Shown: positions 1 through 64,000 of the stretch, one piece after another | How positions within the stretch are numbered: the first letter of the stretch is position 1 | Layout: each line of letters starts with the position of its first letter | Assembly (NCBI RefSeq): GCF_003298505.1 | Contig: NZ_QNGB01000004.1 | Location: 96,001-160,000, forward strand | Direction: 5' to 3' | DNA length: 64,000 nucleotides | Source: Roseovarius sp. TE539 | Lineage (GTDB): Bacteria > Pseudomonadota > Alphaproteobacteria > Rhodobacterales > Rhodobacteraceae | Made by a program: the position numbers and the translations under genes | Notes under the pieces: generated by a model | What the model saw: only the letters and a program-made list of their open reading frames with translations | Databases searched by the model: none | Told to the model about the DNA's origin: nothing

Positions 1-351
1 CTTGTGGTCGAGGACAGTCCGGATCTGCGCGGCGCCGTGCGCGACATGTTGCGCGACGCGGGTCATAGTGTTGTCGAGGCCGACAACGTCGGGGAGGCGC
101 TGGCGCTGCTTGCCGACCTTCCACAGGTATCCGCCGTGCTGTCGGACATCGTTCTGGAAGGCGGTGAAACCGGGTTGGACCTTCTGGATCGCATGCCCGA
201 AGATCATTGCCCGGCCTACCTCATGACGTCGCTGCCCGCGGATGATCCCCGGCACGTGGCGGCACTGGGGCGGGCGCCGGTTTTGCGCAAGCCTTTCTCA
301 GCGCAGGATTTGCACGCTTTCCTGGGGCACACCGCCGGGGTCGCGTCGTGA
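1..351 (+). CDS. Receiver domain, C-terminal end of a probable hybrid sensor kinase (partial, 5' cut by window)
   Basis: The reading frame is open from the first base, so the gene begins upstream and only its last 116 residues are visible. These form a complete CheY-like receiver fold: an acidic pair (VVEDSPDLR) near the start, a phospho-acceptor aspartate in VLSDIVLE, a switch threonine in MTSLP and the conserved lysine in LRKPF. A receiver at the very end of a protein, followed by an overlapping response regulator gene, suggests a hybrid histidine kinase, but a stand-alone receiver whose start lies just upstream is also possible. The stop overlaps the GTG start of the next gene, so the two are translationally coupled and probably form one phosphorelay. 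The input signal cannot be judged from this fragment. Confidence 0.75.
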   Translation, partial: LVVEDSPDLRGAVRDMLRDAGHSVVEADNVGEALALLADLPQVSAVLSDIVLEGGETGLDLLDRMPEDHCPAYLMTSLPADDPRHVAALGRAPVLRKPFSAQDLHAFLGHTAGVAS

Positions 352-1049
352 CCGCGCCCCTTGTCAGCATCCTGGATGACGAGCCGGCGATCCGCGCAAT
401 GCTGGCCGATGCGCTGGAAGAGGCCGGCTTTCGGACCCGGACGTTCAACCGGGCGACCGAATTCGAGGCGTCCCTTCGGACGACCACACCCGACGTGTGC
501 CTGGTTGATCTGTCGCTTCCCGACCGTGACGGACTGACCCTGGTTCATCGTCTTGCGCTGGAACAGGGGGCCACGGTCATCATCATCTCGGGTCGGGCAC
601 AGGTGCAGGACCGCGTGACAGGGCTTGAGCTGGGTGCCGACGACTACATCATCAAACCCTTCGACCCGGCCGAGGTGGTGGCGCGGATCCGGGCACGCCT
701 GCGGCGTGGCGCGTCTGCGCCGCAAACAGGCGAGACGGCTCACTTCAACGGCTGGACCGCCCATTTCGACCGTTATGCCCTGGAGGACGAAAGCGGCACC
801 GAAACCCCGTTCTCCCACGCCGAGGGAGAGGTGCTGCGTCTTTTTCTGGAACGGCCCAAAAGACTGATTTCGCGGCAGGCAATGCAGGAGGTGCTGGGCG
901 GCGCGGCCGGCGAAACCTTCGACAGGGCCATGGATGTGCGCATATCGCGCCTGCGCACCAAGCTGCGTGAGGATCCGAAAAGCCCGCGCCTGATCAAGAC
1001 CATCTATGGCGCGGGCTACATCTTTCTCGGGGATGTCAGCTGGGATTGA
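348..1049 (+). CDS. OmpR/PhoB-family two-component response regulator
   Basis: A 233-residue DNA-binding response regulator of standard family length. The receiver domain (about residues 4-115) has the acidic pocket D10/D11, the phospho-acceptor D54 in CLVDLSLPD and the conserved K103 in IIKPFD. The winged-helix output domain (about 135-230) ends with the typical region from the recognition helix (RISRLRTKL) to the wing (IKTIYGAGYIF). It starts with GTG inside the stop codon of the preceding receiver/kinase gene, so it is almost certainly the cognate output regulator, receiving phosphate from that kinase. The next gene is convergent, ending only 8 bp away. Target genes cannot be deduced from the window. 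Confidence 0.9.
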   Translation: MTAPLVSILDDEPAIRAMLADALEEAGFRTRTFNRATEFEASLRTTTPDVCLVDLSLPDRDGLTLVHRLALEQGATVIIISGRAQVQDRVTGLELGADDYIIKPFDPAEVVARIRARLRRGASAPQTGETAHFNGWTAHFDRYALEDESGTETPFSHAEGEVLRLFLERPKRLISRQAMQEVLGGAAGETFDRAMDVRISRLRTKLREDPKSPRLIKTIYGAGYIFLGDVSWD

Positions 1050-1057
1050 CCCGGGTG

Positions 1058-1729
1058 TCAGATGCGCAAGAACGGTTGTGCGATCCGCGGCATCAGCCCC
1101 TTGAACTTCAACGGTGCCTCAGTGGCCGCAAGGCAGATGCAATCCTCGCCGATATCGGCCACCGGCGTATGGTTCACTTTTTCGTCGGCGACCTCCACAT
1201 CACCGCGGGCAAAGCGGTCCTGATCGTCGATGAAGGCGCCCTTCAGGACCAGGGTGATCTCGGTCCCGGTATGGCCGTGATCAGGCATCGCCACCCCGGC
1301 GGGGATATGAAGCAGCCGGACTTCGGCGTCGCCGACGGTAGGGAGTATCGCCTGTTTAACCCCCATGCCGATCGGGCGCCATTTGACATCGTCAAGTCCG
1401 CCGCCGACGTAATCGCGCACCGGCGCGGGGAAGACATCGTCGGTCGATCCCACCTGGCAGGGCGCCGTGGCGCCCCGTGCCTCCTCCGAACCGGCGATCA
1501 GGGCCAGTGTCGCTTCAAGGCTTCCGGGCTCCATGGTGGCTGTTTCACTCTCGTCGAGCAACGCGCCACCAACCGTATCATACGCACCCAGCCGTGCGCG
1601 GCATTCGTCGCACATCGAAACATGCGTTGCCACCGCCAGGCTGAACGCTTCGGGCAATGTGCCGGCGGAATACGCCATCAAAAGCGCATCGGTAAGATGG
1701 TGGTTTATCATGTCGGTCATACTGGTCAT
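1058..1729 (-). CDS. chrR: ChrR-family anti-sigma factor (zinc anti-sigma domain plus cupin)
   Basis: Anti-sigma factor that holds the neighbouring RpoE inactive until singlet oxygen or organic hydroperoxide acts. The N-terminal zinc anti-sigma domain shows the HH pair in INHHLTDALL and the H-x3-C-x2-C signature in THVSMCDECRA, spaced as in Rhodobacter sphaeroides ChrR. The C-terminal cupin-like domain carries DHGHTGTE and the CIC motif before LAATEAPL, also ChrR hallmarks. ChrR cupin ligands are needed for the singlet-oxygen response in Rhodobacter. The start is ambiguous: GTG at 1732, ATG at 1729 (TGATG junction with the rpoE stop, chosen) or ATG at 1720, which would give the length nearest the known protein. 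It is co-transcribed downstream of rpoE. Confidence 0.93.
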   Translation of the reverse strand: MTSMTDMINHHLTDALLMAYSAGTLPEAFSLAVATHVSMCDECRARLGAYDTVGGALLDESETATMEPGSLEATLALIAGSEEARGATAPCQVGSTDDVFPAPVRDYVGGGLDDVKWRPIGMGVKQAILPTVGDAEVRLLHIPAGVAMPDHGHTGTEITLVLKGAFIDDQDRFARGDVEVADEKVNHTPVADIGEDCICLAATEAPLKFKGLMPRIAQPFLRI

Positions 1730-2277
1730 CACTTCATTGCGTGGCGCAGCCGGTCCAGCGCCAGACGGATTCGGGATTTGATCGTGCCAAGTGGCAGGCC
1801 CGTCTGCTCGGCAATCTCGGAATGGCTGAGATCCCCGAAATAGGCCTTTTCAATCAATGCTCTCTGTTTTTCCGGCAGCGCCGTCATGGCTTCTGCCAAC
1901 TTCTCGCTTTCCTGTTGCAGGGCAAGGATCTCTGCCTGGTCAGGGCTTTCGTCCGGCCCCCAAATCACCTCTTCCGGTTCCGGCCGGCGCGCCTTGCGCA
2001 AGGCATCTATCTTGCGGTTTCTGGCGATGGTGAAGATCCATGTCGCCGCACTGGCCCGAGCCGGGTCGAATAGATGCGCCTTTTGCCAAAGCGTCGCCAT
2101 CACCTCCTGGGTGCATTCTTCCGCCATGGCCGCGTCCGCGCCCGACCGCATAAGGAAGGCTTTGACCCTTGGTGCGAAATGCGCGAAGAGACGGGCGAAG
2201 GCAGCCTTGTCCTGCGCGTCCCTCACCCGTGCGATGCACGTTACCCATTCGGTGTTTTCCTCGTTCTTCGCCGTCAT
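1729..2277 (-). CDS. rpoE: ECF sigma factor of the RpoE/ChrR (singlet-oxygen) type
   Basis: A 182-residue extracytoplasmic-function sigma factor. Region 2 (about 25-95) has the TWIFTIARNRKIDALRK stretch typical of sigma region 2.4, and region 4 (about 125-178) holds the helix-turn-helix SEIAEQTGLPLGTIKSRIR. Pairing with chrR through a TGATG overlap identifies it as the ECF11-type sigma that directs the response to singlet oxygen in photosynthetic and marine alphaproteobacteria. The start (ATG at 2277, MTAKNEEN) was chosen because the longer open frame upstream runs through the divergent gene and looks non-coding. A candidate self-recognised promoter lies at 2390-2419 on the minus strand, leaving a leader of roughly 105 nt. 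Confidence 0.93.
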   Translation of the reverse strand: MTAKNEENTEWVTCIARVRDAQDKAAFARLFAHFAPRVKAFLMRSGADAAMAEECTQEVMATLWQKAHLFDPARASAATWIFTIARNRKIDALRKARRPEPEEVIWGPDESPDQAEILALQQESEKLAEAMTALPEKQRALIEKAYFGDLSHSEIAEQTGLPLGTIKSRIRLALDRLRHAMK

Positions 2278-2389
2278 CACTCGGTCTGATCCCACCCCCG
2301 TTGCGGATTTGGGCTTTGCCCTAGCACAGCCCGCAAACACAGGCGAGGGGACCGGGCGAGCAATGACGTCGGGTTCTTGCAACATGTAA

Positions 2390-2419
2390 CGTCTACGGCC
2401 CGCTTCGCCCGGCGGATCA
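2390..2419 (-). promoter_or_regulatory. Candidate sigma-E (RpoE) promoter for rpoE-chrR
   Basis: On the minus strand a -35-like TGATCC (2419-2414) is followed by an 18-bp spacer and TAGACG (2395-2390). From memory the Rhodobacter sigma-E consensus has TGATC at -35 and a TAAGA/TAGA-like -10 about 18 bp away. This would make rpoE autoregulated, as in R. sphaeroides. It is a motif match only. Confidence 0.55.
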
Positions 2420-2440
2420 CCTGCCGACCGATTTATTTTG

Positions 2441-2470
2441 TCATCCGCTGCGGCTTGCGGCGCGTAGAAA
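2441..2470 (+). promoter_or_regulatory. Candidate sigma-E (RpoE) promoter for the divergent five-gene operon
   Basis: TCATCC (2441-2446), an 18-bp spacer and TAGAAA (2465-2470) lie just upstream of the amine oxidoreductase gene. The -35 differs by one base from TGATCC, and the spacing equals that of the divergent rpoE promoter candidate. Transcription would start near 2477, between the two possible ATG codons at 2482 and 2506, which favours 2506 as the start codon unless the message is nearly leaderless. Confidence 0.55.
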
Positions 2471-2505
2471 CCCCAGACGCAATGAAAAGAAACGGTCAAA
2501 ACACC

Positions 2506-3813
2506 ATGCCATTCGACTCCATGCCGCCCCCGCGCCAGCGTATCGCCGTGATCGGTGCCGGCATTTCCGGAATGGGGGCGGCGCACATGCTGGCGGACAC
2601 CCATGACGTGACACTGTTCGAAGCTGAAAACCGGCTTGGCGGTCATGCCCGCACGGTTATCGCCGGGAAACGCGGCGATCAGCCGGTCGATACCGGTTTC
2701 ATCGTTTTCAACTATGCCAATTATCCACACCTGGCACGCCTTTTCGACAGGCTGGACGTGCCCGTCGTCAAGAGCGACATGAGCTTCGGCGCCTCGATCC
2801 GTGGCGGGGCACTGGAATATGGCCTTGCCAGCGTGAACGCGATATTCGCGCAGCGCCGCAACGTTCTGAACCCCAGCTTTCTTGGCATGCTGCGCGATGT
2901 GATGCGGTTCAATGCCCGTGCGTTGCGCCACACCAGCGATCCCGATCAGACGATCGGCGAGTTTCTCGGCGGCATGGGCCTCGGGCCATGGTTCCGCGAT
3001 TATTACCTGTACCCGCTGACCGGCGCGATATGGTCCACGCCCAAGACAAAGATGGGCGATTTCCCGGCCCACGCGATGATCCGATTCATGGAGAACCATG
3101 CCCTGCTCAACCATACCGGCCAGCATCAGTGGTACACTGTGGCGGGCGGTTCTGTCTCGTATGTGGATCGCCTCGGCGATGACATGAGACGGCTTGGAGT
3201 CACCCTGAGGCTCGGGTGCCCGGTCAGCGGTGTGCGGCGTGGCCCATCCGACGTGGCCGTGCGGGCGCACGGCGGAGACTGGGAAGAATTTGACGAGGTC
3301 GTCTTCGCCACCCATTCCGACGACAGCCTGCGCATGCTGAGTGACGCCACCCCGCACGAGCGGGCCGACCTCGGTGCAATACGCTACCAGCCCAATGACA
3401 TCGTGCTTCACGCCGATGCAAGCGTGATGCCCCGTCGTCGCGCGGTGTGGTCCTCGTGGAACTATACCGAGGCCGAGGCCCGACGCGACGGGCAGATCGA
3501 CCTTACCTACTGGATGAACCGGCTTCAGCCGATCCCGCAGGATGATCTCCACTTCGTGACTCTCAACACGAACCGCACGATCCGCGAAGAGCTGATCTAT
3601 GATCAGGTGACGCTGCGCCATCCCGTTTACGACCTGCCCGCACTGGCAGCACAGCAACGGGTGCGGGCCTCGAACGGTCGCGACCGGACCTGGTTCTGCG
3701 GTGCTTGGCTCAAGCACGGCTTTCACGAGGACGGGCTGTCCAGCGCGGTCGATGTGGTGCATGGCCTTACCGGCGGCGCGGACAGGACCGCGACGGCACC
3801 GCGCGCCGCATGA
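2506..3813 (+). CDS. FAD-dependent amine oxidoreductase-like protein (COG2907 type), sigma-E regulon member
   Basis: A 435-residue flavoprotein. The N-terminus has the dinucleotide-binding motif IAVIGAGISGMGAAHML followed by an acidic residue ending the second strand (LFEAENRLGGHARTV), the flavin amine oxidase signature. The C-terminus has FCGAWLKHGFHEDGLSSA, which contacts FAD in this family. No membrane segment is evident. In R. sphaeroides the equivalent gene (I recall RSP_1091) lies in the sigma-E operon, was annotated as a cyclopropane fatty-acid synthesis protein, and has been linked to full sigma-E activation and to furan fatty acid formation; I am unsure of its exact enzymatic step. 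The start at 2506 was preferred over 2482 because of the promoter position. The stop overlaps the next ATG (ATGA). Confidence 0.85.
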   Translation: MPFDSMPPPRQRIAVIGAGISGMGAAHMLADTHDVTLFEAENRLGGHARTVIAGKRGDQPVDTGFIVFNYANYPHLARLFDRLDVPVVKSDMSFGASIRGGALEYGLASVNAIFAQRRNVLNPSFLGMLRDVMRFNARALRHTSDPDQTIGEFLGGMGLGPWFRDYYLYPLTGAIWSTPKTKMGDFPAHAMIRFMENHALLNHTGQHQWYTVAGGSVSYVDRLGDDMRRLGVTLRLGCPVSGVRRGPSDVAVRAHGGDWEEFDEVVFATHSDDSLRMLSDATPHERADLGAIRYQPNDIVLHADASVMPRRRAVWSSWNYTEAEARRDGQIDLTYWMNRLQPIPQDDLHFVTLNTNRTIREELIYDQVTLRHPVYDLPALAAQQRVRASNGRDRTWFCGAWLKHGFHEDGLSSAVDVVHGLTGGADRTATAPRAA

Positions 3814-4565
3814 GGACCGTTGATCATATCGCCGGCCACACGTGGCACGGGCGCAAGGGCGCGATTGAGAACGCGTTCCGCTACGGTGTCGATTACGTGC
3901 TCCTCGACGCCGAGGCGGACCCGGAATGCCCGCGCCTTTTCGGCCGCAACCGGGCCGCGCTGGCATCGGTGCGCGACCAAGATCACGGCGGCCCTCCGGG
4001 TATGGGGCGCGGCCCGCTCTGGGTGCGCGAGGTGCTTCGGACGCATGGCCTTCCAGCTCCAGCACGGATCGAGCTTCTGACCCAGCCGCGCATACTGGGG
4101 CATGTATTCAACCCGGTTTCGTTCTGGATCTGCCGCGACGAACAGGGCGCGCTGCGATCAGTCATCTCCGAGGTCACCAATACCTTCGGCGATCGCCATT
4201 CCTACCTTTGTCACCGCCCCGACATGGCGCCGATCACGGCCGATGACCGGCTGTACGCAGCCAAGCTGCTTCACGTATCGCCGTTCCAGAAGGTCGAGGG
4301 CGGTTACGAGTTCCGGTTTGATCTGAGATCCGACCGCATCGGCATCTGGATCGATTTCACCGGGGGCAACGGGGGCGTGATCGCCACCCTCGTCGGTCCG
4401 CGCGCGCGGCTCAGCAATGCCGGGTTGCTGCGCGCCGTTCTGCGCCGTCCCCTGGGTTCGCGCCGGGTTCTGGCGCTGATTCACTGGCAGGCACTCAAGC
4501 TGTGGTGGAAGGGTGCGCGCTATCGTCCACGGCCCGAGGCGCCCGCGCAGGAGGTGAGCCATTGA
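3810..4565 (+). CDS. DUF1365 family protein
   Basis: A 251-residue protein of the DUF1365 family, recognisable from its opening (HTWHGRKGAIENAFRYGVDY), the central NPVSFWICRD block, and VTNTFGDRHSY followed by KLLHVSPFQKVEGGYEF. The biochemical function is not established. It sits between a flavin amine oxidoreductase and an MFS transporter in the same order as the R. sphaeroides sigma-E operon, where this protein (RSP_1090, from memory) contributes to the singlet-oxygen response. The start ATG overlaps the upstream stop by 4 bp, which fixes the N-terminus; a longer in-frame opening upstream is inside the previous gene. No signal peptide or clear membrane helix is visible, so a cytoplasmic or peripheral location is likely. 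Confidence 0.88.
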   Translation: MRTVDHIAGHTWHGRKGAIENAFRYGVDYVLLDAEADPECPRLFGRNRAALASVRDQDHGGPPGMGRGPLWVREVLRTHGLPAPARIELLTQPRILGHVFNPVSFWICRDEQGALRSVISEVTNTFGDRHSYLCHRPDMAPITADDRLYAAKLLHVSPFQKVEGGYEFRFDLRSDRIGIWIDFTGGNGGVIATLVGPRARLSNAGLLRAVLRRPLGSRRVLALIHWQALKLWWKGARYRPRPEAPAQEVSH

Positions 4566-5782
4566 CGGCAGCGCCGCGCCTTCCGGCATATGCGCTGTTC
4601 GCGGGGTTGCTGGCGTCTGCGGGATTGCCGCTGTATATCCATGCGCCGAAGTTCTATGTCGACGAATACGGTGTGTCCCTGGCTGCGCTCGGCACCGTTC
4701 TCTTCGGACTCCGCTTGCTGGATGTCCTTCAGGACCCGCTTCTCGGACGTTTGGCGGACCGTCTGCGATTGCGGCGCGGAGCCTCCGTTGCCGTCGCGGT
4801 GGTGGCCATGGCGGCGGCGATGGTGGGCCTGTTCGCCGTGACACCACCGATAGAGCCCCTCGCCTGGTTCGCGGTGATGCTCACGATCGTTTTCTCCGCT
4901 TTCAGTTATCTTACGGTCTGCTTTTACGCGCAGGGCGTGACCGCGGCGGTGACGCTTCAGGGCAAGGGGCATCTGCGCCTTGCACGCTGGCGCGAAAGCG
5001 GTGCCTTGCTGGGGATATGCGCCGCCGCGGTGGCGCCGCTGGCGCTTGGTGGCCACGGCGGATTTGCCATCGGCTTTGCACTGCTTGCGATTGCCGCGCT
5101 GGCGGTGATGCGGCGGGAATGGCGCGCCGCCCCGGTGGCCGGAGCCGGGTTCCTGCCCGTCCTGCGCGACAGGATCGCGCGGCGTCTCCTGGTGATCGCG
5201 ATGGTCAACGCGGCGCCGGTGGCCGTCAGTTCGACCCTCTTTCTCTTCTTTGTCGAAAGCCGCTTGAAAGCGCCCGGTCTCGAGGGGCCGTTCCTTCTAC
5301 TGTTTTTCCTTTCGGCGGCCTTTGCGGCGCCGTTATGGGGACGGGCTGCCGAACATGCCGGCGCCCGCCGCGTGCTTCTGTCCGGGATGGTCCTGTCGAT
5401 CGCGGCCTTCGGAGCGGCGGTGACGCTGGGGCCGGGCGACACCTGGGCCTTCGGGGTGATCTGTGTGGCATCCGGTGCGGCACTGGGTGCGGACATGACG
5501 CTTTTGCCGGCCCTCTTTGCCCGCCGCATGGCGCGTGTCTCTCCCGGGGCGAGCGAGGCTTTCGGCCTCTGGTCCTTCGTGTCCAAGTTCACCCTGGCAT
5601 TCGCGGCGGTGGCGCTTCTGCCCCTGCTCGAGTCGGGTGGCTTTCGCGCTGGCGGGTCCAATGATGCGGAGGCTCTGCTCCTCCTGAGCCTGCTTTACGG
5701 GGCCGTGCCCTGTCTTCTCAAGGCCGTGGCCATCGCGCTTCTGGCGACACTGAAACTCGACGACACGGAGGACGGCGCATGA
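4562..5782 (+). CDS. MFS (GPH/sugar:cation symporter-like) transporter, TTG start
   Basis: A 406-residue inner-membrane protein with about twelve hydrophobic segments. The first helix region (LPAYALFAGLLASAGLPLYIHAPKFYVDEYGVSLAALG) and the LLDVLQDPLLGRLADRLRLRRG loop are typical of glycoside-pentoside-hexuronide-like MFS proteins. The start is TTG at 4562: it overlaps the preceding stop (TTGA) and has an AGGAGGTG ribosome-binding site at the right distance, whereas the longer in-frame ATG/GTG openings lie within the upstream gene. The substrate is unknown; in the singlet-oxygen operon it could move a lipid precursor or product, but that is inference. Its stop overlaps the next ATG. Confidence 0.85.
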   Translation: MTAAPRLPAYALFAGLLASAGLPLYIHAPKFYVDEYGVSLAALGTVLFGLRLLDVLQDPLLGRLADRLRLRRGASVAVAVVAMAAAMVGLFAVTPPIEPLAWFAVMLTIVFSAFSYLTVCFYAQGVTAAVTLQGKGHLRLARWRESGALLGICAAAVAPLALGGHGGFAIGFALLAIAALAVMRREWRAAPVAGAGFLPVLRDRIARRLLVIAMVNAAPVAVSSTLFLFFVESRLKAPGLEGPFLLLFFLSAAFAAPLWGRAAEHAGARRVLLSGMVLSIAAFGAAVTLGPGDTWAFGVICVASGAALGADMTLLPALFARRMARVSPGASEAFGLWSFVSKFTLAFAAVALLPLLESGGFRAGGSNDAEALLLLSLLYGAVPCLLKAVAIALLATLKLDDTEDGA

Positions 5783-6342
5783 CCGCGGCTTCATTCCTTG
5801 CAACCGGCGCCCTGGCGATGCTGGGTCTCGTGTGGCTGCGTGAATACCTGGCAGGGTTCTCCGCGCAGCGGCCGCGGCATTACGCCGACGCGACACCGCA
5901 ATTCGATCTGATCCGCCATCTGAACGGCCCGATGATCTGCGAAGGGGTCATCTACGGGCCCACTGGACGGGTCGCATCACGGTTCACGGGAAGGTTCAAC
6001 GCCGAATGGACCGGCAATCGCGGCGTGATGACAGAACATTTCATCTATGACAGTGGTGAAACCCAGGATCGTGCGTGGCATCTGGAACTGGGCAACGACG
6101 GGGCAATCCGGGCCGAGGCCGCGGACGTGGAGGGCACCGGGCAGGGGCGGCAGTCGGGCCCGACGGTGCAGTTGCGCTATCGGCTGCGCCTGCCGCGGGA
6201 GTCCGGCGGTCACGTCCTTGATGCCAATGACTGGATGTATCTGGCGCCCAATGGCACGATCGTGAACCGGAGCCAGTTCCGCAAGTTCGGCATCAAGGTC
6301 GCGGAACTTGTCGCGACGATGCGCAGGGTGGACGCGTCATGA
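5779..6342 (+). CDS. DUF3833 family protein
   Basis: A 187-residue protein with one N-terminal hydrophobic segment (FLATGALAMLGLVWLREYLAGF) that can act as a signal anchor, followed by a soluble domain rich in beta-strand patterns. Motifs such as GVIYGPTGRVASRFTGRF, LDANDWMYLAPNGTIVNRSQFRKFGIKVAELVATMRR match the DUF3833 family, in which the final segment is well conserved. Function is unknown. The ATGA overlaps at both ends place it inside the sigma-E operon, so it probably acts at the inner membrane together with the neighbouring transporter and dehydrogenase during singlet-oxygen stress. Confidence 0.85.
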   Translation: MTAASFLATGALAMLGLVWLREYLAGFSAQRPRHYADATPQFDLIRHLNGPMICEGVIYGPTGRVASRFTGRFNAEWTGNRGVMTEHFIYDSGETQDRAWHLELGNDGAIRAEAADVEGTGQGRQSGPTVQLRYRLRLPRESGGHVLDANDWMYLAPNGTIVNRSQFRKFGIKVAELVATMRRVDAS

Positions 6343-7073
6343 CCGGGTGGATCGGAAAAAGATACTGGCTCGTGGGTGCAAGCGAGGGGCTGGGCGCCGC
6401 GCTGGCCCGCCGCATCAGTGCCGCCGGTGCCGAGGTGATCCTGTCGGCCCGCGATGCCGACAAGCTGCATCAGCTGGCCGAATCCCTGCCCGGGCGAACC
6501 CGGGTCGTGCCGGTGGATGTGGCCAGCGACCAAAGCGTTGCCACCGCGGCGGCCCAGGTGGGCCAGGTTGACGGGCTGGTGTACCTCGCCGGCGTCTATT
6601 GGCCAATGTCTTCGGTGAACTGGAACGCTGAACAGGTCACCGCAATGGCTGATATCAACTTCACGGGCGCGATGCGCGTGATCGGTGCTGCCCTGCCGGC
6701 GATGGTGGACCGTGATTCGGGGCATGTCGTGCTGACAGGATCCCTATCGGGCTTTCGCGGTCTGCCCGGCGCGATCGGCTATTGCGCGTCCAAGGCCGGG
6801 ATCATGGCGCTTGCGGAATCGATGCGGGCGGACCTTTGGCGCACCGGTGTGCGGGTGCAACTCGCCAATCCCGGCTTCATCAAGACCCGGCTCACCGACA
6901 AGAACGAGTTTCACATGCCTTTCCTGATGACCCCGGAAACGGCCGCCCGGCAGATGTTCGAGCTGATGTGTGACGAACGCGCTTTCCAACGTCATTTCCC
7001 GGCCGGTTTCAGCCTTGTGTTCCGCATGTCGCGGTTTCTGCCGGACTGGATCTATTACCGTCTTTTTGCGTAG
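6339..7073 (+). CDS. Short-chain dehydrogenase/reductase, last gene of the sigma-E operon
   Basis: A 244-residue classical SDR. The cofactor-binding turn is GASEGLGAALARRI near residue 12, the NAG-equivalent region is VYLAGVYWP, the catalytic serine lies in LTGSLSGFRG, and the catalytic Tyr and Lys are in GYCASKAG. Residue RDADK after strand 2 suggests NADP(H) preference. It closes the chain of overlapping genes that starts at 2506 and corresponds in order to the SDR that ends the R. sphaeroides sigma-E operon. The substrate is unknown; an oxidised lipid or fatty-acid-derived carbonyl would fit the context but is inference. Confidence 0.88.
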   Translation: MTGWIGKRYWLVGASEGLGAALARRISAAGAEVILSARDADKLHQLAESLPGRTRVVPVDVASDQSVATAAAQVGQVDGLVYLAGVYWPMSSVNWNAEQVTAMADINFTGAMRVIGAALPAMVDRDSGHVVLTGSLSGFRGLPGAIGYCASKAGIMALAESMRADLWRTGVRVQLANPGFIKTRLTDKNEFHMPFLMTPETAARQMFELMCDERAFQRHFPAGFSLVFRMSRFLPDWIYYRLFA

Positions 7074-7142
7074 GATCAAGGAACGGGGCTGCGCGGTGGA
7101 CCAAAGCTGTGCTAGGATCACGTGCCAGGGGGAGTTGCGCTC

Positions 7143-7469
7143 ATGCTCGAAATCAGCACATACAAGATCGCTCAGGTCATACTGATGGCGCGGGAACTCG
7201 ATCGCGCCGAAGGAGAGTTGCGGGCCTTCATCGACCGGCTCGACGAGGAGGAGCAGATCAGCCTGGTCGCGCTGATGTGGATCGGCCGCGAAAGTTTCGC
7301 CGCCGATGAACTGCAGGAGGCCAAGGCCACCGCCCGTGCGGAGGCCACGACGCCGACCGCGGATTACCTCCTGGGGACGCCGCATCTTTCCGATCATCTC
7401 GAGAATGGTCTTGATGAGCTGGGCATTTCCGTGGTGGACGAAGAGGACGAATTGGTGCGTGGCGGCTGA
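7143..7469 (+). CDS. DUF3775 domain protein
   Basis: A 108-residue acidic cytoplasmic protein. The sequence ISTYKIAQVILMARELDRAEGEL, then DEEEQISLVALMWIGRES, then TADYLLGTPHLSDHLENGLDELGISV matches the small DUF3775 family common in alphaproteobacteria. No enzymatic motif is visible and function is unknown. The ATG at 7143 follows a GGGGAG ribosome-binding site; an in-frame GTG a few codons upstream lacks one. It stands alone between the sigma-E operon (70 bp upstream) and the HbpS-like gene (72 bp downstream), in the same direction, so read-through from either side is possible. Confidence 0.8.
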   Translation: MLEISTYKIAQVILMARELDRAEGELRAFIDRLDEEEQISLVALMWIGRESFAADELQEAKATARAEATTPTADYLLGTPHLSDHLENGLDELGISVVDEEDELVRGG

Positions 7470-7541
7470 GAGGTCGATGCCACCCCGGGGCATGGTCCTG
7501 CGTTGCTCCAGTCACACGCCCCGGTCTGAAGGATCCCTGCC

Positions 7542-7985
7542 ATGACCACCCTCAGCCTTGATCATGCCCGCATCATCATCGATGCCGCCCTTTCCGGAAA
7601 GAGGTCGGGATCAGAACGGCGGATTGCGGTTTGCGTGGTTGACGCGGGCGGTCATCCCCTGGCCATGAGCCGCGAGGCCGATGCCGCCCCGCTGCTGTCG
7701 CATATCGCCGAGGCCAAGGCAAAGACATGCATCGTCTACGGCAAGCCGAGCAAGACGGTGATGGAATGGGCCGATGCAACGCCAACCTGGTTTCACGGTG
7801 TGCGCGAGGTGGCGCAATCGCGCATGGGCGTGCCTCTCACGGGATCGCGGGGCGGCGTCTTGATCCGCGATGGCGCCTGCGGTGTCCTGGGGGCTGTTGG
7901 CGTGGCCGGAGAGGCCGGTGAGTTCGATGAAGCCTTCGCAGTGGCTGGAATCGGGGCGGCAGGCTTCACCGCCGAGACCGGCTGA
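7542..7985 (+). CDS. HbpS/GlcG-family (DUF336) protein
   Basis: A 147-residue protein of the HbpS/GlcG fold. The family pattern is clear: LDHARIIIDAAL, IAVCVVDAGGHPLAMSR, an AKAKTCIVYGKPS segment, and a glycine-rich end (VPLTGSRGGVLIRDGACGVLGAVGVAG). Members bind haem, cobalamin or corrin-like ligands or serve as accessory proteins in PduO-like systems; GlcG is often coded with glycolate oxidase. Here the glcDEF genes lie about 30 kb away, so a role in glycolate use is unsupported. The ribosome-binding site AAGGATC precedes the ATG. Cytoplasmic; the ligand cannot be predicted. Confidence 0.82.
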   Translation: MTTLSLDHARIIIDAALSGKRSGSERRIAVCVVDAGGHPLAMSREADAAPLLSHIAEAKAKTCIVYGKPSKTVMEWADATPTWFHGVREVAQSRMGVPLTGSRGGVLIRDGACGVLGAVGVAGEAGEFDEAFAVAGIGAAGFTAETG

Positions 7986-8300
7986 GCCAGTGTCGTTCCG
8001 GGTTGACCGCGGCCGTTCCCCGCAGGCGTGACTGCGCCACACACGTCTGTTTTGCGTTCGGGCCACGCAGGCTCCGTGGCGCTGACCTTCGCCTCCGTCT
8101 CCGGCGTCATTGGTGGGACAATGACAACCTCCGCCGGAGTATTTGGGGAAAGATGAAGACCTCCGGTCCGTCTTCATCTTTCCTGCAATACTCCCGCCGG
8201 AGGCGCCCCGAGGCGCCGGCCGAAGGCCGGCAACGAGACAGGACTGCGCGCCTGAAAGGCGCACCTTTTGAAAGGCGCCGCGTGGTTCAGCAATTTGGCC
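7986..8300. other. Gene-free stretch holding a dispersed inverted repeat
   Basis: No protein-coding pattern is visible between the HbpS-like gene and the convergent saccharopine dehydrogenase. The first half has a small hairpin (GCCAC/GTGGC near 8083-8103); the second half is occupied by the repeat described at 8128-8285. Confidence 0.6.
8128..8285. repeat. Dispersed roseobacter-type repeat, inverted pair with a long arm
   Basis: A forward copy (8128-8160, CCTCCGCCGGAGTATTT followed by a GGGGAAAGATGAAG tail) faces an inverted copy (8170-8203) across about 9 bp, so the pair can fold into one long hairpin. The inverted copy continues to about 8262 with CGAGACAGGACTGC and a GCGCGCCTGAAAGGCGC hairpin. 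The same extended order occurs on the opposite strand at 22592-22683, and a core-only copy is at 14961-14995. CTCC(N)4GGAG followed by TATTT could work as a weak terminator. No mobility gene is associated. Confidence 0.75.
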
Positions 8301-9440
8301 CTAAAGGTGGTCAACCACCTGCAAATGCTGCGCGAGGCGGTCGATCTCGCCAAGGAGCCGCTGAACCAGCTTGGGGTCGCCTGGCGCCGGCGTAACGCCG
8401 ACGGGGATTTCTCGGTTCATCACGGCCTCCACCACCAGTGATAGCGGGATCGACACCAGCCGTGCCATCGCAGTGCCGCGCGCGTCACCCCAGGCGTCCA
8501 TCACGTAGGTCTTGTGCCAGACGGGCATACCCTCCCTCTCGGCCCTGAGCGAGACACAGAGCACCACGCGGTCGGGCTCGTCCTCCTCATAGGCGTTCTC
8601 GGCCCAGAAGCTGTCGGACATCTCCCTCAGGCGCGCTTCGCCTTCCGGGCCTTCGAGCGTCTCGATTTCGGCGAAAACGTCGCCCCAGGCCTCGGCCCAG
8701 CCGTTGAGCCGCAGCGTGCCGCGCACGAATTCCTTCACCTTCCAGTCCGCATCGAACCCGTAATCCGCCATGAAGGGGATCGAATCGCGGTTCGGATAGA
8801 CCTCGAAGGTCTCGGGCGCTGGCAGCGGTGCGGTATAGCTCGAGAGCGCGTGCCACGGCCGCGCCACGTTGAGTTCCGAGAAGTCCCGGATCGACCGCGA
8901 CGGCGAGCGCAGCGCCTTGAGAACGCCCAGGGGTGACCAGCTGAACTTGTAGCGGAAGGGATTGGGATGTTTCGGGATGCCGCCACAGTAGGAAATGAAG
9001 CTCAACACGTTGTCAGCGTCGCATTCATCGGACGCGCGGTAATCGGCCACGAGGTGATGCGCCATAAGATGGTCGATGCCGGGGTCGAGCCCGACCTCGT
9101 TGACCAAGCAGATGCCGGCCTCGCGCGCGGCGCCGTCGAGGGCGCGCATCTCGGGGGCGATATAGCTTGACGATACGAAATGCGCGCCCTTGGCGATGCA
9201 CATCTCGGCCAGGGGCACGTGCCAGTCGCCGGGCAGCATCGACACAACAACGTCACCGGGTTGCACCTCGGCGCTCAGGGCGTCCACGCTGAAGGCCATG
9301 ATCCGGTTGGTCAGGTCGCCGACGGCCTCCTCGGCCTTTTCGGGGGTCCTGTTCCAGACGGTGATTTCGTGCCCGCCTTCTATCAGCCGCCTCAGCCCGG
9401 GAATGGCCGAAAGCCCGGTGCCGCACCAATGGATTGTCAT
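8301..9440 (-). CDS. Saccharopine dehydrogenase C-terminal-type (saccharopine reductase-like) enzyme
   Basis: A 379-residue NAD(P)-dependent enzyme. The Rossmann motif HWCGTGLSAIPGLRRLIEGGH opens the protein; later blocks VVSMLPGDWHVPLAEMCI, HFVSSSYIAPEM, and the catalytic-core LVNEVGLDPGIDHLMAHH are diagnostic of the saccharopine dehydrogenase/reductase family. It would interconvert saccharopine with glutamate plus alpha-aminoadipate semialdehyde. The start at 9440 overlaps the stop of the upstream LYS1-like gene (ATGA). Together the two carry out both steps of the lysine-saccharopine pathway, probably in lysine degradation, because diaminopimelate-using bacteria do not need it for synthesis. 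A perfect hairpin overlaps the stop codon (8305-8320). Confidence 0.85.
   Translation of the reverse strand: MTIHWCGTGLSAIPGLRRLIEGGHEITVWNRTPEKAEEAVGDLTNRIMAFSVDALSAEVQPGDVVVSMLPGDWHVPLAEMCIAKGAHFVSSSYIAPEMRALDGAAREAGICLVNEVGLDPGIDHLMAHHLVADYRASDECDADNVLSFISYCGGIPKHPNPFRYKFSWSPLGVLKALRSPSRSIRDFSELNVARPWHALSSYTAPLPAPETFEVYPNRDSIPFMADYGFDADWKVKEFVRGTLRLNGWAEAWGDVFAEIETLEGPEGEARLREMSDSFWAENAYEEDEPDRVVLCVSLRAEREGMPVWHKTYVMDAWGDARGTAMARLVSIPLSLVVEAVMNREIPVGVTPAPGDPKLVQRLLGEIDRLAQHLQVVDHL
8305..8320 (-). terminator. Hairpin at the end of the saccharopine operon
   Basis: A perfect inverted repeat (AGGTGGT, 2-nt gap, ACCACCT) includes the last codons of the gene and is followed by TTTAG on the minus strand. 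The short U run and tight loop make it a weak terminator candidate only. Confidence 0.3.
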
Positions 9441-10492
9441 GCTCGGATCCCTTCCATGTGGGTTTCGAATTCGGCCTCTGCGCGGGCCCATACGCCGTCG
9501 TGCAGAGTGCCGAGGCGTTTGAGCGAGGGCAAGAGCTGTGCCGCGAAATCATGCGATGATTCCACCGGCAGGAGCGAGGGAAGATTATCGATTGCCATCA
9601 CGTCGAGGGGCGGAGCGTCATGGACCCGTGTTACCGGCGCCGTCCATGTGGTGGCCGCGTCGTAGACCGGGACCGGATTGTAATCGCTGTCCGGGTCACA
9701 GGCTACATCGCCGATCACGGTCAGCCGGCGCTCCGAGTCCGGCGCGGTGCGCGGCACGAAAACAGGCGTTCCGGGGCGCGCGAAGATGCAGTTGAGAAAG
9801 ATGTCATGCGCGAGGATCTCGGCGAACGGGCCTCCCCCGGCGGTCTCGGCCACGTCCCACCGGGTGGTTTCGATACCCGTTTCCATGCACAGATCCGCGG
9901 CCCCGGACCCTACCCGGCCCAGTGCGCCGATGACGATGGCGGACGGGCGGGGGCCACCGGCCAGGTCATCGGCGAGATCGTCAAGCAGGGCTTGCCTGGA
10001 GGCGTAGGTGGCGACCGGCGGGCAGATCTTTCCGCGGCGCTGAGCCGCCCAGGCCTTCAGAGATACCGCCGCTCCCGCGTAGCCGGCCCAGTAACCGAAC
10101 GCCGCGACGCGACGGCCCTCGCTGTCCACGAGGTATTCGAGGTCATAAAGCGTGCCGCCCCCTGCCGCGAAACGCTCCAGCAGGCGGCGCCCCGCGTGCT
10201 GCCCCTTGAAGGCGTGCCCGAACATGATGTGTCGGTGCGGCAGCGGACTGTCGTCATCGGGCAGTTCCTTGAGGCCGAAGATGATCGCGTCGTCCGGGGC
10301 GCCGGGCCAGCTTGCCTCCGGCGCGATCGTGCAGCCTGCGGCGCGGTAACCTTCCAGGGGAATGGCCCGATTGCGGCTTTCCTCCACCGTGACCTCGATG
10401 CCCGCGGCAATCAGGGCACCCGCACCCTCCGGGGTCAGGCCCGTACGTTCCTCGTTGGGGCGTTGTTCGGCCCGCATCCAAAGATGGGTCAT
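9437..10492 (-). CDS. Saccharopine dehydrogenase, lysine-forming type (LYS1-like)
   Basis: A 351-residue enzyme resembling fungal LYS1 and alanine dehydrogenase-type folds. The N-terminal half has RAEQRPNEERTGLTPEGA, then the catalytic lysine in FGLKELPDD and the catalytic histidine in MFGHAFKGQ, the two residues used by yeast Lys1. The NAD-binding region is IVIGALGRVGSGAADLC. The reaction links lysine plus 2-oxoglutarate to saccharopine. The start follows an AGGGAGAG ribosome-binding site 12 bp after the stop of the GST gene. It overlaps the saccharopine reductase-like gene by 4 bp, so the two are made together. The pathway is split in two proteins as in yeast rather than fused. Confidence 0.87.
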   Translation of the reverse strand: MTHLWMRAEQRPNEERTGLTPEGAGALIAAGIEVTVEESRNRAIPLEGYRAAGCTIAPEASWPGAPDDAIIFGLKELPDDDSPLPHRHIMFGHAFKGQHAGRRLLERFAAGGGTLYDLEYLVDSEGRRVAAFGYWAGYAGAAVSLKAWAAQRRGKICPPVATYASRQALLDDLADDLAGGPRPSAIVIGALGRVGSGAADLCMETGIETTRWDVAETAGGGPFAEILAHDIFLNCIFARPGTPVFVPRTAPDSERRLTVIGDVACDPDSDYNPVPVYDAATTWTAPVTRVHDAPPLDVMAIDNLPSLLPVESSHDFAAQLLPSLKRLGTLHDGVWARAEAEFETHMEGIRA

Positions 10493-10504
10493 TCCTGCTC
10501 TCCC

Positions 10505-11119
10505 TCAGATCATGCCCCGGGCTTCGGCCCGCTCGACCGCGGGGCGGGCGCGCATTGCCGCCCGGAAAGCCGCGATGGCGGGGAAATCGGCTATCTCCAC
10601 GCCATCGCCTTCCAGCCATGTGCTGACCACGAAGAGATAGGGATCGGCCAGTGTTAGCGTGGTGCCCATCACGAAAGGTGCGATCAGGGCGTGATCCTCG
10701 ATGAAACGGCAGCTTTCGGTCATCGTCCGCGGGGTCTTTGCCGCCATGTCGTGCCACGAGCTTTGGTTGTCGGCCCAGCGGTGGCCGCGGCGCAAATGGG
10801 CATGGTTCACATGCATCGTGCTGGCGAGGTAATACATCACCGCGCGCATTCTTGCGGCCGCGAACGGTTCTCCGGGCACCAGCCCCGCCTCCGGCGCCAG
10901 AGCGGCGATGTAATCGAGGATTGCGCCGGTTTCGGTCAGCACCCCCTGCGGTGTTTCGAGCGCAGGCACCCGGCCCTTGGGATTGACAGCCAGATAATCG
11001 GCCTGCCGTTGTTCGTCTTTGGCGAAATCAAGCCTTGCCAGCGTGTGATCGAGCCCGGCTTCATCAAGAGCGATGGCAACCGCGACCGAGATCGTGTTCG
11101 GCGCATAATACAGGATCAT
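10505..11119 (-). CDS. Glutathione S-transferase family protein
   Basis: A 204-residue protein with an N-terminal thioredoxin-like domain (MILYYAPNTISVAVAIALDE, NPKGRVPALETPQGVLTETGAIL with the cis-proline VP and glutathione-contacting ETGAI) and an all-helical C-terminal domain with the N-capping motif LTLADPYLFV. The start at 11119 gives the normal GST N-terminus and has GGAG upstream; a 15-codon longer frame has no support. It lies in a four-gene minus-strand operon between a histidine phosphatase and the two saccharopine enzymes. The substrate is unknown; conjugation of a reactive semialdehyde from lysine breakdown is only a guess. Confidence 0.87.
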   Translation of the reverse strand: MILYYAPNTISVAVAIALDEAGLDHTLARLDFAKDEQRQADYLAVNPKGRVPALETPQGVLTETGAILDYIAALAPEAGLVPGEPFAAARMRAVMYYLASTMHVNHAHLRRGHRWADNQSSWHDMAAKTPRTMTESCRFIEDHALIAPFVMGTTLTLADPYLFVVSTWLEGDGVEIADFPAIAAFRAAMRARPAVERAEARGMI

Positions 11120-11144
11120 TTGCGGGGTCTCCGGGTTTGCGTGG

Positions 11145-11795
11145 TCATACGAAGGTCCGGGCATGGGCGCGGTCCGGAAGGTCCAGATGCGGCGTTGCGT
11201 TGAATCCGCCCAGCATCAGACGATCATGCACATATTCGAGGCGGTGGAGAGAGCTGTTCATGATCTGAAGCATCATCAGCGCCATGCCGCCATTGCGAAG
11301 ATCCAGAACCTGGCGCATGGCCATGCCGATCACCCCGCCCGATGTCACCAGCAATATCCGCCCGCTGCCTTCGCAGATGTCCCCGATCAGCGAGGTGACC
11401 CGCGCGGAGAACGCATCGAAGGTTTCGGGAACATCCGCGAGTGTGCCCCGCGACCAGTGGTCGATGACCTGCGGGAGATGGGTTGCGAACTCGGTTGCAT
11501 CGCGCGGGGCAGGGATGCCGTGCTGCGCTTCCAGCGCCATCGCGAGGCTGAAGTAGCTCAGCTCGTTGAGCCGCGGGTCACGGGCCGTGATCTCGTATCC
11601 CATCGCGTGCGCGGTGTCGGTCTGACGGGTCAGCGTGCCAGTGACCACACGGTCGAAATGCGGATTGGTGTCGCGCAGATGCGCGCCCAGCCACGTTGCC
11701 TGTTCGCGGCCCAGATCCGACAGGCGGTCATAGCTTTGCTCGTCGGTGGCATGGCTGTTGGCCTGCCCGTGTCTTACCAGGATGATTTCCGCCAC
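11145..11795 (-). CDS. Histidine phosphatase family protein (phosphoglycerate-mutase-like)
   Basis: A 216-residue protein of the histidine phosphatase superfamily. The catalytic RHG motif is in ILVRHGQANSH, a second arginine occurs in VTGTLTRQTDTA, the acidic residue in LNELSYF, and the second catalytic histidine position is replaced: the C-terminal segment reads LLVTSGGVIGMAMRQVL, where many members have a SHG-type motif. Loss of that histidine, if the alignment is right, would lower or change activity. It is the first gene of the GST/saccharopine operon, 25 bp before the GST start. The natural substrate is unknown. Confidence 0.85.
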   Translation of the reverse strand: MAEIILVRHGQANSHATDEQSYDRLSDLGREQATWLGAHLRDTNPHFDRVVTGTLTRQTDTAHAMGYEITARDPRLNELSYFSLAMALEAQHGIPAPRDATEFATHLPQVIDHWSRGTLADVPETFDAFSARVTSLIGDICEGSGRILLVTSGGVIGMAMRQVLDLRNGGMALMMLQIMNSSLHRLEYVHDRLMLGGFNATPHLDLPDRAHARTFV

Positions 11796-12083
11796 CTGAA
11801 TTTTCTCCCGATGTGTCTGGACACAGGTTACCGGCGGCGGCGGGAAGGTGAAAGGCGGATGACGAAAATTTCGAACGGCGCCGGCGCGGTCAGGTCAGGC
11901 CCGGCGTGTTTTGATCCTGATGGGTCCTCGGGGCCGAACCTTTGCCGTTTCGGGGCGGCCCGTGTTGACGATGCGAAACGCGCGCCGTCCGGGTGGCGCA
12001 AAAACGCGGGCAGGTGTCGGGATTGGCGGACTCCCATTCGCCGTCTCATGGTCTAGAATGTCACCAAGCAGGGAGGCACGCGC

Positions 12084-14864
12084 ATGTCCGAGAAAATCAC
12101 GATCACGCTGGATGGCAGCGACGTCGAAGCCGAAGCCGGCCAGACGCTTTGGGAAGTGGCCCACGGGCGCGGACTGGTGATCCCGCACCTGTGCCACAAA
12201 CCCGCTCCCGGCTACCGCCCGGACGGCAATTGCCGGGCCTGCATGGTCGAGGTCGAGGGAGAGCGCGCGCTGGTCGCCTCGTGCATCCGGGAAGCCAGGG
12301 ATGGCATGGTGGTGACCACCAATTCGGCGCGGGCCGAAAACGCCCGGAAGATGGTGGTGGAGATGCTGCTGGCCGATCAGCCGGTTCAGAAAGAAGCGCA
12401 TGACGCGTCTTCCCATCTTTGGGAAATGGCGCGCATGCAGGGAGTCTCCGAAAGCCGGTTTCCCGCGATGGAAAAGCGGCGGGTTCCGCGTCTTGATGAC
12501 AGCCACGTCGCCATGCGTGTCAACCTCGATGCCTGTATCCAGTGCAACCTGTGTGTCCGTGCTTGCCGCGAGGTCCAGGTCAACGACGTGATCGGCATGG
12601 CAGGCCGCGGCCATGACAGTTTCCCCGTCTTCGATTTCGACGACCCCATGGGCGACAGTACCTGCGTGGCCTGCGGTGAATGCGTGCAGGCGTGCCCGAC
12701 CGGCGCGCTGATGGAGGCCAGCGTGCTGGACGACGCCCAGAGGGGCGACAGCGCCGATTATGACACCGAGGTCCAGAGCGTCTGCCCGTTCTGCGGCGTC
12801 GGGTGCCAGGTCAGCCTCAAGGTCAAGGACAACAAGGTGAAATACGTCGATGGACTCAACGGCCCGGCAAACGAGGGGCGGCTTTGCGTCAAGGGCCGGT
12901 TCGGGTTCGACTACATCCACCACGATCACCGCCTGACCATGCCGCTTATCCGGCGTGATGATGCGCCGCCCAAGGGCTTGAATGTCGATCCTTCCAACTG
13001 GCAGGCTTTCTTCCGCGAGGCGGACTGGGACGAGGCGCTGGATGTGGCCGCCGATGGCCTCAAGACGCTGAAGGACAGGCACGGGGGCAAATCCGTCGCA
13101 GGATTCGGCAGTGCCAAGTGCACCAACGAAGAGGCGTATCTGTTCCAGAAGCTGATCCGCCAGGGTTTCGGCCACAACAACGTGGATCACTGCACGCGGC
13201 TGTGCCATGCGTCCAGTGTGGCCGCGCTGATCGAGAACGTGGGCTCCGGCGCGGTGACCGCGACCTTCAACGAGATCGAGAATGCCGACGTGGCGATCAT
13301 CATCGGCGCCAACCCGGTCGAGAACCATCCCGTCGCGGCGACCTATTTCAAGCAGTTCACCAAGCGCGGCGGCAAGCTGATCGTGATGGACCCGCGCGGC
13401 GTGGGCCTGCGCCGCTTCGCCTCCCACATGCTTCAGTTCAAGCCCGGCACCGACGTGGCGATGCTCAACGCCATCATGCACGTCATCGCCGAGGAGGGAC
13501 TTTACGATCAGCAGTACATCGAGGCCTTCACCGAGAACTGGGAAGCCGAGAAGGCGCATCTTGCCGGTTTCGCCCCGGAGAAGATGGAAGATCTCTGCGG
13601 CATACCGGCCGAGTCGCTGCGTGCCGTGGCGCGCGAATTCGCCACCGCCAAATCCGGCATGATCTTCTGGGGCATGGGGATCTCGCAGCATATCCACGGC
13701 ACCGACAATTCGCGCTGCCTGATCAGCCTTGCGCTGATGTGCGGGCATGTCGGCCGCCCCGGGACCGGGCTGCACCCGCTCAGGGGGCAGAACAACGTGC
13801 AGGGGGCCTCGGATGCGGGGCTGGTTCCGATGTTCCTGCCCGACTACCAGAGCGTCACGGATGACGGGGTGCGCTCCGCCTTCACGGAGGTCTGGCAATC
13901 GGGGGATTTCTCGGACGAAAAGGGCCTCACCGTGACCGAGATCATGGATGACGTGCATGCCGGCAATATCCGCGGCATGTATATCCTCGGGGAGAACCCG
14001 GCGATGTCGGATCCGGACGTGGAACACGCCCGCGATGCGCTGGCCAAACTCGATCATCTCGTGGTGCAGGACATCTTCATCACCGAAACGGCCAACTACG
14101 CCGACGTGATCCTGCCTGCCTCGGCGTTCTTCGAAAAGACGGGGACGGTGACGAACACCAACCGACAGGTCCAGATGGGCCGCCGTGCCGTCACCCCGCC
14201 CGGAGAGGCGCGCGAGGACTGGGCGATCACCGTGGCGCTGGCCCGGCGCCTCGGACTGCCGTGGCAGTACGAGAGCCCCGCGGACGTCTTTGCCGAGATG
14301 AAACTCAACATGCGTTCGCTCGACAATATCGGCTGGGAGCGGCTGGAGCGGGAGAACGCGGTCACCTATCCCTGTCACGATCCGGAAGGTCCCGGCGAAG
14401 CGGTGGTTTTCGGTGAGGGCTTTCCGCGGCCGGAAGGGCGTGCACGGTTCACCCCCGCCAGCGTCATTCCGCCCGACGACACCCCCGACGACGATTACCC
14501 GATGGTGCTGACCACCGGGCGGCAGCTTGAACATTGGCACACCGGCTCGATGACCCGCCGTGCAACGGTGCTCGATGCGGTGGAGCCGGAGGCCAACTGT
14601 TCCATGCATCCCGCGACGTTGCGCAAGTTGGGGGTGGCGCCGGGCGAGCATGTGCGCCTCACGACCAAGCGGGGCAGCATCCGCATCATGGCCCGCGCCG
14701 ATCGTGCCATCGCGCCCGACATGGTGTTTCTGCCCTTTGCCTACGTGGAGGCGGCGGCCAATATCCTGACCAACCCCGCGATCGACCCCTACGGCAAGAT
14801 CCCCGAGTTCAAGTTCTCCGCCGTGCGGGTGGAAAAGGCCGAGGACCAGGTCGCGGCGGAATGA
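12084..14864 (+). CDS. fdhA: NAD-dependent formate dehydrogenase, catalytic alpha subunit
   Basis: A 926-residue molybdenum/tungsten enzyme oxidising formate to CO2 in the cytoplasm. Domain order: NuoG-like 2Fe-2S domain (C37, C50, C53, C67), a His-plus-three-Cys 4Fe-4S region, two 4Fe-4S clusters (CIQCNLCVRAC and CVACGECVQACP), a further cluster at CPFCGVGC before the bis-MGD domain, and the Mo/W ligand cysteine in HCTRLCHASS (Cys, not selenocysteine). The C-terminal dinucleotide-binding domain has LEHWHTGSMTRR. Size and order match FDH1 of Methylobacterium. AGGGAGG precedes the ATG. The partner diaphorase subunit is not adjacent but 6 kb downstream at 20865, an unusual separation. No fdhD or accessory subunit gene is visible here. 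Confidence 0.93.
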   Translation: MSEKITITLDGSDVEAEAGQTLWEVAHGRGLVIPHLCHKPAPGYRPDGNCRACMVEVEGERALVASCIREARDGMVVTTNSARAENARKMVVEMLLADQPVQKEAHDASSHLWEMARMQGVSESRFPAMEKRRVPRLDDSHVAMRVNLDACIQCNLCVRACREVQVNDVIGMAGRGHDSFPVFDFDDPMGDSTCVACGECVQACPTGALMEASVLDDAQRGDSADYDTEVQSVCPFCGVGCQVSLKVKDNKVKYVDGLNGPANEGRLCVKGRFGFDYIHHDHRLTMPLIRRDDAPPKGLNVDPSNWQAFFREADWDEALDVAADGLKTLKDRHGGKSVAGFGSAKCTNEEAYLFQKLIRQGFGHNNVDHCTRLCHASSVAALIENVGSGAVTATFNEIENADVAIIIGANPVENHPVAATYFKQFTKRGGKLIVMDPRGVGLRRFASHMLQFKPGTDVAMLNAIMHVIAEEGLYDQQYIEAFTENWEAEKAHLAGFAPEKMEDLCGIPAESLRAVAREFATAKSGMIFWGMGISQHIHGTDNSRCLISLALMCGHVGRPGTGLHPLRGQNNVQGASDAGLVPMFLPDYQSVTDDGVRSAFTEVWQSGDFSDEKGLTVTEIMDDVHAGNIRGMYILGENPAMSDPDVEHARDALAKLDHLVVQDIFITETANYADVILPASAFFEKTGTVTNTNRQVQMGRRAVTPPGEAREDWAITVALARRLGLPWQYESPADVFAEMKLNMRSLDNIGWERLERENAVTYPCHDPEGPGEAVVFGEGFPRPEGRARFTPASVIPPDDTPDDDYPMVLTTGRQLEHWHTGSMTRRATVLDAVEPEANCSMHPATLRKLGVAPGEHVRLTTKRGSIRIMARADRAIAPDMVFLPFAYVEAAANILTNPAIDPYGKIPEFKFSAVRVEKAEDQVAAE

Positions 14865-14960
14865 GTTCCGTGGCGTGTGGCCACGCCGCCCCGGCCCGCC
14901 CGGCCGGGAGCCGGGCTGCGCGCTGGCCAGGGAGGGGCCGGCCCCGGGTTCTGCCTTGGG

Positions 14961-14995
14961 GCGCCTCCGGCGGGAGTATTTCGGGAAAGATGAAG
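14961..14995 (+). repeat. Dispersed repeat copy (core)
   Basis: GCGCCTCCGGCGGGAGTATT followed by TCGGGAAAGATGAAG, in the 219-bp gap between fdhA and the amidohydrolase gene. It shares the core with copies at 8128-8203 and 22651-22683. GC-rich palindromic sequence precedes it (14890-14945), but differs from the flank of the other two copies. Confidence 0.75.
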
Positions 14996-15083
14996 GGCAT
15001 GGTCCGGCCACATAATTTTTCATGATAAATTGACGCCGCGCGCGTATGGCTGTCTACTGGGCGCAGTTCAAGGAGGACCGCCC

Positions 15084-16283
15084 ATGATTCCCGTAGATCC
15101 GGACCGTTTTCTTGCCGATCTCCACAGGCTTCGCGAGTTCGGCGCCGCCGGTGTCGGCAAGGGCGTCATGCGCCCGGCTTATGGCGAGGCCGACATAGAG
15201 GCGCGCGAATGGCTGGTGTCGAGGATCGAGCAAGCGGGTCTGATCCCCCGGGTCGATCCGATGGGCAATGTTTTCGGCCTTGCCGAGGGCCGGTCGCTTC
15301 TGGTCGGTTCGCATTCCGACACGCAGCCCGAGGGCGGGTGGCTTGACGGGGCGCTCGGGGTCATCGCGGGACTGGAGATCGCGCGCGCCGCCCGGGAAGC
15401 CGGCGGCCCGCCGGTTTCGATGGTGAGTTTCCAGGATGAGGAGGGCCGTTTCGGCGCCGTGACCTGCAGCGCGGTTTTCTCGGGTCTTTTATCCCGCGAG
15501 GAAGCCGATCGAAATGTCGATGCGGACGGGATCACGCTGGCCGAGGCGCGTGCGGCGATGGCGGACATGTCCGGCGGGTATGTCGATCCGGCGTGGTTCT
15601 CGGGCTTTATGGAGATGCATATCGAACAGGGGCTGACACTCGACGAGGCGGGCGAGGCTGTTGGCGTGGTGACGGATATCGTCGGTTCGCGCATGCTGGA
15701 AGTCACGCTCAGGGGTCGCCAGAATCACGCCGGTACCACCCTGATGCATCAGCGTCGCGATGCGTTCCAGGGGCTCGCTGCCTTTTGTGTCGCTCTGAAC
15801 GGACGGCTGGAGGAAATCGTGACACCCCGGACCGTCTGGACAATCGGCCGGGTCCAGCTGCATCCGAATGCGCCTTCCATCGTCCCCGGCGAGGTGCGGT
15901 TCACGGTGCAATGGCGAGACTCCGACGCCGACCGTCTGGATCGCATCGAACAATCCGTTCGCGGCCTGCTTGATGAAATCTGCGCAGGCCGCGGTCTGGA
16001 ATCGGAGCTGAAGCCGTTGGGCGACCTCTCGCCGGTGCCGATGGATGGACGGTTTCGCATGGCGCTGGCTGCGGCCGCGGAAGAAGAGGTGCCGGGAAGG
16101 TGGCGTGATATGCCCTCGGGCGCGTTGCATGACGCCTCCAACCTTGCTCCCGTCCTTCCCACCGGCATGCTTTTCGTGCCGTCGATCGGGGGCATCAGCC
16201 ACGATTTCGCCGAAGACACCGAGGAGGCGGACCTCGTCCTTGGGCTCAAGGTGCTGGCCGGCGCCGTGGCGCGCATCGCATGA
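15084..16283 (+). CDS. Zn-dependent M20 amidohydrolase (N-carbamoyl-amino-acid hydrolase / allantoate amidohydrolase type)
   Basis: A 399-residue M20-family amidohydrolase. Metal-binding residues are visible: H77 and D88 ([18 protein letters not shown]), the catalytic and bridging glutamates in FQDEEGRFG (E119, E120), a histidine in MEMHIEQG, and the C-terminal metal histidine in [10 protein letters not shown]. The dimerisation insert (about 200-310) includes the conserved RQNHAGTT. Members cleave N-carbamoyl amino acids, allantoate or ureidoglycine-like compounds; the sequence alone does not settle the substrate. A strong AAGGAGG precedes the ATG at 15084, so a longer in-frame opening was rejected. 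No hydantoinase or allantoinase gene is nearby. Confidence 0.87.
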
Positions 16284-16542
16284 TGAGGCGTGGCCGCCAC
16301 GTTCCGAACTGCCAGGCTGTCTGGTCGCCCTTTGACAGAGCGGCGCAATGGATTTGGCCACGGTTTACGTTCAGGTTGCGGTTTGCGGTCTCCTTCGCCG
16401 GGGCCGGTGTCGTCGTGGCCAGCATCCTGCCTGTCGCGCGCGGCATGTTCTTCCGGGGCCGCGGCGCGGAGGGTAACGCAGCGTTGGGAGTGACATCCCG
16501 ACTCCGGCGCGGCATGGTCGCCGATGACACGGGAGGACGCGC

Positions 16543-18570
16543 ATGCCGACTTACAGCCATATGCTTGCCCCGCTCGACCTTGGCCATGTCGCGCTCAGGA
16601 ATCGCGTGGTCATGGGGTCGATGCATACCGGGCTTGAGGAAACGAAGGACTGGACCCGGGTGGCAGAGTTCTATGCCGCCCGTGCCCGGGGCGGCGCCGC
16701 CCTGATGGTGACGGGGGGCATGGCGCCCAACCGCGAGGGCGGGGTCTTTCCCGGCGCGGCGGGCCTGTTCACTCCGCAGGATATCGAAAATCACCGCAGC
16801 GTGACGGACCGGGTTCATGCCGAAGGCGGTCTGATCGCCATGCAGGTGTTGCACGCCGGCCGCTACGCTTATGGACCCGAATGTGTGGCGCCGTCTCCGA
16901 TCAAGTCTCCGATTTCGCCCTTCCAGCCGACGGAACTCGACGAGGCGGGGATCGAGAAGCAGGTCGCTGATATTGTCACGGCGTGCGCCCGCGCGCGGGA
17001 GGCCGGATATGACGGGGCCGAGATCATGGGCTCCGAGGGCTATTTCCTGAACCAGTTCCTGGTCACCCATACCAACAAGCGCACCGATCATTGGGGCGGC
17101 TCCTACGAGAACCGCATGCGCCTGCCCGTGGAGGTGGTGCGCCGCGCCCGCGCCGCCGTGGGCCCGGAGTTCATCCTGATCTACCGCCTTTCCATGATCG
17201 ACCTGGTGCCCGACGGCTCCACCTTCGACGAGGTCGTGCAGCTTGCGCAGGCGGTCGAGGCGGCCGGCGCAACGATCATCAATACCGGTATCGGCTGGCA
17301 CGAGGCGCGCATCCCCACCATCGCCACCTCGGTGCCGCGGGCGGGTTTCGCGTGGGTCACGAAGAAGCTGATGGGCCGGGTCGGCATCCCTCTGATAACC
17401 TCGAACCGGATCAACACGCCGGAGGTGGCCGAGAAGGTTCTTGCTGAAGGCTGCGCCGATATGGTGTCGATGGCGCGCCCTTTCCTGGCCGACGCCGATT
17501 TCGTCACCAAGGCCGAGGCCGGGGCGGCCGATACCATCGCCCCTTGCATTGCCTGCAACCAGGCCTGCCTTGATCATACGTTCAGCGGACGGATCTCTAC
17601 CTGTCTGGTGAATCCACGCGCCTGCCACGAAACTGAACTGCGGATTGCGCCGGCACCGGAGTCGCGGAGAATCGCGGTGGTTGGGGCCGGGCCGGCAGGG
17701 TTGTCGGCGGCGATGACCGCGGCTGAACGGGGCCATCGGGTGACCCTGTTCGAGCGTGAATCACGGGTTGGCGGGCAACTCAACATGGCCCGCGAAATCC
17801 CGGGCAAGGAAGAGTTTCATGGTCTGGTGGCGTGGTACGAGACGATGCTCGACCGGCTGGACGTGACCCTGCGCCTGGGCGCCGCTGCGACTGCGGAGGA
17901 TCTTGCAGGGTTCGATGAGGTGATCGTCGCAACCGGAGTTGTTCCACGCGATCCCGGAATTCCGGGCGAGGACGGGCCGAACGTTCTGAGTTACATCGAC
18001 GTGCTGCGCGGCAAGGCCCCGGTGGGCCGGCGTGTGGCGATCGTGGGTGCGGGTGGCATCGGCTTCGACGTGGCGGAGTTCCTCGTTCACGAAGGCGAAA
18101 GCCCGACCGAGAACCTGTCGGCGTGGCGGCGTGAATGGGGGGTGGGCGATCCGGCCGCCACCCGCGGCGGCCTGGCGTCCGGCGGCCCGCAGCCGGCGCC
18201 GCCCGCGCGGCAGGTGACGCTGTTGCAGCGCAAAGCCGAAAGACCCGGCAAGCGGCTGGGGAAGACAACCGGATGGATCCACCGGGTGGCGCTCAGGATG
18301 AAGAATGTCGAAATGGTCAGCGGCGTCAATTACGATCGCATTGACGCCGAAGGCCTTCATGTCAGCGATGGCGAGGCGGGTGACAACCCTCGCCTGATCG
18401 CCGCTGACACGATCGTGCTCTGTGCGGGGCAGTTGAGCCAGCGGTCGCTGGCCGACGACCTGGCCGCGCGGGGCGTGCCGGCGCATGTGATCGGCGGGGC
18501 GGACGTGGCCGCCGAACTTGATGCCAAGCGCGCCATAGATCAGGGCACGAGACTGGCTGCCGACCTCTGA
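16543..18570 (+). CDS. NADPH-dependent 2,4-dienoyl-CoA reductase-like flavoprotein
   Basis: A 675-residue FMN/FAD/4Fe-4S enzyme. The N-terminal old-yellow-enzyme barrel (about 1-340) starts LAPLDLGHVALRNRVVMGSMHTGLEE; the cluster cysteines are in CIACNQACLDHTFSGRISTC; then come an FAD/NAD-binding module (RRIAVVGAGPAGLSAAM) and an NADP module (VAIVGAGGIGFDVAEFL). Length and order equal E. coli FadH, which reduces 2,4-dienoyl-CoA during unsaturated fatty-acid oxidation. Related enzymes act on amines (trimethylamine dehydrogenase) or bile acids, so FadH identity is the best but not the only reading. GGGAGG lies upstream. It is monocistronic as far as can be seen, with the next gene convergent. 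Confidence 0.87.
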   Translation: MPTYSHMLAPLDLGHVALRNRVVMGSMHTGLEETKDWTRVAEFYAARARGGAALMVTGGMAPNREGGVFPGAAGLFTPQDIENHRSVTDRVHAEGGLIAMQVLHAGRYAYGPECVAPSPIKSPISPFQPTELDEAGIEKQVADIVTACARAREAGYDGAEIMGSEGYFLNQFLVTHTNKRTDHWGGSYENRMRLPVEVVRRARAAVGPEFILIYRLSMIDLVPDGSTFDEVVQLAQAVEAAGATIINTGIGWHEARIPTIATSVPRAGFAWVTKKLMGRVGIPLITSNRINTPEVAEKVLAEGCADMVSMARPFLADADFVTKAEAGAADTIAPCIACNQACLDHTFSGRISTCLVNPRACHETELRIAPAPESRRIAVVGAGPAGLSAAMTAAERGHRVTLFERESRVGGQLNMAREIPGKEEFHGLVAWYETMLDRLDVTLRLGAAATAEDLAGFDEVIVATGVVPRDPGIPGEDGPNVLSYIDVLRGKAPVGRRVAIVGAGGIGFDVAEFLVHEGESPTENLSAWRREWGVGDPAATRGGLASGGPQPAPPARQVTLLQRKAERPGKRLGKTTGWIHRVALRMKNVEMVSGVNYDRIDAEGLHVSDGEAGDNPRLIAADTIVLCAGQLSQRSLADDLAARGVPAHVIGGADVAAELDAKRAIDQGTRLAADL

Positions 18571-18620
18571 ACCGGGCCCGCCTTGCGCCACCGCCACGAA
18601 AAGGGCGCGGGAGCGGCCTG

Positions 18621-19061
18621 TCACTCCACCGTGATGGTGATTACCCGGGAGGCGACGGGCGGCTCGTGGGGCACATGGGACTTGTCGCCCAGAACCAGTT
18701 GCAGGCTGTGTTCACCGGGCGGCAGATCAAGAACCGTCTCGGTCTGTCCACCGCCGAAATGCCGGTGGTGATCGTCCGCCGGAAGCGGTGCGTTCAGCTC
18801 GCCCTCTGCGCCCTCGCCAAGTGGCGGACGGTCGATGAGCAGGTGGTGATGGCCGGTGTTGGCGCGTTGCGTGCCCGCCGGGGCCACGCCCATGCCGCGC
18901 AGCCCGAAAACGACCCGGACCGGGGAAGAAACCGCCGCCCCGTCCCGGAGGTTGACGAAATACGCCTTCGCGCCTTCCGGCGCGGCTGTCTCGCCGGCCA
19001 GTGCCATGCCCGACACGGCCAGGGCGGCTGCGAGGATTGCGGTTCTCGGGGCTGCGGTCAT
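18621..19061 (-). CDS. Secreted DUF4399 protein
   Basis: A 146-residue exported protein. The signal peptide (MTAAPRTAILAAALAVSGMALA) is followed by a domain with GAKAYFVNLRDGAAVSSPVRVVFGLRGMGVAPAG and the His-rich TGHHHLLIDR and ADDHHRHFGGGQTE, ending LVLGDKSHVPHEPPVASRVITITVE: the DUF4399 pattern. The histidines suggest metal binding, but no function is known. The start at 19061 has AGGAG upstream and gives the signal peptide; the 29 extra upstream codons do not look coding. It lies periplasmic and 119 bp after another small exported protein on the same strand. Confidence 0.85.
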   Translation of the reverse strand: MTAAPRTAILAAALAVSGMALAGETAAPEGAKAYFVNLRDGAAVSSPVRVVFGLRGMGVAPAGTQRANTGHHHLLIDRPPLGEGAEGELNAPLPADDHHRHFGGGQTETVLDLPPGEHSLQLVLGDKSHVPHEPPVASRVITITVE

Positions 19062-19179
19062 CGTGTGCTCCTGTTCCGGCTGTTCGGGTTCCATCGTAAC
19101 AGCTTGGTGCGTGGCCCCCAAACCCCACGCCCGCGCGCATCCGCACACATCTGCGCGACCGGACCGGGAATGCCTCTGG

Positions 19180-19584
19180 TCAGACCCCGACTTCGGGACC
19201 GAGGCACATCAGAGGTTCCTCGCTCTGTTCCACCTCGTAGAGTTCGCGGTGCTCCGGGTCGTTCTCGAAACGGGCAACCAGCCCCCCGGCTGTCCGGCGG
19301 AAGCTCCAGCATTGCGGTTCGGGCCGGTCCTCGTACACGAAGCAGATCTCGCCGTCTTGCTCGTACCAATATCCGGCGCGGCACTTGCCATCCAGAAAGG
19401 ACCACCGGACCCGCCGGTTTCCAAGGTATTCCTCGGCTCCGTAGGCCTGCCCGTCACTGCCGTAGTAGAAGGTCTTGCCGCGCGTGTAGGAATCGAACTC
19501 CTCGGCGCTCATCCGGTCCTGTGCCGCGGCTGCGGCGGTCACGGCAAACAGGAGACAACAGGAGATGAGAGCCGATGGTCGCAT
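19180..19584 (-). CDS. Small exported protein, unknown function
   Basis: A 134-residue protein with a cleavable signal peptide (MRPSALISCCLLFAVTAAAAAQ) and a mature part containing FDSYTRGKTFYYGSDGQAYGAEEYLGNRRVRWSF, CRAGYWYEQDGEICFVYED and CWSFRRTAGGL. Three mature cysteines alternate with aromatic residues, suggesting a compact disulfide-stabilised beta domain in the periplasm. I do not recognise a named family with confidence. It lies directly downstream of the AlkB-like gene (27 bp) and upstream of the DUF4399 gene on the same strand, so the three may form one transcription unit. Confidence 0.75.
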   Translation of the reverse strand: MRPSALISCCLLFAVTAAAAAQDRMSAEEFDSYTRGKTFYYGSDGQAYGAEEYLGNRRVRWSFLDGKCRAGYWYEQDGEICFVYEDRPEPQCWSFRRTAGGLVARFENDPEHRELYEVEQSEEPLMCLGPEVGV

Positions 19585-19611
19585 GGCCCGACCTTGGCAG
19601 AGCCGCGACCG

Positions 19612-20679
19612 TCAGGCCAGACGGTTTTTCATTCCACGCCCCCGTGTCGCGAAGTTTCGCGCGCCACTCAGCCGCTCGCAACGCGGGTCCATGATCCGCC
19701 GCCACAGGGGCGGCACCAATGCGACCACTGCCATGACCGGAACCGAGGCCGGAAGAACCGGCATTTCAGCGTCGAAGCGCAATGCCGGGTAAGGCCGCGA
19801 CGGGGCCACGTGATGGTCCGAATGCCGCGGTGCGTTCAGCGTCAACGCAGAGGAATAACGGAACGGTGCGTTCCAGGAATGTTGCGGGCCGACCGGTTCA
19901 GGCGTGCCGTCGGGCCGGGCTCGCCGCCGCAGCCCGTAGTGCTGTACATAGTCCGACAACAGCATCTGGATCTGTGCATAGAGGCTCACCGCCACAAGAA
20001 AACCCGCCCCGACAAGGCCACCTAGGAGCAGGGCCGCGATCACCGTGAGAATGGCCCCTACTACATGAAAGACATAAGGATGCGGGCGTCGCCGCGCGGC
20101 CTCGCCCTTCGCACGCAGGCGGCTTTCTGCCCGCAGCCCGGCCATGAAGGCGCCCGGGGCGGCACGCAGTGCGAAGCGGTAAAATCCCTCGCCCAGCCTT
20201 GCGCTGCTGGGGTCTTTTTCCGTTCCCACATGGACGTGATGCACGCGCAGATGGGCGCTGGCGTGGTGACCGACCAGCAGAGAGGTGTACATCACCCGCC
20301 CCAGCAGGCGCAGACCCCGGGCCGGACGGTGAATCAACTCATGCGCGACTGGATGCGAGATCTGGCCGAAAATCATGCCGGCCGCGATGCCGGTCAGCAG
20401 CTTTTCGGATGTGTCCAGCCCGGTATTGCTGCCCGAACTCCGGACGATCAGCGCAAGAAGCAGCAGATGCATGATTCCCAGCACGATCAGAAGTGGCGTT
20501 GCGGCCGGGAATTCGGCTGCCGGATCGGCGTTGCGTGTGTGACGGGCAGTCAGCCGGTCCAGCACGACGATAAGCACCGTCATTGCACCGAGCGCAAGCC
20601 AGCCCCAGGCGCCGCCATGCAATGCCGCCATCACAGTCAGTGCAAATGGCAGAAGTGTTGCCAGGGCGAAAAATGACAT
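19612..20679 (-). CDS. AlkB-type membrane di-iron alkane 1-monooxygenase-like protein
   Basis: A 355-residue inner-membrane protein with several helices in the N-terminal half. The three histidine boxes of AlkB-type hydroxylases are present: HELIHR (H113-H117), HLRVHHVH (about 143-150, followed by GTEKDPSSAR) and NAPRHSDHH near the end, plus DYVQHYGL. These bind a di-iron centre that uses O2 and reduced rubredoxin to hydroxylate alkanes or related hydrophobic substrates. No rubredoxin gene is visible nearby, so electrons must come from elsewhere. The first two boxes deviate from Pseudomonas AlkB (HELGHK, EHNRGHH), so alkanes may not be the substrate. The start at 20679 is chosen because the upstream extension is arginine-rich and non-conserved in character. 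Confidence 0.83.
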   Translation of the reverse strand: MSFFALATLLPFALTVMAALHGGAWGWLALGAMTVLIVVLDRLTARHTRNADPAAEFPAATPLLIVLGIMHLLLLALIVRSSGSNTGLDTSEKLLTGIAAGMIFGQISHPVAHELIHRPARGLRLLGRVMYTSLLVGHHASAHLRVHHVHVGTEKDPSSARLGEGFYRFALRAAPGAFMAGLRAESRLRAKGEAARRRPHPYVFHVVGAILTVIAALLLGGLVGAGFLVAVSLYAQIQMLLSDYVQHYGLRRRARPDGTPEPVGPQHSWNAPFRYSSALTLNAPRHSDHHVAPSRPYPALRFDAEMPVLPASVPVMAVVALVPPLWRRIMDPRCERLSGARNFATRGRGMKNRLA

Positions 20680-20864
20680 CTCGGGTCCGGCTCCGGGGCA
20701 ATACGTCGCCGCGAGGATAGGAGTAAAAATCGGGCACCGGTCCGGCAGGACGAAGGGTTTTTTGCGGCAGGCCCAACGTTTCCGGCAGGGGATTTGTCGC
20801 TTTTGGCCTCGCGTCAGGGCGGGCAGCCCGGTATGCCTGTGCCTGAGTGAAAAAGGGGCTTGGA

Positions 20865-22550
20865 ATGGCACTGGATGAACGCAAGGGCGTCTGGAAATCG
20901 GGCAAGGGCAAGGGGCGCCATACCCCCAAGGGCCGCCAGCTCGAGGATCAGCCCTGGGATGAGGTCCGCGCTTTGCTCGGGGATGGCCCGCGCCGCCGTG
21001 ACCTGCTGATCGAGTACCTGCACCTGATCCAGGATGAATACGGACACCTGTCAGCCGCGCATCTGCGCGCTCTTGCCGAGGAAATGCGCATCGCCCAGGC
21101 CGAGGTCTACGAGGTCGCCACCTTCTATGCGCATTTCGACGTGGTGAAGGAAGGGGAGGCGCCGCCGCCAGCCCTGACCATCCGGGTGTGCGATTCGCTT
21201 TCGTGCGAGCTGGCCGGCGCGCAGGAACTCAAACAGGCGCTGGAGGCGGGAACGGACCCGGCCGAGGTCCGGGTCGTCCGGGCGCCCTGCATGGGGCGTT
21301 GCGATACCGCGCCGGTGCTTGAACTGGGCCATAACCATATCGACCACGCGACTCCCGAAAAGGTGCAGGAGGCCATTGCGGTCGGCGACACCCACGCCCG
21401 TCTGCCCGATTATCAGGGATTCGAATCCTATCGCGCCGCCGGCGGGTATCAGACGCTGGAAACTCTGCGCAAGGACGGCGATTTCGAGACCGTTCAGCAG
21501 ACGCTGCTTGATTCGGGCCTGCGCGGGCTGGGTGGCGCCGGCTTCCCGTCGGGCCGGAAATGGGGCTTTGTCCGCGCCGAAAAGGCACCGCGCTACGTGG
21601 CGGTCAACGGTGACGAGGGTGAACCGGGAACCTTCAAGGACCGATATTACCTCGAACGCGAACCGCATGTCTTCCTCGAGGGGATGCTGATCGCGGCCTG
21701 GGCGGTGGAGGCGGAAACCTGCTTCATCTACATGCGGGACGAATATCCTGCGGTGCTTGAGATACTGCGCCGCGAGATCGACGCGCTCGAAGAGGCCGGG
21801 ATCGTGGCACCCGGGCATATCGACCTTCGGCGTGGTGCCGGTGCCTATATCTGCGGCGAAGAAAGCGCGATGATCGAATCCATCGAGGGCAAGCGCGGCC
21901 TGCCGCGCCACCGGCCGCCCTTCGTGGCCAATGTCGGCATTTTCGGGCGCCCGACACTGGTCAACAACGTCGAAACCCTGCACTGGGTCACCCGCGTGCT
22001 GCGCGAGGGCGGGGAGGTTCTTTCGGGGGTCGAGAAGAACGGGCGCCACGGTCTGCGCTCCTACTCGGTTTCGGGCCGGGTGAAGTCTCCGGGCGTCCAC
22101 CTTCTGCCCGCCGGCTCCACCATCCTCGACGTGATCGAGGCCGCCGGTGGAATGCTGGACGGCCATGCCTTCAAGGCCTACCAGCCCGGGGGGCCGTCAT
22201 CGGGTCTGTTGCCGGCATCCCTGGACGATGTGCCCCTGGATTTCGACACGTTGCAACCGCACGGATCCTTCATCGGCTCCGCCGCCGTGGTGGTGCTGTC
22301 CGATCATGACAGCGCCCGCGCCGCGGCGCTCAACATGCTGCGCTTTTTCGAGGATGAAAGCTGCGGGCAATGCACGCCGTGCCGGGTGGGCTGCGAGAAG
22401 GCCGTGAAGCTGATGCAGGAAGACTGCTGGGATCAGGGTCTTCTGGATGAGCTTTGTACCGCCATGGCCGATGCCTCTATCTGCGGGTTGGGGCAGGCGG
22501 CGCCCAACCCGATCCGCCTGACGATGCAGCACTTCCCGGACGAGATCTGA
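20865..22550 (+). CDS. fdhB: Formate dehydrogenase beta subunit (fused NuoE-NuoF diaphorase)
   Basis: A 561-residue fusion. Residues about 25-155 are NuoE-like with a thioredoxin-fold 2Fe-2S site (CDSLSCELAG and CMGRCDTAP). Residues about 165-555 are NuoF-like, with the glycine-rich NADH site GLRGLGGAGFPSGRKWGF, the FMN region NGDEGEPGTFKDR, GAYICGEESAMIESIEG, and a 4Fe-4S motif CGQCTPCRVGC with a later Cys. Such fused diaphorases are the beta subunit of soluble NAD-dependent formate dehydrogenase (FDH1 type) and pass electrons from the alpha subunit to NAD. AAGGGG precedes the ATG at 20865; an in-frame GTG at 20847 is possible. It is divergent from the AlkB-like gene and 6 kb from fdhA. Confidence 0.9.
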   Translation: MALDERKGVWKSGKGKGRHTPKGRQLEDQPWDEVRALLGDGPRRRDLLIEYLHLIQDEYGHLSAAHLRALAEEMRIAQAEVYEVATFYAHFDVVKEGEAPPPALTIRVCDSLSCELAGAQELKQALEAGTDPAEVRVVRAPCMGRCDTAPVLELGHNHIDHATPEKVQEAIAVGDTHARLPDYQGFESYRAAGGYQTLETLRKDGDFETVQQTLLDSGLRGLGGAGFPSGRKWGFVRAEKAPRYVAVNGDEGEPGTFKDRYYLEREPHVFLEGMLIAAWAVEAETCFIYMRDEYPAVLEILRREIDALEEAGIVAPGHIDLRRGAGAYICGEESAMIESIEGKRGLPRHRPPFVANVGIFGRPTLVNNVETLHWVTRVLREGGEVLSGVEKNGRHGLRSYSVSGRVKSPGVHLLPAGSTILDVIEAAGGMLDGHAFKAYQPGGPSSGLLPASLDDVPLDFDTLQPHGSFIGSAAVVVLSDHDSARAAALNMLRFFEDESCGQCTPCRVGCEKAVKLMQEDCWDQGLLDELCTAMADASICGLGQAAPNPIRLTMQHFPDEI

Positions 22551-22591
22551 GATCCCCGGCCCGGACGCCGTGCCCCTGCCCTTGCCGTAAC

Positions 22592-22683
22592 GAGCGCCTT
22601 TCAGGCGCGCTGTCCTGTCTCGCCTCCGGCCCCTGGCCTTCGTCTCGGGAGCCTCCGGCGGGAGTATTTGGAGAAAGATGAAG
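22592..22683 (+). repeat. Dispersed repeat copy (extended form)
   Basis: A GCGCCTTTCAGGCGC hairpin, then GTCCTGTCTCG, a variable GC-rich stretch, then GCCTCCGGCGGGAGTATTTG and GAGAAAGATGAAG. The order and sequence match the reverse complement of 8170-8262, so the repeat unit is about 90-100 bp with a conserved left hairpin and right tail. Confidence 0.75.
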
Positions 22684-22824
22684 ACCGTCGTTCTCATTAT
22701 TCTGTCCTGCTGCATTTCGGGGGGCATCCCGTTTGCGGCGGCGTGGCCCCAAAGCGGGCGGGGCATGTGCCGGGCCGTGCAGGCGGGCGGAAGAAACTGC
22801 CGGGGACATGGCCGCGGCGGGTGA
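22678..22824 (+). CDS. Doubtful small ORF beginning in the repeat, signal-peptide-like N-terminus
   Basis: A 48-codon frame starts at the ATG inside the repeat tail (GGAGAAAGATGAAG, which also supplies a ribosome-binding-site-like GGAG). It opens with a basic residue and a hydrophobic run (MKTVVLIILSCCISGGIPFA) and ends in a Gly/Arg/Cys-rich tail. The opening looks like a signal or lipoprotein-type peptide, but composition of the tail resembles random GC-rich sequence. Reported because it is too short for routine gene calling; real expression is uncertain. Confidence 0.25.
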   Translation: MKTVVLIILSCCISGGIPFAAAWPQSGRGMCRAVQAGGRNCRGHGRGG

Positions 22825-22866
22825 CGTGGCCTGCGGGATCCTGCCGCACGGACCTGCATCAGGGCC

Positions 22867-23127
22867 TTATCCGAGCCGATCCCTTCCCGGGCGCGCATCC
22901 AGCAGTCGCTGGAAGAGCCTTCCGCCATGGCGGGGCATCGCCACCATGTAGGTGATCCACAAGGCCAGTGCGACGATAGCGGGCAGGCCGGTCAGGGTGA
23001 ATCCGGAGCCGGTTGTCGCGCCGGTCAGCAGCCTGATCGCGTAGCCGATCACGAAGAAACTGATCAGAAGGTCCAGGATGAAGGCGATCACGACCCTTGT
23101 GACCGAGGGGGTGGCGGGGTCTGTCAT
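22867..23127 (-). CDS. Small RDD-family membrane protein
   Basis: An 86-residue protein with two strong hydrophobic segments (VVIAFILDLLISFFVIGYAI and GLPAIVALALWITYMVAM). The arginine and aspartate placed as in VTRVVIAFILDLLI fit the RDD family signature, and the C-terminal RHGGRLFQRLLDARPG resembles the amphipathic tail of these proteins. It is short compared with typical RDD proteins, which have three helices. The start at 23127 (MTDPATP) has a GGGG upstream; ATG at 23142 is an alternative. Divergent from ftsY. Function unknown. Confidence 0.7.
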   Translation of the reverse strand: MTDPATPSVTRVVIAFILDLLISFFVIGYAIRLLTGATTGSGFTLTGLPAIVALALWITYMVAMPRHGGRLFQRLLDARPGRDRLG

Positions 23128-23268
23128 GACGTGGTTCCCCATGGTTTCCGCGACGACCCTATCGCGGATCGCGTGCCGGCCGAAGCGAAACCCTCGGCCG
23201 GCCCGAGGCTTCCATCCCGGCGCGATCCGCATTAGGTGCAGGTCGGAACCAGACGAGGCTTTGTAGGC

Positions 23269-24318
23269 ATGGCGTTTTTCAGCAAGCTCAAGGAACGGCT
23301 TTTCAAATCCTCCTCGAAGATCGACGAGGGGCTCGAGGCCATAATAGAGGACAGCGCGGCGGAGCCGGCATCCGCAGAGGCGCCGCCACCCGATCCCGAA
23401 ATGTCAGCCGATGCCGAAAGTCCTGCCCGCACGGGGCTGCTTGGCCGTCTCCTGGGGCGCGCGGATGCCGCCGGTGCACCGCGCCGGGTGCTCGACGACG
23501 GGATGCTAGAAGAGATCGAGGAACTCCTGATCACCACTGACATGGGCGTCGAAACGGCGTTGCGTGTGACCGCCAACATGGCCGAGGGGCGCATGGGCCG
23601 GCGCCTTTCTTCCCGCGAGGTCAAGGGTATCCTCGCGCAGGAGATCGCCCGCATCATGGAGCCGGTGGCGAGGCCGATGCCGATCTACCCCAGGAACCCG
23701 CAAGTGGTGCTTGTGGTTGGGGTGAACGGATCGGGCAAGACCACCACCATAGGCAAGCTCGCCAGCCAGTTCCGGGCCGCCGGCAAACAGGTGGTGATCG
23801 CGGCCGGCGACACGTTCCGGGCCGCGGCTGTCGAACAGCTTCAGATCTGGGGCGAAAGGGCCGGTGTTCCGGTGCTCACCGCGCCCGAAGGATCCGACCC
23901 GGCCAGCCTTGCCTTCGATGCTATGGAAAAGGCAGAGGCGGAGGGGGCCGATCTTCTGATGATCGACACGGCCGGGAGGTTGCAGAACCGCGCCGACCTG
24001 ATGGAGGAGCTGGCCAAGATTGTCCGCGTCATCCGCAAGAAAGATCCGGATGCGCCCCACAACACGCTGCTTGTCCTTGATGCCACCACCGGGCAGAACG
24101 CCCTCAGCCAGGTCGAGATTTTCCGCAAACTGGCCGATGTTTCGGGCCTTGTCATGACCAAGCTGGACGGTACCGCGCGGGGCGGCGTTCTGGTGGCGTT
24201 GGCCGATAGGTTCGGTCTGCCGATACACGCCATCGGCGTTGGTGAACAGATCGACGATCTGGCGCCCTTCGATCCCGAGGAATTCGCCGCGGCCCTGACC
24301 GGACTCGATGCCGAATGA
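23269..24318 (+). CDS. ftsY: Signal recognition particle receptor FtsY
   Basis: A 349-residue SRP GTPase that receives ribosome-SRP complexes at the inner membrane. The N-terminal A domain is acidic and short; the NG domain starts near residue 60. GTPase motifs are complete: GVNGSGKTTTIGKLA (G1), the DTFRAAAVEQL box, DTAGRLQNRADLMEEL (G3), TKLDGTARGG (G4) and the closing GVGEQIDDLAPF. It starts MAFFSKLKERLFKSSSKID, a typical alphaproteobacterial amphipathic membrane-targeting start. The stop lies before the EamA gene, and yciB follows, an order I associate with this group. Essential housekeeping gene. Confidence 0.97.
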   Translation: MAFFSKLKERLFKSSSKIDEGLEAIIEDSAAEPASAEAPPPDPEMSADAESPARTGLLGRLLGRADAAGAPRRVLDDGMLEEIEELLITTDMGVETALRVTANMAEGRMGRRLSSREVKGILAQEIARIMEPVARPMPIYPRNPQVVLVVGVNGSGKTTTIGKLASQFRAAGKQVVIAAGDTFRAAAVEQLQIWGERAGVPVLTAPEGSDPASLAFDAMEKAEAEGADLLMIDTAGRLQNRADLMEELAKIVRVIRKKDPDAPHNTLLVLDATTGQNALSQVEIFRKLADVSGLVMTKLDGTARGGVLVALADRFGLPIHAIGVGEQIDDLAPFDPEEFAAALTGLDAE

Positions 24319-24409
24319 GTCTGCCCTGGGCGTCTTTGTCCCGCGGCAGCTGGCCCGGCACTGTCGGGCGCCTGGCACGCCGCGGGCTCGGGCCAGCGTG
24401 CCGGCGGCG

Positions 24410-25312
24410 ATGAGCGAGTGGCTGATTTCCCTTGAAGGCACCGGGTCCGGTCAACGGCTTGCCATGATACTGGCCCTGCTGGCGGCTTTCCTGCATGCGG
24501 TCTTCGGATCCTTGCAGAAGGCGCGCCATGACCCGTGGTTGAGCCGCGGGGCGATCGACGCGTGCCTCGTGGGGGTGTCGTTTCCGTTGCTCTTTCTCGT
24601 GCCGTGGCCGGAGCCGCACATGTGGCCGATCTTCGTGGGCGTCGTCATCATTCATTTCTTGTACAAGGTCTTGCAGGCGATGGCGTACAGCCGTGGCGCC
24701 TTCACGGTCGTCTACCCGGTGGTGCGCGGCACCGGGCCGCTTTTCGCCGTCATCGGGGCGTGGTTCCTTTTCGGCGAGGTTTTCACATCGGTCCAGTGGC
24801 TGGGTCTGGGGGTTCTGCTGTCGGGCATCTTCGGGCTTGCGGTCTATAACCTGATGTTTCTGGTCACGGACAGGGAAACACTGGTTCCGGCGCTCGGTCT
24901 TGCTTTGGGTACCGGTCTTTTCGTGGCTCTTTATACCACTTATGACGCCTTCGGAATCCGGTCCGCCGTCGATCCCTTCACGTTCCTGGTGTGGTTCTTC
25001 TTTCTGTCGGCGTTCGATTTTCCCATGCTTTTCGCATTCACGCCCCTGCGCCGGCGACTGTCGGGCATTGCCTTGCGTCCACTGGCGTTGCGCGGGCTTG
25101 CCGGCGCGTTCGTCGCGTTTGGCAGTTTTGGCTCCGTGATGCTGGCCACCCGCCTCGACAAGGTCGGGGAGGCGGCAGTTCTGCGGGAGACCTCGACCGT
25201 CTTCGCGGCGCTGACCGGCTGGCTTGTGCTGCGCGAGACGGTGGGCCCGCGCCGTATCGCGCTAATGACATTGATCGCGGCGGGTGCTGTGATAGTTGAG
25301 ATGGGTGGATAA
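24410..25312 (+). CDS. EamA/DMT-family membrane transporter
   Basis: A 300-residue inner-membrane protein with about ten hydrophobic helices in two EamA repeats (about 15-145 and 160-298). The second repeat ends AVLRETSTVFAALTGWLVLRETVGPRRI, the classic EamA signature. These proteins export or import small metabolites; the substrate is unknown. The start at 24410 (MSEWLISLEG) was preferred over ATG 24308, which would overlap the ftsY stop and add 34 residues rich in Arg/Pro with no hydrophobic pattern, although neither start has a strong ribosome-binding site. Probably co-transcribed with ftsY and yciB. Confidence 0.85.
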   Translation: MSEWLISLEGTGSGQRLAMILALLAAFLHAVFGSLQKARHDPWLSRGAIDACLVGVSFPLLFLVPWPEPHMWPIFVGVVIIHFLYKVLQAMAYSRGAFTVVYPVVRGTGPLFAVIGAWFLFGEVFTSVQWLGLGVLLSGIFGLAVYNLMFLVTDRETLVPALGLALGTGLFVALYTTYDAFGIRSAVDPFTFLVWFFFLSAFDFPMLFAFTPLRRRLSGIALRPLALRGLAGAFVAFGSFGSVMLATRLDKVGEAAVLRETSTVFAALTGWLVLRETVGPRRIALMTLIAAGAVIVEMGG

Positions 25313-25346
25313 CCGGCGCCGCCAGGCGCATGACGGAGGCAGGTAC

Positions 25347-25967
25347 ATGACCGAAAGGCAAGTCAACGGCACCCTGAAGGCGGGGTTGGAATTCGGTCCG
25401 ATCCTCGCGTTCTTCGTGGCCTATCTGTGGCTGAAGGACCGCATTTTCACTATCTCGGGGGTCGAATATGACGGGTTCATCGTCGTCACCGCGGGCTTCA
25501 TTCCGGTCTTCCTGCTGTCGATGGGCCTGCTGTGGAGGCTGACCGGACATCTGTCGCGGATGCAGGTTGTTACCGCGCTCCTGATCGTGGTGTTCGGCGG
25601 TTTGTCCGTCTGGTTCAACGATCCGCGGTTTTTCAAGATGAAGCCGACGATCATCTACCTGCTGTTCGGTGGGCTGCTGGGCCTGGGGCTGCTGCGCGGG
25701 CAATCCTGGCTGCAATACGTGATGGAGGGCCTGATGCCCCTGACACGCGAGGGCTGGATGATCCTCACCCGTCGGCTGATGGCTTTCTTTCTTGGTCTTG
25801 CGCTTCTCAACGAGGTGATATGGCGCACCATGACCGAGGAGGCCTGGGTCTATTTCAAGACCTTCGGTCTGACCGCGGCGATCTTCCTTTTCTTCGTGCT
25901 GCAAGGGCGGCTCTTTCGCGATCATGGTCTTGGCACGGATGATGACGGGGCCGGAAACGACACCTGA
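25347..25967 (+). CDS. yciB: Inner-membrane septation protein YciB (IspZ)
   Basis: A 206-residue protein with five or six membrane helices. The family marks LKAGLEFGPILAFFVAYLW, WFNDPRFFKMKPTIIYLLFG and LNEVIWRTMTEEAWVYFKTFG are clear, with the family-typical NE and TxxxWxxFK segments. YciB (also called IspZ) interacts with cell-division and cell-wall elongation proteins in enterics and affects septation. GGAGG precedes the ATG at 25347. It follows the EamA gene by 34 bp and ends just before a convergent hydrolase gene. Confidence 0.92.
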   Translation: MTERQVNGTLKAGLEFGPILAFFVAYLWLKDRIFTISGVEYDGFIVVTAGFIPVFLLSMGLLWRLTGHLSRMQVVTALLIVVFGGLSVWFNDPRFFKMKPTIIYLLFGGLLGLGLLRGQSWLQYVMEGLMPLTREGWMILTRRLMAFFLGLALLNEVIWRTMTEEAWVYFKTFGLTAAIFLFFVLQGRLFRDHGLGTDDDGAGNDT

Positions 25968-25982
25968 ACGTCAACGGCCCGG

Positions 25983-26930
25983 TCAGGAGGCGGCATTTCG
26001 ACCCAACGGCAGGTTCCTTGGCAGTGTCGGCGCGGGCAAGATCCGCGACCATCGCGGATCCGGGCGCTCCGGCAGCACGGCACGCAACCGTGCCAGCGGC
26101 ATCTGCCGGCTCTGGCGCAGCAGTGCCCGGTAGAAATCGAACACGCCGGGCCGCAGATACGAAGACCAGTGGCAGATCCGCGCCGATGGCGGCGCGATCA
26201 CGTATCCGGCCCGGTCCAGTGCCTCCAGCGTGCCGTGATGATCCATCTGCACTGTCAGGGTGTTGGGCCGGCGCGGCAGTGTATGGCTCATCATCCTGTC
26301 ACCGGGTTCCGGGGCTGCGATCAACCGCTCCATCATGAAATCGAACAGATCGTTCTCGCGGCTTGTGATGTTGATCACGTCGGCTGTGCGACCGGCCCCG
26401 CACGAAAGTGCGTCGCTTGCCGTGGCGCCGTATTCGGCTCCTGCCAGCAGGATGACGCGGTCCACGTCACCCGCGTTCAGTCGGCGCAACGCAGTCAGTA
26501 CAACACGCGCGCCCAGCGAATGCGCAAGGGCATGAATCGGGCGGGCGGGCGCGATCCGGCGGATGGCGGCGATAACCCGCGCCAGCGCGTCGCCAGCCTG
26601 CTCGGCCCGGTCATAGGCCCGCCAGATCGAGCCGCGGGCCGGCCAGCCGAATGCGATACCCAGCCCCTCGTCCGGTGCGCCGGCGCCAAACCCCAAGCCT
26701 CGCGGCCAGCTAAGCGCCTTCCAGCAGCCTGCCCGAGGGCTCAGTGACAATATGTGCCGATGCGGGCAGGTCGCTGCGCTGCCGGGACAAAACTTGAACC
26801 CGTGAACCATGACGATGATCGGTCCGGAAGGATCGGTATCAAGTGCCCGGACCAGAGCGGGATTCAGTGGTGCGTGATTTGCGCCCGGCTCCGGCCCGTC
26901 CCGTCCCGCGTTGACCTGTAAAAGAGGCAT
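25983..26930 (-). CDS. Alpha/beta-hydrolase-fold protein (DUF900/esterase-like)
   Basis: A 315-residue protein with an alpha/beta-hydrolase core. An oxyanion-type strand (IIVMVHGFKF) is followed by the nucleophile elbow AHSLGARVVL (Ser in G-x-S-like AHSLG) and a probable acid region in NITSRENDLFDFM; the C-terminal histidine may be in ARICHWSSYL. Substrate unknown; no signal peptide is evident, so cytoplasmic. The start at 26930 (MPLLQVNAG) has AGGG just upstream; a 42-codon longer frame runs into the metZ regulatory region and was rejected. It is divergent from metZ, with 254 bp between them. Confidence 0.78.
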   Translation of the reverse strand: MPLLQVNAGRDGPEPGANHAPLNPALVRALDTDPSGPIIVMVHGFKFCPGSAATCPHRHILSLSPRAGCWKALSWPRGLGFGAGAPDEGLGIAFGWPARGSIWRAYDRAEQAGDALARVIAAIRRIAPARPIHALAHSLGARVVLTALRRLNAGDVDRVILLAGAEYGATASDALSCGAGRTADVINITSRENDLFDFMMERLIAAPEPGDRMMSHTLPRRPNTLTVQMDHHGTLEALDRAGYVIAPPSARICHWSSYLRPGVFDFYRALLRQSRQMPLARLRAVLPERPDPRWSRILPAPTLPRNLPLGRNAAS

Positions 26931-27020
26931 CGCCCTGCTCTCCCACCACATCTTGTGTAGAGCGCTTAGGCGAACCATACGAAGCTCTTGTGAAGCTATG
27001 GTTAAAGGCTGGTGACGGTG

Positions 27021-27050
27021 TTGACGCGCAACACCCCCGAGGCTAAGAAT
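27021..27050 (+). promoter_or_regulatory. Probable sigma-70 promoter of metZ
   Basis: TTGACG at 27021-27026 is followed after 17-18 bp by TAAGAA/AAGAAT (27044-27050). Transcription would begin near 27056, exactly at the first stem of the SAM-II aptamer, which supports the call even though the -10 is imperfect. Confidence 0.55.
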
Positions 27051-27056
27051 TTCCAT

Positions 27057-27110
27057 GTGGCGATTTGTTAACCGGATTGCGGGCCACGTTAAACAACACC
27101 GCTAAAGAGG
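27057..27110 (+). ncRNA. SAM-II riboswitch aptamer
   Basis: The sequence matches the SAM-II consensus block by block: P1 5' strand GTGGC (27057-27061), loop GATTTGTTAACCGGATTGC beginning at 27062, P1 3' strand GCCAC (27083-27087), then GTTAAAC, and the 3' pseudoknot strand GCTAAAGAGG (27101-27110). The well-studied metagenomic metX aptamer has the same GATTT-AACCG-ATTGC and GCTAAA elements. SAM-II binds S-adenosylmethionine and shuts down methionine-synthesis genes in alphaproteobacteria. Its 3' end doubles as a ribosome-binding-site-like AAAGAGG in front of an ATG at 27116, and is followed by a terminator. Confidence 0.93.
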
Positions 27111-27124
27111 TCAGGATGAAGGAG

Positions 27125-27157
27125 CCCCTTTCGCTTGACCGCGACAGGGGTTTTTTT
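27125..27157 (+). terminator. Intrinsic terminator in the metZ leader
   Basis: CCCCT-T-TCGC, loop TTGACC, GCGA-C-AGGGG, then seven T residues (27151-27157): a textbook hairpin interrupted by one T/C mismatch. It lies 28 bp before the metZ ATG, so it must be passed to express the gene. The 3' strand of the aptamer (AAAGAGG) can pair with CCCCTTT at the base of this hairpin with one mismatch, giving a possible antiterminator. Confidence 0.85.
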
Positions 27158-27184
27158 GTCGGGCCACGGCCCTGGAGGACGGAC

Positions 27185-28381
27185 ATGAAGAAGGACATCG
27201 ACGAAAGTTGGCAGGACCGCACGAAACTGGTCCATGGTGGCACGCGGCGCAGCGCCTATAACGAGGTGAGCGAGGCGATCTTCCTGACTCAGGGTTTCGT
27301 GTATGACAGCGCGGCCCAGGCCGAGGCCCGTTTCGTTGGCGCCGGTGATGATGAATTTATCTATGCCCGTTACGGCAACCCCACCGTTGCCATGTTCGAG
27401 GATCGGATAGCCGCCATCGAAGGGGCCGAGGATGCGTTCGCCACTGCGTCGGGCATGGCCGCTGTCTCCGGCGCGCTGACCGCGATGCTGCGGGCAGGCG
27501 ATCATGTCGTCGCCTCGCGGGCGCTCTTCGGGTCATGCCTCTATGTTCTGGAGGAGATCCTGACCCGCTTTGGCGTCGAGGTCAGCTTCGTGGACGGAAC
27601 CGATCTTGCACAATGGCGCGCGGCCATGCGCCCCGGCACACGCGCGGTATTCTTCGAAACCATCGCCAACCCCACGCTGGAGGTGATCGACATCGCCGCG
27701 GTCGCGCAGATCGCCCACGATGCCGGCGCCACTGTGATCGTCGACAACGTTTTCGCCACGCCGATCTTCTCGGATGCCATCGCGCAGGGCGCCGATGTGG
27801 TGATCTATTCCGCCACGAAGCATATCGACGGGCAGGGGCGGGCCCTTGGCGGGGTTATTCTCGGATCCCGCGATTTCATCCGCGGCACGGTTGAACCCTA
27901 CATGAAGCATACCGGCGGCTCCATGTCGCCCTTTACCGCGTGGATCATGCTCAAGGGTTTGGAAACGATGGATCTGCGTGTGCGTGCGCAGGCGTCCTCG
28001 GCGCGGGCGTTGGCCGATGCGCTTGAGGGGCACAGCGCGCTTTCAAGGGTGATCTATCCCGGTCATCACGGACATGCGCAGCACGCCCTTGTCACCCGAC
28101 AGATGGGCGGCAATGGCGGTACGGTCGTTTCGCTTGACCTTGCCGGCGGGCGCCGGGCGGCCTTCGCGTTTCTCGACGCGTTGGGGCTGGTCCTGATCTC
28201 GAACAATCTGGGTGATGCGAAATCCATCGCCACCCATCCGTCAACCACCACCCATCAACGCCTGTCCGAGGAGCGTCGTGCCGCGCTCGGGATCACGCCG
28301 GGGTTGGTTCGACTGTCCGTCGGGATCGAGGATACTGCCGATATTATCGCGGATGTGACGCAGGCTCTCGGCACGGTGTGA
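27185..28381 (+). CDS. metZ: O-succinylhomoserine sulfhydrylase (PLP enzyme)
   Basis: A 398-residue Cys/Met-metabolism PLP enzyme making homocysteine directly from O-succinyl (or O-acetyl) homoserine and sulfide. Family blocks: LVHGGTRRSAYNEVSEAIFLTQGFVYD, the Tyr/Arg region YARYGNPTV, a PLP-stacking segment ASGMAAVSGALTAML, and the PLP lysine in YSATKHIDGQGRALGG. The start at 27185 has GGAGG upstream and gives the normal N-terminus. The frame is open back to the aptamer, so starting at ATG 27116 would add 23 residues; this may be a leader or an alternative start. Control by the SAM-II element fits methionine biosynthesis. Confidence 0.94.
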   Translation: MKKDIDESWQDRTKLVHGGTRRSAYNEVSEAIFLTQGFVYDSAAQAEARFVGAGDDEFIYARYGNPTVAMFEDRIAAIEGAEDAFATASGMAAVSGALTAMLRAGDHVVASRALFGSCLYVLEEILTRFGVEVSFVDGTDLAQWRAAMRPGTRAVFFETIANPTLEVIDIAAVAQIAHDAGATVIVDNVFATPIFSDAIAQGADVVIYSATKHIDGQGRALGGVILGSRDFIRGTVEPYMKHTGGSMSPFTAWIMLKGLETMDLRVRAQASSARALADALEGHSALSRVIYPGHHGHAQHALVTRQMGGNGGTVVSLDLAGGRRAAFAFLDALGLVLISNNLGDAKSIATHPSTTTHQRLSEERRAALGITPGLVRLSVGIEDTADIIADVTQALGTV

Positions 28382-28396
28382 GACAGGCCCGGCGGT

Positions 28397-29104
28397 TCAG
28401 AACCGCTCCACCCACGGCCTGAGGGTCAACTCATCCGACCACGCCGAGCGGTCCTGTTCGGCAAGCTGAAGATAGGCCGCGGCGATGGCGTCGGGGTCTA
28501 GCATGCTGTCGGGGTTGTCCGAGGGCTCTGTCCGGCCCGGATTTCGAATGGCGCCGTCGATGTTGATCCATACGACGTGAATGCCCTGCGGATGCAGCTC
28601 CCGCGCCATCGACTGCGCAAGGCCGCGTTGCGCGAACTTGCCCATCGCGAAGGGCGCTGAGCGGGGAAATCCCTTCACTCCCGCCGAGGCGCCGGTCATC
28701 ATTATGGTGCCGCGCGTCCCGTCCCTCGGGTCGGTGGCCAGCATGTGCGCCGCCGCTGCCTGTCCGACATGGAATGCGCCAATTGCCGTGACCTCCAGGG
28801 CCCGGCGCACGGCGTCCGGATCAAGTTCGACAAGCGCCCCGCGCACCCGCGCCGACGGGTTGTAGATCACCACGCGCGGCGCCTCCGCGAGTCCTGCGAA
28901 AAACGCCGAGACGGAAGTTGCATCGGCGGCGTCGAGCGACTTGCGCGCCGCGCCGGTTTCAACCGCCAGTGCCTCCAGCTTTGCAATGTCCCGCGCCGCC
29001 AGCGTCAGGGCATATTCCGCCGCCGCGAAGCGCCGCGCCAGCGCCGCCGACAGGCCGTCCCCGACACCGACGATCACCGCGTGACCTTTCGCAGCCTCAG
29101 TCAA
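28397..29104 (-). CDS. Short-chain dehydrogenase/reductase-like protein, TTG start
   Basis: A 235-residue SDR-like protein. The cofactor turn is VGVGDGLSAALARRFAAAEY, a variant of TGxxxGIG; strand 2 ends ARDIAK. The active-site serine lies in MMTGASAGVKG, but the expected Tyr of YxxxK is replaced: the segment reads APFAMGKFAQRGLAQSM, so the position of the catalytic tyrosine is phenylalanine or methionine while the lysine remains. This could make it a non-catalytic or altered SDR. TTG at 29104 overlaps the stop of the DUF1285 gene and has AGGAGA at good distance; there is no better ATG. Substrate unknown. Confidence 0.78.
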   Translation of the reverse strand: MTEAAKGHAVIVGVGDGLSAALARRFAAAEYALTLAARDIAKLEALAVETGAARKSLDAADATSVSAFFAGLAEAPRVVIYNPSARVRGALVELDPDAVRRALEVTAIGAFHVGQAAAAHMLATDPRDGTRGTIMMTGASAGVKGFPRSAPFAMGKFAQRGLAQSMARELHPQGIHVVWINIDGAIRNPGRTEPSDNPDSMLDPDAIAAAYLQLAEQDRSAWSDELTLRPWVERF

Positions 29105-29678
29105 CGTCCATCTCCTCTGACGGGATGACACGGAAGAACTCTCCGCCCGACCACAGTCCGAACCAGCCATCGCGATGGCCCCCGATTTCCACCAGGCGGT
29201 AGAAACTCTTGCGGTCAATGAGCGCCTCCAGCCGGTCGCGGACCAGAACGTAGGGCGAAGGTTCGCCGGTATCGCCGTCACGTTCGACCCGAATCGGATG
29301 GTCGGGTCCGGCAACCATACGGTCGCCGACATTGGTCTCGAAGATCAGCTCTTGGGCGTCTCCGCTGCCTTCCGCCTCGAAATCCACAGCTACGAAAGGG
29401 GCGTCGTCCACCGTTATCCCGACCTTCTCGACCGGGGTGACGAGGAAATAATCCTCTCCGTCCCGCCTCAGGATGGTCGAGAACAGCCGCACCAGACCCG
29501 GCCGTTCGATCGGGCTGCCAAGATAGAACCACCGGCCGTCCCGCGCGATCCGCATATCCATGTCGCCGCTGAAGTCCGGCGTCCACTCGTGGACGGGTGG
29601 GAGGCCCTTGTCCTGAGCGGCGCGCGCTGCCTCTGCCAGGCTTTCGGCTGACGGGGTTGTGAGATTTTCTCCGCTCAT
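29097..29678 (-). CDS. DUF1285 family protein
   Basis: A 193-residue cytoplasmic protein of the DUF1285 family. The pattern PPVHEWTPDFSGDMDMRIARDGRWFYLGSPIERPGLVRLFSTILRRDGEDYFLVTPVEKVGITVDDAPFVAV is characteristic, as is the FETNVGDRMVAGPDHPIRV block. Function is unknown. The start is uncertain: ATGs at 29747, 29699, 29690 and 29678 are all in frame. I chose 29678 (MSGENLTTPSAES) because it gives a compact N-terminus and leaves room for the divergent moxR promoter; 29747 would overlap that gene. The stop overlaps the TTG of the SDR-like gene. Confidence 0.85.
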   Translation of the reverse strand: MSGENLTTPSAESLAEAARAAQDKGLPPVHEWTPDFSGDMDMRIARDGRWFYLGSPIERPGLVRLFSTILRRDGEDYFLVTPVEKVGITVDDAPFVAVDFEAEGSGDAQELIFETNVGDRMVAGPDHPIRVERDGDTGEPSPYVLVRDRLEALIDRKSFYRLVEIGGHRDGWFGLWSGGEFFRVIPSEEMDVD

Positions 29679-29745
29679 TGCTTTTGCCATTTCCTTCATG
29701 CGCGATACACTCAAGGGTACATAGGGCTCAGACAGGAGTTTTGCC

Positions 29746-30753
29746 ATGACCGATCAATCCGATCTGCTGGCCGGGATCGAGGCGCTGGAGGACCGGCTCG
29801 CCGAAGCTCGGGCGTCGATCACGCGCCGTTTCATCGGGCAGGAACGGGTCGTGGACCTGACATTGTCGGCGGTTCTTTGCGGCGGTCACGGTCTCTTGGT
29901 CGGTCTGCCCGGCCTTGGCAAGACGCGGCTGGTCGAAACCGTCGCCACCGTGATGGGGCTGGCCTCAAACCGGATACAGTTTACGCCCGATCTGATGCCG
30001 GCCGACATCCTTGGCTCCGAGGTGCTGGAAACCGGACACGACGGCGCACGCGCCTTCAAGTTCATTCCCGGCCCGGTCTTCTGCCAGCTTCTGATGGCCG
30101 ACGAGATCAATCGCGCCAGTCCCCGCACCCAGTCCGCCCTTCTGCAGGCCATGCAGGAACGTCAGGTCACAGTGGCTGGCGAGGATCGCGCCCTGACCCC
30201 GCCCTTTCATGTTCTGGCCACGCAGAATCCGATCGAGCAGGAAGGCACCTATCCCTTGCCCGAAGCACAGCTCGACAGGTTCCTGGTACAGATCGACGTG
30301 GATTATCCGGACCGCGGTACCGAGCGTGACATCCTGCTGGCCACCACCGGGTCGGAGGACGCGGAGTCACACCGTATTTTCGCTGCAGAGGAATTGATCG
30401 AGGCACAAGAACTGCTGCGCCGCATGCCCGTGGGCGAGGCGGTACTGGAACAGATCCTTGATCTGGTGCGCGCGTTCCGCCCCGATGACGACTCCGCCGG
30501 GCAGCGGGTGCGCGACAGCGTCGCCTGGGGTCCGGGCCCGCGCGCCGCCCAGGCACTGATGCTCACGGTGCGGGCCCGTGCGATGCTGCACGGCCGTCTT
30601 GCCCCCGATGCCGAGGACGTGGCGGCGATGGCCCAACCGGTCCTGATTCACCGTATGGCGCTCAATTTCGCGGCTCGCGCCCGCGGCGAAAGCCTGCCCG
30701 ATCTCATCGCCGCGACCGTTAACCATGTCACCCGTGCCGAGGCCGCCGCTTGA
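29746..30753 (+). CDS. MoxR-family AAA+ ATPase
   Basis: A 335-residue MoxR-type AAA+ ATPase. Walker A is GLPGLGKTRLVE, Walker B is LLMADEINRASP, sensor 1 is VLATQNPIEQEGTYPLPEAQLDRF, and the lid domain follows (about 225-330). MoxR ATPases act with von Willebrand A or DUF58 proteins as chaperones that mature or insert metal into partner proteins, often at the cell envelope. It leads a four-gene chain of overlapping genes (MoxR, DUF58, BatA/DUF4159, large membrane protein). The TGA stop overlaps the TTG start of the DUF58 gene. The client protein is unknown. Confidence 0.93.
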   Translation: MTDQSDLLAGIEALEDRLAEARASITRRFIGQERVVDLTLSAVLCGGHGLLVGLPGLGKTRLVETVATVMGLASNRIQFTPDLMPADILGSEVLETGHDGARAFKFIPGPVFCQLLMADEINRASPRTQSALLQAMQERQVTVAGEDRALTPPFHVLATQNPIEQEGTYPLPEAQLDRFLVQIDVDYPDRGTERDILLATTGSEDAESHRIFAAEELIEAQELLRRMPVGEAVLEQILDLVRAFRPDDDSAGQRVRDSVAWGPGPRAAQALMLTVRARAMLHGRLAPDAEDVAAMAQPVLIHRMALNFAARARGESLPDLIAATVNHVTRAEAAA

Positions 30754-31649
30754 CATCACAGGACACCCCCCTCCGCGCCCGCTCCGAGGCCGAGGCCGGG
30801 CGCCTTCCGCCACTGCTGGCCCGGGCCGAGCATCTGGCCGGGGCCGTACTGCTTGGTGAACACGGCCGGCGCCGCGCCGGGCTTGGAGATGATTTCTGGC
30901 AGTACCGGCCGGTGCAGCCCGGCGACTCGCGCCGTATGATCGATTGGCGCAGGTCCGCGCGGAGCGACGCGCAATTCGTGCGTGAACGTGAATGGCAGAT
31001 TGCCCAGAGCGTCATGCTCTGGGTGGACGGTGGGGCATCCATGCGCTTCACCTCCGACAAGACACTGCCGGAGAAGGCCGATCGCGCGCGCCTACTTTCG
31101 CTTGCCGTGGCGGTGCTGCTCAACCGTGGCGGGGAACGCGTCGGCCTCACCGGGGCGGCGCTGCCGCCGCGCCGGGGCGAAGCACAGATCGCCCGCCTGG
31201 CCGCGGCTCTGGTCCTCGAGGATGGTGCAAGCGACTATGCCAGTCCCGACACGCGAGGCCTGCCGCCCTATGGCCGGGCGCTCTTCGTTTCGGATTTCCT
31301 GGGTGATTTCGATCCCGTGCGCCGGGCCCTCACCGAGGCGGCGGATCGTGGCGTGCAAGGCCTGATTCTGCAGACACTCGATCCGGCGGAAGAGGCATTT
31401 CCGTATCGTGGCCGCACTATCTTCGAATCTGTTGGCGGGACGATGGCGCATGAAACCCTCAAGGCCAGCGACCTGCGCGCGCGGTATGTGGCGCGGCTTG
31501 CCGCCCGCAAGGACGAGCTGGCGGCTCTCGCCTCGGCGACCGGCTGGCAGTATCACTGCCATCACACCTCCGAAAGCCCGCAATCGGCGCTTTTGTGGCT
31601 TTACCGCGCGTTCGACCGCGGCTCCGTTGCCGGAGGGTCCGGTACATGA
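30750..31649 (+). CDS. DUF58 domain protein, TTG start
   Basis: A 299-residue protein of the DUF58 family, a relative of von Willebrand A domains that accompanies MoxR ATPases. Diagnostic segments are DDFWQYRPVQPGDSRRMIDWRRSARSDAQFVREREWQ and the vWA-like VMLWVDGGASMRF, which retains D and S of a degenerate metal-ion adhesion site (DGGAS). No membrane helix is visible. TTG at 30750 overlaps the moxR stop (TTGA) and no nearby ATG/GTG fits, so it is translationally coupled. Probable adaptor between MoxR and its client or the membrane partners downstream. Confidence 0.9.
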   Translation: MTSQDTPLRARSEAEAGRLPPLLARAEHLAGAVLLGEHGRRRAGLGDDFWQYRPVQPGDSRRMIDWRRSARSDAQFVREREWQIAQSVMLWVDGGASMRFTSDKTLPEKADRARLLSLAVAVLLNRGGERVGLTGAALPPRRGEAQIARLAAALVLEDGASDYASPDTRGLPPYGRALFVSDFLGDFDPVRRALTEAADRGVQGLILQTLDPAEEAFPYRGRTIFESVGGTMAHETLKASDLRARYVARLAARKDELAALASATGWQYHCHHTSESPQSALLWLYRAFDRGSVAGGSGT

Positions 31650-34408
31650 CCATTGGTCCCGTCGGTTTTGCCGCGCCCTGGCTTCTCGTGGCTCTCGCCG
31701 CGCTGCCGATCCTCTGGCTGATCCTGCGCGCTGTGCCGCCGGCGCCGATCCGGCGCCGGTTTCCCGGCGTCGCACTTCTTTTGGGGCTGTCCGATGACGA
31801 CAGAGTGACCGACCGGACGCCATGGTGGCTCCTGCTTCTGCGGATGCTGGCGGTAGCCGCGGTGATCATCGGGCTGGCCGGGCCGGTGCTCGACCCGCGC
31901 GATCCTTCGACGGCCAAGCGGGACGGCCCGCTGCTTCTGGTGATGGATGCAAGTTGGGCATCGGCGCGGGACTGGCCCGCGCAGCGGGCCTTGATGGACA
32001 CCATGCTGGCCGAGGCGGGACGCAACGGGCGTCCGGTTTCCGTCCTCCGGCTCACCGACCCGGAGGCGCCGGTGTTTCGCACCGCCGAGGAGTGGCGCAG
32101 CCGTCTGGCCGGCCTGGCGCCGGAGCCCTGGGTACCGACCACGGCGATGATGGAGGAGGCGGCCGCTTCCCTCGGAGAGCGGTCGTTTGAAAGCCGCTGG
32201 CTGTCGGATGGGCTGCGGCGTGACGGGCGGGCGGCTCTGCTTGCCGCGCTTGAATCCCGAGGCTCCGTCACCGTCATGCAAAGCCCCCGGCCGGTCATCG
32301 CATTGGCGCCCGCAGTGCTGTCGGGAGGGTCCGTCGAACTGTCCGCGCACCGCCTGCGCGCCGGCCCCGACCGGACTGTCACCGTCGAGGCGCATGGCCG
32401 CGACCCATCGGGCGTGCCGCGCATTCTGGCGACACTGCCGCTGGATTTCGCCGCCGGTGAAACCGTCGCCGAAGGGGGGCTGAACCTGCCGTCCGAGCTG
32501 CGCGCCCGCCTGACACGGTTCGAGATCGCAGGTCAGGCCCATGCCGGCGCGGTCACGCTCACCGATGACAGTCTGCGCCGTCGCGAAGTGGCTCTGATCG
32601 CCGGCCGCGAGGACCGTGAGGGGCTTGAGCTTCTGTCACCGCTTCATTACCTTGAACAGGCCCTCGCCCCGGCCGCCGACATGCTGGACGGCGCCCTGAT
32701 GGACATGCTGCCCGCCAAACCGGACGTGATCGTGCTGGCCGATGTCGCCACTCTCTCTCAGGCTGAACGGGACGCCCTTATGGAGTGGACCGAGAATGGC
32801 GGCATGCTGCTGCGGTTCGCCGGGCCGCGGCTGGCCGCAAGCGATGTGTCGCGCCGCGAGGAGGCACCATTGATGCCTGTGCGTCTGCGCGCCGGCGGCC
32901 GCACCGTGGGCGGTGCCATGAGCTGGGGAGAGCCGAAATCCCTTGCTCCCTTCCCCGAGGACAGCCCGTTTGCAGGCCTGGACATCCCCGATGACGTTCG
33001 GGTGACGGCGCAGGTGATGGCGCAGCCCGATCCGACGCTGGCCGACCGGGTGATCGCGCAGCTTTCGGACGGCACGCCGCTGGTGACGCGCAAGGGAGTC
33101 GGCGCCGGACAGGTGGTGCTGTTTCATGTCACTGCGAACGCCGAATGGTCCTCGCTTCCGTTGTCCGGGCTCTTCGTGCAGATGCTTGAACGGCTGGCGG
33201 TATCGGCGTCTGTTGCCCGTCCCGCGCCGGAGGATCTTGAAGGCACCACATGGCGCCCGGTTCAGGTACTCGACGGTCTCGGCCGTCTGGACGAGGCCGG
33301 CACGCTGCCGGGTGTGGACGGCGCGCGGCTTGTCTCGGCGCCGCTCGGTGCCGATCTGCGCCCGGGGGTTTACCAAGGTCCGGACCGATGGCTGGCGCGC
33401 AACGTTATCGGCTCCGATCCGGCCCTTGCCCCGGCCGCATGGCCGCCGCGCGTGGACGTGACAAGCCTTTCCCGACCGGCTGAAACACCGCTCGGCGGTT
33501 GGCTTCTTGGCCTGGCTCTCGGGTTGTTGACGGCCGACATCCTTGCCTCCCTGGCCCTGTCCGGACGGCTCTGGCCGGCGCGTGCGGCGCTCGTCCTGGC
33601 GATGGCCCTGACGCTGACGCCCCACACCGGTCACACACAATCCGGGGAGGCCGCCCAACGTGCGATCCGCGCTACCTCGGAGGTGGTGCTGGCGCATGTC
33701 CTAACCGGTGACGAGCAGCTTGACGAGACCGCGCGTGCCGGCCTCGTCGGACTCTCCGAAACCCTGTTCTTTCGCACCTCGGTGGAGCCCGCCGCCCCGA
33801 TCGGCGTGAACCTGGAGACCGACGAGCTGGCTTTCTACCCGCTGCTTTACTGGCCGGTGACGCCGGATCAGCCGATCCCGTCCGATCCCGCCTACGCGAA
33901 GCTCAATGAATACCTGCGCACCGGCGGCATGATCCTTTTCGACACCCGTGACGCGGACGTTGCCGGTTTCGGCACCGCCTCGCCCACCGGGGCAAGGTTG
34001 CAGAGGCTCGTGCGCCCGCTCGACATTCCGCCGCTGGAACCGGTGCCGCAGGACCATGTCCTTACCCGCACATTCTATTTGCTTCAGGATTTTCCGGGCC
34101 GCCACTCGGGGCGGCCGGTCTGGGTCGAAGCCGCGCCCCCTGACGCCGAAAAGATCGAGGGGATGCCCTTCCGCGATCTCAATGACAACGTGACCCCGGT
34201 TGTGATCGGCGGGAATGATTGGGCATCGGCCTGGGCGATGGACGAAAACGGCAATCCGCTCTTTCCGGTGGGCCGGGGGTTTGCCGGGGAACGGCAGCGC
34301 GAACTGGCCTACCGTTTCGGCGTCAACCTCGTGATGCATGTGCTGACCGGCAACTACAAGTCCGATCAGGTGCATGTGCCCGCCCTTCTGGACAGGCTTG
34401 GCCAATGA
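31646..34408 (+). CDS. Large membrane protein with BatA N-terminal and DUF4159 C-terminal domains
   Basis: A 920-residue protein. The N-terminus (about 1-85) is the BatA/aerotolerance-type membrane domain with two hydrophobic helices (FAAPWLLVALAALPILWLIL and WWLLLLRMLAVAAVIIGLAG). The middle (about 90-640) is a degenerate vWA or class-I glutamine-amidotransferase-like region (for example PDVIVLADVATLSQAERDALMEWTENGGMLLRFAG). Two further helices lie near 620-665, and the C-terminal 210 residues are DUF4159 (LAFYPLLYWPVTPDQP, LRTGGMILFDTRD, RELAYRFGVNLVMHVLTGNYKSDQVH). Function unknown; by analogy with Bat operons it should form an envelope complex with MoxR and DUF58. ATGA overlaps occur at both ends. 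Confidence 0.88.
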   Translation: MTIGPVGFAAPWLLVALAALPILWLILRAVPPAPIRRRFPGVALLLGLSDDDRVTDRTPWWLLLLRMLAVAAVIIGLAGPVLDPRDPSTAKRDGPLLLVMDASWASARDWPAQRALMDTMLAEAGRNGRPVSVLRLTDPEAPVFRTAEEWRSRLAGLAPEPWVPTTAMMEEAAASLGERSFESRWLSDGLRRDGRAALLAALESRGSVTVMQSPRPVIALAPAVLSGGSVELSAHRLRAGPDRTVTVEAHGRDPSGVPRILATLPLDFAAGETVAEGGLNLPSELRARLTRFEIAGQAHAGAVTLTDDSLRRREVALIAGREDREGLELLSPLHYLEQALAPAADMLDGALMDMLPAKPDVIVLADVATLSQAERDALMEWTENGGMLLRFAGPRLAASDVSRREEAPLMPVRLRAGGRTVGGAMSWGEPKSLAPFPEDSPFAGLDIPDDVRVTAQVMAQPDPTLADRVIAQLSDGTPLVTRKGVGAGQVVLFHVTANAEWSSLPLSGLFVQMLERLAVSASVARPAPEDLEGTTWRPVQVLDGLGRLDEAGTLPGVDGARLVSAPLGADLRPGVYQGPDRWLARNVIGSDPALAPAAWPPRVDVTSLSRPAETPLGGWLLGLALGLLTADILASLALSGRLWPARAALVLAMALTLTPHTGHTQSGEAAQRAIRATSEVVLAHVLTGDEQLDETARAGLVGLSETLFFRTSVEPAAPIGVNLETDELAFYPLLYWPVTPDQPIPSDPAYAKLNEYLRTGGMILFDTRDADVAGFGTASPTGARLQRLVRPLDIPPLEPVPQDHVLTRTFYLLQDFPGRHSGRPVWVEAAPPDAEKIEGMPFRDLNDNVTPVVIGGNDWASAWAMDENGNPLFPVGRGFAGERQRELAYRFGVNLVMHVLTGNYKSDQVHVPALLDRLGQ

Positions 34409-36456
34409 CCGCATCCGTCGTCTTCGATCCCCTGCTGCCCTGGTGGCTGATTGCCGCGCTGTCTCTGCTTTCGGCGGCGGGAATCGGTGTGGCGCTCTGG
34501 CGCGGGCTTTCCGGTTGGGCCCTGCGCGGACTTGCGGCGCTCGTGGTGCTGGCCGCGCTTGCCGGCCCCGCCTATCAGCGAGAGGATCGTGAAGCACTCA
34601 GCGATATCGTTCTCTTGGTCGAGGATGAAACTGCCAGCCAGTCGCTTGCCGGCCGGGCCCGCACCACCGCCGACAACGCTGACAGGTTGGCCGCCCGGAT
34701 CGAAGAACGTGAAAATACCGAGCTGCGCCGTATAACCGTACCCGATGCGCCTGACAATGGCGGTACCCGCCTGATGACGGCCCTGTCCGAGGCACTGGCC
34801 GAGGAACCGCGCGGCCGCATTGCCGGTGCCGTCCTGCTGTCCGACGGGCAGATTCACGACATCGACCGTGCCCCACGAGTCCCGGCCCCGATGCACCTGC
34901 TGCATACCGGGCGTGATACGGATTGGGACCGGCGGTTGATCGTCGAGAACGCTCCGGCCTTTGCCATTCTGGGCGAGGAGGTGACGCTCACGCTCAGGAT
35001 TGCGGATGACGGGGCCGCGCCCGAGGGCGCCACCGAGGTGCCGCTGGATATTTCGGTCGACGGTGACGCGCCGCAGCGCTTCAGCGTTCCGGTGGGCCGC
35101 GAGGTGCAGTTGCCCCTGACCCTGCCGCATGGCGGGCGCAACGTGCTTCAGTTCACCACCCCCGAGGCCCCGGGCGAACTGACCGATCGCAACAACACTG
35201 CGCTGGTTCAGATCAACGGTGTACGCGACCGGCTCAGCGTCCTTCTCGTATCGGGCGAGCCGCATCCGGGCACGCGTACATGGCGCAATCTTCTGAAATC
35301 CGACAGTTCCGTGGATCTGGTGCATTTCACCATCCTGCGCCCACCGGAGAAACAGGATGGGGTGCCGGTGCGCGAACTTTCCCTAATCGCTTTCCCCACC
35401 CGAGAGCTGTTCCTGGAAAAGATCAACGATTTCGATCTGATCATCTTCGACCGTTACAAGCGTCGCGGCATCCTGCCCGGGATCTATCTGGACAATGTGC
35501 GCAATTACGTCGAAACCGGCGGGGCGGTCCTGTTTGCCGCCGGTCCCGATTTCGCCAGTGCCGACAGTATCTTTCGCTCTCCGGTGGAGGCGATCGTGCC
35601 CGCGCGCCCGACGGCCCGGGTTCTTGAGGAAGGGTATCGCCCTTCGGTCACGGACCTTGGGGCCCGCCATCCCGTGACTGCCGGGCTTCCGTCTCAGCAC
35701 GAGGGGGAATGGGGCCGCTGGCTACGCCAGATCGAGCTGGAAGGCACCGCCGGTGACACGGTGATGACCGGGGCGGACGACCGCCCGCTTCTGGTGCTCG
35801 ACCGGGTCGGGGAAGGGCGCGTGGCGCTGCTGGCCTCCGATCACGCGTGGCTGTGGAATCGTGGTTACGAGGGCGGCGGGCCGCAACTTGAACTGCTGCG
35901 CCGGCTGGCCCACTGGATGATGAAGGAGCCCGAACTCGAGGAAGAGGCCCTGCGCGCCGAGGCGACCGGCCAACGGATGCGAATCATTCGCCGGACGCTC
36001 GGTGACGAGGCCGGGTCCGTGACCATCACGACGCCCTCGGGCGAAACTGTCACCCGCGAACTGGAAAAGGCCGGGCCGGGCCGGTTCGAAGCGTTGTATG
36101 AGGGACCTGAAATCGGGCTTTACCGTCTGGAAAACGGCGACCGTTCAGCGGTGATCGGCCTTGGCCCCGCTGCCCCCGTGGAATTTGAACGCACCATTGC
36201 CTCCGGAGATATCCTCGCCCCGGTGATCGACGGGACTGGCGGCGGGGTCAAGGCTCTGGACGACGGCTTGCCGCGCATCCGCGAGGTCAGTGCCGGGCGC
36301 CCGGCGGCGGGGCGCGGCTGGATCGGCATAACGCCGCGTGGCGCCTATCGCACCCTCAGTGTGTCGCAGACACCGCTGCTACCGGAATGGGCGGTCCTGA
36401 TCCTTGTCTCGGGTCTGATTCTGGGTGGGTGGTTGCGTGAAGGGCGTCGCAGTTGA
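34405..36456 (+). CDS. Large membrane-anchored protein of the MoxR-DUF58-DUF4159 operon
   Basis: A 683-residue protein. Two N-terminal helices (WWLIAALSLLSAAGIGVALW and ALRGLAALVVLAALAGPAY) and one C-terminal helix (EWAVLILVSGLILGGWL) bracket a large domain expected in the periplasm. Inside are a vWA-like strand (SDIVLLVEDETASQSL) lacking the canonical DxSxS, an Ig-like or CARDB-like beta region (about 190-275), and a class-I amidotransferase-like fold (RDRLSVLLVSGEPHPGTRTW, FDLIIFDRYKRRGILPGIYLDNVRNYVETGGAVLFAAG). The last is shared in pattern with its upstream neighbour, suggesting paralogous architecture. No catalytic Cys is visible. Function unknown; last gene of the operon. Confidence 0.85.
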   Translation: MTASVVFDPLLPWWLIAALSLLSAAGIGVALWRGLSGWALRGLAALVVLAALAGPAYQREDREALSDIVLLVEDETASQSLAGRARTTADNADRLAARIEERENTELRRITVPDAPDNGGTRLMTALSEALAEEPRGRIAGAVLLSDGQIHDIDRAPRVPAPMHLLHTGRDTDWDRRLIVENAPAFAILGEEVTLTLRIADDGAAPEGATEVPLDISVDGDAPQRFSVPVGREVQLPLTLPHGGRNVLQFTTPEAPGELTDRNNTALVQINGVRDRLSVLLVSGEPHPGTRTWRNLLKSDSSVDLVHFTILRPPEKQDGVPVRELSLIAFPTRELFLEKINDFDLIIFDRYKRRGILPGIYLDNVRNYVETGGAVLFAAGPDFASADSIFRSPVEAIVPARPTARVLEEGYRPSVTDLGARHPVTAGLPSQHEGEWGRWLRQIELEGTAGDTVMTGADDRPLLVLDRVGEGRVALLASDHAWLWNRGYEGGGPQLELLRRLAHWMMKEPELEEEALRAEATGQRMRIIRRTLGDEAGSVTITTPSGETVTRELEKAGPGRFEALYEGPEIGLYRLENGDRSAVIGLGPAAPVEFERTIASGDILAPVIDGTGGGVKALDDGLPRIREVSAGRPAAGRGWIGITPRGAYRTLSVSQTPLLPEWAVLILVSGLILGGWLREGRRS

Positions 36457-36541
36457 AGATGTGTCGGGAAGATCATGCACGCAAACCCGCGCTGGCCTTC
36501 GGATGCCTTGTCACGATCGCCTTTCAAAACCGGCAGAATGG

Positions 36542-36901
36542 TCAAAAGGGCAAGGGCACCGCAACAGGCTCCCCGTTCCAGCCGTCGATCGAACACCGCG
36601 CCCGCACGTACACAGTGCGGGTGCCGTCGGGAACGGTCACGCTGCTCAGCGAACGGGTGAAGGGTTGTTCGTCCACATGGGGATGATGCAACACGCGCAG
36701 GCCCAGTTGGGTACCTTCCGAATCAAGCACTTCCCAGCCGTCGGCATAATGATCCCAGCCCGTGTCGGGATGTTCGATAGTTACCTCGAAGCGCCAGCCC
36801 ATGCTGGCCTTCTCGACGTTTACATCAACGATTTCGGGCCCTTCCGCAAAGGAAGGTGTTGCAAGGCCGAAACAGAAAAGGATCGCGAGACTCAATCTCA
36901 T
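36542..36901 (-). CDS. Small exported protein, unknown function
   Basis: A 119-residue protein with a clear signal peptide (MRLSLAILFCFGLATPSFA) and a mature domain with an immunoglobulin-like feel: PEIVDVNVEKASMGWRFEVTIEHPDTGWDHYADGWEVLD, TQLGLRVLHHPHVDEQPFTRSL and VYVRARCSIDGWNGEPV. It has a single mature cysteine. I have seen this type only as hypothetical proteins and assign no function. The start at 36901 gives the signal peptide; the 42-codon extension upstream is discarded. It is convergent with the MoxR-type operon and divergent from glcDEF. Confidence 0.8.
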   Translation of the reverse strand: MRLSLAILFCFGLATPSFAEGPEIVDVNVEKASMGWRFEVTIEHPDTGWDHYADGWEVLDSEGTQLGLRVLHHPHVDEQPFTRSLSSVTVPDGTRTVYVRARCSIDGWNGEPVAVPLPF

Positions 36902-37011
36902 GGCGCGATGATAACCATTATTCGGACGTGTGTTGGTCACGTCTGTGTGTAACGGCCCTGGCGTTGCCGGGATGCCACGTTTGCCCCTGCGGCGACACGT
37001 CAGCGGGTTTT

Positions 37012-37050
37012 TCTTGCCCGGACTCAAAATTGGTTATATTTTTTTACCAA
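37012..37050 (+). promoter_or_regulatory. Candidate glcDEF promoter with an inverted repeat around the -10
   Basis: TATATT (37035-37040) fits a -10; TCTTGC or TTGCCC (37012-37019) is the best -35. TTGGT (37030-37034) and ACCAA (37046-37050) form an inverted repeat that flanks the -10, in the most AT-rich stretch of the region. The half-sites resemble FadR/GntR-type operators, but their 11-bp separation is wider than usual. Confidence 0.45.
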
Positions 37051-37066
37051 ATAAAGGAGGCACATC

Positions 37067-38506
37067 ATGGAAATGCCCCGGCCAAATCCGGACGTCCTTG
37101 CCCGAAAGGACGAAATAATAAGGCGGTTGCAAGCGGTTATGCCAAAGGACGCGGTCATTTCCGACGCCGTGGAAACGCGCGCTTATGAATGCGATGCCCT
37201 CACAGCCTACAAGTGTCCGCCCCTTGCCGTTGTTCTGCCAGCCTCGACCGAGGAGGTTTCCGCGGCGTTGCGCGTCTGCCACGAGCTGGGTGTGCCGGTT
37301 GTCCCACGCGGGGCCGGAACCTCACTTGCCGGCGGCGCCTTGCCCAATGAAGACAGCGTGATTCTCGGGGTGGCAAGACTCAACGAAGTCATCGAAACAG
37401 ATTATGAAAACCGCTTTATCCGGGTGCAGTCGGGGCGCACGAACCTGTCGGTTTCCGGTGCCGTGGAGGAGGCCGGTTTCTTCTATGCGCCCGATCCGTC
37501 CAGTCAGCTCGCATGTGCCATCGCCGGCAATATCGCGATGAACTCCGGTGGAGCCCATTGCCTGAAATACGGGGTAACCACCAACAACCTCATGGGCGTC
37601 ACGATGGTCCTGATGGATGGAACGGTTACCCGGATCGGCGGGGCGCATCTGGACGCGCAAGGTCTTGATATTCTCGGGTTGATCTGTGGGTCCGAAGGGC
37701 AACTCGGGGTCGTCACCGAAGCGACCCTGCGCATCCTGCACAAGCCCGAAGGTGCGCGGCCCGTGCTGATCGGTTTCGAGAGCAATGAGACAGCCGGACA
37801 ATGCGTGTCCGACATCATCCGGGCCGGCGTTCTGCCCGTCGCGATCGAATTCATGGATCGCCCCTGCATCCGCGCGACCGAGGATTTCGCCGGCGCCGGC
37901 TATCCCGATTGCGAAGCGCTGTTGATCGTCGAGGTCGAAGGCAGTGACGAAGAGATCGACGAACAACTTGAAATCATTTCGAAAATTGCCCGGCGCCACG
38001 ATCCCGTGGAGCTCAGGCAAAGCGCCTCCGCGGAGGAAAGCGCCCGTATCTGGCTGGGCCGCAAGTCGGCATTCGGGGCGATGGGGCAGATCAATGACTA
38101 CATGTGTCTGGACGGCACCATCCCGGTCAGCCAACTGCCCCTTGTGCTGCGCCGCATCGCCGAGATGTCGGATGAATTCGGCCTCGACGTTGCCAATGTC
38201 TTCCATGCGGGAGACGGGAACATGCATCCGCTGATCCTCTTCGACGCCAACAAACCCGGCGATCTTGAGCGGTGCGAGGCGTTTGGTGCTGAAATCCTCA
38301 AGCTTTGTGTGGAGGTCGGCGGATGCCTGACCGGAGAGCATGGCGTGGGGGTGGAAAAGCGCGACCTCATGCGCAGCCAGTTCGCCCCGCATGATCTGGA
38401 AATGCAGATGGCCGTCAAGGACGTGTTCGACCCCGATTGGCTGTTGAACCCGGCCAAGGTATTCCCGCTTGACGACAGCGCGGGCCGCCGCATCGCCGCG
38501 GAGTGA
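37067..38506 (+). CDS. glcD: Glycolate oxidase subunit GlcD (FAD-binding)
   Basis: A 479-residue FAD-linked oxidase that oxidises glycolate (or D-lactate-like 2-hydroxyacids) to glyoxylate. The PCMH-type FAD domain has VVPRGAGTSLAGGALP, YAPDPSSQLACAIAGNIAMNSGGAHCLKYG and GSEGQLGVVTEATL; the C-terminal cap has DVANVFHAGDGNMHPLILFD and GGCLTGEHGVGVEKRDLM, including the catalytic-site HAGDGN and EHG motifs. AAAGGAGG lies right before the ATG. It forms glcDEF with the next two genes. GlcC-type regulator and glycolate permease genes are not visible in the window. Confidence 0.94.
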   Translation: MEMPRPNPDVLARKDEIIRRLQAVMPKDAVISDAVETRAYECDALTAYKCPPLAVVLPASTEEVSAALRVCHELGVPVVPRGAGTSLAGGALPNEDSVILGVARLNEVIETDYENRFIRVQSGRTNLSVSGAVEEAGFFYAPDPSSQLACAIAGNIAMNSGGAHCLKYGVTTNNLMGVTMVLMDGTVTRIGGAHLDAQGLDILGLICGSEGQLGVVTEATLRILHKPEGARPVLIGFESNETAGQCVSDIIRAGVLPVAIEFMDRPCIRATEDFAGAGYPDCEALLIVEVEGSDEEIDEQLEIISKIARRHDPVELRQSASAEESARIWLGRKSAFGAMGQINDYMCLDGTIPVSQLPLVLRRIAEMSDEFGLDVANVFHAGDGNMHPLILFDANKPGDLERCEAFGAEILKLCVEVGGCLTGEHGVGVEKRDLMRSQFAPHDLEMQMAVKDVFDPDWLLNPAKVFPLDDSAGRRIAAE

Positions 38507-38543
38507 GCAGGGTGGCGGACAAACCCTACCTCCTGAGTCCAGC

Positions 38544-39680
38544 ATGGTGAAACGCTTGAAACCCGGAACCGAAGAAGAGCTTGCCGAGATCATCCGTGAT
38601 GCCGATGGCCCGCTGCATGTCATGGGCGGCGGCACCCGGCCCATCGGCAGGCCCGTGGATGGCGACGAGCTTTCCACCAGTGCGCTCAACGGGATCGTGC
38701 ACTACGAACCCGGTGCGCTGACCCTCGTGGCCAAGGCGGGCACACCCGTTGCCGATATCGAGGCGGCGCTGAAAACCGAGGGCCAGCGCCTTGCATTCGA
38801 GCCGATGGACCACCGCGGGCTTCTGGGCACCGCCGGCTCTCCGACAATCGGCGGTATCTTCGCCGCCAACGTATCCGGTCCGCGCCGGATCCAATGTGGC
38901 GCGGCGCGTGATTTTCTGCTCGGGGTGCGTTTTTCCGATGGCCGGGGCCGCATGATCTCGAATGGCGGCCGGGTGATGAAGAACGTTACCGGCTATGATC
39001 TGGTCAAGCTGATGGCCGGAAGCCACGGTACACTTGGCGTCATTACCGAACTGTCGCTCAAGGTGCTGCCGTCATCCAGGAGCACAGGCGTGTTGCTGAT
39101 GGAGGGGCTCGACGACGCTACGGCCGTTCGCGCACTGTCGCAGGCACTCGGCTCACCTTACGAGGTGACGGGCGCCGCGCATCTGCAAAGAGGCATGACC
39201 GGGCACCCTGTTACGATGATTCGCCTGGAAGGTTCCGAGACCTCCGTCGCTTACCGCCTTTCCGAACTCGGCAAACGGATTGATGCGTTCGCGCAGGTCA
39301 CAGCCGAGACAGATCCCGAACTGGCGCGTGCGGGATGGGCATACATTCGGGATGTAGGGCCTTTTCATGACCGGGCCGGCGATGTCTGGCGCCTGTCGGT
39401 CAAGCCCGGCGATGCGCCCGGTATCGTGGCACAGGTCGATGGCGCTGAAGCGGTATATGATTGGGGTGGCGGGCTTGTCTGGCTTCTTGTGCCGGAAGGC
39501 ACGGGCGCGGGTGCGATCAGGTTCGCGGTATCCGAAAAGGGCGGGCACGCAACGCTTGTGCGCGGGGATAGCACGGGTGGGGCGTTTCAACCCGAACCAG
39601 AACCGCTGGCCGTGCTTTCGGCGGGCCTGCGCGCGCAATTCGATCCGCGCGGCATACTCAATCCGGGGCTGATGGGATAA
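38544..39680 (+). CDS. glcE: Glycolate oxidase subunit GlcE
   Basis: A 378-residue second FAD-binding subunit of glycolate oxidase. The N-terminal half is PCMH-like: LKPGTEEELAEIIRDADGPLHVMGGGTRPIGRP, then EPMDHRGLLGTAGSPTIGGIFAANVSGPRRIQCGAARDFLLGVRF, and GRVMKNVTGYDLVKLMAGSHGTLGVITELSLKVLP, which is diagnostic for GlcE. It lacks the long cap of GlcD and works together with it. The start at 38544 lacks a strong ribosome-binding site; it lies 37 bp after glcD, so translation may be partly coupled. It ends 4 bp before glcF. Confidence 0.93.
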   Translation: MVKRLKPGTEEELAEIIRDADGPLHVMGGGTRPIGRPVDGDELSTSALNGIVHYEPGALTLVAKAGTPVADIEAALKTEGQRLAFEPMDHRGLLGTAGSPTIGGIFAANVSGPRRIQCGAARDFLLGVRFSDGRGRMISNGGRVMKNVTGYDLVKLMAGSHGTLGVITELSLKVLPSSRSTGVLLMEGLDDATAVRALSQALGSPYEVTGAAHLQRGMTGHPVTMIRLEGSETSVAYRLSELGKRIDAFAQVTAETDPELARAGWAYIRDVGPFHDRAGDVWRLSVKPGDAPGIVAQVDGAEAVYDWGGGLVWLLVPEGTGAGAIRFAVSEKGGHATLVRGDSTGGAFQPEPEPLAVLSAGLRAQFDPRGILNPGLMG

Positions 39681-39684
39681 CACG

Positions 39685-40983
39685 ATGCGCACCGACTTCA
39701 CCGAAGAGCAGCTACAGGATCCCGCCACCGCGCGCAGTAATGAAATCCTGCGAGCCTGTGTTCACTGTGGCTTTTGCACCGCAACCTGTCCGACCTACCA
39801 GGTTCTGGGCGACGAACTCGACAGTCCGCGCGGCCGCATCTACCTGATGAAGGACATGCTGGAAAAGGATCGTGATCCGGACGAAAAGACCGTCCGCCAC
39901 ATTGACCGTTGCCTGAGCTGCCTCGCCTGCATGACGACATGTCCCTCTGGTGTACATTACATGCACCTGGTCGATCATGCCCGTGAATACATTGAAAAAC
40001 GCTACCGGCGGCCTGTGGGGGATCGTGCCTTGCGCTGGATCCTGGCACGTATCCTGCCCCATCCCACCAGGTTCAGGCTTGCGCTTCTGGGGGCACGGAT
40101 CGGCCGGCCCTTTGCCTTCCTGATGCCGGATGAGCGTTTGCGTGCCATGCTCGAAATGGCGCCGAAGCAGGTTCCGCCAGTCAGCCGCAATGACGATCCG
40201 CAGACGTTTCCGGCACAGGGCGACAGGCGCCGGCGGGTGGCGTTGATGACCGGTTGCGCACAGAGGGCACTGAATACCGACATCAACGATGCCACAATCC
40301 GCCTGCTGACGCGGTTGGGTTGCGAGGTGGTCGTCGCCGATGGGGCGGGATGCTGCGGCGCGCTGACGCACCACATGGGCAAGACCGCCGAAAGCCACGC
40401 CACAGCGGCAAGGAACATCCGTGCATGGGCCGCCGAGATGGATGGCGCGGGCCTCGATGCGGTGGTGATCAACACCTCGGGCTGCGGCACGACCGTGAAG
40501 GATTACGGGCACATGTTCCGACACGAAACGCTGGCAAACGATGCCGCGCGCGTATCGGATATCGCCATGGATGTCAGCGAGTTGCTCGTCAGCCTCAATC
40601 TGCCCGAAGGCGCCCCCCGGGACATGACCGTGGCCTATCACGCGGCTTGTTCGCTGCAGCATGGTCAACAAATCAAGACCTTTCCGAAGGACTTGTTGAA
40701 GCGTGCCGGTTTCACTGTTGTGGAGCCCGCGGACAGCCACCTTTGCTGCGGTTCTGCCGGCACCTACAACCTGATGCAGCCCACGATCTCGAAGCAACTC
40801 AAGGACCGGAAGGTGCGCAGCCTGGAGGCCAGGACACCCGATGTCATCGCCGCCGGCAATATCGGCTGCATGATGCAGATCGGCGGGGGCACAAGAGTGC
40901 CGGTCGTGCACACGGTCGAACTGCTGGATTGGGCAACCGGAGGCCCGCGCCCACCAGCCCTGGCAGCGGTTCATGCGGCTTGA
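39685..40983 (+). CDS. glcF: Glycolate oxidase iron-sulfur subunit GlcF
   Basis: A 432-residue iron-sulfur protein carrying electrons from GlcDE to the quinone pool. Two 4Fe-4S ferredoxin motifs are near the start (CVHCGFCTATCPTY and CLSCLACMTTCPSGV), followed by two CCG-type domains with GAGCCGALTHHMG, CGTTVKDYGH, HAACSLQHGQ and LCCGSAGTYNL, which bind a non-cubane cluster in the heterodisulfide-reductase family. No membrane helix is evident, so it is a peripheral inner-membrane protein. The ATG lies 4 bp after the glcE stop. Confidence 0.94.
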   Translation: MRTDFTEEQLQDPATARSNEILRACVHCGFCTATCPTYQVLGDELDSPRGRIYLMKDMLEKDRDPDEKTVRHIDRCLSCLACMTTCPSGVHYMHLVDHAREYIEKRYRRPVGDRALRWILARILPHPTRFRLALLGARIGRPFAFLMPDERLRAMLEMAPKQVPPVSRNDDPQTFPAQGDRRRRVALMTGCAQRALNTDINDATIRLLTRLGCEVVVADGAGCCGALTHHMGKTAESHATAARNIRAWAAEMDGAGLDAVVINTSGCGTTVKDYGHMFRHETLANDAARVSDIAMDVSELLVSLNLPEGAPRDMTVAYHAACSLQHGQQIKTFPKDLLKRAGFTVVEPADSHLCCGSAGTYNLMQPTISKQLKDRKVRSLEARTPDVIAAGNIGCMMQIGGGTRVPVVHTVELLDWATGGPRPPALAAVHAA

Positions 40984-41078
40984 AAACCTCTTCCTTCGCT
41001 CTGCGGCCCGCATGCCCAAATTCTGCCTCATAGTGGGGTTACCGAAACGGACAGAGTTTCTTGCATGCGGGGTCCCCT

Positions 41079-41885
41079 ATGCGGCGTGTTTTCCTGTTTC
41101 TTGTCGCGGTCCTGACCGTTGCTTCGCCGGTGGCGGCGGATGGCTCCGGCCTTCGGCGGCTGAACACGGGTGATGAGAATCGTGGCTGGGAGGCGGTTGG
41201 CAGGCTGGACCTGGATGGCAGGGAGCTGTGTACCGGCGCGCTTATCGAGCCCGATCTTGTACTTACAGCCGCGCATTGCCTGTTCGACAGGACCACGAAG
41301 CAGCGTGTGGATCCCGCGCGCATCGAGTTTCTTGCGGGTTGGCGAAACGGACGGGCCTCGGCTTATCGCTGGATCCGCCGTGCCGTCGTGCATCCGGACT
41401 ATGAATTCAGCCACAACATCATCGCGGATCGGGTACGCAACGATGTGGCGCTACTTGAACTTCATCACCCGATCAGGAACACACGCGTGCGGCCTTTCCC
41501 GACCGACCAGCGCCCGCGCGAGGGGCAGAGGATCGGTATCGTCAGCTACGGCAAAGGCCGGTACGAAGCCCCGTCGCTGGAGGAGATGTGTGATGTGATG
41601 ACACAGCATCGCGGTGTTCTGGTGATGTCCTGCGATGTTGATTTCGGCTCCTCCGGCGCGCCGATCTTCACATTCGAGACAGGCCGTCCGCGGGTTGTAT
41701 CCGTGGTGTCCGGGATGGCCGAGGTGGACGGGCGCAAGGTATCCCTCGGTACGCAACTGGAAAAGCCGTTGCAGATTCTCAAGGCACAGCTCGCCTCGGG
41801 GCAGGGGGTGTTCCAGGCGCCGCCGCCGAAAACGTCGGGCGTGGGTGAGCGTCGTGATATAGGTGCCAAATTCGCCAAGCCGTGA
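41079..41885 (+). CDS. Exported trypsin-like serine protease (V8/glutamyl-endopeptidase-like)
   Basis: A 268-residue secreted or periplasmic chymotrypsin-fold protease. A signal peptide (MRRVFLFLVAVLTVASPVAA) precedes the domain. The catalytic triad is visible: His in LVLTAAHCLFD, Asp in VRNDVALLEL and Ser in DVDFGSSGAPIF, where the usual GDSGGP is GSSGAP. Cysteines near CTGALI/AHC and CDVM/SCDVDF can form the two expected disulfides. About 35 C-terminal residues after the protease fold are Pro/Gly rich. GGGG lies upstream of the ATG at 41079. It stands alone between glcF and the heat-shock gene. Confidence 0.87.
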   Translation: MRRVFLFLVAVLTVASPVAADGSGLRRLNTGDENRGWEAVGRLDLDGRELCTGALIEPDLVLTAAHCLFDRTTKQRVDPARIEFLAGWRNGRASAYRWIRRAVVHPDYEFSHNIIADRVRNDVALLELHHPIRNTRVRPFPTDQRPREGQRIGIVSYGKGRYEAPSLEEMCDVMTQHRGVLVMSCDVDFGSSGAPIFTFETGRPRVVSVVSGMAEVDGRKVSLGTQLEKPLQILKAQLASGQGVFQAPPPKTSGVGERRDIGAKFAKP

Positions 41886-41924
41886 CCGGGCGGCGGCGGG
41901 CCGGATCCGGAAAAACCGGCAGTA

Positions 41925-41953
41925 TTGAAAAGACTTTCGCGATTTCCCATATT
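41925..41953 (+). promoter_or_regulatory. Sigma-32 (RpoH) heat-shock promoter of the hsp20 gene
   Basis: TTGAA at 41925-41929, a 16-bp spacer, then CCCATATT at 41946-41953 match the heat-shock consensus (CTTGAA and CCCATNT). The clpB promoter in this window has the same two elements with the same spacer length. Transcription would start near 41960, giving a leader of about 90 nt. Confidence 0.8.
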
Positions 41954-41959
41954 ACCCGC

Positions 41960-42048
41960 GCAGGGCGCCCGGACCGGGGCCTTGCCGTTCGTGCCTGTCC
42001 CGCAAAGGGAAGGCAACTTCACAGGTATCGCTCAAAGGAGGATAACCC
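41960..42048 (+). ncRNA. ROSE-like RNA thermometer in the hsp20 leader
   Basis: Just before the start codon TATC-G-CTC (42026-42033) pairs with GAG-GATA (42038-42044) around an AAAG loop, leaving one unpaired G. The 3' arm contains the ribosome-binding site AGGAGGAT. UCGCU opposite the Shine-Dalgarno with a bulged G is the signature of ROSE thermometers (UYGCU). Upstream, TTGCC/GGCAA and TCCC/GGGA stems can form. Leader length of about 90 nt also fits. Confidence 0.72.
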
Positions 42049-42519
42049 ATGCGAAACTTTGATCTTGCTCCGCTCTATCGGGCAACCGTCGGTTTTGACC
42101 AGATCGCTGAAATGATGGATCGCGTTCTGTCCAGCGATGTCAGCCAGCCGACCTATCCACCCTACAACATCGAGAAGACGGACGATGACTCCTACCGCAT
42201 TTCGATCGCGGTTGCCGGCTTCTCGGAAAATGACCTGTCCGTCGAGGTCAAGGAAGGCGCCCTGATCGTTTCCGCCCGCAAGGCCGAAGACGATGATCAG
42301 CGGACCTACCTGCATCGCGGTATCGCGACGCGGGCCTTCGAACGCAAGTTCCAGCTTGCCGATCATGTACGCGTGACCGGGGCGACCCATGCTGATGGTA
42401 TGCTGCACATAGAACTGGTGCGCGAAGTGCCCGAAGCCCTGAAGCCCCGCCAGATCGAGATCAGCAGCGGAGGCACGAGCACCGACAAGGATGTAGTCGA
42501 TGCCAAGGCCGTGAACTGA
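42049..42519 (+). CDS. ibpA: Small heat-shock protein, Hsp20/IbpA family
   Basis: A 156-residue alpha-crystallin-type chaperone that binds unfolding proteins in the cytoplasm. The N-terminal MRNFDLAPLYRATVGFDQIAEMMDRVL and the alpha-crystallin domain (about 35-125; YPPYNIEKTDDDSYRISIAVAGFSENDLSVEVKEGALIV, then YLHRGIATRAFERKFQLADHV and ADGMLHIELVREVPE) are typical of the IbpA/HspA class. The AAAGGAGGATAA ribosome-binding site is strong but folded in a hairpin. Expression is expected to be controlled twice by heat: transcription from the sigma-32 promoter and translation by the ROSE-like leader. Confidence 0.95.
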   Translation: MRNFDLAPLYRATVGFDQIAEMMDRVLSSDVSQPTYPPYNIEKTDDDSYRISIAVAGFSENDLSVEVKEGALIVSARKAEDDDQRTYLHRGIATRAFERKFQLADHVRVTGATHADGMLHIELVREVPEALKPRQIEISSGGTSTDKDVVDAKAVN

Positions 42520-42541
42520 ACCGCGCAACGGCTGAAAATAG

Positions 42542-42568
42542 GGTCACGGGCTTTCGAAGTCCGTGACC
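42542..42568 (+). terminator. Long hairpin after hsp20
   Basis: GGTCACGG pairs with CCGTGACC, enclosing the self-complementary CTTTCGAAG, 22 bp after the hsp20 stop codon. There is no T run behind it, so it may protect the mRNA 3' end or terminate only weakly. Confidence 0.4.
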
Positions 42569-42598
42569 GGCAGGCGACATCCGCCAAGCACCCCTTTC

Positions 42599-42624
42599 CC
42601 GGCCGGCGCAGCCCCGGCCGGTTT
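42599..42624 (+). terminator. Probable hsp20 terminator
   Basis: CCGGCCGG, 7-nt loop, CCGGCCGG, then TTT (42622-42624). Strong stem with a short T run between convergent hsp20 and gabD. Confidence 0.5.
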
Positions 42625-42675
42625 CATCGTCAAAGGGCCTGTGCCGCACTGCGACATGCCGCAATCTGTTTCGAC

Positions 42676-42720
42676 ACTCGGCACTCGGCACTCGGCACTC
42701 CGCCGACGAAGCCGGCGGAG
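42676..42720. repeat. Short tandem repeat followed by a perfect hairpin
   Basis: Three full ACTCGGC units and a partial fourth (42676-42700) run into CTCCGCCG, loop ACGAAGC, CGGCGGAG (42698-42720). The 7-bp array could change length by slippage. The hairpin lies just beyond the gabD stop on the opposite strand and may serve it as a terminator. Confidence 0.6.
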
Positions 42721-42758
42721 TGGTCTGCAGCTTTGCCCTGTCCGGGGGCAGGGTGGAA

Positions 42759-44231
42759 TCAGACGCTTGTGCAGATGTATTTCATCTCCAGAAACTCGTC
42801 GATGCCGTGATGGCTGCCTTCGCGCCCCAGACCTGATTGCTTCACGCCGCCGAACGGGGCGACCTCTGTCGAGATGATCCCGGTGTTCACGCCGACGATC
42901 CCGTATTCGAGTGCCTCGGCTACCTTGGTGACGCGGCTGAGATCCTTGGCGTAGAAGTAAGAGGCAAGGCCGAATATCGTGTCGTTTGCCATCTCGATCA
43001 CGTCATCCTCGTCCTTGAAGCGAAAGAGCGGGGCCAGCGGACCGAAGGTTTCGTCGGTGGCAAAAGCCATCTCCTGCGTGGCCTCGGTGACGATTGTCGG
43101 CGGAAGGAAATACCCCGGCCCCTCGACGGATTCGCCATCGCCCATGATGACCTTGGCGCCCTTGGCGGTGGCATCGGCCACGTGCTCGCGCACTTTCTCG
43201 ATCGCGTCGGCGTTGATAAGCGGGCCGAGGGCCACGCCCTCCTCAAGCCCGTCTCCCATTTTCAGCTTGGTCACCGCCTCTTTGAGTCTCGCCGCGAAGT
43301 CGTCGTACACTCCGTCCTGCACGTAAATGCGGTTGGCACACACGCAGGTCTGACCGTTGTTGCGAAACTTGCACATGATCGCGCCGTCCACCGCCGCGTC
43401 CAGATCGGCGTCGTCGAAGACGATGAACGGCGCATTCCCGCCAAGTTCCATGGAACATTTCATGACGCTGTCGGCAGCTTGTCTAAGAAGGATGCGGCCG
43501 ACTTCGGTGCTGCCGGTGAAGGTAAGCTTGCGCACCGCCGGATTTTCGCAGAATTCCTTGCCGATCTCGGAGGCCCGGGAGGACGTGACGACGCTGAACA
43601 CGCCACGGGGTATGCCCGCGCGTTCGGCCAGCACGCCAAGAACCGTGGCAGACAGTGGCGTTTCCGCAGCAGGGCGCCCCACAAAGGCGCAGCCAGCGGC
43701 AAGGGCCGGGCCGGCCTTGCGGGTGATCATCGCATTGGGAAAGTTCCAGGGCGTGATCGAGGCCGCAACACCGATCGGCTGCTTTATCACGGTGATCCGC
43801 TTGTCACGCTGATGGCCGGGGATGGTTTCGCCGTAGACGCGTTTGGCCTCCTCGGCGAAAAATTCCACGAAACTGGCACCGTAGGCGATTTCACCCTTGG
43901 CCTCTGCCAGTGGCTTGCCCTGTTCGGCGGTCAGGATGATGCCGAGGTCTTCCTGATTTTCCATCATCAGGTCGAACCATTTGCGCAGCACTTGCGCGCG
44001 TTCCTTGCCGGTCCATTGCCTCCATTCCTTCTGTGCCTTTTCTGCCTCTGCGATGGCCCGGGCGACCTGGCCACGGCTCAAGTCGGCGACATTGGCGATC
44101 ACGTCGCCGCGGGCGGGGTTGGTCACCTCGAAAGTGCCCTCGTCTCCATCCGTCCATTCGCCGGCCACGTAGGCCTGCTCGGCCAGAAGGCTCGGGTCGT
44201 TCAGCAGCGATTTCAGATCGGTCGTGGCCAT
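42759..44231 (-). CDS. gabD: Succinate-semialdehyde dehydrogenase (GabD-type)
   Basis: A 490-residue aldehyde dehydrogenase oxidising succinate semialdehyde to succinate, the last step of GABA breakdown. It aligns by eye with E. coli GabD through its length. Catalytic Cys296 is in NNGQTCVCAN, with Cys298 in the redox-switch position, and the general base Glu262 in SMELGGNAPF. The cofactor turn is FTGSTEVGR. Odd: the segment usually reading VxKPA is FVGRPA (R186), replacing a lysine that contacts the cofactor ribose or phosphate. The C-terminal ICTSV closes the family pattern. No GABA transaminase gene is close by. It is convergent with hsp20. Confidence 0.92.
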   Translation of the reverse strand: MATTDLKSLLNDPSLLAEQAYVAGEWTDGDEGTFEVTNPARGDVIANVADLSRGQVARAIAEAEKAQKEWRQWTGKERAQVLRKWFDLMMENQEDLGIILTAEQGKPLAEAKGEIAYGASFVEFFAEEAKRVYGETIPGHQRDKRITVIKQPIGVAASITPWNFPNAMITRKAGPALAAGCAFVGRPAAETPLSATVLGVLAERAGIPRGVFSVVTSSRASEIGKEFCENPAVRKLTFTGSTEVGRILLRQAADSVMKCSMELGGNAPFIVFDDADLDAAVDGAIMCKFRNNGQTCVCANRIYVQDGVYDDFAARLKEAVTKLKMGDGLEEGVALGPLINADAIEKVREHVADATAKGAKVIMGDGESVEGPGYFLPPTIVTEATQEMAFATDETFGPLAPLFRFKDEDDVIEMANDTIFGLASYFYAKDLSRVTKVAEALEYGIVGVNTGIISTEVAPFGGVKQSGLGREGSHHGIDEFLEMKYICTSV

Positions 44232-44311
44232 TGTGCACCTCTCAGGTTTTCATCTCGCGTTGCCGCCGCATTCTAGGGTAGGCTGAGGCGGAGTGACAGG
44301 CCGGAAGTACA

Positions 44312-45100
44312 ATGGAACTGGATGACGCATATGCCAACGCCGCCCACATACCCGGCGCGGCGGAGTATCCGTTGCGGTGGATGTCGGACGCGTCCGCCTT
44401 TCGGGCCGCACTGGAGGCCCGGGGACGCGCCGAAACGGGGATTCCATACGGTAAGGGTGCGCGGCAGGTGTTCGATCTCTTCCTGACCGAAGGTCCGGCA
44501 AAGGGATTGTGCGTATTCGTCCACGGTGGTTATTGGCTCCGGTTCGATCGCAGCTACTGGTCCCACCTTGCGGGCGGGGCGCTGGCGCGGGGATGGGCGG
44601 TGGCGATGCCGTCCTATGATCTGTGCCCGGATGTGCGTATTTGCGAAATCACGCGGCAGATCGCGCAGGCGGTCACTTCGGCGGCGGCAAGGGTAAACGG
44701 GCCGCTGGTGCTGACGGGACATTCGGCAGGCGGGCATCTGGTGGCGCGGATGTGCGTTGACGGTGTGCTGCCCGAGGATGTGGGCACGCGTTTGCAGCAG
44801 GTTGTCCCCATTTCCCCGGTGGCAGACCTGCGCCCATTGCTCAAGACGTCGATGAACGATCAATTCCGCATGGATATCGGCATGGCTGAAGCCGAAAGTC
44901 CGGTCCTGATGGCGCCCAGAAATGTCCCCGTGACAGTCTGGGTCGGCGGGGAAGAGCGACCGGTGTTTCTGGATCAGGCGCAGTGGCTGGCGCAGGCCTG
45001 GCGCTGCGGGTTGAAGGTTGCGGAAGGGCGTCACCATTTCGATGTCATAGACGCCCTGGCCGAACCGCAAAGCGAACTCTGCACCACGCTCTGCGGTTGA
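44312..45100 (+). CDS. Alpha/beta hydrolase, kynurenine-formamidase-like
   Basis: A 262-residue hydrolase. It has the HGGYW oxyanion motif (CVFVHGGYWLRFDRSYWSHL) typical of eukaryote-like kynurenine formamidases, the nucleophile Ser in LTGHSAGGHLVARM, and a C-terminal His-Asp region (GRHHFDVIDALA). Such enzymes hydrolyse N-formylkynurenine or other aryl formamides and short esters. No tryptophan 2,3-dioxygenase or kynureninase gene lies nearby, so the substrate is open. Cytoplasmic, no signal peptide. It is divergent from gabD with about 80 bp between them, and ends 13 bp before the convergent P1 peptidase. Confidence 0.82.
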   Translation: MELDDAYANAAHIPGAAEYPLRWMSDASAFRAALEARGRAETGIPYGKGARQVFDLFLTEGPAKGLCVFVHGGYWLRFDRSYWSHLAGGALARGWAVAMPSYDLCPDVRICEITRQIAQAVTSAAARVNGPLVLTGHSAGGHLVARMCVDGVLPEDVGTRLQQVVPISPVADLRPLLKTSMNDQFRMDIGMAEAESPVLMAPRNVPVTVWVGGEERPVFLDQAQWLAQAWRCGLKVAEGRHHFDVIDALAEPQSELCTTLCG

Positions 45101-45113
45101 TCCGTGTGACCCG

Positions 45114-46118
45114 TCAAGTCTTTCCGCCATGCTGATCTGCCCAGCAGGGTCGTGTATCGCCCTGTGCCGGAACGGCCTCGAACACTGCCCGCGCGATCGC
45201 CCTGGCCATGCAGACGGCTCCGGCATGACCGAGAGCCATCGTATCAAAGAGCGGTTCTGCAAGTGGCATGCGGCCTGTCGCGGCGGCAAAGATCAGGTCC
45301 CCGTCCATTGGCGTATGGGCTGGAACCAGCGCGCGAGCAAGCCCGTCGTGGGCGGCGGTTGCAAACCTTGTGCATTGCGGCTTGGTCAGGGTGGCGTCGG
45401 TGGCGACGATACCGATCGTCGTGTTGGCATGGGCCGCGAGCTTTGTCAGCGGCATCGCCATGTCAGGAAAGGAGCGGGCAGGACCCAAGCCACCGAATTC
45501 GGCCTCCATTTCAAATGGTGCAGCCCAGAAATGAGGGCCGGCTCCGACCGTTGCCGAACCCAGTGCATTGACTGCAACCAGCGCTCCGACGCGATGACCG
45601 GAAGGCAGAACGAGCGAGGCGGAGCCGAGGCCCCCTTTGTGGGTCGCCGTTGTGGCGCCGGTCCCTGCTCCGACTGAACCCAAGGTGAAATTCCCGGATG
45701 CCGCATCAAGTGCCGCATGGCCGAGCTTCCGGTACGGATTCTCGCGCCACGCCTTGTCTCCGCCATTGACCAGATCGAAAAGAATCGCCCCCGGCACGAT
45801 GGGCACATTCTGATCCCCGACGACAAATCCGCGCCCCTGTCCTCTCAGCGTGTCGGCCACGGATGACGCAGCATCGAGTCCGAAGGCGGATCCCCCGGAA
45901 AGAACCAGCGCGTCAACTTCACCCACCGTCTTGTCTGGCGCCAGCAGATCGGTTTCACGACTGCCGGGCGCACCGCCCATCACATGAACTCCGGCCGTGA
46001 ACGGGGTGTCGCCGATCAGGACAGTGGTTCCCGATTTCAAACGATCGTCGCTCGCGTTGCCGACCCTCAGGCCCGGTACGTCGGTGATCAGGTTCAAGGG
46101 GCCGGGCCGGGCATTCAT
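45114..46118 (-). CDS. P1 (S58/DmpA, NylC-like) N-terminal-nucleophile amidase
   Basis: A 334-residue enzyme of the P1 family, whose precursors cut themselves to expose a catalytic Thr or Ser. The family start ITDVPGLRVGNASDDRLKSGTTVLI and the ALVLSGGSAFGLDAASSVADTL block are clear. The likely self-cleavage site is N232/T233 in HANTTIGIVATDATL, as in the nylon-oligomer hydrolase NylC. The mature enzyme cleaves amide bonds, such as beta-peptides, D-aminopeptides or cyclic amides; the natural substrate is unknown. No signal peptide, so cytoplasmic. It is divergent from the creatinase gene, with a 168-bp shared upstream region. Confidence 0.88.
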   Translation of the reverse strand: MNARPGPLNLITDVPGLRVGNASDDRLKSGTTVLIGDTPFTAGVHVMGGAPGSRETDLLAPDKTVGEVDALVLSGGSAFGLDAASSVADTLRGQGRGFVVGDQNVPIVPGAILFDLVNGGDKAWRENPYRKLGHAALDAASGNFTLGSVGAGTGATTATHKGGLGSASLVLPSGHRVGALVAVNALGSATVGAGPHFWAAPFEMEAEFGGLGPARSFPDMAMPLTKLAAHANTTIGIVATDATLTKPQCTRFATAAHDGLARALVPAHTPMDGDLIFAAATGRMPLAEPLFDTMALGHAGAVCMARAIARAVFEAVPAQGDTRPCWADQHGGKT

Positions 46119-46286
46119 GGTTTCAATCCTTTCGGTGAGTCAGGTTGCATCTTGCCAGAACGTTCAGGATCAGCAAGGAAAGGCGGGGCCGCGGGCGATG
46201 GCGTCGCCCTGGTTCCGGACAGGAAACGGCCGCGAATATCCAACAGTCCTGAACGCCGGGACCTTTCCTTGAAGAGGAGGGTCAAG

Positions 46287-47495
46287 ATGACTGCACGTCC
46301 TGACATGTACCGTTTCCACAATGGCGAAAAGGCCGGGCTGCCCTTTGCCGAAATCGAATACGAGGCGCGCCTGAAAGAATTGCGCCGGCACCTAGACGAG
46401 GCCGGTGCCGAGGCGGTGGTGTTCACGTCGATGCATGCCGTGGCCTATTACAGCGGATTCCTTTATTGCGCATTCGGGCGCCAATACGGGCTGGTGGTCA
46501 CCTCATCGGAATGCGTGACGATTTCAGCGGGTATCGACGCCGGTCAACCATGGCGCCGGTGTCACGGTGACAACATCACCTACACAGACTGGAGGCGCGA
46601 CAACTTCTGGCGCGCAGTCCGGTCGGTGACGGGCGAGAACAGGGTCGTGGGCTATGAAGGCGATCACCTGACCCTGTCCGGCCGCGACCGGATGGAGGAT
46701 TTCCTCAAGCCGTTGACAATGGTCGATATGGCGCCGGCCTCCATGCGGCAGCGCATGCAAAAATCCCCCGCCGAGATCGCCCTGATACGTGAAGGCGCGC
46801 GGATCGCCGACGTGGGTGGTTACGCGATTCGCGATGCGGTGAAGGAAGGCACGCGCGAGATCGACGTGGCCATGACCGGCCGCGATGCGATGGAACTGGA
46901 GATCGCCCGCAGCTTTCCCGAGGCCGAATATCGCGATACGTGGGTCTGGTTCCAGTCGGGGCTCAACACGGATGGCGCGCACAACCCCGTCACCAGCCGC
47001 AAGCTGCACCGTGGCGATATCCTGAGCCTCAACACCTTTCCGATGATCTCAGGCTATTACACGGCCCTTGAGCGCACCATGTTCGTCGGTGACGTGGATC
47101 AGGCCAGCCGATCCATCTGGACCGCGAACGTCGGTGCGCATGAATTCGGCATGTCGCTGCTGAAACCCGGGGCGAGTTGTGCGGGCGTCACATGTGCCAT
47201 CAACGATTTCCTCGCCGAACGGGATCTGTTGCAATACAGGACATTCGGATATGGGCATTCCTTCGGTATTCTAAGCCACTATTACGGCCGTGAGGCGGGG
47301 CTGGAACTGCGCGAGGATATCGACACCGTACTGCAACCGGGCATGGTGATCTCGATGGAGCCGATGCTGACCATCCCCCAAGGTCAGCCGGGAGCGGGCG
47401 GATACCGCGAACACGACATTCTGCTGATCACGGAAGACGGCAGCGAGAATATCACCGGTTATCCATATGGCCCGGACTTCAACATCGTCGGGTGA
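46287..47495 (+). CDS. Creatinase (creatine amidinohydrolase)
   Basis: A 402-residue pita-bread-fold (M24-like) enzyme with the same length as Pseudomonas creatinase. Landmark segments are almost superimposable: FLYCAFGRQYGLVVT, IDAGQPWRR, TYTDWRRDNF, FQSGLNTDGAHNPVTSRKL, SLNTFPMISGYYTALERTMF and RTFGYGHSFGILSHYYGREA. The catalytic histidine falls at H232, exactly its position in the Pseudomonas enzyme. Metal ligands of true M24 peptidases are missing, as expected. It converts creatine to sarcosine and urea. GAGGAGG precedes the ATG at 46287; longer frames upstream were discarded. No creatininase, sarcosine oxidase or urease gene is in the window. A broader guanidino-acid substrate cannot be excluded. 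Confidence 0.88.
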   Translation: MTARPDMYRFHNGEKAGLPFAEIEYEARLKELRRHLDEAGAEAVVFTSMHAVAYYSGFLYCAFGRQYGLVVTSSECVTISAGIDAGQPWRRCHGDNITYTDWRRDNFWRAVRSVTGENRVVGYEGDHLTLSGRDRMEDFLKPLTMVDMAPASMRQRMQKSPAEIALIREGARIADVGGYAIRDAVKEGTREIDVAMTGRDAMELEIARSFPEAEYRDTWVWFQSGLNTDGAHNPVTSRKLHRGDILSLNTFPMISGYYTALERTMFVGDVDQASRSIWTANVGAHEFGMSLLKPGASCAGVTCAINDFLAERDLLQYRTFGYGHSFGILSHYYGREAGLELREDIDTVLQPGMVISMEPMLTIPQGQPGAGGYREHDILLITEDGSENITGYPYGPDFNIVG

Positions 47496-47640
47496 AGTGA
47501 AGCGCCGGCGCAAGAAAGCCTTTGCGGCGCGGGCACGTTCCATTTGGCGTTTTGCGTGCCCATGCCGCGTACGGCAAGCCTCAACGCAGTGAGGAAGAGC
47601 GGTTTCCAAGGCCGTGCTTGCCGGATTCGAGGGCCGGGCG

Positions 47641-48195
47641 TCAGCTTCCGAAACGGCCCAGCTTGCGGAAATCCATGGTGCCGAGGACCTCGAGGATCAG
47701 GTCGGTAGTGTCGCCCGCACCCTTGACCATGATACGATTGTCGACAAGGCCGGTCACCTCGCCATCCTTGACCATGAATTTCTCGCGGCCCACGCGTTCG
47801 ACTTTGGCGCCCAGCATCGCGGCATTGCCGATCATGCCGGCCATCGCCCCGACCATCGGGTTGTCGGCCATCAGGGTAATGGTGAAACTGGTGCCGTCTT
47901 TGGTGTATTCGGCCTCGGCACCGACACCGCCGCCCATCATCGCGAGCCCGGCGTTCATTTCCCTGTTGACGCTGCGTGACCATCCTTCGGGGGCTGGGGG
48001 CAGGAATTCCACCAGGGCGTCGGTCTTCATGGCCATCATGAGCTGCTTGGCATAATCCAGCTCCTCAATCGCGTATTGCATGTCGCCGTCTTCGTAGGCA
48101 TCGAGTGCGCTTTGCAGCGTATCGGTGACCTCGTCGGCGCCGGCTGGCAAGACGAGCCCGGCAATCAGGGCCGGCAAGATGAAAATTGTACGCAT
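47641..48195 (-). CDS. Exported protein of unknown function
   Basis: A 184-residue protein with a signal peptide (MRTIFILPALIAGLVLPAGA). The mature part begins with a helical, acidic segment (DEVTDTLQSALDAYEDGDMQYAIEELDYAKQLM) resembling a single TPR-like hairpin, followed by a beta-rich region containing LPPAPEGWSRSVNREMNAGLAMMGGGVGAEAEYTKDGTSFTITLMADNPM and ending FMVKDGEVTGLVDNRIMVKGAG. I cannot name a family with confidence. GGAGAAG precedes the ATG at 48195; the upstream 48 codons are not coding in character. Monocistronic and periplasmic by prediction. Confidence 0.8.
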   Translation of the reverse strand: MRTIFILPALIAGLVLPAGADEVTDTLQSALDAYEDGDMQYAIEELDYAKQLMMAMKTDALVEFLPPAPEGWSRSVNREMNAGLAMMGGGVGAEAEYTKDGTSFTITLMADNPMVGAMAGMIGNAAMLGAKVERVGREKFMVKDGEVTGLVDNRIMVKGAGDTTDLILEVLGTMDFRKLGRFGS

Positions 48196-48448
48196 GAAGG
48201 CTTCTCCGTTTCGCAGGCCGGATCGTGATGTGCCCGGGTGCTGAAAATGGCGGCCATACATTCCGCACCGGCCAGGATGATGCCCGGAGGCCGTAATCTC
48301 GGACATGTTGGATGTTACCCGCCGGTGCGAGTTTTGCAAGCCGCGGCAACCGCTGCACTGGACAATTGGCGCGGCGGCGGGGCAGGGTCGTCAAGGTGTC
48401 CGCCATCTTGATGCCATCCCTGGCGGATGATGGGCAAGGGAGATACGG

Positions 48449-48715
48449 ATGGCAGCATTTGTTCGGATCGTGATCTTCGGTTTCGCCTTCCTGACGGCTG
48501 TTTATGTCATTGCCTTTCTCTGGTCCCGGTCGGTGCGTGCCGGACGTCTGAGAAAGGAATGGCGCGACAGTGGTGGTATCGGCGATATGGAAACATATGT
48601 CCGTCAAGGGCTGGAGCGGCAGGACGGGCAGGTGCGACGCAGGCTGGTCGTGCTGGTCTATGTCATTCCGGTGGCCGTGATGGTCGCCGTCATCTACATT
48701 TCGAATTTCCTCTGA
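48449..48715 (+). CDS. Small two-helix membrane protein, unknown function
   Basis: An 88-residue protein with hydrophobic segments at both ends (FVRIVIFGFAFLTAVYVIAF and LVVLVYVIPVAVMVAVIYI) flanking a charged loop (SVRAGRLRKEWRDSGGIGDMETYVRQGLERQDGQVRRR) expected in the cytoplasm or periplasm. It is a conserved-looking hypothetical type often paired with the DUF1523 gene that follows 11 bp later, so the two are probably one operon in the inner membrane. Function unknown. Confidence 0.78.
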   Translation: MAAFVRIVIFGFAFLTAVYVIAFLWSRSVRAGRLRKEWRDSGGIGDMETYVRQGLERQDGQVRRRLVVLVYVIPVAVMVAVIYISNFL

Positions 48716-48726
48716 AAGGGGCGGGC

Positions 48727-49308
48727 ATGATTTACGTCAAATGGGTTTTGCGGGGTCTCTTCTGGCTTCTGGTCCTGGCGTTCCTGCATTACACACTGCC
48801 GCAGCACGACGTCGTTCGCATAACGGATACCTATGAAAAGCGGGTCGATCCGGGCGAGAACGCGCTGTTCTGGTCGAATGCCTTGACCGGAGATGATCCC
48901 GGCCAACCCAACCGCGACGTGTTCTTCATTCAGACATTCCAGGCAGATGGCGCGCCTATGATCTATCGCAACGAGGATACCGGCTGGGGCTGGCCACCCT
49001 ATTTCAAGTTCGACACCTCGAACCTTCAGGCCGAGGCGTCGGACCTGATCTCGAAAAAATCGGCTGCGAATGCGCAATGGGTCATGATCCGTCACTACGG
49101 TTGGCGCAACGAATTCATCTCGATCTATCCCAATGCCGTGTCCCTGTGGCAGGTGGAAGGGCCGGATGCACGGATTATTCCGTGGTTCAACATTCTTGTT
49201 CTCACGCTGCTTGCCGCGGTCTACTGGGCGGTGCGTGTGCGCTGGATCCGGTTTCGCGAGAACCGAATCCAGCCGGCGGTGGATGACTGGACCGACGGCT
49301 GGGGCTGA
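48727..49308 (+). CDS. DUF1523 family membrane protein
   Basis: A 193-residue protein with an N-terminal helix (KWVLRGLFWLLVLAFLHYTL) and a C-terminal helix (PWFNILVLTLLAAVYWAVRV) around a domain likely facing the periplasm. HDVVRITDTYEKRVDPGENALFW, the FFIQTF and YRNEDTGWGWPPYFKFDTSNLQAEA blocks and the closing RHYGWRNEFISIYPNAVSL are the DUF1523 pattern, with an NEFIS-type ending. Function unknown. The start at 48727 follows a GGGGCGGG ribosome-binding site; the longer frame overlapping the preceding gene is rejected. Confidence 0.87.
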   Translation: MIYVKWVLRGLFWLLVLAFLHYTLPQHDVVRITDTYEKRVDPGENALFWSNALTGDDPGQPNRDVFFIQTFQADGAPMIYRNEDTGWGWPPYFKFDTSNLQAEASDLISKKSAANAQWVMIRHYGWRNEFISIYPNAVSLWQVEGPDARIIPWFNILVLTLLAAVYWAVRVRWIRFRENRIQPAVDDWTDGWG

Positions 49309-49389
49309 GGGTGAAGCCGCGGAGTCGCGTTGGGAATACCATTTCGTACCCGTCTGGTGATCCCGCCCTCAGGCCGGACGAGCGCGGCG

Positions 49390-50262
49390 TCAGCTCTTGC
49401 CGTAATACAGGCCCACCACATGTTCGGCCTCGGCAAAGAAAAGCCAGCGCGACGCGGCGACTCCGCCCAGATGCGACCCCACGGCAAGGGCCGCGAAGAC
49501 ATGGGAGAACGGGATGAGCAGAAGCAGACACGGCAGCACGTATCCAAGCAGCAGCGCAAGCGCACGCAGTTTCAGCGCGTGCTTGCGCCCGATGCGGAAA
49601 ACCATTTCGCGCATCAGGTAATTCGGACTCGTGTGAGGCGGCTCGAAGGCGCGCACTCGGCCGGTTCCTCCCAGGCCGGTGGCACTGGCCATGTCGGTTC
49701 TGCTGTCGGCCAGCGCCCGGTCACCGCGGACCCACCAGACCACCTGCACCACGCCCGAGAGTGGCAACAGCACCAGCGCGAAATCCGGCTGACCGGCCAG
49801 AAGCGCCCCGCCGGCCGCCGCCAGCGACAGAAACAGCACCGGTGTGAGCGGCGTGTTCCAGCGCGGTACCGTGGCAAGCTGCGCGTAGATCATCGAGGTG
49901 GCCCAGACGGTGAGCATGCAGAGCGCCGAACCGATCCAGCCAAGGGCCGGAATGCGGGTGTCGAAAAACACCGCGCCGGCGCCGCAGACGGCCATCACGA
50001 GAAGAGCGGCGACCGAGGCCCAGGCCTCACGCGAGAGCCAGCTGGTGCGCCACTGCGTGAAGGCCAGCAGCGCCCGCTCGGGATGACCGAGATGGAAGGT
50101 CGAGGCCACCAATCCACCGGCCGCGAGCAGGTAGGCGATCGTAAAGAAGGCGAAGGCGGTGCCCCCGGTGACCGGAGGCAGGCCGAGCCCGAGCCAGGCG
50201 AGCAGGCCGAAACCGATCCCCGAAAGCGTGGTGAAGGCGATGACCGAAGGTGCAGGATGCAT
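49390..50262 (-). CDS. soeC: Sulfite dehydrogenase membrane anchor (SoeC/DmsC-like)
   Basis: A 290-residue integral membrane protein with eight predicted helices, of the DmsC/NrfD-like anchor family. Conserved features include ASTFHLGHPERALLAFTQWRTSWLSREAWASV and the C-terminal GSHLGGVAASRWLFFAEAEHVVGLYYG, typical of SoeC. It binds the iron-sulfur subunit and passes electrons to quinone. TGATG overlap with the soeB stop couples translation. In SoeABC, sulfite is oxidised to sulfate on the cytoplasmic side, which fits the xsc gene upstream that releases sulfite. Confidence 0.88.
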   Translation of the reverse strand: MHPAPSVIAFTTLSGIGFGLLAWLGLGLPPVTGGTAFAFFTIAYLLAAGGLVASTFHLGHPERALLAFTQWRTSWLSREAWASVAALLVMAVCGAGAVFFDTRIPALGWIGSALCMLTVWATSMIYAQLATVPRWNTPLTPVLFLSLAAAGGALLAGQPDFALVLLPLSGVVQVVWWVRGDRALADSRTDMASATGLGGTGRVRAFEPPHTSPNYLMREMVFRIGRKHALKLRALALLLGYVLPCLLLLIPFSHVFAALAVGSHLGGVAASRWLFFAEAEHVVGLYYGKS

Positions 50263-51008
50263 CAGAGCTTCTCCAGCGCGCGGTCAAGCCAGCCGAGAAA
50301 GCCGCCCGGCTCCTCGATCACCGGATCGAGGCGGGGAGCGGACTGTTCCATCTGATCAAGCTTGTCGCGGGGGCGCGGTGGAAGGTACTTGTTGACCGGC
50401 CTGGTGCCCTGTTCAGGCATCAGATCCATGCCGCCGCGGGCCGCGACGAGACGGCTGACATCGCTTTCGGGATCACCCAGATCTCCGAAATGGCGCGCGC
50501 CCGCGGGGCAGGTGCGCACGCAGGCGGGCACCCGGTCCTGTTCGGGGAGATTTTCGTTGTAGATCCTGTCCACGCAGAGGGTACATTTCTTCATCACCCC
50601 CTCGGCGGCGTCCATTTCGCGGGCGCCATAAGGACAGGCCCACGCACAGAGGCCGCAGCCGATGCAGGCGCTTTCATCGACCAGCACGATGCCGTCTTCG
50701 GCGCGTTTGTAGCTGGCTCCGGTCGGGCATACCGTGACGCAGGGGGCGTCCTCGCAATGCAGGCAGGACTTCGGGAAATGGACAAGCTGCGCCGCGCCGT
50801 CCTCGGGTTGCACCTCGTAGCTGTGCACGCGGTTGAGAAAGGTGCCGGAGGGCTCGGCGCCATACGGATCCTGATCGGAAAGCGGCGCACCATAGGCTTC
50901 GGTATTCCAGCCCTTGCAGGCAACGACACAGGCATGGCAGCCGACGCAGGTGTCGAGGTCGATGACAAGGCCGAGCTTGCGGTCGGTCGTTTCGGGCAGC
51001 GTGGTCAT
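50262..51008 (-). CDS. soeB: Sulfite dehydrogenase iron-sulfur subunit (SoeB/DmsB-like)
   Basis: A 248-residue four-cluster ferredoxin subunit. Four cysteine groups are visible in order: DTCVGCHACVVACKGWN, CLHCEDAPCVTVCPTGAS, ACIGCGLCAWACPYGA and CTLCVDRI with a later CVRTCPAGA. This is the standard NrfC/DmsB pattern that carries electrons from the molybdenum subunit to the membrane anchor. No signal peptide, in line with cytoplasmic orientation. The gene lies between soeA and soeC; a repeat-derived spacer (51013-51108) separates it from soeA. Confidence 0.92.
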   Translation of the reverse strand: MTTLPETTDRKLGLVIDLDTCVGCHACVVACKGWNTEAYGAPLSDQDPYGAEPSGTFLNRVHSYEVQPEDGAAQLVHFPKSCLHCEDAPCVTVCPTGASYKRAEDGIVLVDESACIGCGLCAWACPYGAREMDAAEGVMKKCTLCVDRIYNENLPEQDRVPACVRTCPAGARHFGDLGDPESDVSRLVAARGGMDLMPEQGTRPVNKYLPPRPRDKLDQMEQSAPRLDPVIEEPGGFLGWLDRALEKL

Positions 51009-51012
51009 GGCG

Positions 51013-51108
51013 TCACCCCGGGATCAGTGCCGGACGGGGCGCTGCCCCCGGCCCGGATTGCATCCGGGCCTCCCCCGGGATATTTTCGGCCAGAAGAAAC
51101 TGGGTCAT
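51013..51108 (-). CDS. Doubtful 31-codon ORF made of repeat sequence, filling the soeA-soeB gap
   Basis: The ATG overlaps the soeA stop (ATGA) and the TGA lies 4 bp before the soeB ATG, so an open frame (starting MTQFLLAENIPGEARMQSGP) bridges the two genes exactly. Most of it is a repeat variant: CCTCCCCCGGGATATTTTCG on the plus strand, similar in layout to the dispersed repeat family. It may keep ribosomes moving from soeA to soeB. Whether the peptide is real is unknown. Confidence 0.3.
   Translation of the reverse strand: MTQFLLAENIPGEARMQSGPGAAPRPALIPG
51061..51101 (-). repeat. Repeat variant between soeA and soeB
   Basis: Plus-strand reading GGCCTCCCCCGGGATATTTT followed by CGGCCAGAAGAA has the same build as the other repeats (GC hairpin, TATTT, purine-rich tail), but differs in sequence, so it looks like a sister family. 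It lies inside an operon rather than between transcription units. Confidence 0.55.
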
Positions 51109-53945
51109 TCGCCTACCTTCCAAGCAAGATGTTCCGGGCCCGTGCCGACGGGCGAGGTGACCGGGGCGAAGCCGGGCCTTGCCTCGCCAGGTGGTGATGA
51201 TTTCTCGAGCTTGACCCGAAGGTCGAACCAGGCGGCCTGACCGGTGACGGGGTCCGAGTTGGACCAGCGAAGGCCGTCGCCACGTTCGGGCAGCAGTTCA
51301 TGGATGAGGTGGTTGAGCAGGAACCCCTTGGTGGCTTCGGGCGCATCCCGGGCGAGAGCCCAGGCGCCCTTGCGCTTGCCAATGGCGTTCCATGTCCAGA
51401 CGGTGTTTTCATTCAGGGCCGCCATGTGCGCGACCGGCACCGTGATTTCGCCATGTGGCGAGGTCACGCGGGCCCAATCCCCTTCGGCGAAACCATGCTT
51501 CTCCCAGATCCTGGTGGGCAGATAGAGCGGGTTTGCCCCGTGGATCTGTCGCAGCCAGGCATTTTGCGTGCCCCAGGAATGGTACATGGCCATCGGTCGC
51601 TGGGTCAGGGCGTGGACGGGATATTCCCCGGTATCGGTGGCGTTGTCCTCGAGTGGCGGATACCAGATCGGCAGCGGATCCAGCGAGGTTTTTATCCGGT
51701 CGCGCAGATGATCGGGCGGCTGGCGCGCGCCGTGGCCTTCAGCGGCGAGCTGGAAACGGCGCAAGGGTTCGGCGTAGAGATCGAAGATATAGGGTTGAGG
51801 GGCCTCGAACAGCCCGAGCCCCACCGCCCAGTCCTGATAGGCCATGTTCCAGGGTTTCATGTAGGCCGCGTTTTCGGGAATGTGCGAGACGAAGAAGCCG
51901 CCATTCTCGATGTAGGTTTTCAGCTGTGCCGCGTTGGGGGCGCCGCGCCCGTGTGTAAGCCCAGCCTTTCCGGTGCGCCAGCCGGCAAGCGGGCCGATGC
52001 CCGGTTTGCGTTGGTGGTTGGTGATGTAATCGGCGTAATCTTCGTAGGTGGCAGTGCCGTCTTCGTTGACGAAGCCGGGCAAGCCCAGGCGGGCGCCCAG
52101 ATCGCAAAGCACCGACTGAAATCCGCGCACGCCGTGGTGACCGGGGCGCTCCGGCTCCACAACAGGCCAGCGAATCGCGTCTGCCGCCGCATCGGCCTCG
52201 GAAATCGGGCGATCCAGAAGCGAGATGCAGTCATGCCGTTCCAGGTATGTGGTGTCCGGCAGCACCAGGTCGGCATAGGCCACCATTTCCGAACTGTAGG
52301 CATCCGAATAGATAATCCGCGGGATGACATACCCGCCATTCTCATCGGTGTCGGTCAGCATCTCCATCACGCCGCGCGTGTTCATGGAGGAATTCCACGA
52401 CATGTTGGCCATGTACATGAAAAGCGTGTCGATCTTGTAGGGATCACCCGCATGGGCATTGGAGATGACCATGTGCATCAGCCCGTGCGCCGACATCGGG
52501 TTTTCCCAGGTGAACGCCTTGTCGATGCGTGCCGGACTGCCGTCTTCCTTGAGCGCGAGGTCTTCCGGCCCGCGCGGAAAACCCAGGTGGGGGCCGTCAA
52601 GGGGGCAGTCGGGCCGGGAATGGCAATGGGGGGTCGGATGAGCGTGAACCGGTTTGGGATAAGGGGGCTTGAAGCGGAAGCCGCCGGGCACCTCGACCGA
52701 GCCGAGCAGGATCTGGAGCATGTGCAGGGCCCTGCAGGTCTGGAATCCGTTGGAATGGGCGGAGATTCCGCGCATGGCATGGAAACTGACCGGGCGGCCC
52801 GTCATGGTGCTGTGGGTTTCGCCGCGGAAATCGGTCCATTCACGGTCAAGCGTGATTTCCTCTTCGAAAGCGACACGCGCCAGTTCGGCGGCGATACGGC
52901 GGATCTTGTCTGCTTTTATGCCGCATTTTTCGGCGACCGCCTCGGGCGCGTATTGCGGATCAAGGTAACGTTCGGCCAGCAGGTGCAACACCGGCCTGTG
53001 TGTCACGCCTGCATGGCGATAGGTGGCATGCAGGTCGGGGCGTACCCCGGGCTGATCAAAGGGGGTCGGCCTGCCGGTGGTACGGTCGATCACCAGGGAT
53101 TTTCCATGCTCGTCCCGAAGCAGCAACCCGTGTTCGGACGACGACGTGTCGCCATTCACCAGAACCGGCGCGTTGGTATAACGCGAGAGGTAGTCGAGAT
53201 CGATCCGGCCCGCCCTCAACAGTTCATGGACGAGCGACAGGATGAACAGCCCGTCCGTTCCGGGGGTGATCCCGATCCAGTCATCGGCGATCGCGTTGTA
53301 ACCGGTGCGGATCGGGTTGACACCGATCACGGGCACGCCGCGTTCCTTGAGGCGGCCGAGCCCCATCTTGATCGGGTTGCTGTCGTGGTCCTCTGCGACG
53401 CCGAAGATCATGAACAGCTTCGTGCGTTCCCAGTCGGGTTGTCCGAACTCCCAGAACGCCCCGCCGATCGTGTAGATGCCCGCCGCTGCCATGTTGACCG
53501 AACAGAAACCGCCATGAGCGGCGTAATTCGGCGTGCCGAAATTCTGTGCCCAGAAGCTGGTGAAGCTCTGGGACTGGTCCCTCCCGGTAAAGAAGGCCAG
53601 TTTCTCCGGGGCCTCCTTTCGGATCGGGGCGAGCCAGCCGGTCGCGATCTCCAGTGCCTCATCCCAGCCGATCTCCTGGAACTCGCCTGATCCGCGGGGG
53701 CCCACACGCTTGAGCGGCGCGCGCAGGCGCGACGGTGCGTTGTGCTGCATGATTCCCGCCGAGCCCTTGGCGCAGAGTACGCCCCGATTCACAGGATGGT
53801 CGCGGTTGCCCTCGATATAGGCGACCTTGCCCTCCTTCATGTGCACGTCTATGCCGCAGCGGCAGGCGCACATGTAGCACGTCGTCTTGCGCACCTCGTC
53901 CGAGACTTGCGGGGACGTGTCGAGTTCGGGCTGATGGCGAGTCAT
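51105..53945 (-). CDS. soeA: Sulfite dehydrogenase molybdenum subunit (SoeA-like)
   Basis: A 946-residue bis-MGD molybdoenzyme of the DMSO-reductase superfamily. The 4Fe-4S motif CYMCACRCGIDVHMKEG with the distal Cys in GVLCAKG is near the N-terminus, and the Mo-ligand cysteine is probably in AAHGGFCSVNMAA. The C-terminal domain has TQNAWLRQIHGANPLYLP. There is no twin-arginine signal, so the protein stays in the cytoplasm, which distinguishes Soe from periplasmic relatives. It should oxidise sulfite to sulfate and feed electrons through SoeB and SoeC to quinone. The gene neighbours xsc, the source of sulfite. Polysulfide or thiosulfate reductase-like activity is the main alternative. Confidence 0.9.
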   Translation of the reverse strand: MTRHQPELDTSPQVSDEVRKTTCYMCACRCGIDVHMKEGKVAYIEGNRDHPVNRGVLCAKGSAGIMQHNAPSRLRAPLKRVGPRGSGEFQEIGWDEALEIATGWLAPIRKEAPEKLAFFTGRDQSQSFTSFWAQNFGTPNYAAHGGFCSVNMAAAGIYTIGGAFWEFGQPDWERTKLFMIFGVAEDHDSNPIKMGLGRLKERGVPVIGVNPIRTGYNAIADDWIGITPGTDGLFILSLVHELLRAGRIDLDYLSRYTNAPVLVNGDTSSSEHGLLLRDEHGKSLVIDRTTGRPTPFDQPGVRPDLHATYRHAGVTHRPVLHLLAERYLDPQYAPEAVAEKCGIKADKIRRIAAELARVAFEEEITLDREWTDFRGETHSTMTGRPVSFHAMRGISAHSNGFQTCRALHMLQILLGSVEVPGGFRFKPPYPKPVHAHPTPHCHSRPDCPLDGPHLGFPRGPEDLALKEDGSPARIDKAFTWENPMSAHGLMHMVISNAHAGDPYKIDTLFMYMANMSWNSSMNTRGVMEMLTDTDENGGYVIPRIIYSDAYSSEMVAYADLVLPDTTYLERHDCISLLDRPISEADAAADAIRWPVVEPERPGHHGVRGFQSVLCDLGARLGLPGFVNEDGTATYEDYADYITNHQRKPGIGPLAGWRTGKAGLTHGRGAPNAAQLKTYIENGGFFVSHIPENAAYMKPWNMAYQDWAVGLGLFEAPQPYIFDLYAEPLRRFQLAAEGHGARQPPDHLRDRIKTSLDPLPIWYPPLEDNATDTGEYPVHALTQRPMAMYHSWGTQNAWLRQIHGANPLYLPTRIWEKHGFAEGDWARVTSPHGEITVPVAHMAALNENTVWTWNAIGKRKGAWALARDAPEATKGFLLNHLIHELLPERGDGLRWSNSDPVTGQAAWFDLRVKLEKSSPPGEARPGFAPVTSPVGTGPEHLAWKVGE

Positions 53946-54168
53946 CGTGATCCTTCATGCTTTCGGCGCTCACGTTAGGCAGAATTTTCCGGCCTCGCGA
54001 CACTTTTCTGAATGCTTCGGGTTTGCCGAACAATTGTCCCGGAAAATCCGAATTCGCAGAGTTTTTTCCCTTACGGCACTGGAATTCCTGATGGCCACGC
54101 ATGCTGTGGTGCAGGGTTGCCCGCACCCCCCGCAGCGCCTGTCGGCCGGCGATGGGTTCACGCGCCTT

Positions 54169-55944
54169 TCAAAGGGGTTGCGCACGCATGTCGGCAGAGT
54201 TGATTCCGGCCACCTGAACCGGTTTCTTCATGGCGTCGCGGCGGAATGGTTCGCCAAGTTCCTGATTGATCATGGCCTCGATCAGCGTGGTTTTCCCGTG
54301 TTCCATCTGGTCGGTGATCGCCTGACGGAGGGCTGCCGTGAGATCTTCCATCGTGCGCGCCACGACACCCTGGAGGCCGCAGGCCCGCGCGATCCCGGCA
54401 TAGGACACGCTCTCGGCCAGTTCGGTGCCGACGAAATTGTCATCGAACCAGAGGGTCGAGTTACGCTTTTCCGCGCCCCATTGGTAGTTGCGGAAAACGA
54501 TATGCGTGACAGCGGGCCATTCGGGCCGGCCGATCGCCGTAAGTTCGGTGACCGCGATGCCAAAGGCACCGTCGCCCGCGAAGCCGACAACCGGCACGTC
54601 CGGGCATCCGATCTTTGCCCCGACGATAGCCGGCAGGCCGTAACCGCAAGGACCGAAAAGACCGGGGGCAAGATATTTGCGGCCCGCTTCGAAGGAAGGA
54701 TAGGCGTTGCCTATGGCGCAGTTGTTGCCGATGTCGGAAGAAATGATCGCCTCTTTCGGCAGGGCGCTCTGAATCGCGCGCCATGCCATCCGGGGGCTCA
54801 TCCAGTCGGGCCTGGCTGCCCGCGCCCGTTGGTTCCAGGTCGTGCCGGGATCGTCCTCTTCGTGGTCCATCGAAGAGAGCTCCTGGGCCCAGGCGGATTT
54901 CGTCTGTGCAATCCTGGCCTTTCGGGCTTCACGGCCCTCATCGCCCGCATTGTCCGAGAGCTTTTCCTGGAGCGCGGACGCGACTTTGCGAGCGTCACCA
55001 ACGATACCGACACTGACAGCCTTGGTCAGGCCAATCCGATCGGCGTTTATATCGACCTGGATGATCTTTGCGTCTGCTGGCCAATAGTCCATGCCATACC
55101 CCGGGAGGGTCGAGAACGGGTTGAGCCGCGTGCCCAGGCACAGGACCACATCGGCGTCCGCAATCAATTCCATCCCTGCCTTTGATCCGTTATAGCCCAA
55201 TGGGCCGGCGAAAAGCGGATGCGAGCCGGGAAAGGCGTCATTGTGCTGATATCCCACGCAGACGGGCGCATCGAGACGTTCGGCAAGTGCGCGCGAGGCA
55301 TCTATGCCCTCTGAAAGCACCACGCCGGCGCCATTCAGGATCACCGGGAATTTTGCGTTGCTCAACAGATCGGCGGCGCGGTCGAGAGCCTCCTCGCCGC
55401 CGGACGGGCGTTCGAACGCGACGATCTGCGGCAACTCGATGTCAATGACCCGGGTCCAGAAATCGCGTGGTATGTTGATCTGTGCGGGCGCGGAGGCTCG
55501 ATGTGCCTGAAGGATCACGCGGTTGAGAACTTCGGCGATACGTGTCGGATCGCGGACCTCTTCCTGATAGGCGACCATGTCCTCGAAGAGTTTCATTTGT
55601 TCCACTTCCTGGAATCCACCCTGGCCGATGGTCTTGTTGGCGGCCTGCGGCGTGACCAGCAGCAGAGGCGTGTGATTCCAGTAGGCGGTCTTCACCGCGG
55701 TTACGAAATTGGTGATGCCGGGGCCGTTCTGGGCGATCATCATCGACATCTTGCCGGAGGCACGTGTAAACCCGTCGGCCATCATTCCACCGGATCCTTC
55801 ATGCGCACAGTCCCAGAAAGTGATGCCGGCGGGTTCGAAGATGTCCGAGATCGGCATCATGGCCGATCCTATGATTCCGAAAGCATGTTGGATTCCATGC
55901 ATTTGCAAGGTTTTGACAAAGGCTTCTTCGGTGGTCATCTTCAT
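54169..55944 (-). CDS. xsc: Sulfoacetaldehyde acetyltransferase
   Basis: A 591-residue thiamine-diphosphate enzyme that converts sulfoacetaldehyde plus phosphate into acetyl phosphate plus sulfite. The ThDP-activating glutamate is in FWDCAHEGSGGMMADGF, and the ThDP-binding motif GDG...N spans VGFAGDGAFGIAVTELTAIG to FRNYQWGAEKRN. TEEAFVKTLQMHGIQHAFGIIGSAMMPISD and the C-terminal LIEAMINQELGEPFRRDA match Xsc closely. Usually xsc is followed by pta; here it is not, and soeABC lies downstream instead. tauR is upstream by 90 bp. Cytoplasmic; central to taurine, sulfolactate and isethionate breakdown. Confidence 0.94.
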   Translation of the reverse strand: MKMTTEEAFVKTLQMHGIQHAFGIIGSAMMPISDIFEPAGITFWDCAHEGSGGMMADGFTRASGKMSMMIAQNGPGITNFVTAVKTAYWNHTPLLLVTPQAANKTIGQGGFQEVEQMKLFEDMVAYQEEVRDPTRIAEVLNRVILQAHRASAPAQINIPRDFWTRVIDIELPQIVAFERPSGGEEALDRAADLLSNAKFPVILNGAGVVLSEGIDASRALAERLDAPVCVGYQHNDAFPGSHPLFAGPLGYNGSKAGMELIADADVVLCLGTRLNPFSTLPGYGMDYWPADAKIIQVDINADRIGLTKAVSVGIVGDARKVASALQEKLSDNAGDEGREARKARIAQTKSAWAQELSSMDHEEDDPGTTWNQRARAARPDWMSPRMAWRAIQSALPKEAIISSDIGNNCAIGNAYPSFEAGRKYLAPGLFGPCGYGLPAIVGAKIGCPDVPVVGFAGDGAFGIAVTELTAIGRPEWPAVTHIVFRNYQWGAEKRNSTLWFDDNFVGTELAESVSYAGIARACGLQGVVARTMEDLTAALRQAITDQMEHGKTTLIEAMINQELGEPFRRDAMKKPVQVAGINSADMRAQPL

Positions 55945-56026
55945 GGGAATGCTCCTGCGGAAAGGCCGGGGCGATAGGCGCCGGGCCGACGGGTGGAAAC
56001 TACGTGGGCGGGCGCGCCCGGGATAG

Positions 56027-56043
56027 GGCCAGTTTCACTGGCC
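56027..56043 (-). terminator. Hairpin overlapping the tauR stop codon
   Basis: GGCCAGT, TTC loop, ACTGGCC forms a perfect 7-bp stem that includes the tauR stop. It separates tauR from xsc and could uncouple their expression. No T run follows. Confidence 0.35.
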
Positions 56044-57519
56044 GGATGGTACCAGACTGCCCTGTGCGGCAATTGACCTGGCGATCAACGTCACCCCTTC
56101 CGGAATGCGGGCGCTCGCGATCGAAGAGTAGGCGAGGCGGTAGTAGCTCTTCGGTGGCGCGTCGCCATGAAAGAATGGGTGTCCGGGTTCGATCAGCACG
56201 CTTTTGGCACGCAAAACGGATTCCAGCGCCCTGGTATCGACGCCTTCGGGGGCGCGCATCCAGATGGATGAACCGCCGTGCGCCCCGCGCCCCGCAACGG
56301 TAAGTCCTTGCGCGGCCAGCGCCATCTCCATCACATTGCGGCGCCGCGCGAAGACCGTGCCCATGCGACGGATCAGGCTGTCGTAGTGGCCGAGACTCAG
56401 GAAATAGGCGGCCGTGCGCTGTACATGGCCGGGCGGGTGACGCAGAACACTGGCGCGCAAGGCCCTTGCCTCGCGGATGAATGGTTTGGGACCGACGAGA
56501 TATCCAAGCCTGAGTCCGGGAAAGATAGACTTGGAGAAGCTGCCGGCGTAGATGACACGCCCGTCCTGATCGAGTGATTTCAGGGCTGGCGACGGCGTCG
56601 AGAGAAAGGCCATCTCGAACTCGTAATCATCCTCGACAATCAATGCGTCGATCTCGCGGGCGCGCGTCAGCAGGGCCTGACGGCGGGCGAGCGGCATGGT
56701 CGCATTGGTCGGGCACTGGTGGCTGGGTGTGGTGAAGATCACATCGGCCTGCGCGGGCAATGCCTCGGGCGGCAGGCCGTCCCGGTCCACCGGCACCGGG
56801 GCCACGTGGCAACGCGATTGCGTGAGTATGTCACGCAGCGCGGGAAAGCAGGGATCCTCGATCGCGGCCGTGCGCCGCTGGGTCAAAAGAACCTGGGCGG
56901 TCAGCCAAAGCGCATTCTGCGCTCCCATCGTGACAAGAATTTCGGAGGGTTCGGCAAGGATGCCGCGGCGCGGCAGGGTGTGTCGCAGGATGAATTCCAC
57001 CAGCCGCGGGTCGTCCTGATCGTGATAATCCGTGGTCAGCGCCTGAAAATCCTTCTGACCCAGGGCCTGCAATGCGCATTGGCGCCAGTTGGCATGATCG
57101 AAAAGGCGCGGATCGGTTTGCCCGTAGATGAAGGGATAGCGGTAGGAATACCAGTCTTGCGGCTTGTCGAGGGTCGCCCCCCCGGTAAAACGCTGTCCCA
57201 GGGCGCGAGACCAGTCGATCATGTCCCGGCGCGGGTGGCGTGGTGGAAAGTCGGGTGGTTCCGGAGCGTTTTCAGAGACATAGTATCCGGACCTGTTCCG
57301 GGATTCGAGGTAATCACTGGCCAGGAGCTCGGTATAGGCGAGGGTGACGGTGATGCGGCTCACACCCAGATGCGCGGCCAGCCGGCGTGACGAGGGAAGT
57401 TTTTCGCCTTTGCGGAACCTCCCCGAAAGGATGCCTTCGGCAATCATCTGCTGGATTTGCGATTGTAGTGTGCCCTCGGCGCCCGGGGCAAGAAAGAAGG
57501 TTTCAACGGAAATCGCCAT
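56035..57519 (-). CDS. tauR: MocR/GabR-type regulator TauR
   Basis: A 494-residue fusion of a GntR winged helix (about 15-80; GRFRKGEKLPSSRRLAAHLGVSRITVTLAYTELLASDYLESR) with a class-I aminotransferase-like domain. The PLP lysine is in YAGSFSKSIFPGLRLGYLV. In Rhodobacter capsulatus the matching protein TauR activates taurine-use genes. Synteny with xsc supports the name. It probably senses taurine or another amino-sulfonate by forming an external aldimine. Candidate direct-repeat operators lie 15-46 bp upstream of its start, as expected for autoregulation by MocR proteins. Confidence 0.88.
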   Translation of the reverse strand: MAISVETFFLAPGAEGTLQSQIQQMIAEGILSGRFRKGEKLPSSRRLAAHLGVSRITVTLAYTELLASDYLESRNRSGYYVSENAPEPPDFPPRHPRRDMIDWSRALGQRFTGGATLDKPQDWYSYRYPFIYGQTDPRLFDHANWRQCALQALGQKDFQALTTDYHDQDDPRLVEFILRHTLPRRGILAEPSEILVTMGAQNALWLTAQVLLTQRRTAAIEDPCFPALRDILTQSRCHVAPVPVDRDGLPPEALPAQADVIFTTPSHQCPTNATMPLARRQALLTRAREIDALIVEDDYEFEMAFLSTPSPALKSLDQDGRVIYAGSFSKSIFPGLRLGYLVGPKPFIREARALRASVLRHPPGHVQRTAAYFLSLGHYDSLIRRMGTVFARRRNVMEMALAAQGLTVAGRGAHGGSSIWMRAPEGVDTRALESVLRAKSVLIEPGHPFFHGDAPPKSYYRLAYSSIASARIPEGVTLIARSIAAQGSLVPSGQ

Positions 57520-57533
57520 CCGGGCAGTCTAGG

Positions 57534-57565
57534 GTGGACTTATCCGCGGTGCAATCTGGTCTGAT
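57534..57565 (+). promoter_or_regulatory. Candidate TauR boxes (direct repeats) upstream of tauR
   Basis: GTGGACTTAT (57534-57543) and CTGGTCTGAT (57556-57565) start 22 bp apart in the same orientation, two helical turns. From memory the TauR boxes of R. capsulatus read CTGGACTTAA and CTGGACCTAA. The likeness is partial and the sites are close to the tauR start codon, consistent with autorepression. Confidence 0.4.
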
Positions 57566-57640
57566 CGCGGGCGCAAGCCGTCTTGGTCACTCCGTGCAAT
57601 CGTGTCCACGGCTTTCGAAGAATCTTCAACTCCACCCTTT

Positions 57641-58330
57641 TCAGACGATCCCGGCAAGGATCGCGCGGGCGGCGGCGGCGGGATCCGTGGCGTCCCGGAC
57701 CGGGCGACCGACGACGATATGATCGGCCCCTGACGCGAGGGCCCGGGCCGGGGTCGCGATCCGTTTCTGATCGCCGGCGTCGCTGCCCTCGGGCCGCACG
57801 CCGGGGGTGACGATGACGCGACCTTCGGCCTCGGGAAGGGCGCGGATCATCGCTGCTTCCCGTGGAGAGGCGATGACACCGTCGGCCCCGGCTTCGAATG
57901 CACGGGCGGCGCGTTCGGCAACCAGATCGGGGATGTCCCCCTCGCGCATGAGCCCCGCATCCAGATCGGCGCGGTCGAGGGAGGTCAGGATGGTGACGGC
58001 GAGAATGCGGGTATTGCTGCCCGAGGCACCTTCGCGGGCGGCGCGTACCACATGTGGATCGCCATGCACGGTAAGAAAGTCGAGATCGAAACCGGCCAGC
58101 CCGCGCACTGCCGCTTCCACCGTTGCGGATATGTCGAAGAGCTTCATGTCAAGAAATACGCGTTTTCCGTGCTCTTGCTTGAGCTCGTTGGCCAGCGCCA
58201 ATCCCCCCCCGGTGAGCATCCCCAGCCCGATCTTGTAGAACGAGACGGCATCACCCAGCCTTGCCGTCAGCTGCAGCCCTTCCAGTGCGTTCGGCAGGTC
58301 GAGGGCGACAATAAGGCGGTCATCGGACAT
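57641..58330 (-). CDS. pyrF: Orotidine 5'-phosphate decarboxylase
   Basis: A 229-residue TIM-barrel enzyme catalysing the last step of UMP synthesis. The catalytic Lys/Asp tetrad is visible: LIVALD at the start, and VFLDMKLFDISATVEAAV (D-x-K-x-x-D). Phosphate-binding segments are VTPGVRPEGSDAGDQKRIATP and GADHIVVGRPV. Length and motif order match bacterial PyrF of the shorter class. Monocistronic, divergent from clpB; the shared 232-bp region holds the clpB heat-shock promoter. Confidence 0.97.
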   Translation of the reverse strand: MSDDRLIVALDLPNALEGLQLTARLGDAVSFYKIGLGMLTGGGLALANELKQEHGKRVFLDMKLFDISATVEAAVRGLAGFDLDFLTVHGDPHVVRAAREGASGSNTRILAVTILTSLDRADLDAGLMREGDIPDLVAERAARAFEAGADGVIASPREAAMIRALPEAEGRVIVTPGVRPEGSDAGDQKRIATPARALASGADHIVVGRPVRDATDPAAAARAILAGIV

Positions 58331-58454
58331 CTTGTATGGCTCCTGCCTTCGGGTTTCGCGTTCTTGTTGCGGTTGACCCTTTGCCCGTCAAGCTGTTTGC
58401 GGGCGTTGAATCGGGTGCCGCGTTCGGGTGGCCGCCGAAATTTCTCTGGCGGGC

Positions 58455-58484
58455 CTTGAACGGCAGTCGGGTGTTGCCCATTTG
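58455..58484 (+). promoter_or_regulatory. Sigma-32 (RpoH) heat-shock promoter of clpB
   Basis: CTTGAA (58455-58460), a 16-bp spacer, and CCCATTTG (58477-58484). The -35 is a perfect consensus match, and spacing equals that of the hsp20 promoter at 41925. The clpB leader would be about 72 nt. Confidence 0.85.
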
Positions 58485-58562
58485 TCACTTGAGGTTCCCG
58501 ACCGGGGCATGCCTGAGCAGGGTGCGCCAGCGGGGTAACGCTTGAAAAAAAGGAGATACGGG

Positions 58563-61184
58563 ATGGACTTCGAGAAGTTCACCGAGCGGTCGCGCGGTTT
58601 CATACAGTCGGCACAGACGATCGCCATGCGGGAGAGCCATCAGAAACTGGCACCCGAACACATTCTGAAAGCATTGATGGACGATGGCGAGGGACTGGCC
58701 GCAAACCTGATCCGCAAGGCAGGTGGCACGCCCGAGCGCGTCGTGCAGGCGCTGGACCTTAGCCTTGGCAAGATCCCCAAGGTTTCGGGGGATGCCGGAC
58801 AGACCTACATGGATCAGCAGACAGGAAAGGTCTTGTCCGAGGCGGAGAAGCTGGCCAAGAAGGCCGGTGACAGCTTCGTGCCCGTGGAACGCATCCTGAC
58901 CGCGTTGGCAATGGTGAAAAGCCCCGCGCGCGAGGCGCTGGAGGCCGGCAACGTGTCGGCGCAGTCGCTCAACGAGGCGATCAACGACCTGCGCAAGGGC
59001 CGCACCGCCGACAGCGCCTCGGCAGAAGATAGTTACGAGGCCCTGGAGAAATACGCCCATGACCTGACCAAGGCGGCCGAGGAAGGCAAGATCGACCCGA
59101 TCATCGGGCGCGACGACGAGATCCGCCGCGCCATGCAGGTGCTTTCCCGCCGGACCAAGAACAACCCCGTCCTGATCGGTGAACCCGGTGTCGGCAAGAC
59201 CGCGATTGCGGAGGGCCTGGCCCTGCGCATCGTCAATGGTGATGTGCCCGAGAGCCTGGCCGACAAGCGGCTCTTGGCACTCGACATGGGCGCGCTCATT
59301 GCCGGGGCGAAGTACCGCGGCGAGTTCGAGGAGCGGCTCAAGGGTGTTCTCAACGAGGTTACCGCCGCCGCCGGCGAGATCATCCTCTTCATCGACGAGA
59401 TGCACGTGCTGGTGGGCGCGGGCAAGACCGATGGCGCGATGGATGCCGCCAACCTGATCAAGCCGGCGCTGGCGCGCGGCGAATTGCATTGTATCGGTGC
59501 GACGACGCTGGACGAGTATCGCAAGCATGTCGAGAAGGACGCGGCGCTTGCCCGCCGTTTCCAGCCGCTCACGATCGAGGAACCGACGGTCGAGGACACC
59601 GTGAGTATCCTGCGCGGTATCAAGGAGAAATACGAGCTTCACCACGGGGTGCGCATTTCCGACTCTGCGCTGGTCACGGCGGCGACACTCAGCCACCGTT
59701 ACATCACTGACCGCTTCCTGCCCGACAAGGCCATCGACCTGATGGACGAGGCGGCATCGCGCCTGCGCATGGAAGTGGACAGCAAGCCCGAGGAACTGGA
59801 CGCGCTGGACCGTGATATCCTCCAGAAGCAGATCGAGGCCGAAGCCCTGCGCAAGGAGGATGACGCGGCTTCCAAGGACCGGCTTGAGAAGCTCGAGAAG
59901 GAGCTTTCCGAGTTGCAGGAGCGCAGCGCCGAGATGACCGCGCAATGGCAGGCCGAGCGGGACAAGCTGGCGTCGGCCCGCGATCTCAAGGAGCAGCTGG
60001 ACCGGGCGCGGATCGAGCTTGACCACGCCAAGCGCGAGGGTGACCTGGCCCGCGCCGGGGAGCTTTCCTACGGTGTGATTCCGCAGCTCGAGAAACAGCT
60101 TTCCGAGGCCGAGGTGGCCGAGGAGGAAGGCGGCGTGATGGTCGAGGAGGCCGTGCGCCCCGAGCAGATCGCTCAGGTCGTGGAGCGCTGGACCGGTATT
60201 CCCACCGCGAAGATGCTGGAAGGCGAGCGCGAAAAGCTGTTGGGCATGGAGGATAACCTGCACCGCCGGGTCATCGGGCAGCACAAGGCCGTCACCGCGG
60301 TGGCCAATGCCGTGCGTCGGGCGCGTGCGGGGCTCAACGACGAGAATCGCCCGCTGGGGTCGTTCCTGTTTCTCGGCCCCACCGGCGTGGGCAAGACCGA
60401 GTTGACCAAGGCAGTGGCCGAATTCCTGTTCGATGATGACAGCGCGATGGTGCGGATCGACATGAGCGAATTCATGGAGAAACACTCGGTCGCGCGGCTG
60501 ATCGGGGCGCCGCCGGGTTACGTCGGCTACGACGAGGGCGGTGTCCTGACGGAGGCGGTGCGGCGCCGGCCCTATCAGGTGGTCCTGTTCGACGAGGTCG
60601 AAAAGGCGCATCCGGAGGTCTTCAACGTGCTGTTGCAGGTGCTTGACGACGGTGTTTTGACCGATGGGCACGGGCGCACTGTGGATTTCAAACAGACGCT
60701 TATCGTGCTTACCTCCAACCTCGGCAGCCAGGCGCTGAGCCAGTTGCCCGAGGGCGCCGATGCCAGCGAGGCCAAGCGCGACGTGATGGATGCGGTGCGG
60801 TCGCATTTCCGGCCCGAGTTCCTCAACCGTCTTGACGAGACGATCATCTTCGACCGTCTCCAGCGCGAGGACATGACAGGGATCGTTGATATCCAGCTCA
60901 GGCGTTTGTCGAAGCGCCTGGCAAGCCGCAAGATCACGCTGGAACTTGACGAGGCGGCGCGCAAGTGGCTGGCCGACGAAGGCTATGACCCGGTGTTCGG
61001 GGCAAGGCCGCTCAAGCGCGTGATCCAGCGCAGTCTTCAGGATCCGCTGGCCGAAATGCTTCTTTCGGGTGATCTGATGGACGGTGCGACCGTGCCTGTG
61101 AGTGCCGGTGCGGACGGGCTTATCATCGGTGACCGGGTGGGCAGTTCAAACCGGCAGCCGCCGGAGGACGCGGTCGTTCACTGA
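58563..61184 (+). CDS. clpB: ATP-dependent disaggregase ClpB
   Basis: An 873-residue Hsp100 chaperone that extracts polypeptides from aggregates together with DnaK. Domain order is complete: N-terminal Clp domain (1-145), AAA-1 with Walker [14 protein letters not shown] and Walker [11 protein letters not shown], the coiled-coil M domain (about 405-520, rich in Lys/Glu heptads), AAA-2 with [13 protein letters not shown] and [15 protein letters not shown], pore loops [10 protein letters not shown] and GYVGYDEGG, and the D2-small domain ([15 protein letters not shown]). AAAAGGAGA precedes the ATG at 58563. Sigma-32 promoter upstream, strong terminator downstream, so a monocistronic heat-shock gene. 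Confidence 0.98.
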
Positions 61185-61215
61185 AGTGTTTCTTCGCCAC
61201 GTCTACAAATGAGAC

Positions 61216-61245
61216 GGGCCGGGGCGTGAACGCCCCGGCCCTTTT
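61216..61245 (+). terminator. Strong intrinsic terminator of clpB
   Basis: GGGCCGGGGCG, loop TGAA, CGCCCCGGCCC: an 11-bp perfect stem followed by TTTT (61242-61245), 31 bp after the clpB stop. It also faces the end of the convergent fasciclin gene. Confidence 0.92.
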
Positions 61246-61264
61246 GCGGATGATCCCTGTGCCC

Positions 61265-61753
61265 TCACTCGGGCATGATCACGGCGTCGATCACGTGGAT
61301 CACACCGTTGGATGCCTCGATGTCGGCCTGTACCACGTTCGCGCCATCGACCGTCACGCCGGCCATCGTGCCGATGGTAACGGACCCGCCCTGCACGGTT
61401 TCCGCCATCATCCCGTCGGAGAGATCCCCGGACATGACCTTGCCGGGCACGACGTGATAGGTGAGAATCGACGTCAGCTGATCCTTGTTCGCCGGTTCGA
61501 GCAACGAGGCAACCGTTCCTTTGGGCAACGCCGCGAATGCATCGTCGGTGGGGGCGAATACCGTGAACGGTCCGTCGCTCTTGAGTGTTTCCACGAGGTC
61601 CGCGGCCTTGACAGCGGCCACGAGGGTGGAGAAATTTTCGTTGCCCGCTGCGATATCCACGATGTCCATGTCATGGTTGTCGGCTGCTGCCGGGCCGGAC
61701 AGGCCGGTCATCAGCGTGGCGGCAGCAAGGCCCAGGTAAGTTCTGCGAAACAT
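61265..61753 (-). CDS. Exported fasciclin (FAS1) domain protein
   Basis: A 162-residue secreted protein. The signal peptide ([24 protein letters not shown]) is followed by one FAS1 domain with the family boxes [37 protein letters not shown] (H1-like) and [15 protein letters not shown], ending [16 protein letters not shown]1 proteins bind carbohydrates, other FAS1 modules or, in some bacteria, serve as surface adhesion and stress-related proteins. Periplasmic or extracellular. A perfect short palindrome lies 45 bp upstream (61798-61813). Convergent with clpB. Confidence 0.9.
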
Positions 61754-61797
61754 TTTGAATCTCCGTTTCTAGGATATTGACTCTTTTCAGTGTCGAA

Positions 61798-61813
61798 ATG
61801 CCCTTCTGGGCAT
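61798..61813 (-). promoter_or_regulatory. Palindrome upstream of the fasciclin gene
   Basis: ATGCCC-TTCT-GGGCAT, a perfect 6-bp inverted repeat 45-60 bp upstream of the start codon. It could be an operator or a leader hairpin; no regulator can be named. Confidence 0.3.
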
Positions 61814-62041
61814 GTGTCTCGGGTTACGCCGTGGGGCTCGTGCCGGTTCAGTAGGCGCAGGCGAAAAAAGGATTTGACGAAAAAGGGCGTGGGGCTAAGC
61901 CCGGCCGGTGGCACATTTCCAGTCACGATGATGTGAACCCGGAGGCGGCCTCATCCCCGGGCGTCGTCGGCTTGCGGCGGTCGTCTGGAGGGGGCAGTCT
62001 GTGCCTTGAAGGCCTGTCCGGCCACTATCAAGGAGTGTCTG

Positions 62042-63535
62042 ATGAGTTACGCCATGAACGCCCTGCAGATCCTTGCGCTGGCTTTTGTCCTGGTCCTTGG
62101 GCTGGCGGCGGTTGCGGCACTGGCGCTCTTTGTCCTGGACAAGTCGCAGTCCGCGGACGCGATCCGGCGCAATTATCCGGTGATCGGGCGATTCCGCGGC
62201 CTTTTCACCAAGCTGGGTGAATTCTTCCGGCAGTATTTCTTTGCCATGGACCGCGAGGAGATGCCGTTCAACCGCGCTCAGCGTGACTGGGTGGCGCATG
62301 CGGCGCGCGGCAAGGGCAATACGATCGCCTTTGGATCCACGCGCAATCTGGGCGTTCCGGGCACGCCGATATTCGTGCCGGCGGCCTTTCCTCCGCTTGA
62401 CGACCAGTTTGCTGCCACTGCGCCGATGCAGATCGGCCCGCATGCGGCGATACCATACAAGGCGAAGTCGATCTTCAATGTGTCGGGCATGAGCTATGGC
62501 GCGATTTCGCGGCCTGCCGTAGAGGCGCTGAGCCGAGGCGCGGCCAAGGCGGGTATATGGCTCAATACCGGCGAGGGGGGGCTGAGCCCTTATCACCTCA
62601 AGGGGGGATGCGACATCGTCTACCAGATAGGAACGGCGAAATACGGGGTCCGTGACGCCGAAGGCAGGCTCGATGATGAAAAGCTGCGGGAGATGGCCGC
62701 GAACCCCCATGTCAGGATGTTCGAACTGAAGCTTGCACAGGGCGCGAAACCCGGCAAGGGCGGAATCCTGCCCGGCGCCAAGGTGGACGATGAAGTGGCG
62801 CGGATTCGCGGCATCCCCCGTGGTTGCGACAGTATCTCGCCCAACCGCCACAGGGAAGTGAACGATTACGGTGAATTGCTGGACTTCATGGCACATATCC
62901 GGGAGGTGACCGGCAAGCCCACCGGCTTCAAGACAGTGATCGGATCGTCGGATGCCTGGGCTGAATTCTTCGAGTTGATCCGCGAACGCGGCGAAGAGAG
63001 CGCCCCGGATTTCATCACCATCGACGGTGGGGACGGTGGCACCGGCGCTGCGCCCATGCCCCTGATGGATCTTGTGGGGCTGCCCCTGCGCGAGGCGCTG
63101 CCAAGGATGGTGGACATGCGCGACCGTCATGGCCTCAAGGAGCGTATCCGGATCGTTGCAAGCGGCAAGCTGGTCAATCCCGGTGACGTGGCGTGGGCGA
63201 TATGCGCCGGAGCGGATTTCGTAACGTCGGCACGGGGCTTCATGTTTTCTCTTGGGTGCATACAGGCACTCAAGTGCAACCGGAACACCTGCCCCACCGG
63301 CGTGACCACCCACGATCCGCGCCTTCAGGCGGGCTTGGTGGTCGAGGACAAGTTCGAAAAGGTCGCCCATTATGCCAGGTCGGTGATCAGGGAGGTGGAG
63401 ACGATCGCCCATTCCGTGGGTGTGGCCGAACCGCGCCTGATGCGCCGGCGGCATGTCCGGATCGTGCAGGGTGACGGAACATCCGTGCCGATGAACAAGA
63501 TCAGGCCGAGTTACAACCCGGCCACACCTTCGTGA
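62042..63535 (+). CDS. FMN-binding glutamate-synthase-family protein
   Basis: A 497-residue protein related to the central FMN domain of glutamate synthase large subunit but lacking the glutaminase domain. An N-terminal hydrophobic segment (ALQILALAFVLVLGLAAVAALALFVLD) can anchor it in the inner membrane. The FMN barrel has KSIFNVSGMSYGAISRPAVEALSRGA, LNTGEGGLSPYH, TIDGGDGGTGAAPMPLMD and the 3Fe-4S cysteines in LGCIQALKCNRNTCPTGV. Such stand-alone GltB-like proteins have no assigned reaction; ammonia-dependent glutamate synthesis or another oxidoreduction is possible. AAGGAG precedes the ATG at 62042. It stands alone in the plus direction. Confidence 0.87.
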   Translation: MSYAMNALQILALAFVLVLGLAAVAALALFVLDKSQSADAIRRNYPVIGRFRGLFTKLGEFFRQYFFAMDREEMPFNRAQRDWVAHAARGKGNTIAFGSTRNLGVPGTPIFVPAAFPPLDDQFAATAPMQIGPHAAIPYKAKSIFNVSGMSYGAISRPAVEALSRGAAKAGIWLNTGEGGLSPYHLKGGCDIVYQIGTAKYGVRDAEGRLDDEKLREMAANPHVRMFELKLAQGAKPGKGGILPGAKVDDEVARIRGIPRGCDSISPNRHREVNDYGELLDFMAHIREVTGKPTGFKTVIGSSDAWAEFFELIRERGEESAPDFITIDGGDGGTGAAPMPLMDLVGLPLREALPRMVDMRDRHGLKERIRIVASGKLVNPGDVAWAICAGADFVTSARGFMFSLGCIQALKCNRNTCPTGVTTHDPRLQAGLVVEDKFEKVAHYARSVIREVETIAHSVGVAEPRLMRRRHVRIVQGDGTSVPMNKIRPSYNPATPS

Positions 63536-63625
63536 GGCGGGCGCGAGGCGGGTTGTTCTGTTCCGGCGCTGCCCGCACTCTAGGTTACCATCCGCAGACA
63601 GGATGACGACAATCGGAGTGTGGAC

Positions 63626-64000
63626 ATGGCCTTGAGGTGGAGAAACGATCTGAGGGAAAGCGACATAACCCCCGAGCCGGTCTTTCTGGACAGGCGACAG
63701 GTCGTGGCGGGGGCCGCGGCGGGCATGGCGCTGACCGCCGCAACAGGGCGCCCTGCGTGGGCTGAAGCGCTTGAGCCCAACACCTGGGAAGAGATCACGA
63801 CCTACAACAATTACTACGAGTTCGGCACCGACAAGGGCGACCCTGCCCGGTACGCACACATGCTGACCACGAGCCCCTGGACGGTGAAAATCGACGGGAT
63901 GGTCGAGCGCCCGGGCGATTACGCCTTTGAGGACATCATGAAGAAGATGACCGTGGAAGAGCGCATCTATCGCCTGCGCTGCGTCGAACGATGGGCAATG
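63626..64000 (+). CDS. msrP: Protein-methionine-sulfoxide reductase catalytic subunit MsrP (partial, 3' cut by window)
   Basis: The first 125 residues of a periplasmic molybdoenzyme that repairs oxidised methionine in envelope proteins. The N-terminus MALRWRNDLRESDITPEPVFLDRRQVVAG contains the twin-arginine signal (DRRQVVAGAAAGMAL, then signal cleavage near AWA), and the mature part ALEPNTWEEITTYNNYYEFGTDKGDPARYAHML, WTVKIDGMVERPGDY is diagnostic of MsrP (YedY). The Mo-ligand Cys is in YRLRCVERWAM near the window end. CGGAG precedes the ATG. The membrane partner msrQ would be expected just beyond the window. Confidence 0.95.
   Translation, partial: MALRWRNDLRESDITPEPVFLDRRQVVAGAAAGMALTAATGRPAWAEALEPNTWEEITTYNNYYEFGTDKGDPARYAHMLTTSPWTVKIDGMVERPGDYAFEDIMKKMTVEERIYRLRCVERWAM

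What the first reader, a model, noticed from the sequence alone, without database searches (positions are those of the whole stretch)
27021..27184. SAM-II riboswitch coupled to an intrinsic terminator, with a possible antiterminator
The aptamer begins at the predicted transcription start and is followed 15 bp later by a hairpin with seven T residues. AAAGAGG, the 3' pseudoknot strand of SAM-II, can pair with CCCCTTT in the terminator stem. With SAM bound the strand is occupied and the terminator can form; without SAM it can disrupt the terminator. SAM-II is usually thought to act by hiding the ribosome-binding site; this leader appears able to do both, because AAAGAGG also lies before an in-frame ATG (27116).
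Basis: partly seen in the sequence, partly recalled or inferred. Interest (0 to 1): 0.7.

Follow-up and report, generated by a model that had tools for sequence, protein, structure and literature searches.

The report
SAM-sensing off-switch before metZ
The start of the metZ message in this bacterium carries the sequence of a SAM-II riboswitch, a known kind of RNA sensor, and it is predicted to stop transcription when SAM is plentiful by breaking up an RNA hairpin that would otherwise block a stop signal; this is ordinary in kind, but the predicted hairpin is not the one first proposed, and the suggested extra translation switch is not supported.

Summary
A SAM-II aptamer (RF00521, 58.9 bits, cut-off 36; 27047-27126) precedes metZ (start 27185) and is followed by an intrinsic terminator (27123-27157). 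A different hairpin dominates: CGC:GCG, GGUCAGG:CUUGACC and GAAGG:CCUUU (27100-27143, -16.6 kcal/mol), built on aptamer segments that bound SAM would occupy. With these free it holds at 93-100% until RNA to 27154 is exposed; with them blocked the terminator forms at 94-100% from 27150. A like hairpin folds in 182 of 186 terminator-bearing relatives, and the modelled switch exceeds shuffled controls. Covariation is modest: present in a hand-picked class subset, weak in the genus, absent in a mixed alignment. ATG 27116 shows no frame bias in relatives and metZ has its own ribosome site, so dual control is unsupported. SAM-II terminators have been reported since 2005, and a predicted metZ terminator/antiterminator in Gluconobacter. 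New member of a known kind; nothing was tested at the bench.

The parts
27021..27050 (+). predicted promoter: TTGACG (27021-27026) and a weak -10-like AAGAAT (27045-27050) or TAAGAA (27044-27049)
   Evidence: consensus scan; TTGAC kept at this place in 51 of 51 genus loci; no transcription start measured
27047..27126 (+). SAM-II (SAM_alpha, RF00521) aptamer as matched by Rfam
   Evidence: 58.9 bits, gathering 36
27055..27089 (+). aptamer stem P1: 27055-27061 pairs with 27083-27089
   Evidence: folds
27071..27111 (+). pseudoknot segments read from the sequence: ACC 27071-27073 with GGU 27109-27111, and GCGG 27079-27082 with CCGC 27099-27102
   Evidence: read by me from sequence and the Rfam alignment; not folded by a pseudoknot program; a pair of the second kind, extendable to a short helix, is suggested in PMC2258182 (passage)
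27100..27143 (+). predicted antiterminator hairpin: CGC 27100-27102 with GCG 27141-27143; GGUCAGG 27109-27115 with CUUGACC 27134-27140; GAAGG 27118-27122 with CCUUU 27127-27131
   Evidence: -16.6 kcal/mol; relatives
27123..27157 (+). predicted intrinsic terminator: stem 27125-27129 with 27146-27150 and 27131-27134 with 27141-27144, then seven T
   Evidence: present; no frame bias in relatives
27174..27179 (+). GGAGGA, the likely ribosome-binding site of metZ, outside the aptamer
   Evidence: a comparable site in 46 of 48 genus loci
27185..28381 (+). metZ, O-succinylhomoserine sulfhydrylase, 398 aa; start codon predicted
   Evidence: TIGR01325 545.7 bits over cut-off 510.05

Best explanation
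This is a SAM-II riboswitch that is predicted to turn metZ off by transcription termination, through competition between the SAM-bound aptamer and an antiterminator hairpin. When SAM is scarce, the aptamer's 3' strand (CGC 27100-27102 and GGU 27109-27111) is free and would pair, with its extension CAGG, into the downstream CUUGACC-GCG; a short inner helix GAAGG:CCUUU closes the hairpin. This takes the inner stem, the loop and part of the outer 5' arm of the terminator, so polymerase would pass the U-tract. When SAM is bound, CCGC and GGU would be held in the pseudoknot, the antiterminator could not form, and the terminator would stop the transcript near 27157. Full-length message would be translated from metZ's own ribosome site. 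Shown: the Rfam match, the gene family, the computed pairing energies and their conservation. Inferred: SAM binding, the timing, and termination itself.
For: Aptamer and gene. Partition-function folding of growing transcripts at 37 C: with the strand free, antiterminator 0.99-1.00 for the ends tested from 27146 to 27152, 0.93 at 27154, 0.62 at 27156, terminator 0.83 at 27158; with 27099-27111 blocked, terminator 0.94 at 27150 and 1.00 at 27152. Blocking only GGU gives 0.93 and 1.00; only CCGC 0.02 and 0.67; only UAAAGA 0.01 and 0.13; an unrelated stretch 27090-27098 0.00 and 0.01; results at 25 and 30 C are similar (first seen). Relatives: at least 5 pairs from the aptamer strand into the terminator arm in 46 of 48 genus, 75 of 77 family and 61 of 61 class loci with terminators (no shuffled control for this count); energies give mean z -2.0, -1.5, -1.7. 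Modelled switch above 0.5 in 43 of 48, 53 of 77 and 32 of 59, against 88 of 240, 98 of 385 and 39 of 295 trials with the strand shuffled. Cognate strand-arm pairs bind better than permuted ones: 179, 0 and 7 of 10000 permutations as good, on 27, 70 and 57 distinct loci. Genus-type alignment: GGUCAGG:CUUGACC helix 94.6% paired (these 58 leaders were chosen by arm motifs). Class alignment of 34 leaders picked by me from 55: 90.3% paired, covariation score reached by 1 of 500 shuffles. Parallels: the SAM-II before the same gene in Gluconobacter oxydans has 20-fold higher leader than gene coverage (PMC5756330, passages), and S. meliloti metZ makes a ~100-nt leader RNA that is higher, with lower metZ mRNA, in the high-SAM medium (PMC9373788, section 6).
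Against: At full length the terminator wins even without a block, so the switch must act during transcription. The pseudoknot and SAM were mimicked by forbidding pairs, not modelled. Duplex-only shuffles show little: p <= 0.05 in 2 of 48 genus, 12 of 77 family, 24 of 61 class loci. The inner helix is weak on its own: mean z -0.85 over 58 leaders. The genus-type alignment has one pair with two-sided change and its covariation score is reached by 28 of 500 shuffles; the mixed alignment of 61 shows no excess (183 of 500) and more two-sided changes when slid by one column (14 cells against 6); in the class alignment a slide by one also gives more pairs with two-sided change (4 against 2), though only 57% paired. 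In 29 loci whose strand departs from GGTC, both bases pair in 14, against 15 after putting in TC. Five of 48 genus loci stay under a modelled switch of 0.5, and shuffled strands reach it in 88 of 240 genus trials. Relatives are not independent.
Confidence: 0.77

Rival explanations
1. One reading: AAAGAGG pairs with CCCCTTT as the antiterminator, and the same strand also controls translation from ATG 27116.
For: Sequences and frame are as described. In L018, with AAAAGG and CCTTTT, a pairing of this kind is in the best fold, and L003 has a perfect AAAGAGG:CCTCTTT in a duplex-only calculation, though its best hairpin is the other one.
Against: At most 0.06 pairing in the window over nascent ends 27131-27160; A.C mismatch; duplex -3.3 against -8.6 kcal/mol. 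ATG frames are random in relatives, and ATG is absent in 14 of 48 genus and 54 of 77 family loci.
Confidence: 0.05
2. The terminator is constitutive: it makes a leader RNA and lowers metZ at all SAM levels, and the aptamer acts on something else such as RNA stability, as proposed in part for S. meliloti metA.
For: Full-length folding favours the terminator regardless. In S. meliloti metA a terminator after SAM-II was not predicted to respond to SAM and no antiterminator could be predicted (PMC9373788, sections 5 and 11).
Against: A hairpin that joins the aptamer strand to the terminator arm folds here and in 182 of 186 terminator-bearing relatives, and the modelled switch is stronger than with shuffled strands. 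The S. meliloti metZ leader RNA is higher and its mRNA lower at high SAM.
Confidence: 0.12
3. Control is at translation: SAM hides the AGG of the aptamer, which acts as a ribosome site directly or at a distance.
For: A 2024 review files SAM-II under direct occlusion of the ribosome site (PMC10907184, passages). S. meliloti metA needs the aptamer's SD for a start 74 nt downstream (PMC9373788 abstract).
Against: metZ has GGAGGA 5 nt before its ATG; a site plus start after the terminator is found in 46 of 48 genus, 69 of 77 family and 41 of 53 class metZ loci, found with a loose pattern and without a matched control in that call.
Confidence: 0.06

Closest known systems
SAM-II riboswitch of metZ in Sinorhizobium meliloti (RZ leader RNA; PMC9373788: abstract, sections 5 and 6, part 1 of section 11, and passages seen)
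   Same: same aptamer class, same gene, predicted SAM-dependent terminator, leader RNA observed
   Different: its structure drawing is in a supplement I did not see; sequences not compared here
SAM-II leader of O-succinylhomoserine sulfhydrylase in Gluconobacter oxydans 621H (PMC5756330, passages)
   Same: same class and gene; the paper mentions a predicted terminator and antiterminator and 20-fold higher leader coverage
   Different: no base pairs given in the passages seen
metA motif / SAM-II as described by Corbino 2005 (PMC1273637, section 11 and passages)
   Same: P1 and pseudoknot P2, promoter just before P1, putative terminators in many members, off-switch logic
   Different: no antiterminator named in the main text searched ('antitermin' 0; 'mutually exclusive' 0, 'alternative' 0)
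S. meliloti metA SAM-II leader (PMC9373788)
   Same: aptamer, SD-like AGG, AUG1, terminator, in-frame AUG2 in the same order
   Different: there the distant SD is needed and no antiterminator could be predicted; here metZ has its own SD-like site and a predicted antiterminator
tandem SAM-II/SAM-V leaders (PMC9481103, passages)
   Same: SAM-II precedes a terminator
   Different: there a second aptamer is predicted to control translation; only one aptamer found here

Membership tests
SAM-II (SAM_alpha, RF00521) riboswitch aptamer | covariance-model score over the curated cut-off, full model length | tested here: met
   58.9 bits against 36, positions 1-79 of 79
SAM-II (SAM_alpha, RF00521) riboswitch aptamer | stem P1 and pseudoknot P2 | tested here: inconclusive
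   P1 of 7 pairs folds; pseudoknot segments ACC:GGU and GCGG:CCGC are present by eye, but P2 is short here and no pseudoknot folding was run
SAM-II (SAM_alpha, RF00521) riboswitch aptamer | located before a methionine or SAM synthesis gene | tested here: met
   metZ, TIGR01325 over cut-off
SAM-II (SAM_alpha, RF00521) riboswitch aptamer | binds SAM | not testable with these tools
   needs in-line probing or calorimetry
transcription-attenuation off-riboswitch | intrinsic terminator between aptamer and gene | tested here: met
   computed: 27123-27157
transcription-attenuation off-riboswitch | antiterminator that excludes both the terminator and the bound aptamer | tested here: met
   computed only; the bound aptamer was a pairing block
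transcription-attenuation off-riboswitch | SAM raises termination | not testable with these tools
   needs in vitro transcription
direct-occlusion (ribosome-site) SAM-II riboswitch | the gene's ribosome site lies in the aptamer | tested here: not met
   from sequence: GGAGGA at 27174-27179, about 60 nt after the aptamer's GGU; ATG 27116 has no frame bias in relatives; the metZ start is predicted, not measured

The most novel reading that the evidence does not exclude
Across metZ leaders of alphaproteobacteria SAM-II works mainly by strand exchange, not by hiding a ribosome site: one aptamer strand is claimed either by the SAM-bound pseudoknot or by an antiterminator that takes up the terminator's arm and loop, and in the wider class the terminator arm copies the pseudoknot's 5' strand. 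The Roseovarius leaders are the most decisive modelled version of this switch among the three sets compared.
Probability: 0.55. Interest if true: 0.5.

Novelty: new member of a known kind. Interest (0 to 1): 0.33.

Why it matters
A recent review files SAM-II under ribosome-site occlusion, yet 178 of 208 metZ leaders sampled here carry a terminator by my criterion, and nearly all of the terminator-bearing loci fold a hairpin that joins the aptamer strand to the terminator arm (182 of 186). The exact helices make the mechanism testable by point changes: CAGG (27112-27115) pairs in the predicted antiterminator but, by my reading, lies outside the short pseudoknot helix, so it could be altered without touching the SAM site.

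Tried and rejected
A ribosome starting at ATG 27116 and reading through the terminator as an antitermination device: my own idea, rejected because the ATG is not conserved and frames are random. The two duplex energies printed (-4.0 and -7.2) used strands shifted by one base; one search repeats them correctly (-3.3 and -8.6). Shuffling only the duplex partners gave little. A first count of ribosome sites (20 of 38 genus, 53 of 63 family, 45 of 51 class, with 10, 14 and 2 loci left without a start; random coding control 0.17) I judged to use a poor start window and replaced by a count that requires the metZ frame and no stop; both are given here. Terminator arm as a copy of the pseudoknot 5' strand: holds in the class set (0 of 5000 permutations as high) but not in genus (4815 of 5000) or family (4998 of 5000). 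Loci dropped: 5 of 231 without a recognisable core, 40 of 226 without a terminator by my threshold, two class loci without a GG anchor. Some loci without a counted terminator (L005, L011) look by eye as if they have one. Alignments used part of 166 distinct leaders: 58 of 58 of the window's type, which were sorted by arm motifs; 34 of 55 class leaders; 61 of 108 of the other types. Named relatives (best 80 kept of a capped scan): a SAM-II core was found by pattern in 69 of 80 and a simple terminator in 66; some are the same genomes as above, so they are no independent sample.

Full report
What is there. The window holds one Rfam match at gathering cut-off: SAM_alpha (SAM-II, RF00521) at 27047-27126 +, 58.9 bits, E 1.1e-10. 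It is the only match found in the genome (150 of 505 first-look candidates scored). The gene downstream is metZ, O-succinylhomoserine sulfhydrylase (TIGR01325, 545.7 bits, cut-off 510.05), with a predicted start at 27185 and GGAGGA at 27174-27179. Between them lies CCCCTTTCGC-TTGACC-GCGACAGGGG-TTTTTTT, an intrinsic terminator of -14.5 kcal/mol without and -21.7 with pairs to the U-tract. A -35-like TTGACG is at 27021, and TTGAC is kept at this place in 51 of 51 genus, 84 of 90 family and 68 of 85 class loci. The genus is very likely Roseovarius: contigs of the unnamed same-genus genomes G025 and G020 have the same lengths (79462 and 136162) as contigs of an uncultured Roseovarius and of Roseovarius lutimaris.

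AAAGAGG (27104-27110) and CCCCTTT (27125-27131) match at 6 of 7 positions with an A.C mismatch; the best duplex is -3.3 kcal/mol, against -8.6 for GGUCAGG:CUUGACC. In the ensemble of nascent transcripts ending at 27131-27160 no pair of the proposed helix exceeds 0.06.

The antiterminator. The same folding shows one dominant hairpin, 27100-27143: CGC with GCG, GGUCAGG with CUUGACC, and GAAGG with CCUUU around the loop AGCC, -16.6 kcal/mol. It consumes the inner stem and loop of the terminator and part of its outer 5' arm. Its 5' side contains CGC and GGU, which by my reading of the Rfam alignment are also 3' strands of the aptamer's pseudoknot (with GCGG 27079-27082 and ACC 27071-27073). With these segments free, the antiterminator keeps 0.99-1.00 to an exposed end of 27152 and 0.93 at 27154; the terminator overtakes at 27156-27157. 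With 27099-27111 forbidden to pair, a stand-in for bound SAM, the terminator is at 0.94 already at 27150. Blocking only GGU is enough (0.93); blocking only CCGC or only UAAAGA gives 0.02 and 0.01 at 27150, rising to 0.67 and 0.13 at 27152; blocking an unrelated stretch (27090-27098) gives 0.00 and 0.01. Folding at 25 and 30 C gives a similar picture. Because polymerase hides roughly the last dozen bases (general knowledge), RNA up to 27154 is exposed only when polymerase is past the U-tract; this timing step is inferred. At full length the terminator wins in both states, so the switch must act during transcription.

Relatives. SAM-II was found at E <= 0.001 in 56 of 60 genomes of the genus, 242 of 295 of the family and 198 of 386 of the class. 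From these, 231 loci were read: 91 given by the searches, which favour the best-scoring matches, and 140 chosen by me from the capped match lists. Of them 226 had a recognisable core and 208 of these metZ downstream. A terminator was found in 48 of 51 genus, 77 of 90 family and 61 of 85 class loci, 186 of 226 in all. In these the nascent segment folds with at least 5 pairs from the aptamer strand into the terminator arm in 46 of 48, 75 of 77 and 61 of 61 (a count without a shuffled control), and the folding energies have mean z of -2.0, -1.5 and -1.7 against dinucleotide shuffles. The modelled switch (terminator probability with minus without the block, largest over several ends) exceeds 0.5 in 43 of 48, 53 of 77 and 32 of 59; with the aptamer strand shuffled it does so in 88 of 240, 98 of 385 and 39 of 295 trials.

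Covariation. Evidence is real but modest. Cognate strand-arm pairs are better than permuted ones (179, 0 and 7 of 10000 permutations as good in genus, family, class); shared ancestry contributes. Composition shuffles of the arm alone give little: p <= 0.05 in 2 of 48, 12 of 77 and 24 of 61. In a class alignment of 34 leaders, picked by me from 55 as alignable, the helix is 90.3% paired, with 6 cells changed on both sides (2 of 500 shuffles reach this) and a covariation score reached by 1 of 500; sliding the partner by one column gives 57% paired but more pairs with two-sided change, 4 against 2. In the 58 leaders of the window's type, which were sorted by arm motifs, the main helix is 94.6% and the outer CGC:GCG helix 85.6% paired, but only one pair shows two-sided change and 28 of 500 shuffles match the score. 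The inner helix forms in the folds of these leaders but is weak, mean z -0.85. A mixed alignment of 61 shows no excess (77.2% paired; 183 of 500). Of 29 loci that depart from GGTC both bases pair in 14, no better than the 15 with TC put in. In native loci both bases after GG are paired in 54 of 59 class, 60 of 77 family and 39 of 48 genus, against 320 of 590, 345 of 770 and 273 of 480 swapped trials. Three-way changes are visible in single loci, such as L208, where pseudoknot 5' strand, aptamer 3' strand and terminator arm differ together from the common form.

The second start. ATG 27116 is in frame with metZ, but among terminator-bearing metZ loci an ATG at this place occurs in 34 of 48 genus loci with frames 13/11/10, in 23 of 77 family loci with frames 7/10/6 and in 5 of 51 class loci with frames 1/2/2. 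In frame and free of stops up to metZ are 11, 6 and 0 of these, the window among them. A Shine-Dalgarno-like site and start in the metZ frame after the terminator exist in 46 of 48, 69 of 77 and 41 of 53. Dual control is therefore not supported, though not excluded for this one leader.

What is known. Corbino 2005 stated that many members have putative terminators (PMC1273637, section 11). [quoted passage not shown] A 2014 study lists SAM_alpha in 14 of 15 Rhodobacterales genomes with metY as its core target (PMC4239095, passages); that its metY corresponds to the metZ here is my reading. In S. meliloti a ~100-nt metZ leader RNA is higher and metZ mRNA lower in the high-SAM medium (PMC9373788, section 6; sections 5 and 11 part 1 also read). 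In Gluconobacter the same arrangement showed 20-fold higher leader coverage, and the authors mention a predicted terminator and antiterminator (PMC5756330, passages). A 2024 review files the class under direct occlusion of the ribosome site (PMC10907184, passages). In my searches of open papers and the passages read I saw no printed base-pair model or comparative test of a SAM-II antiterminator; supplements, figures and subscription papers were not seen, and most listed papers were seen only as listings.

Verdict. A new member of a known kind, with a precise and testable model.

Noticed in passing
   Followed up: partly
class loci such as L062, L087, L208, L210: The terminator 5' arm repeats the pseudoknot 5' strand (for example CCGGCC or CCGGTC), so the aptamer strand has two like-sequenced partners; significant only in the class set.
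   Followed up: partly
L012, L015, L104 (genus): Leaders where GGTCAGG has become GGCGAAGC and the partner is GCTTGGCC, keeping most pairs around one mismatch.
   Followed up: partly
25983-26978 - strand: Divergent alpha/beta hydrolase (DUF900); its longest open frame runs to 27056, into the aptamer, so its start is probably further inside.
   Followed up: no
class genomes G610, G684, G722: Five SAM-II matches each, worth a look for shared regulons.
   Followed up: no
29097-31649: DUF1285 protein (- strand), MoxR-type ATPase and DUF58 protein next to each other.
   Followed up: no
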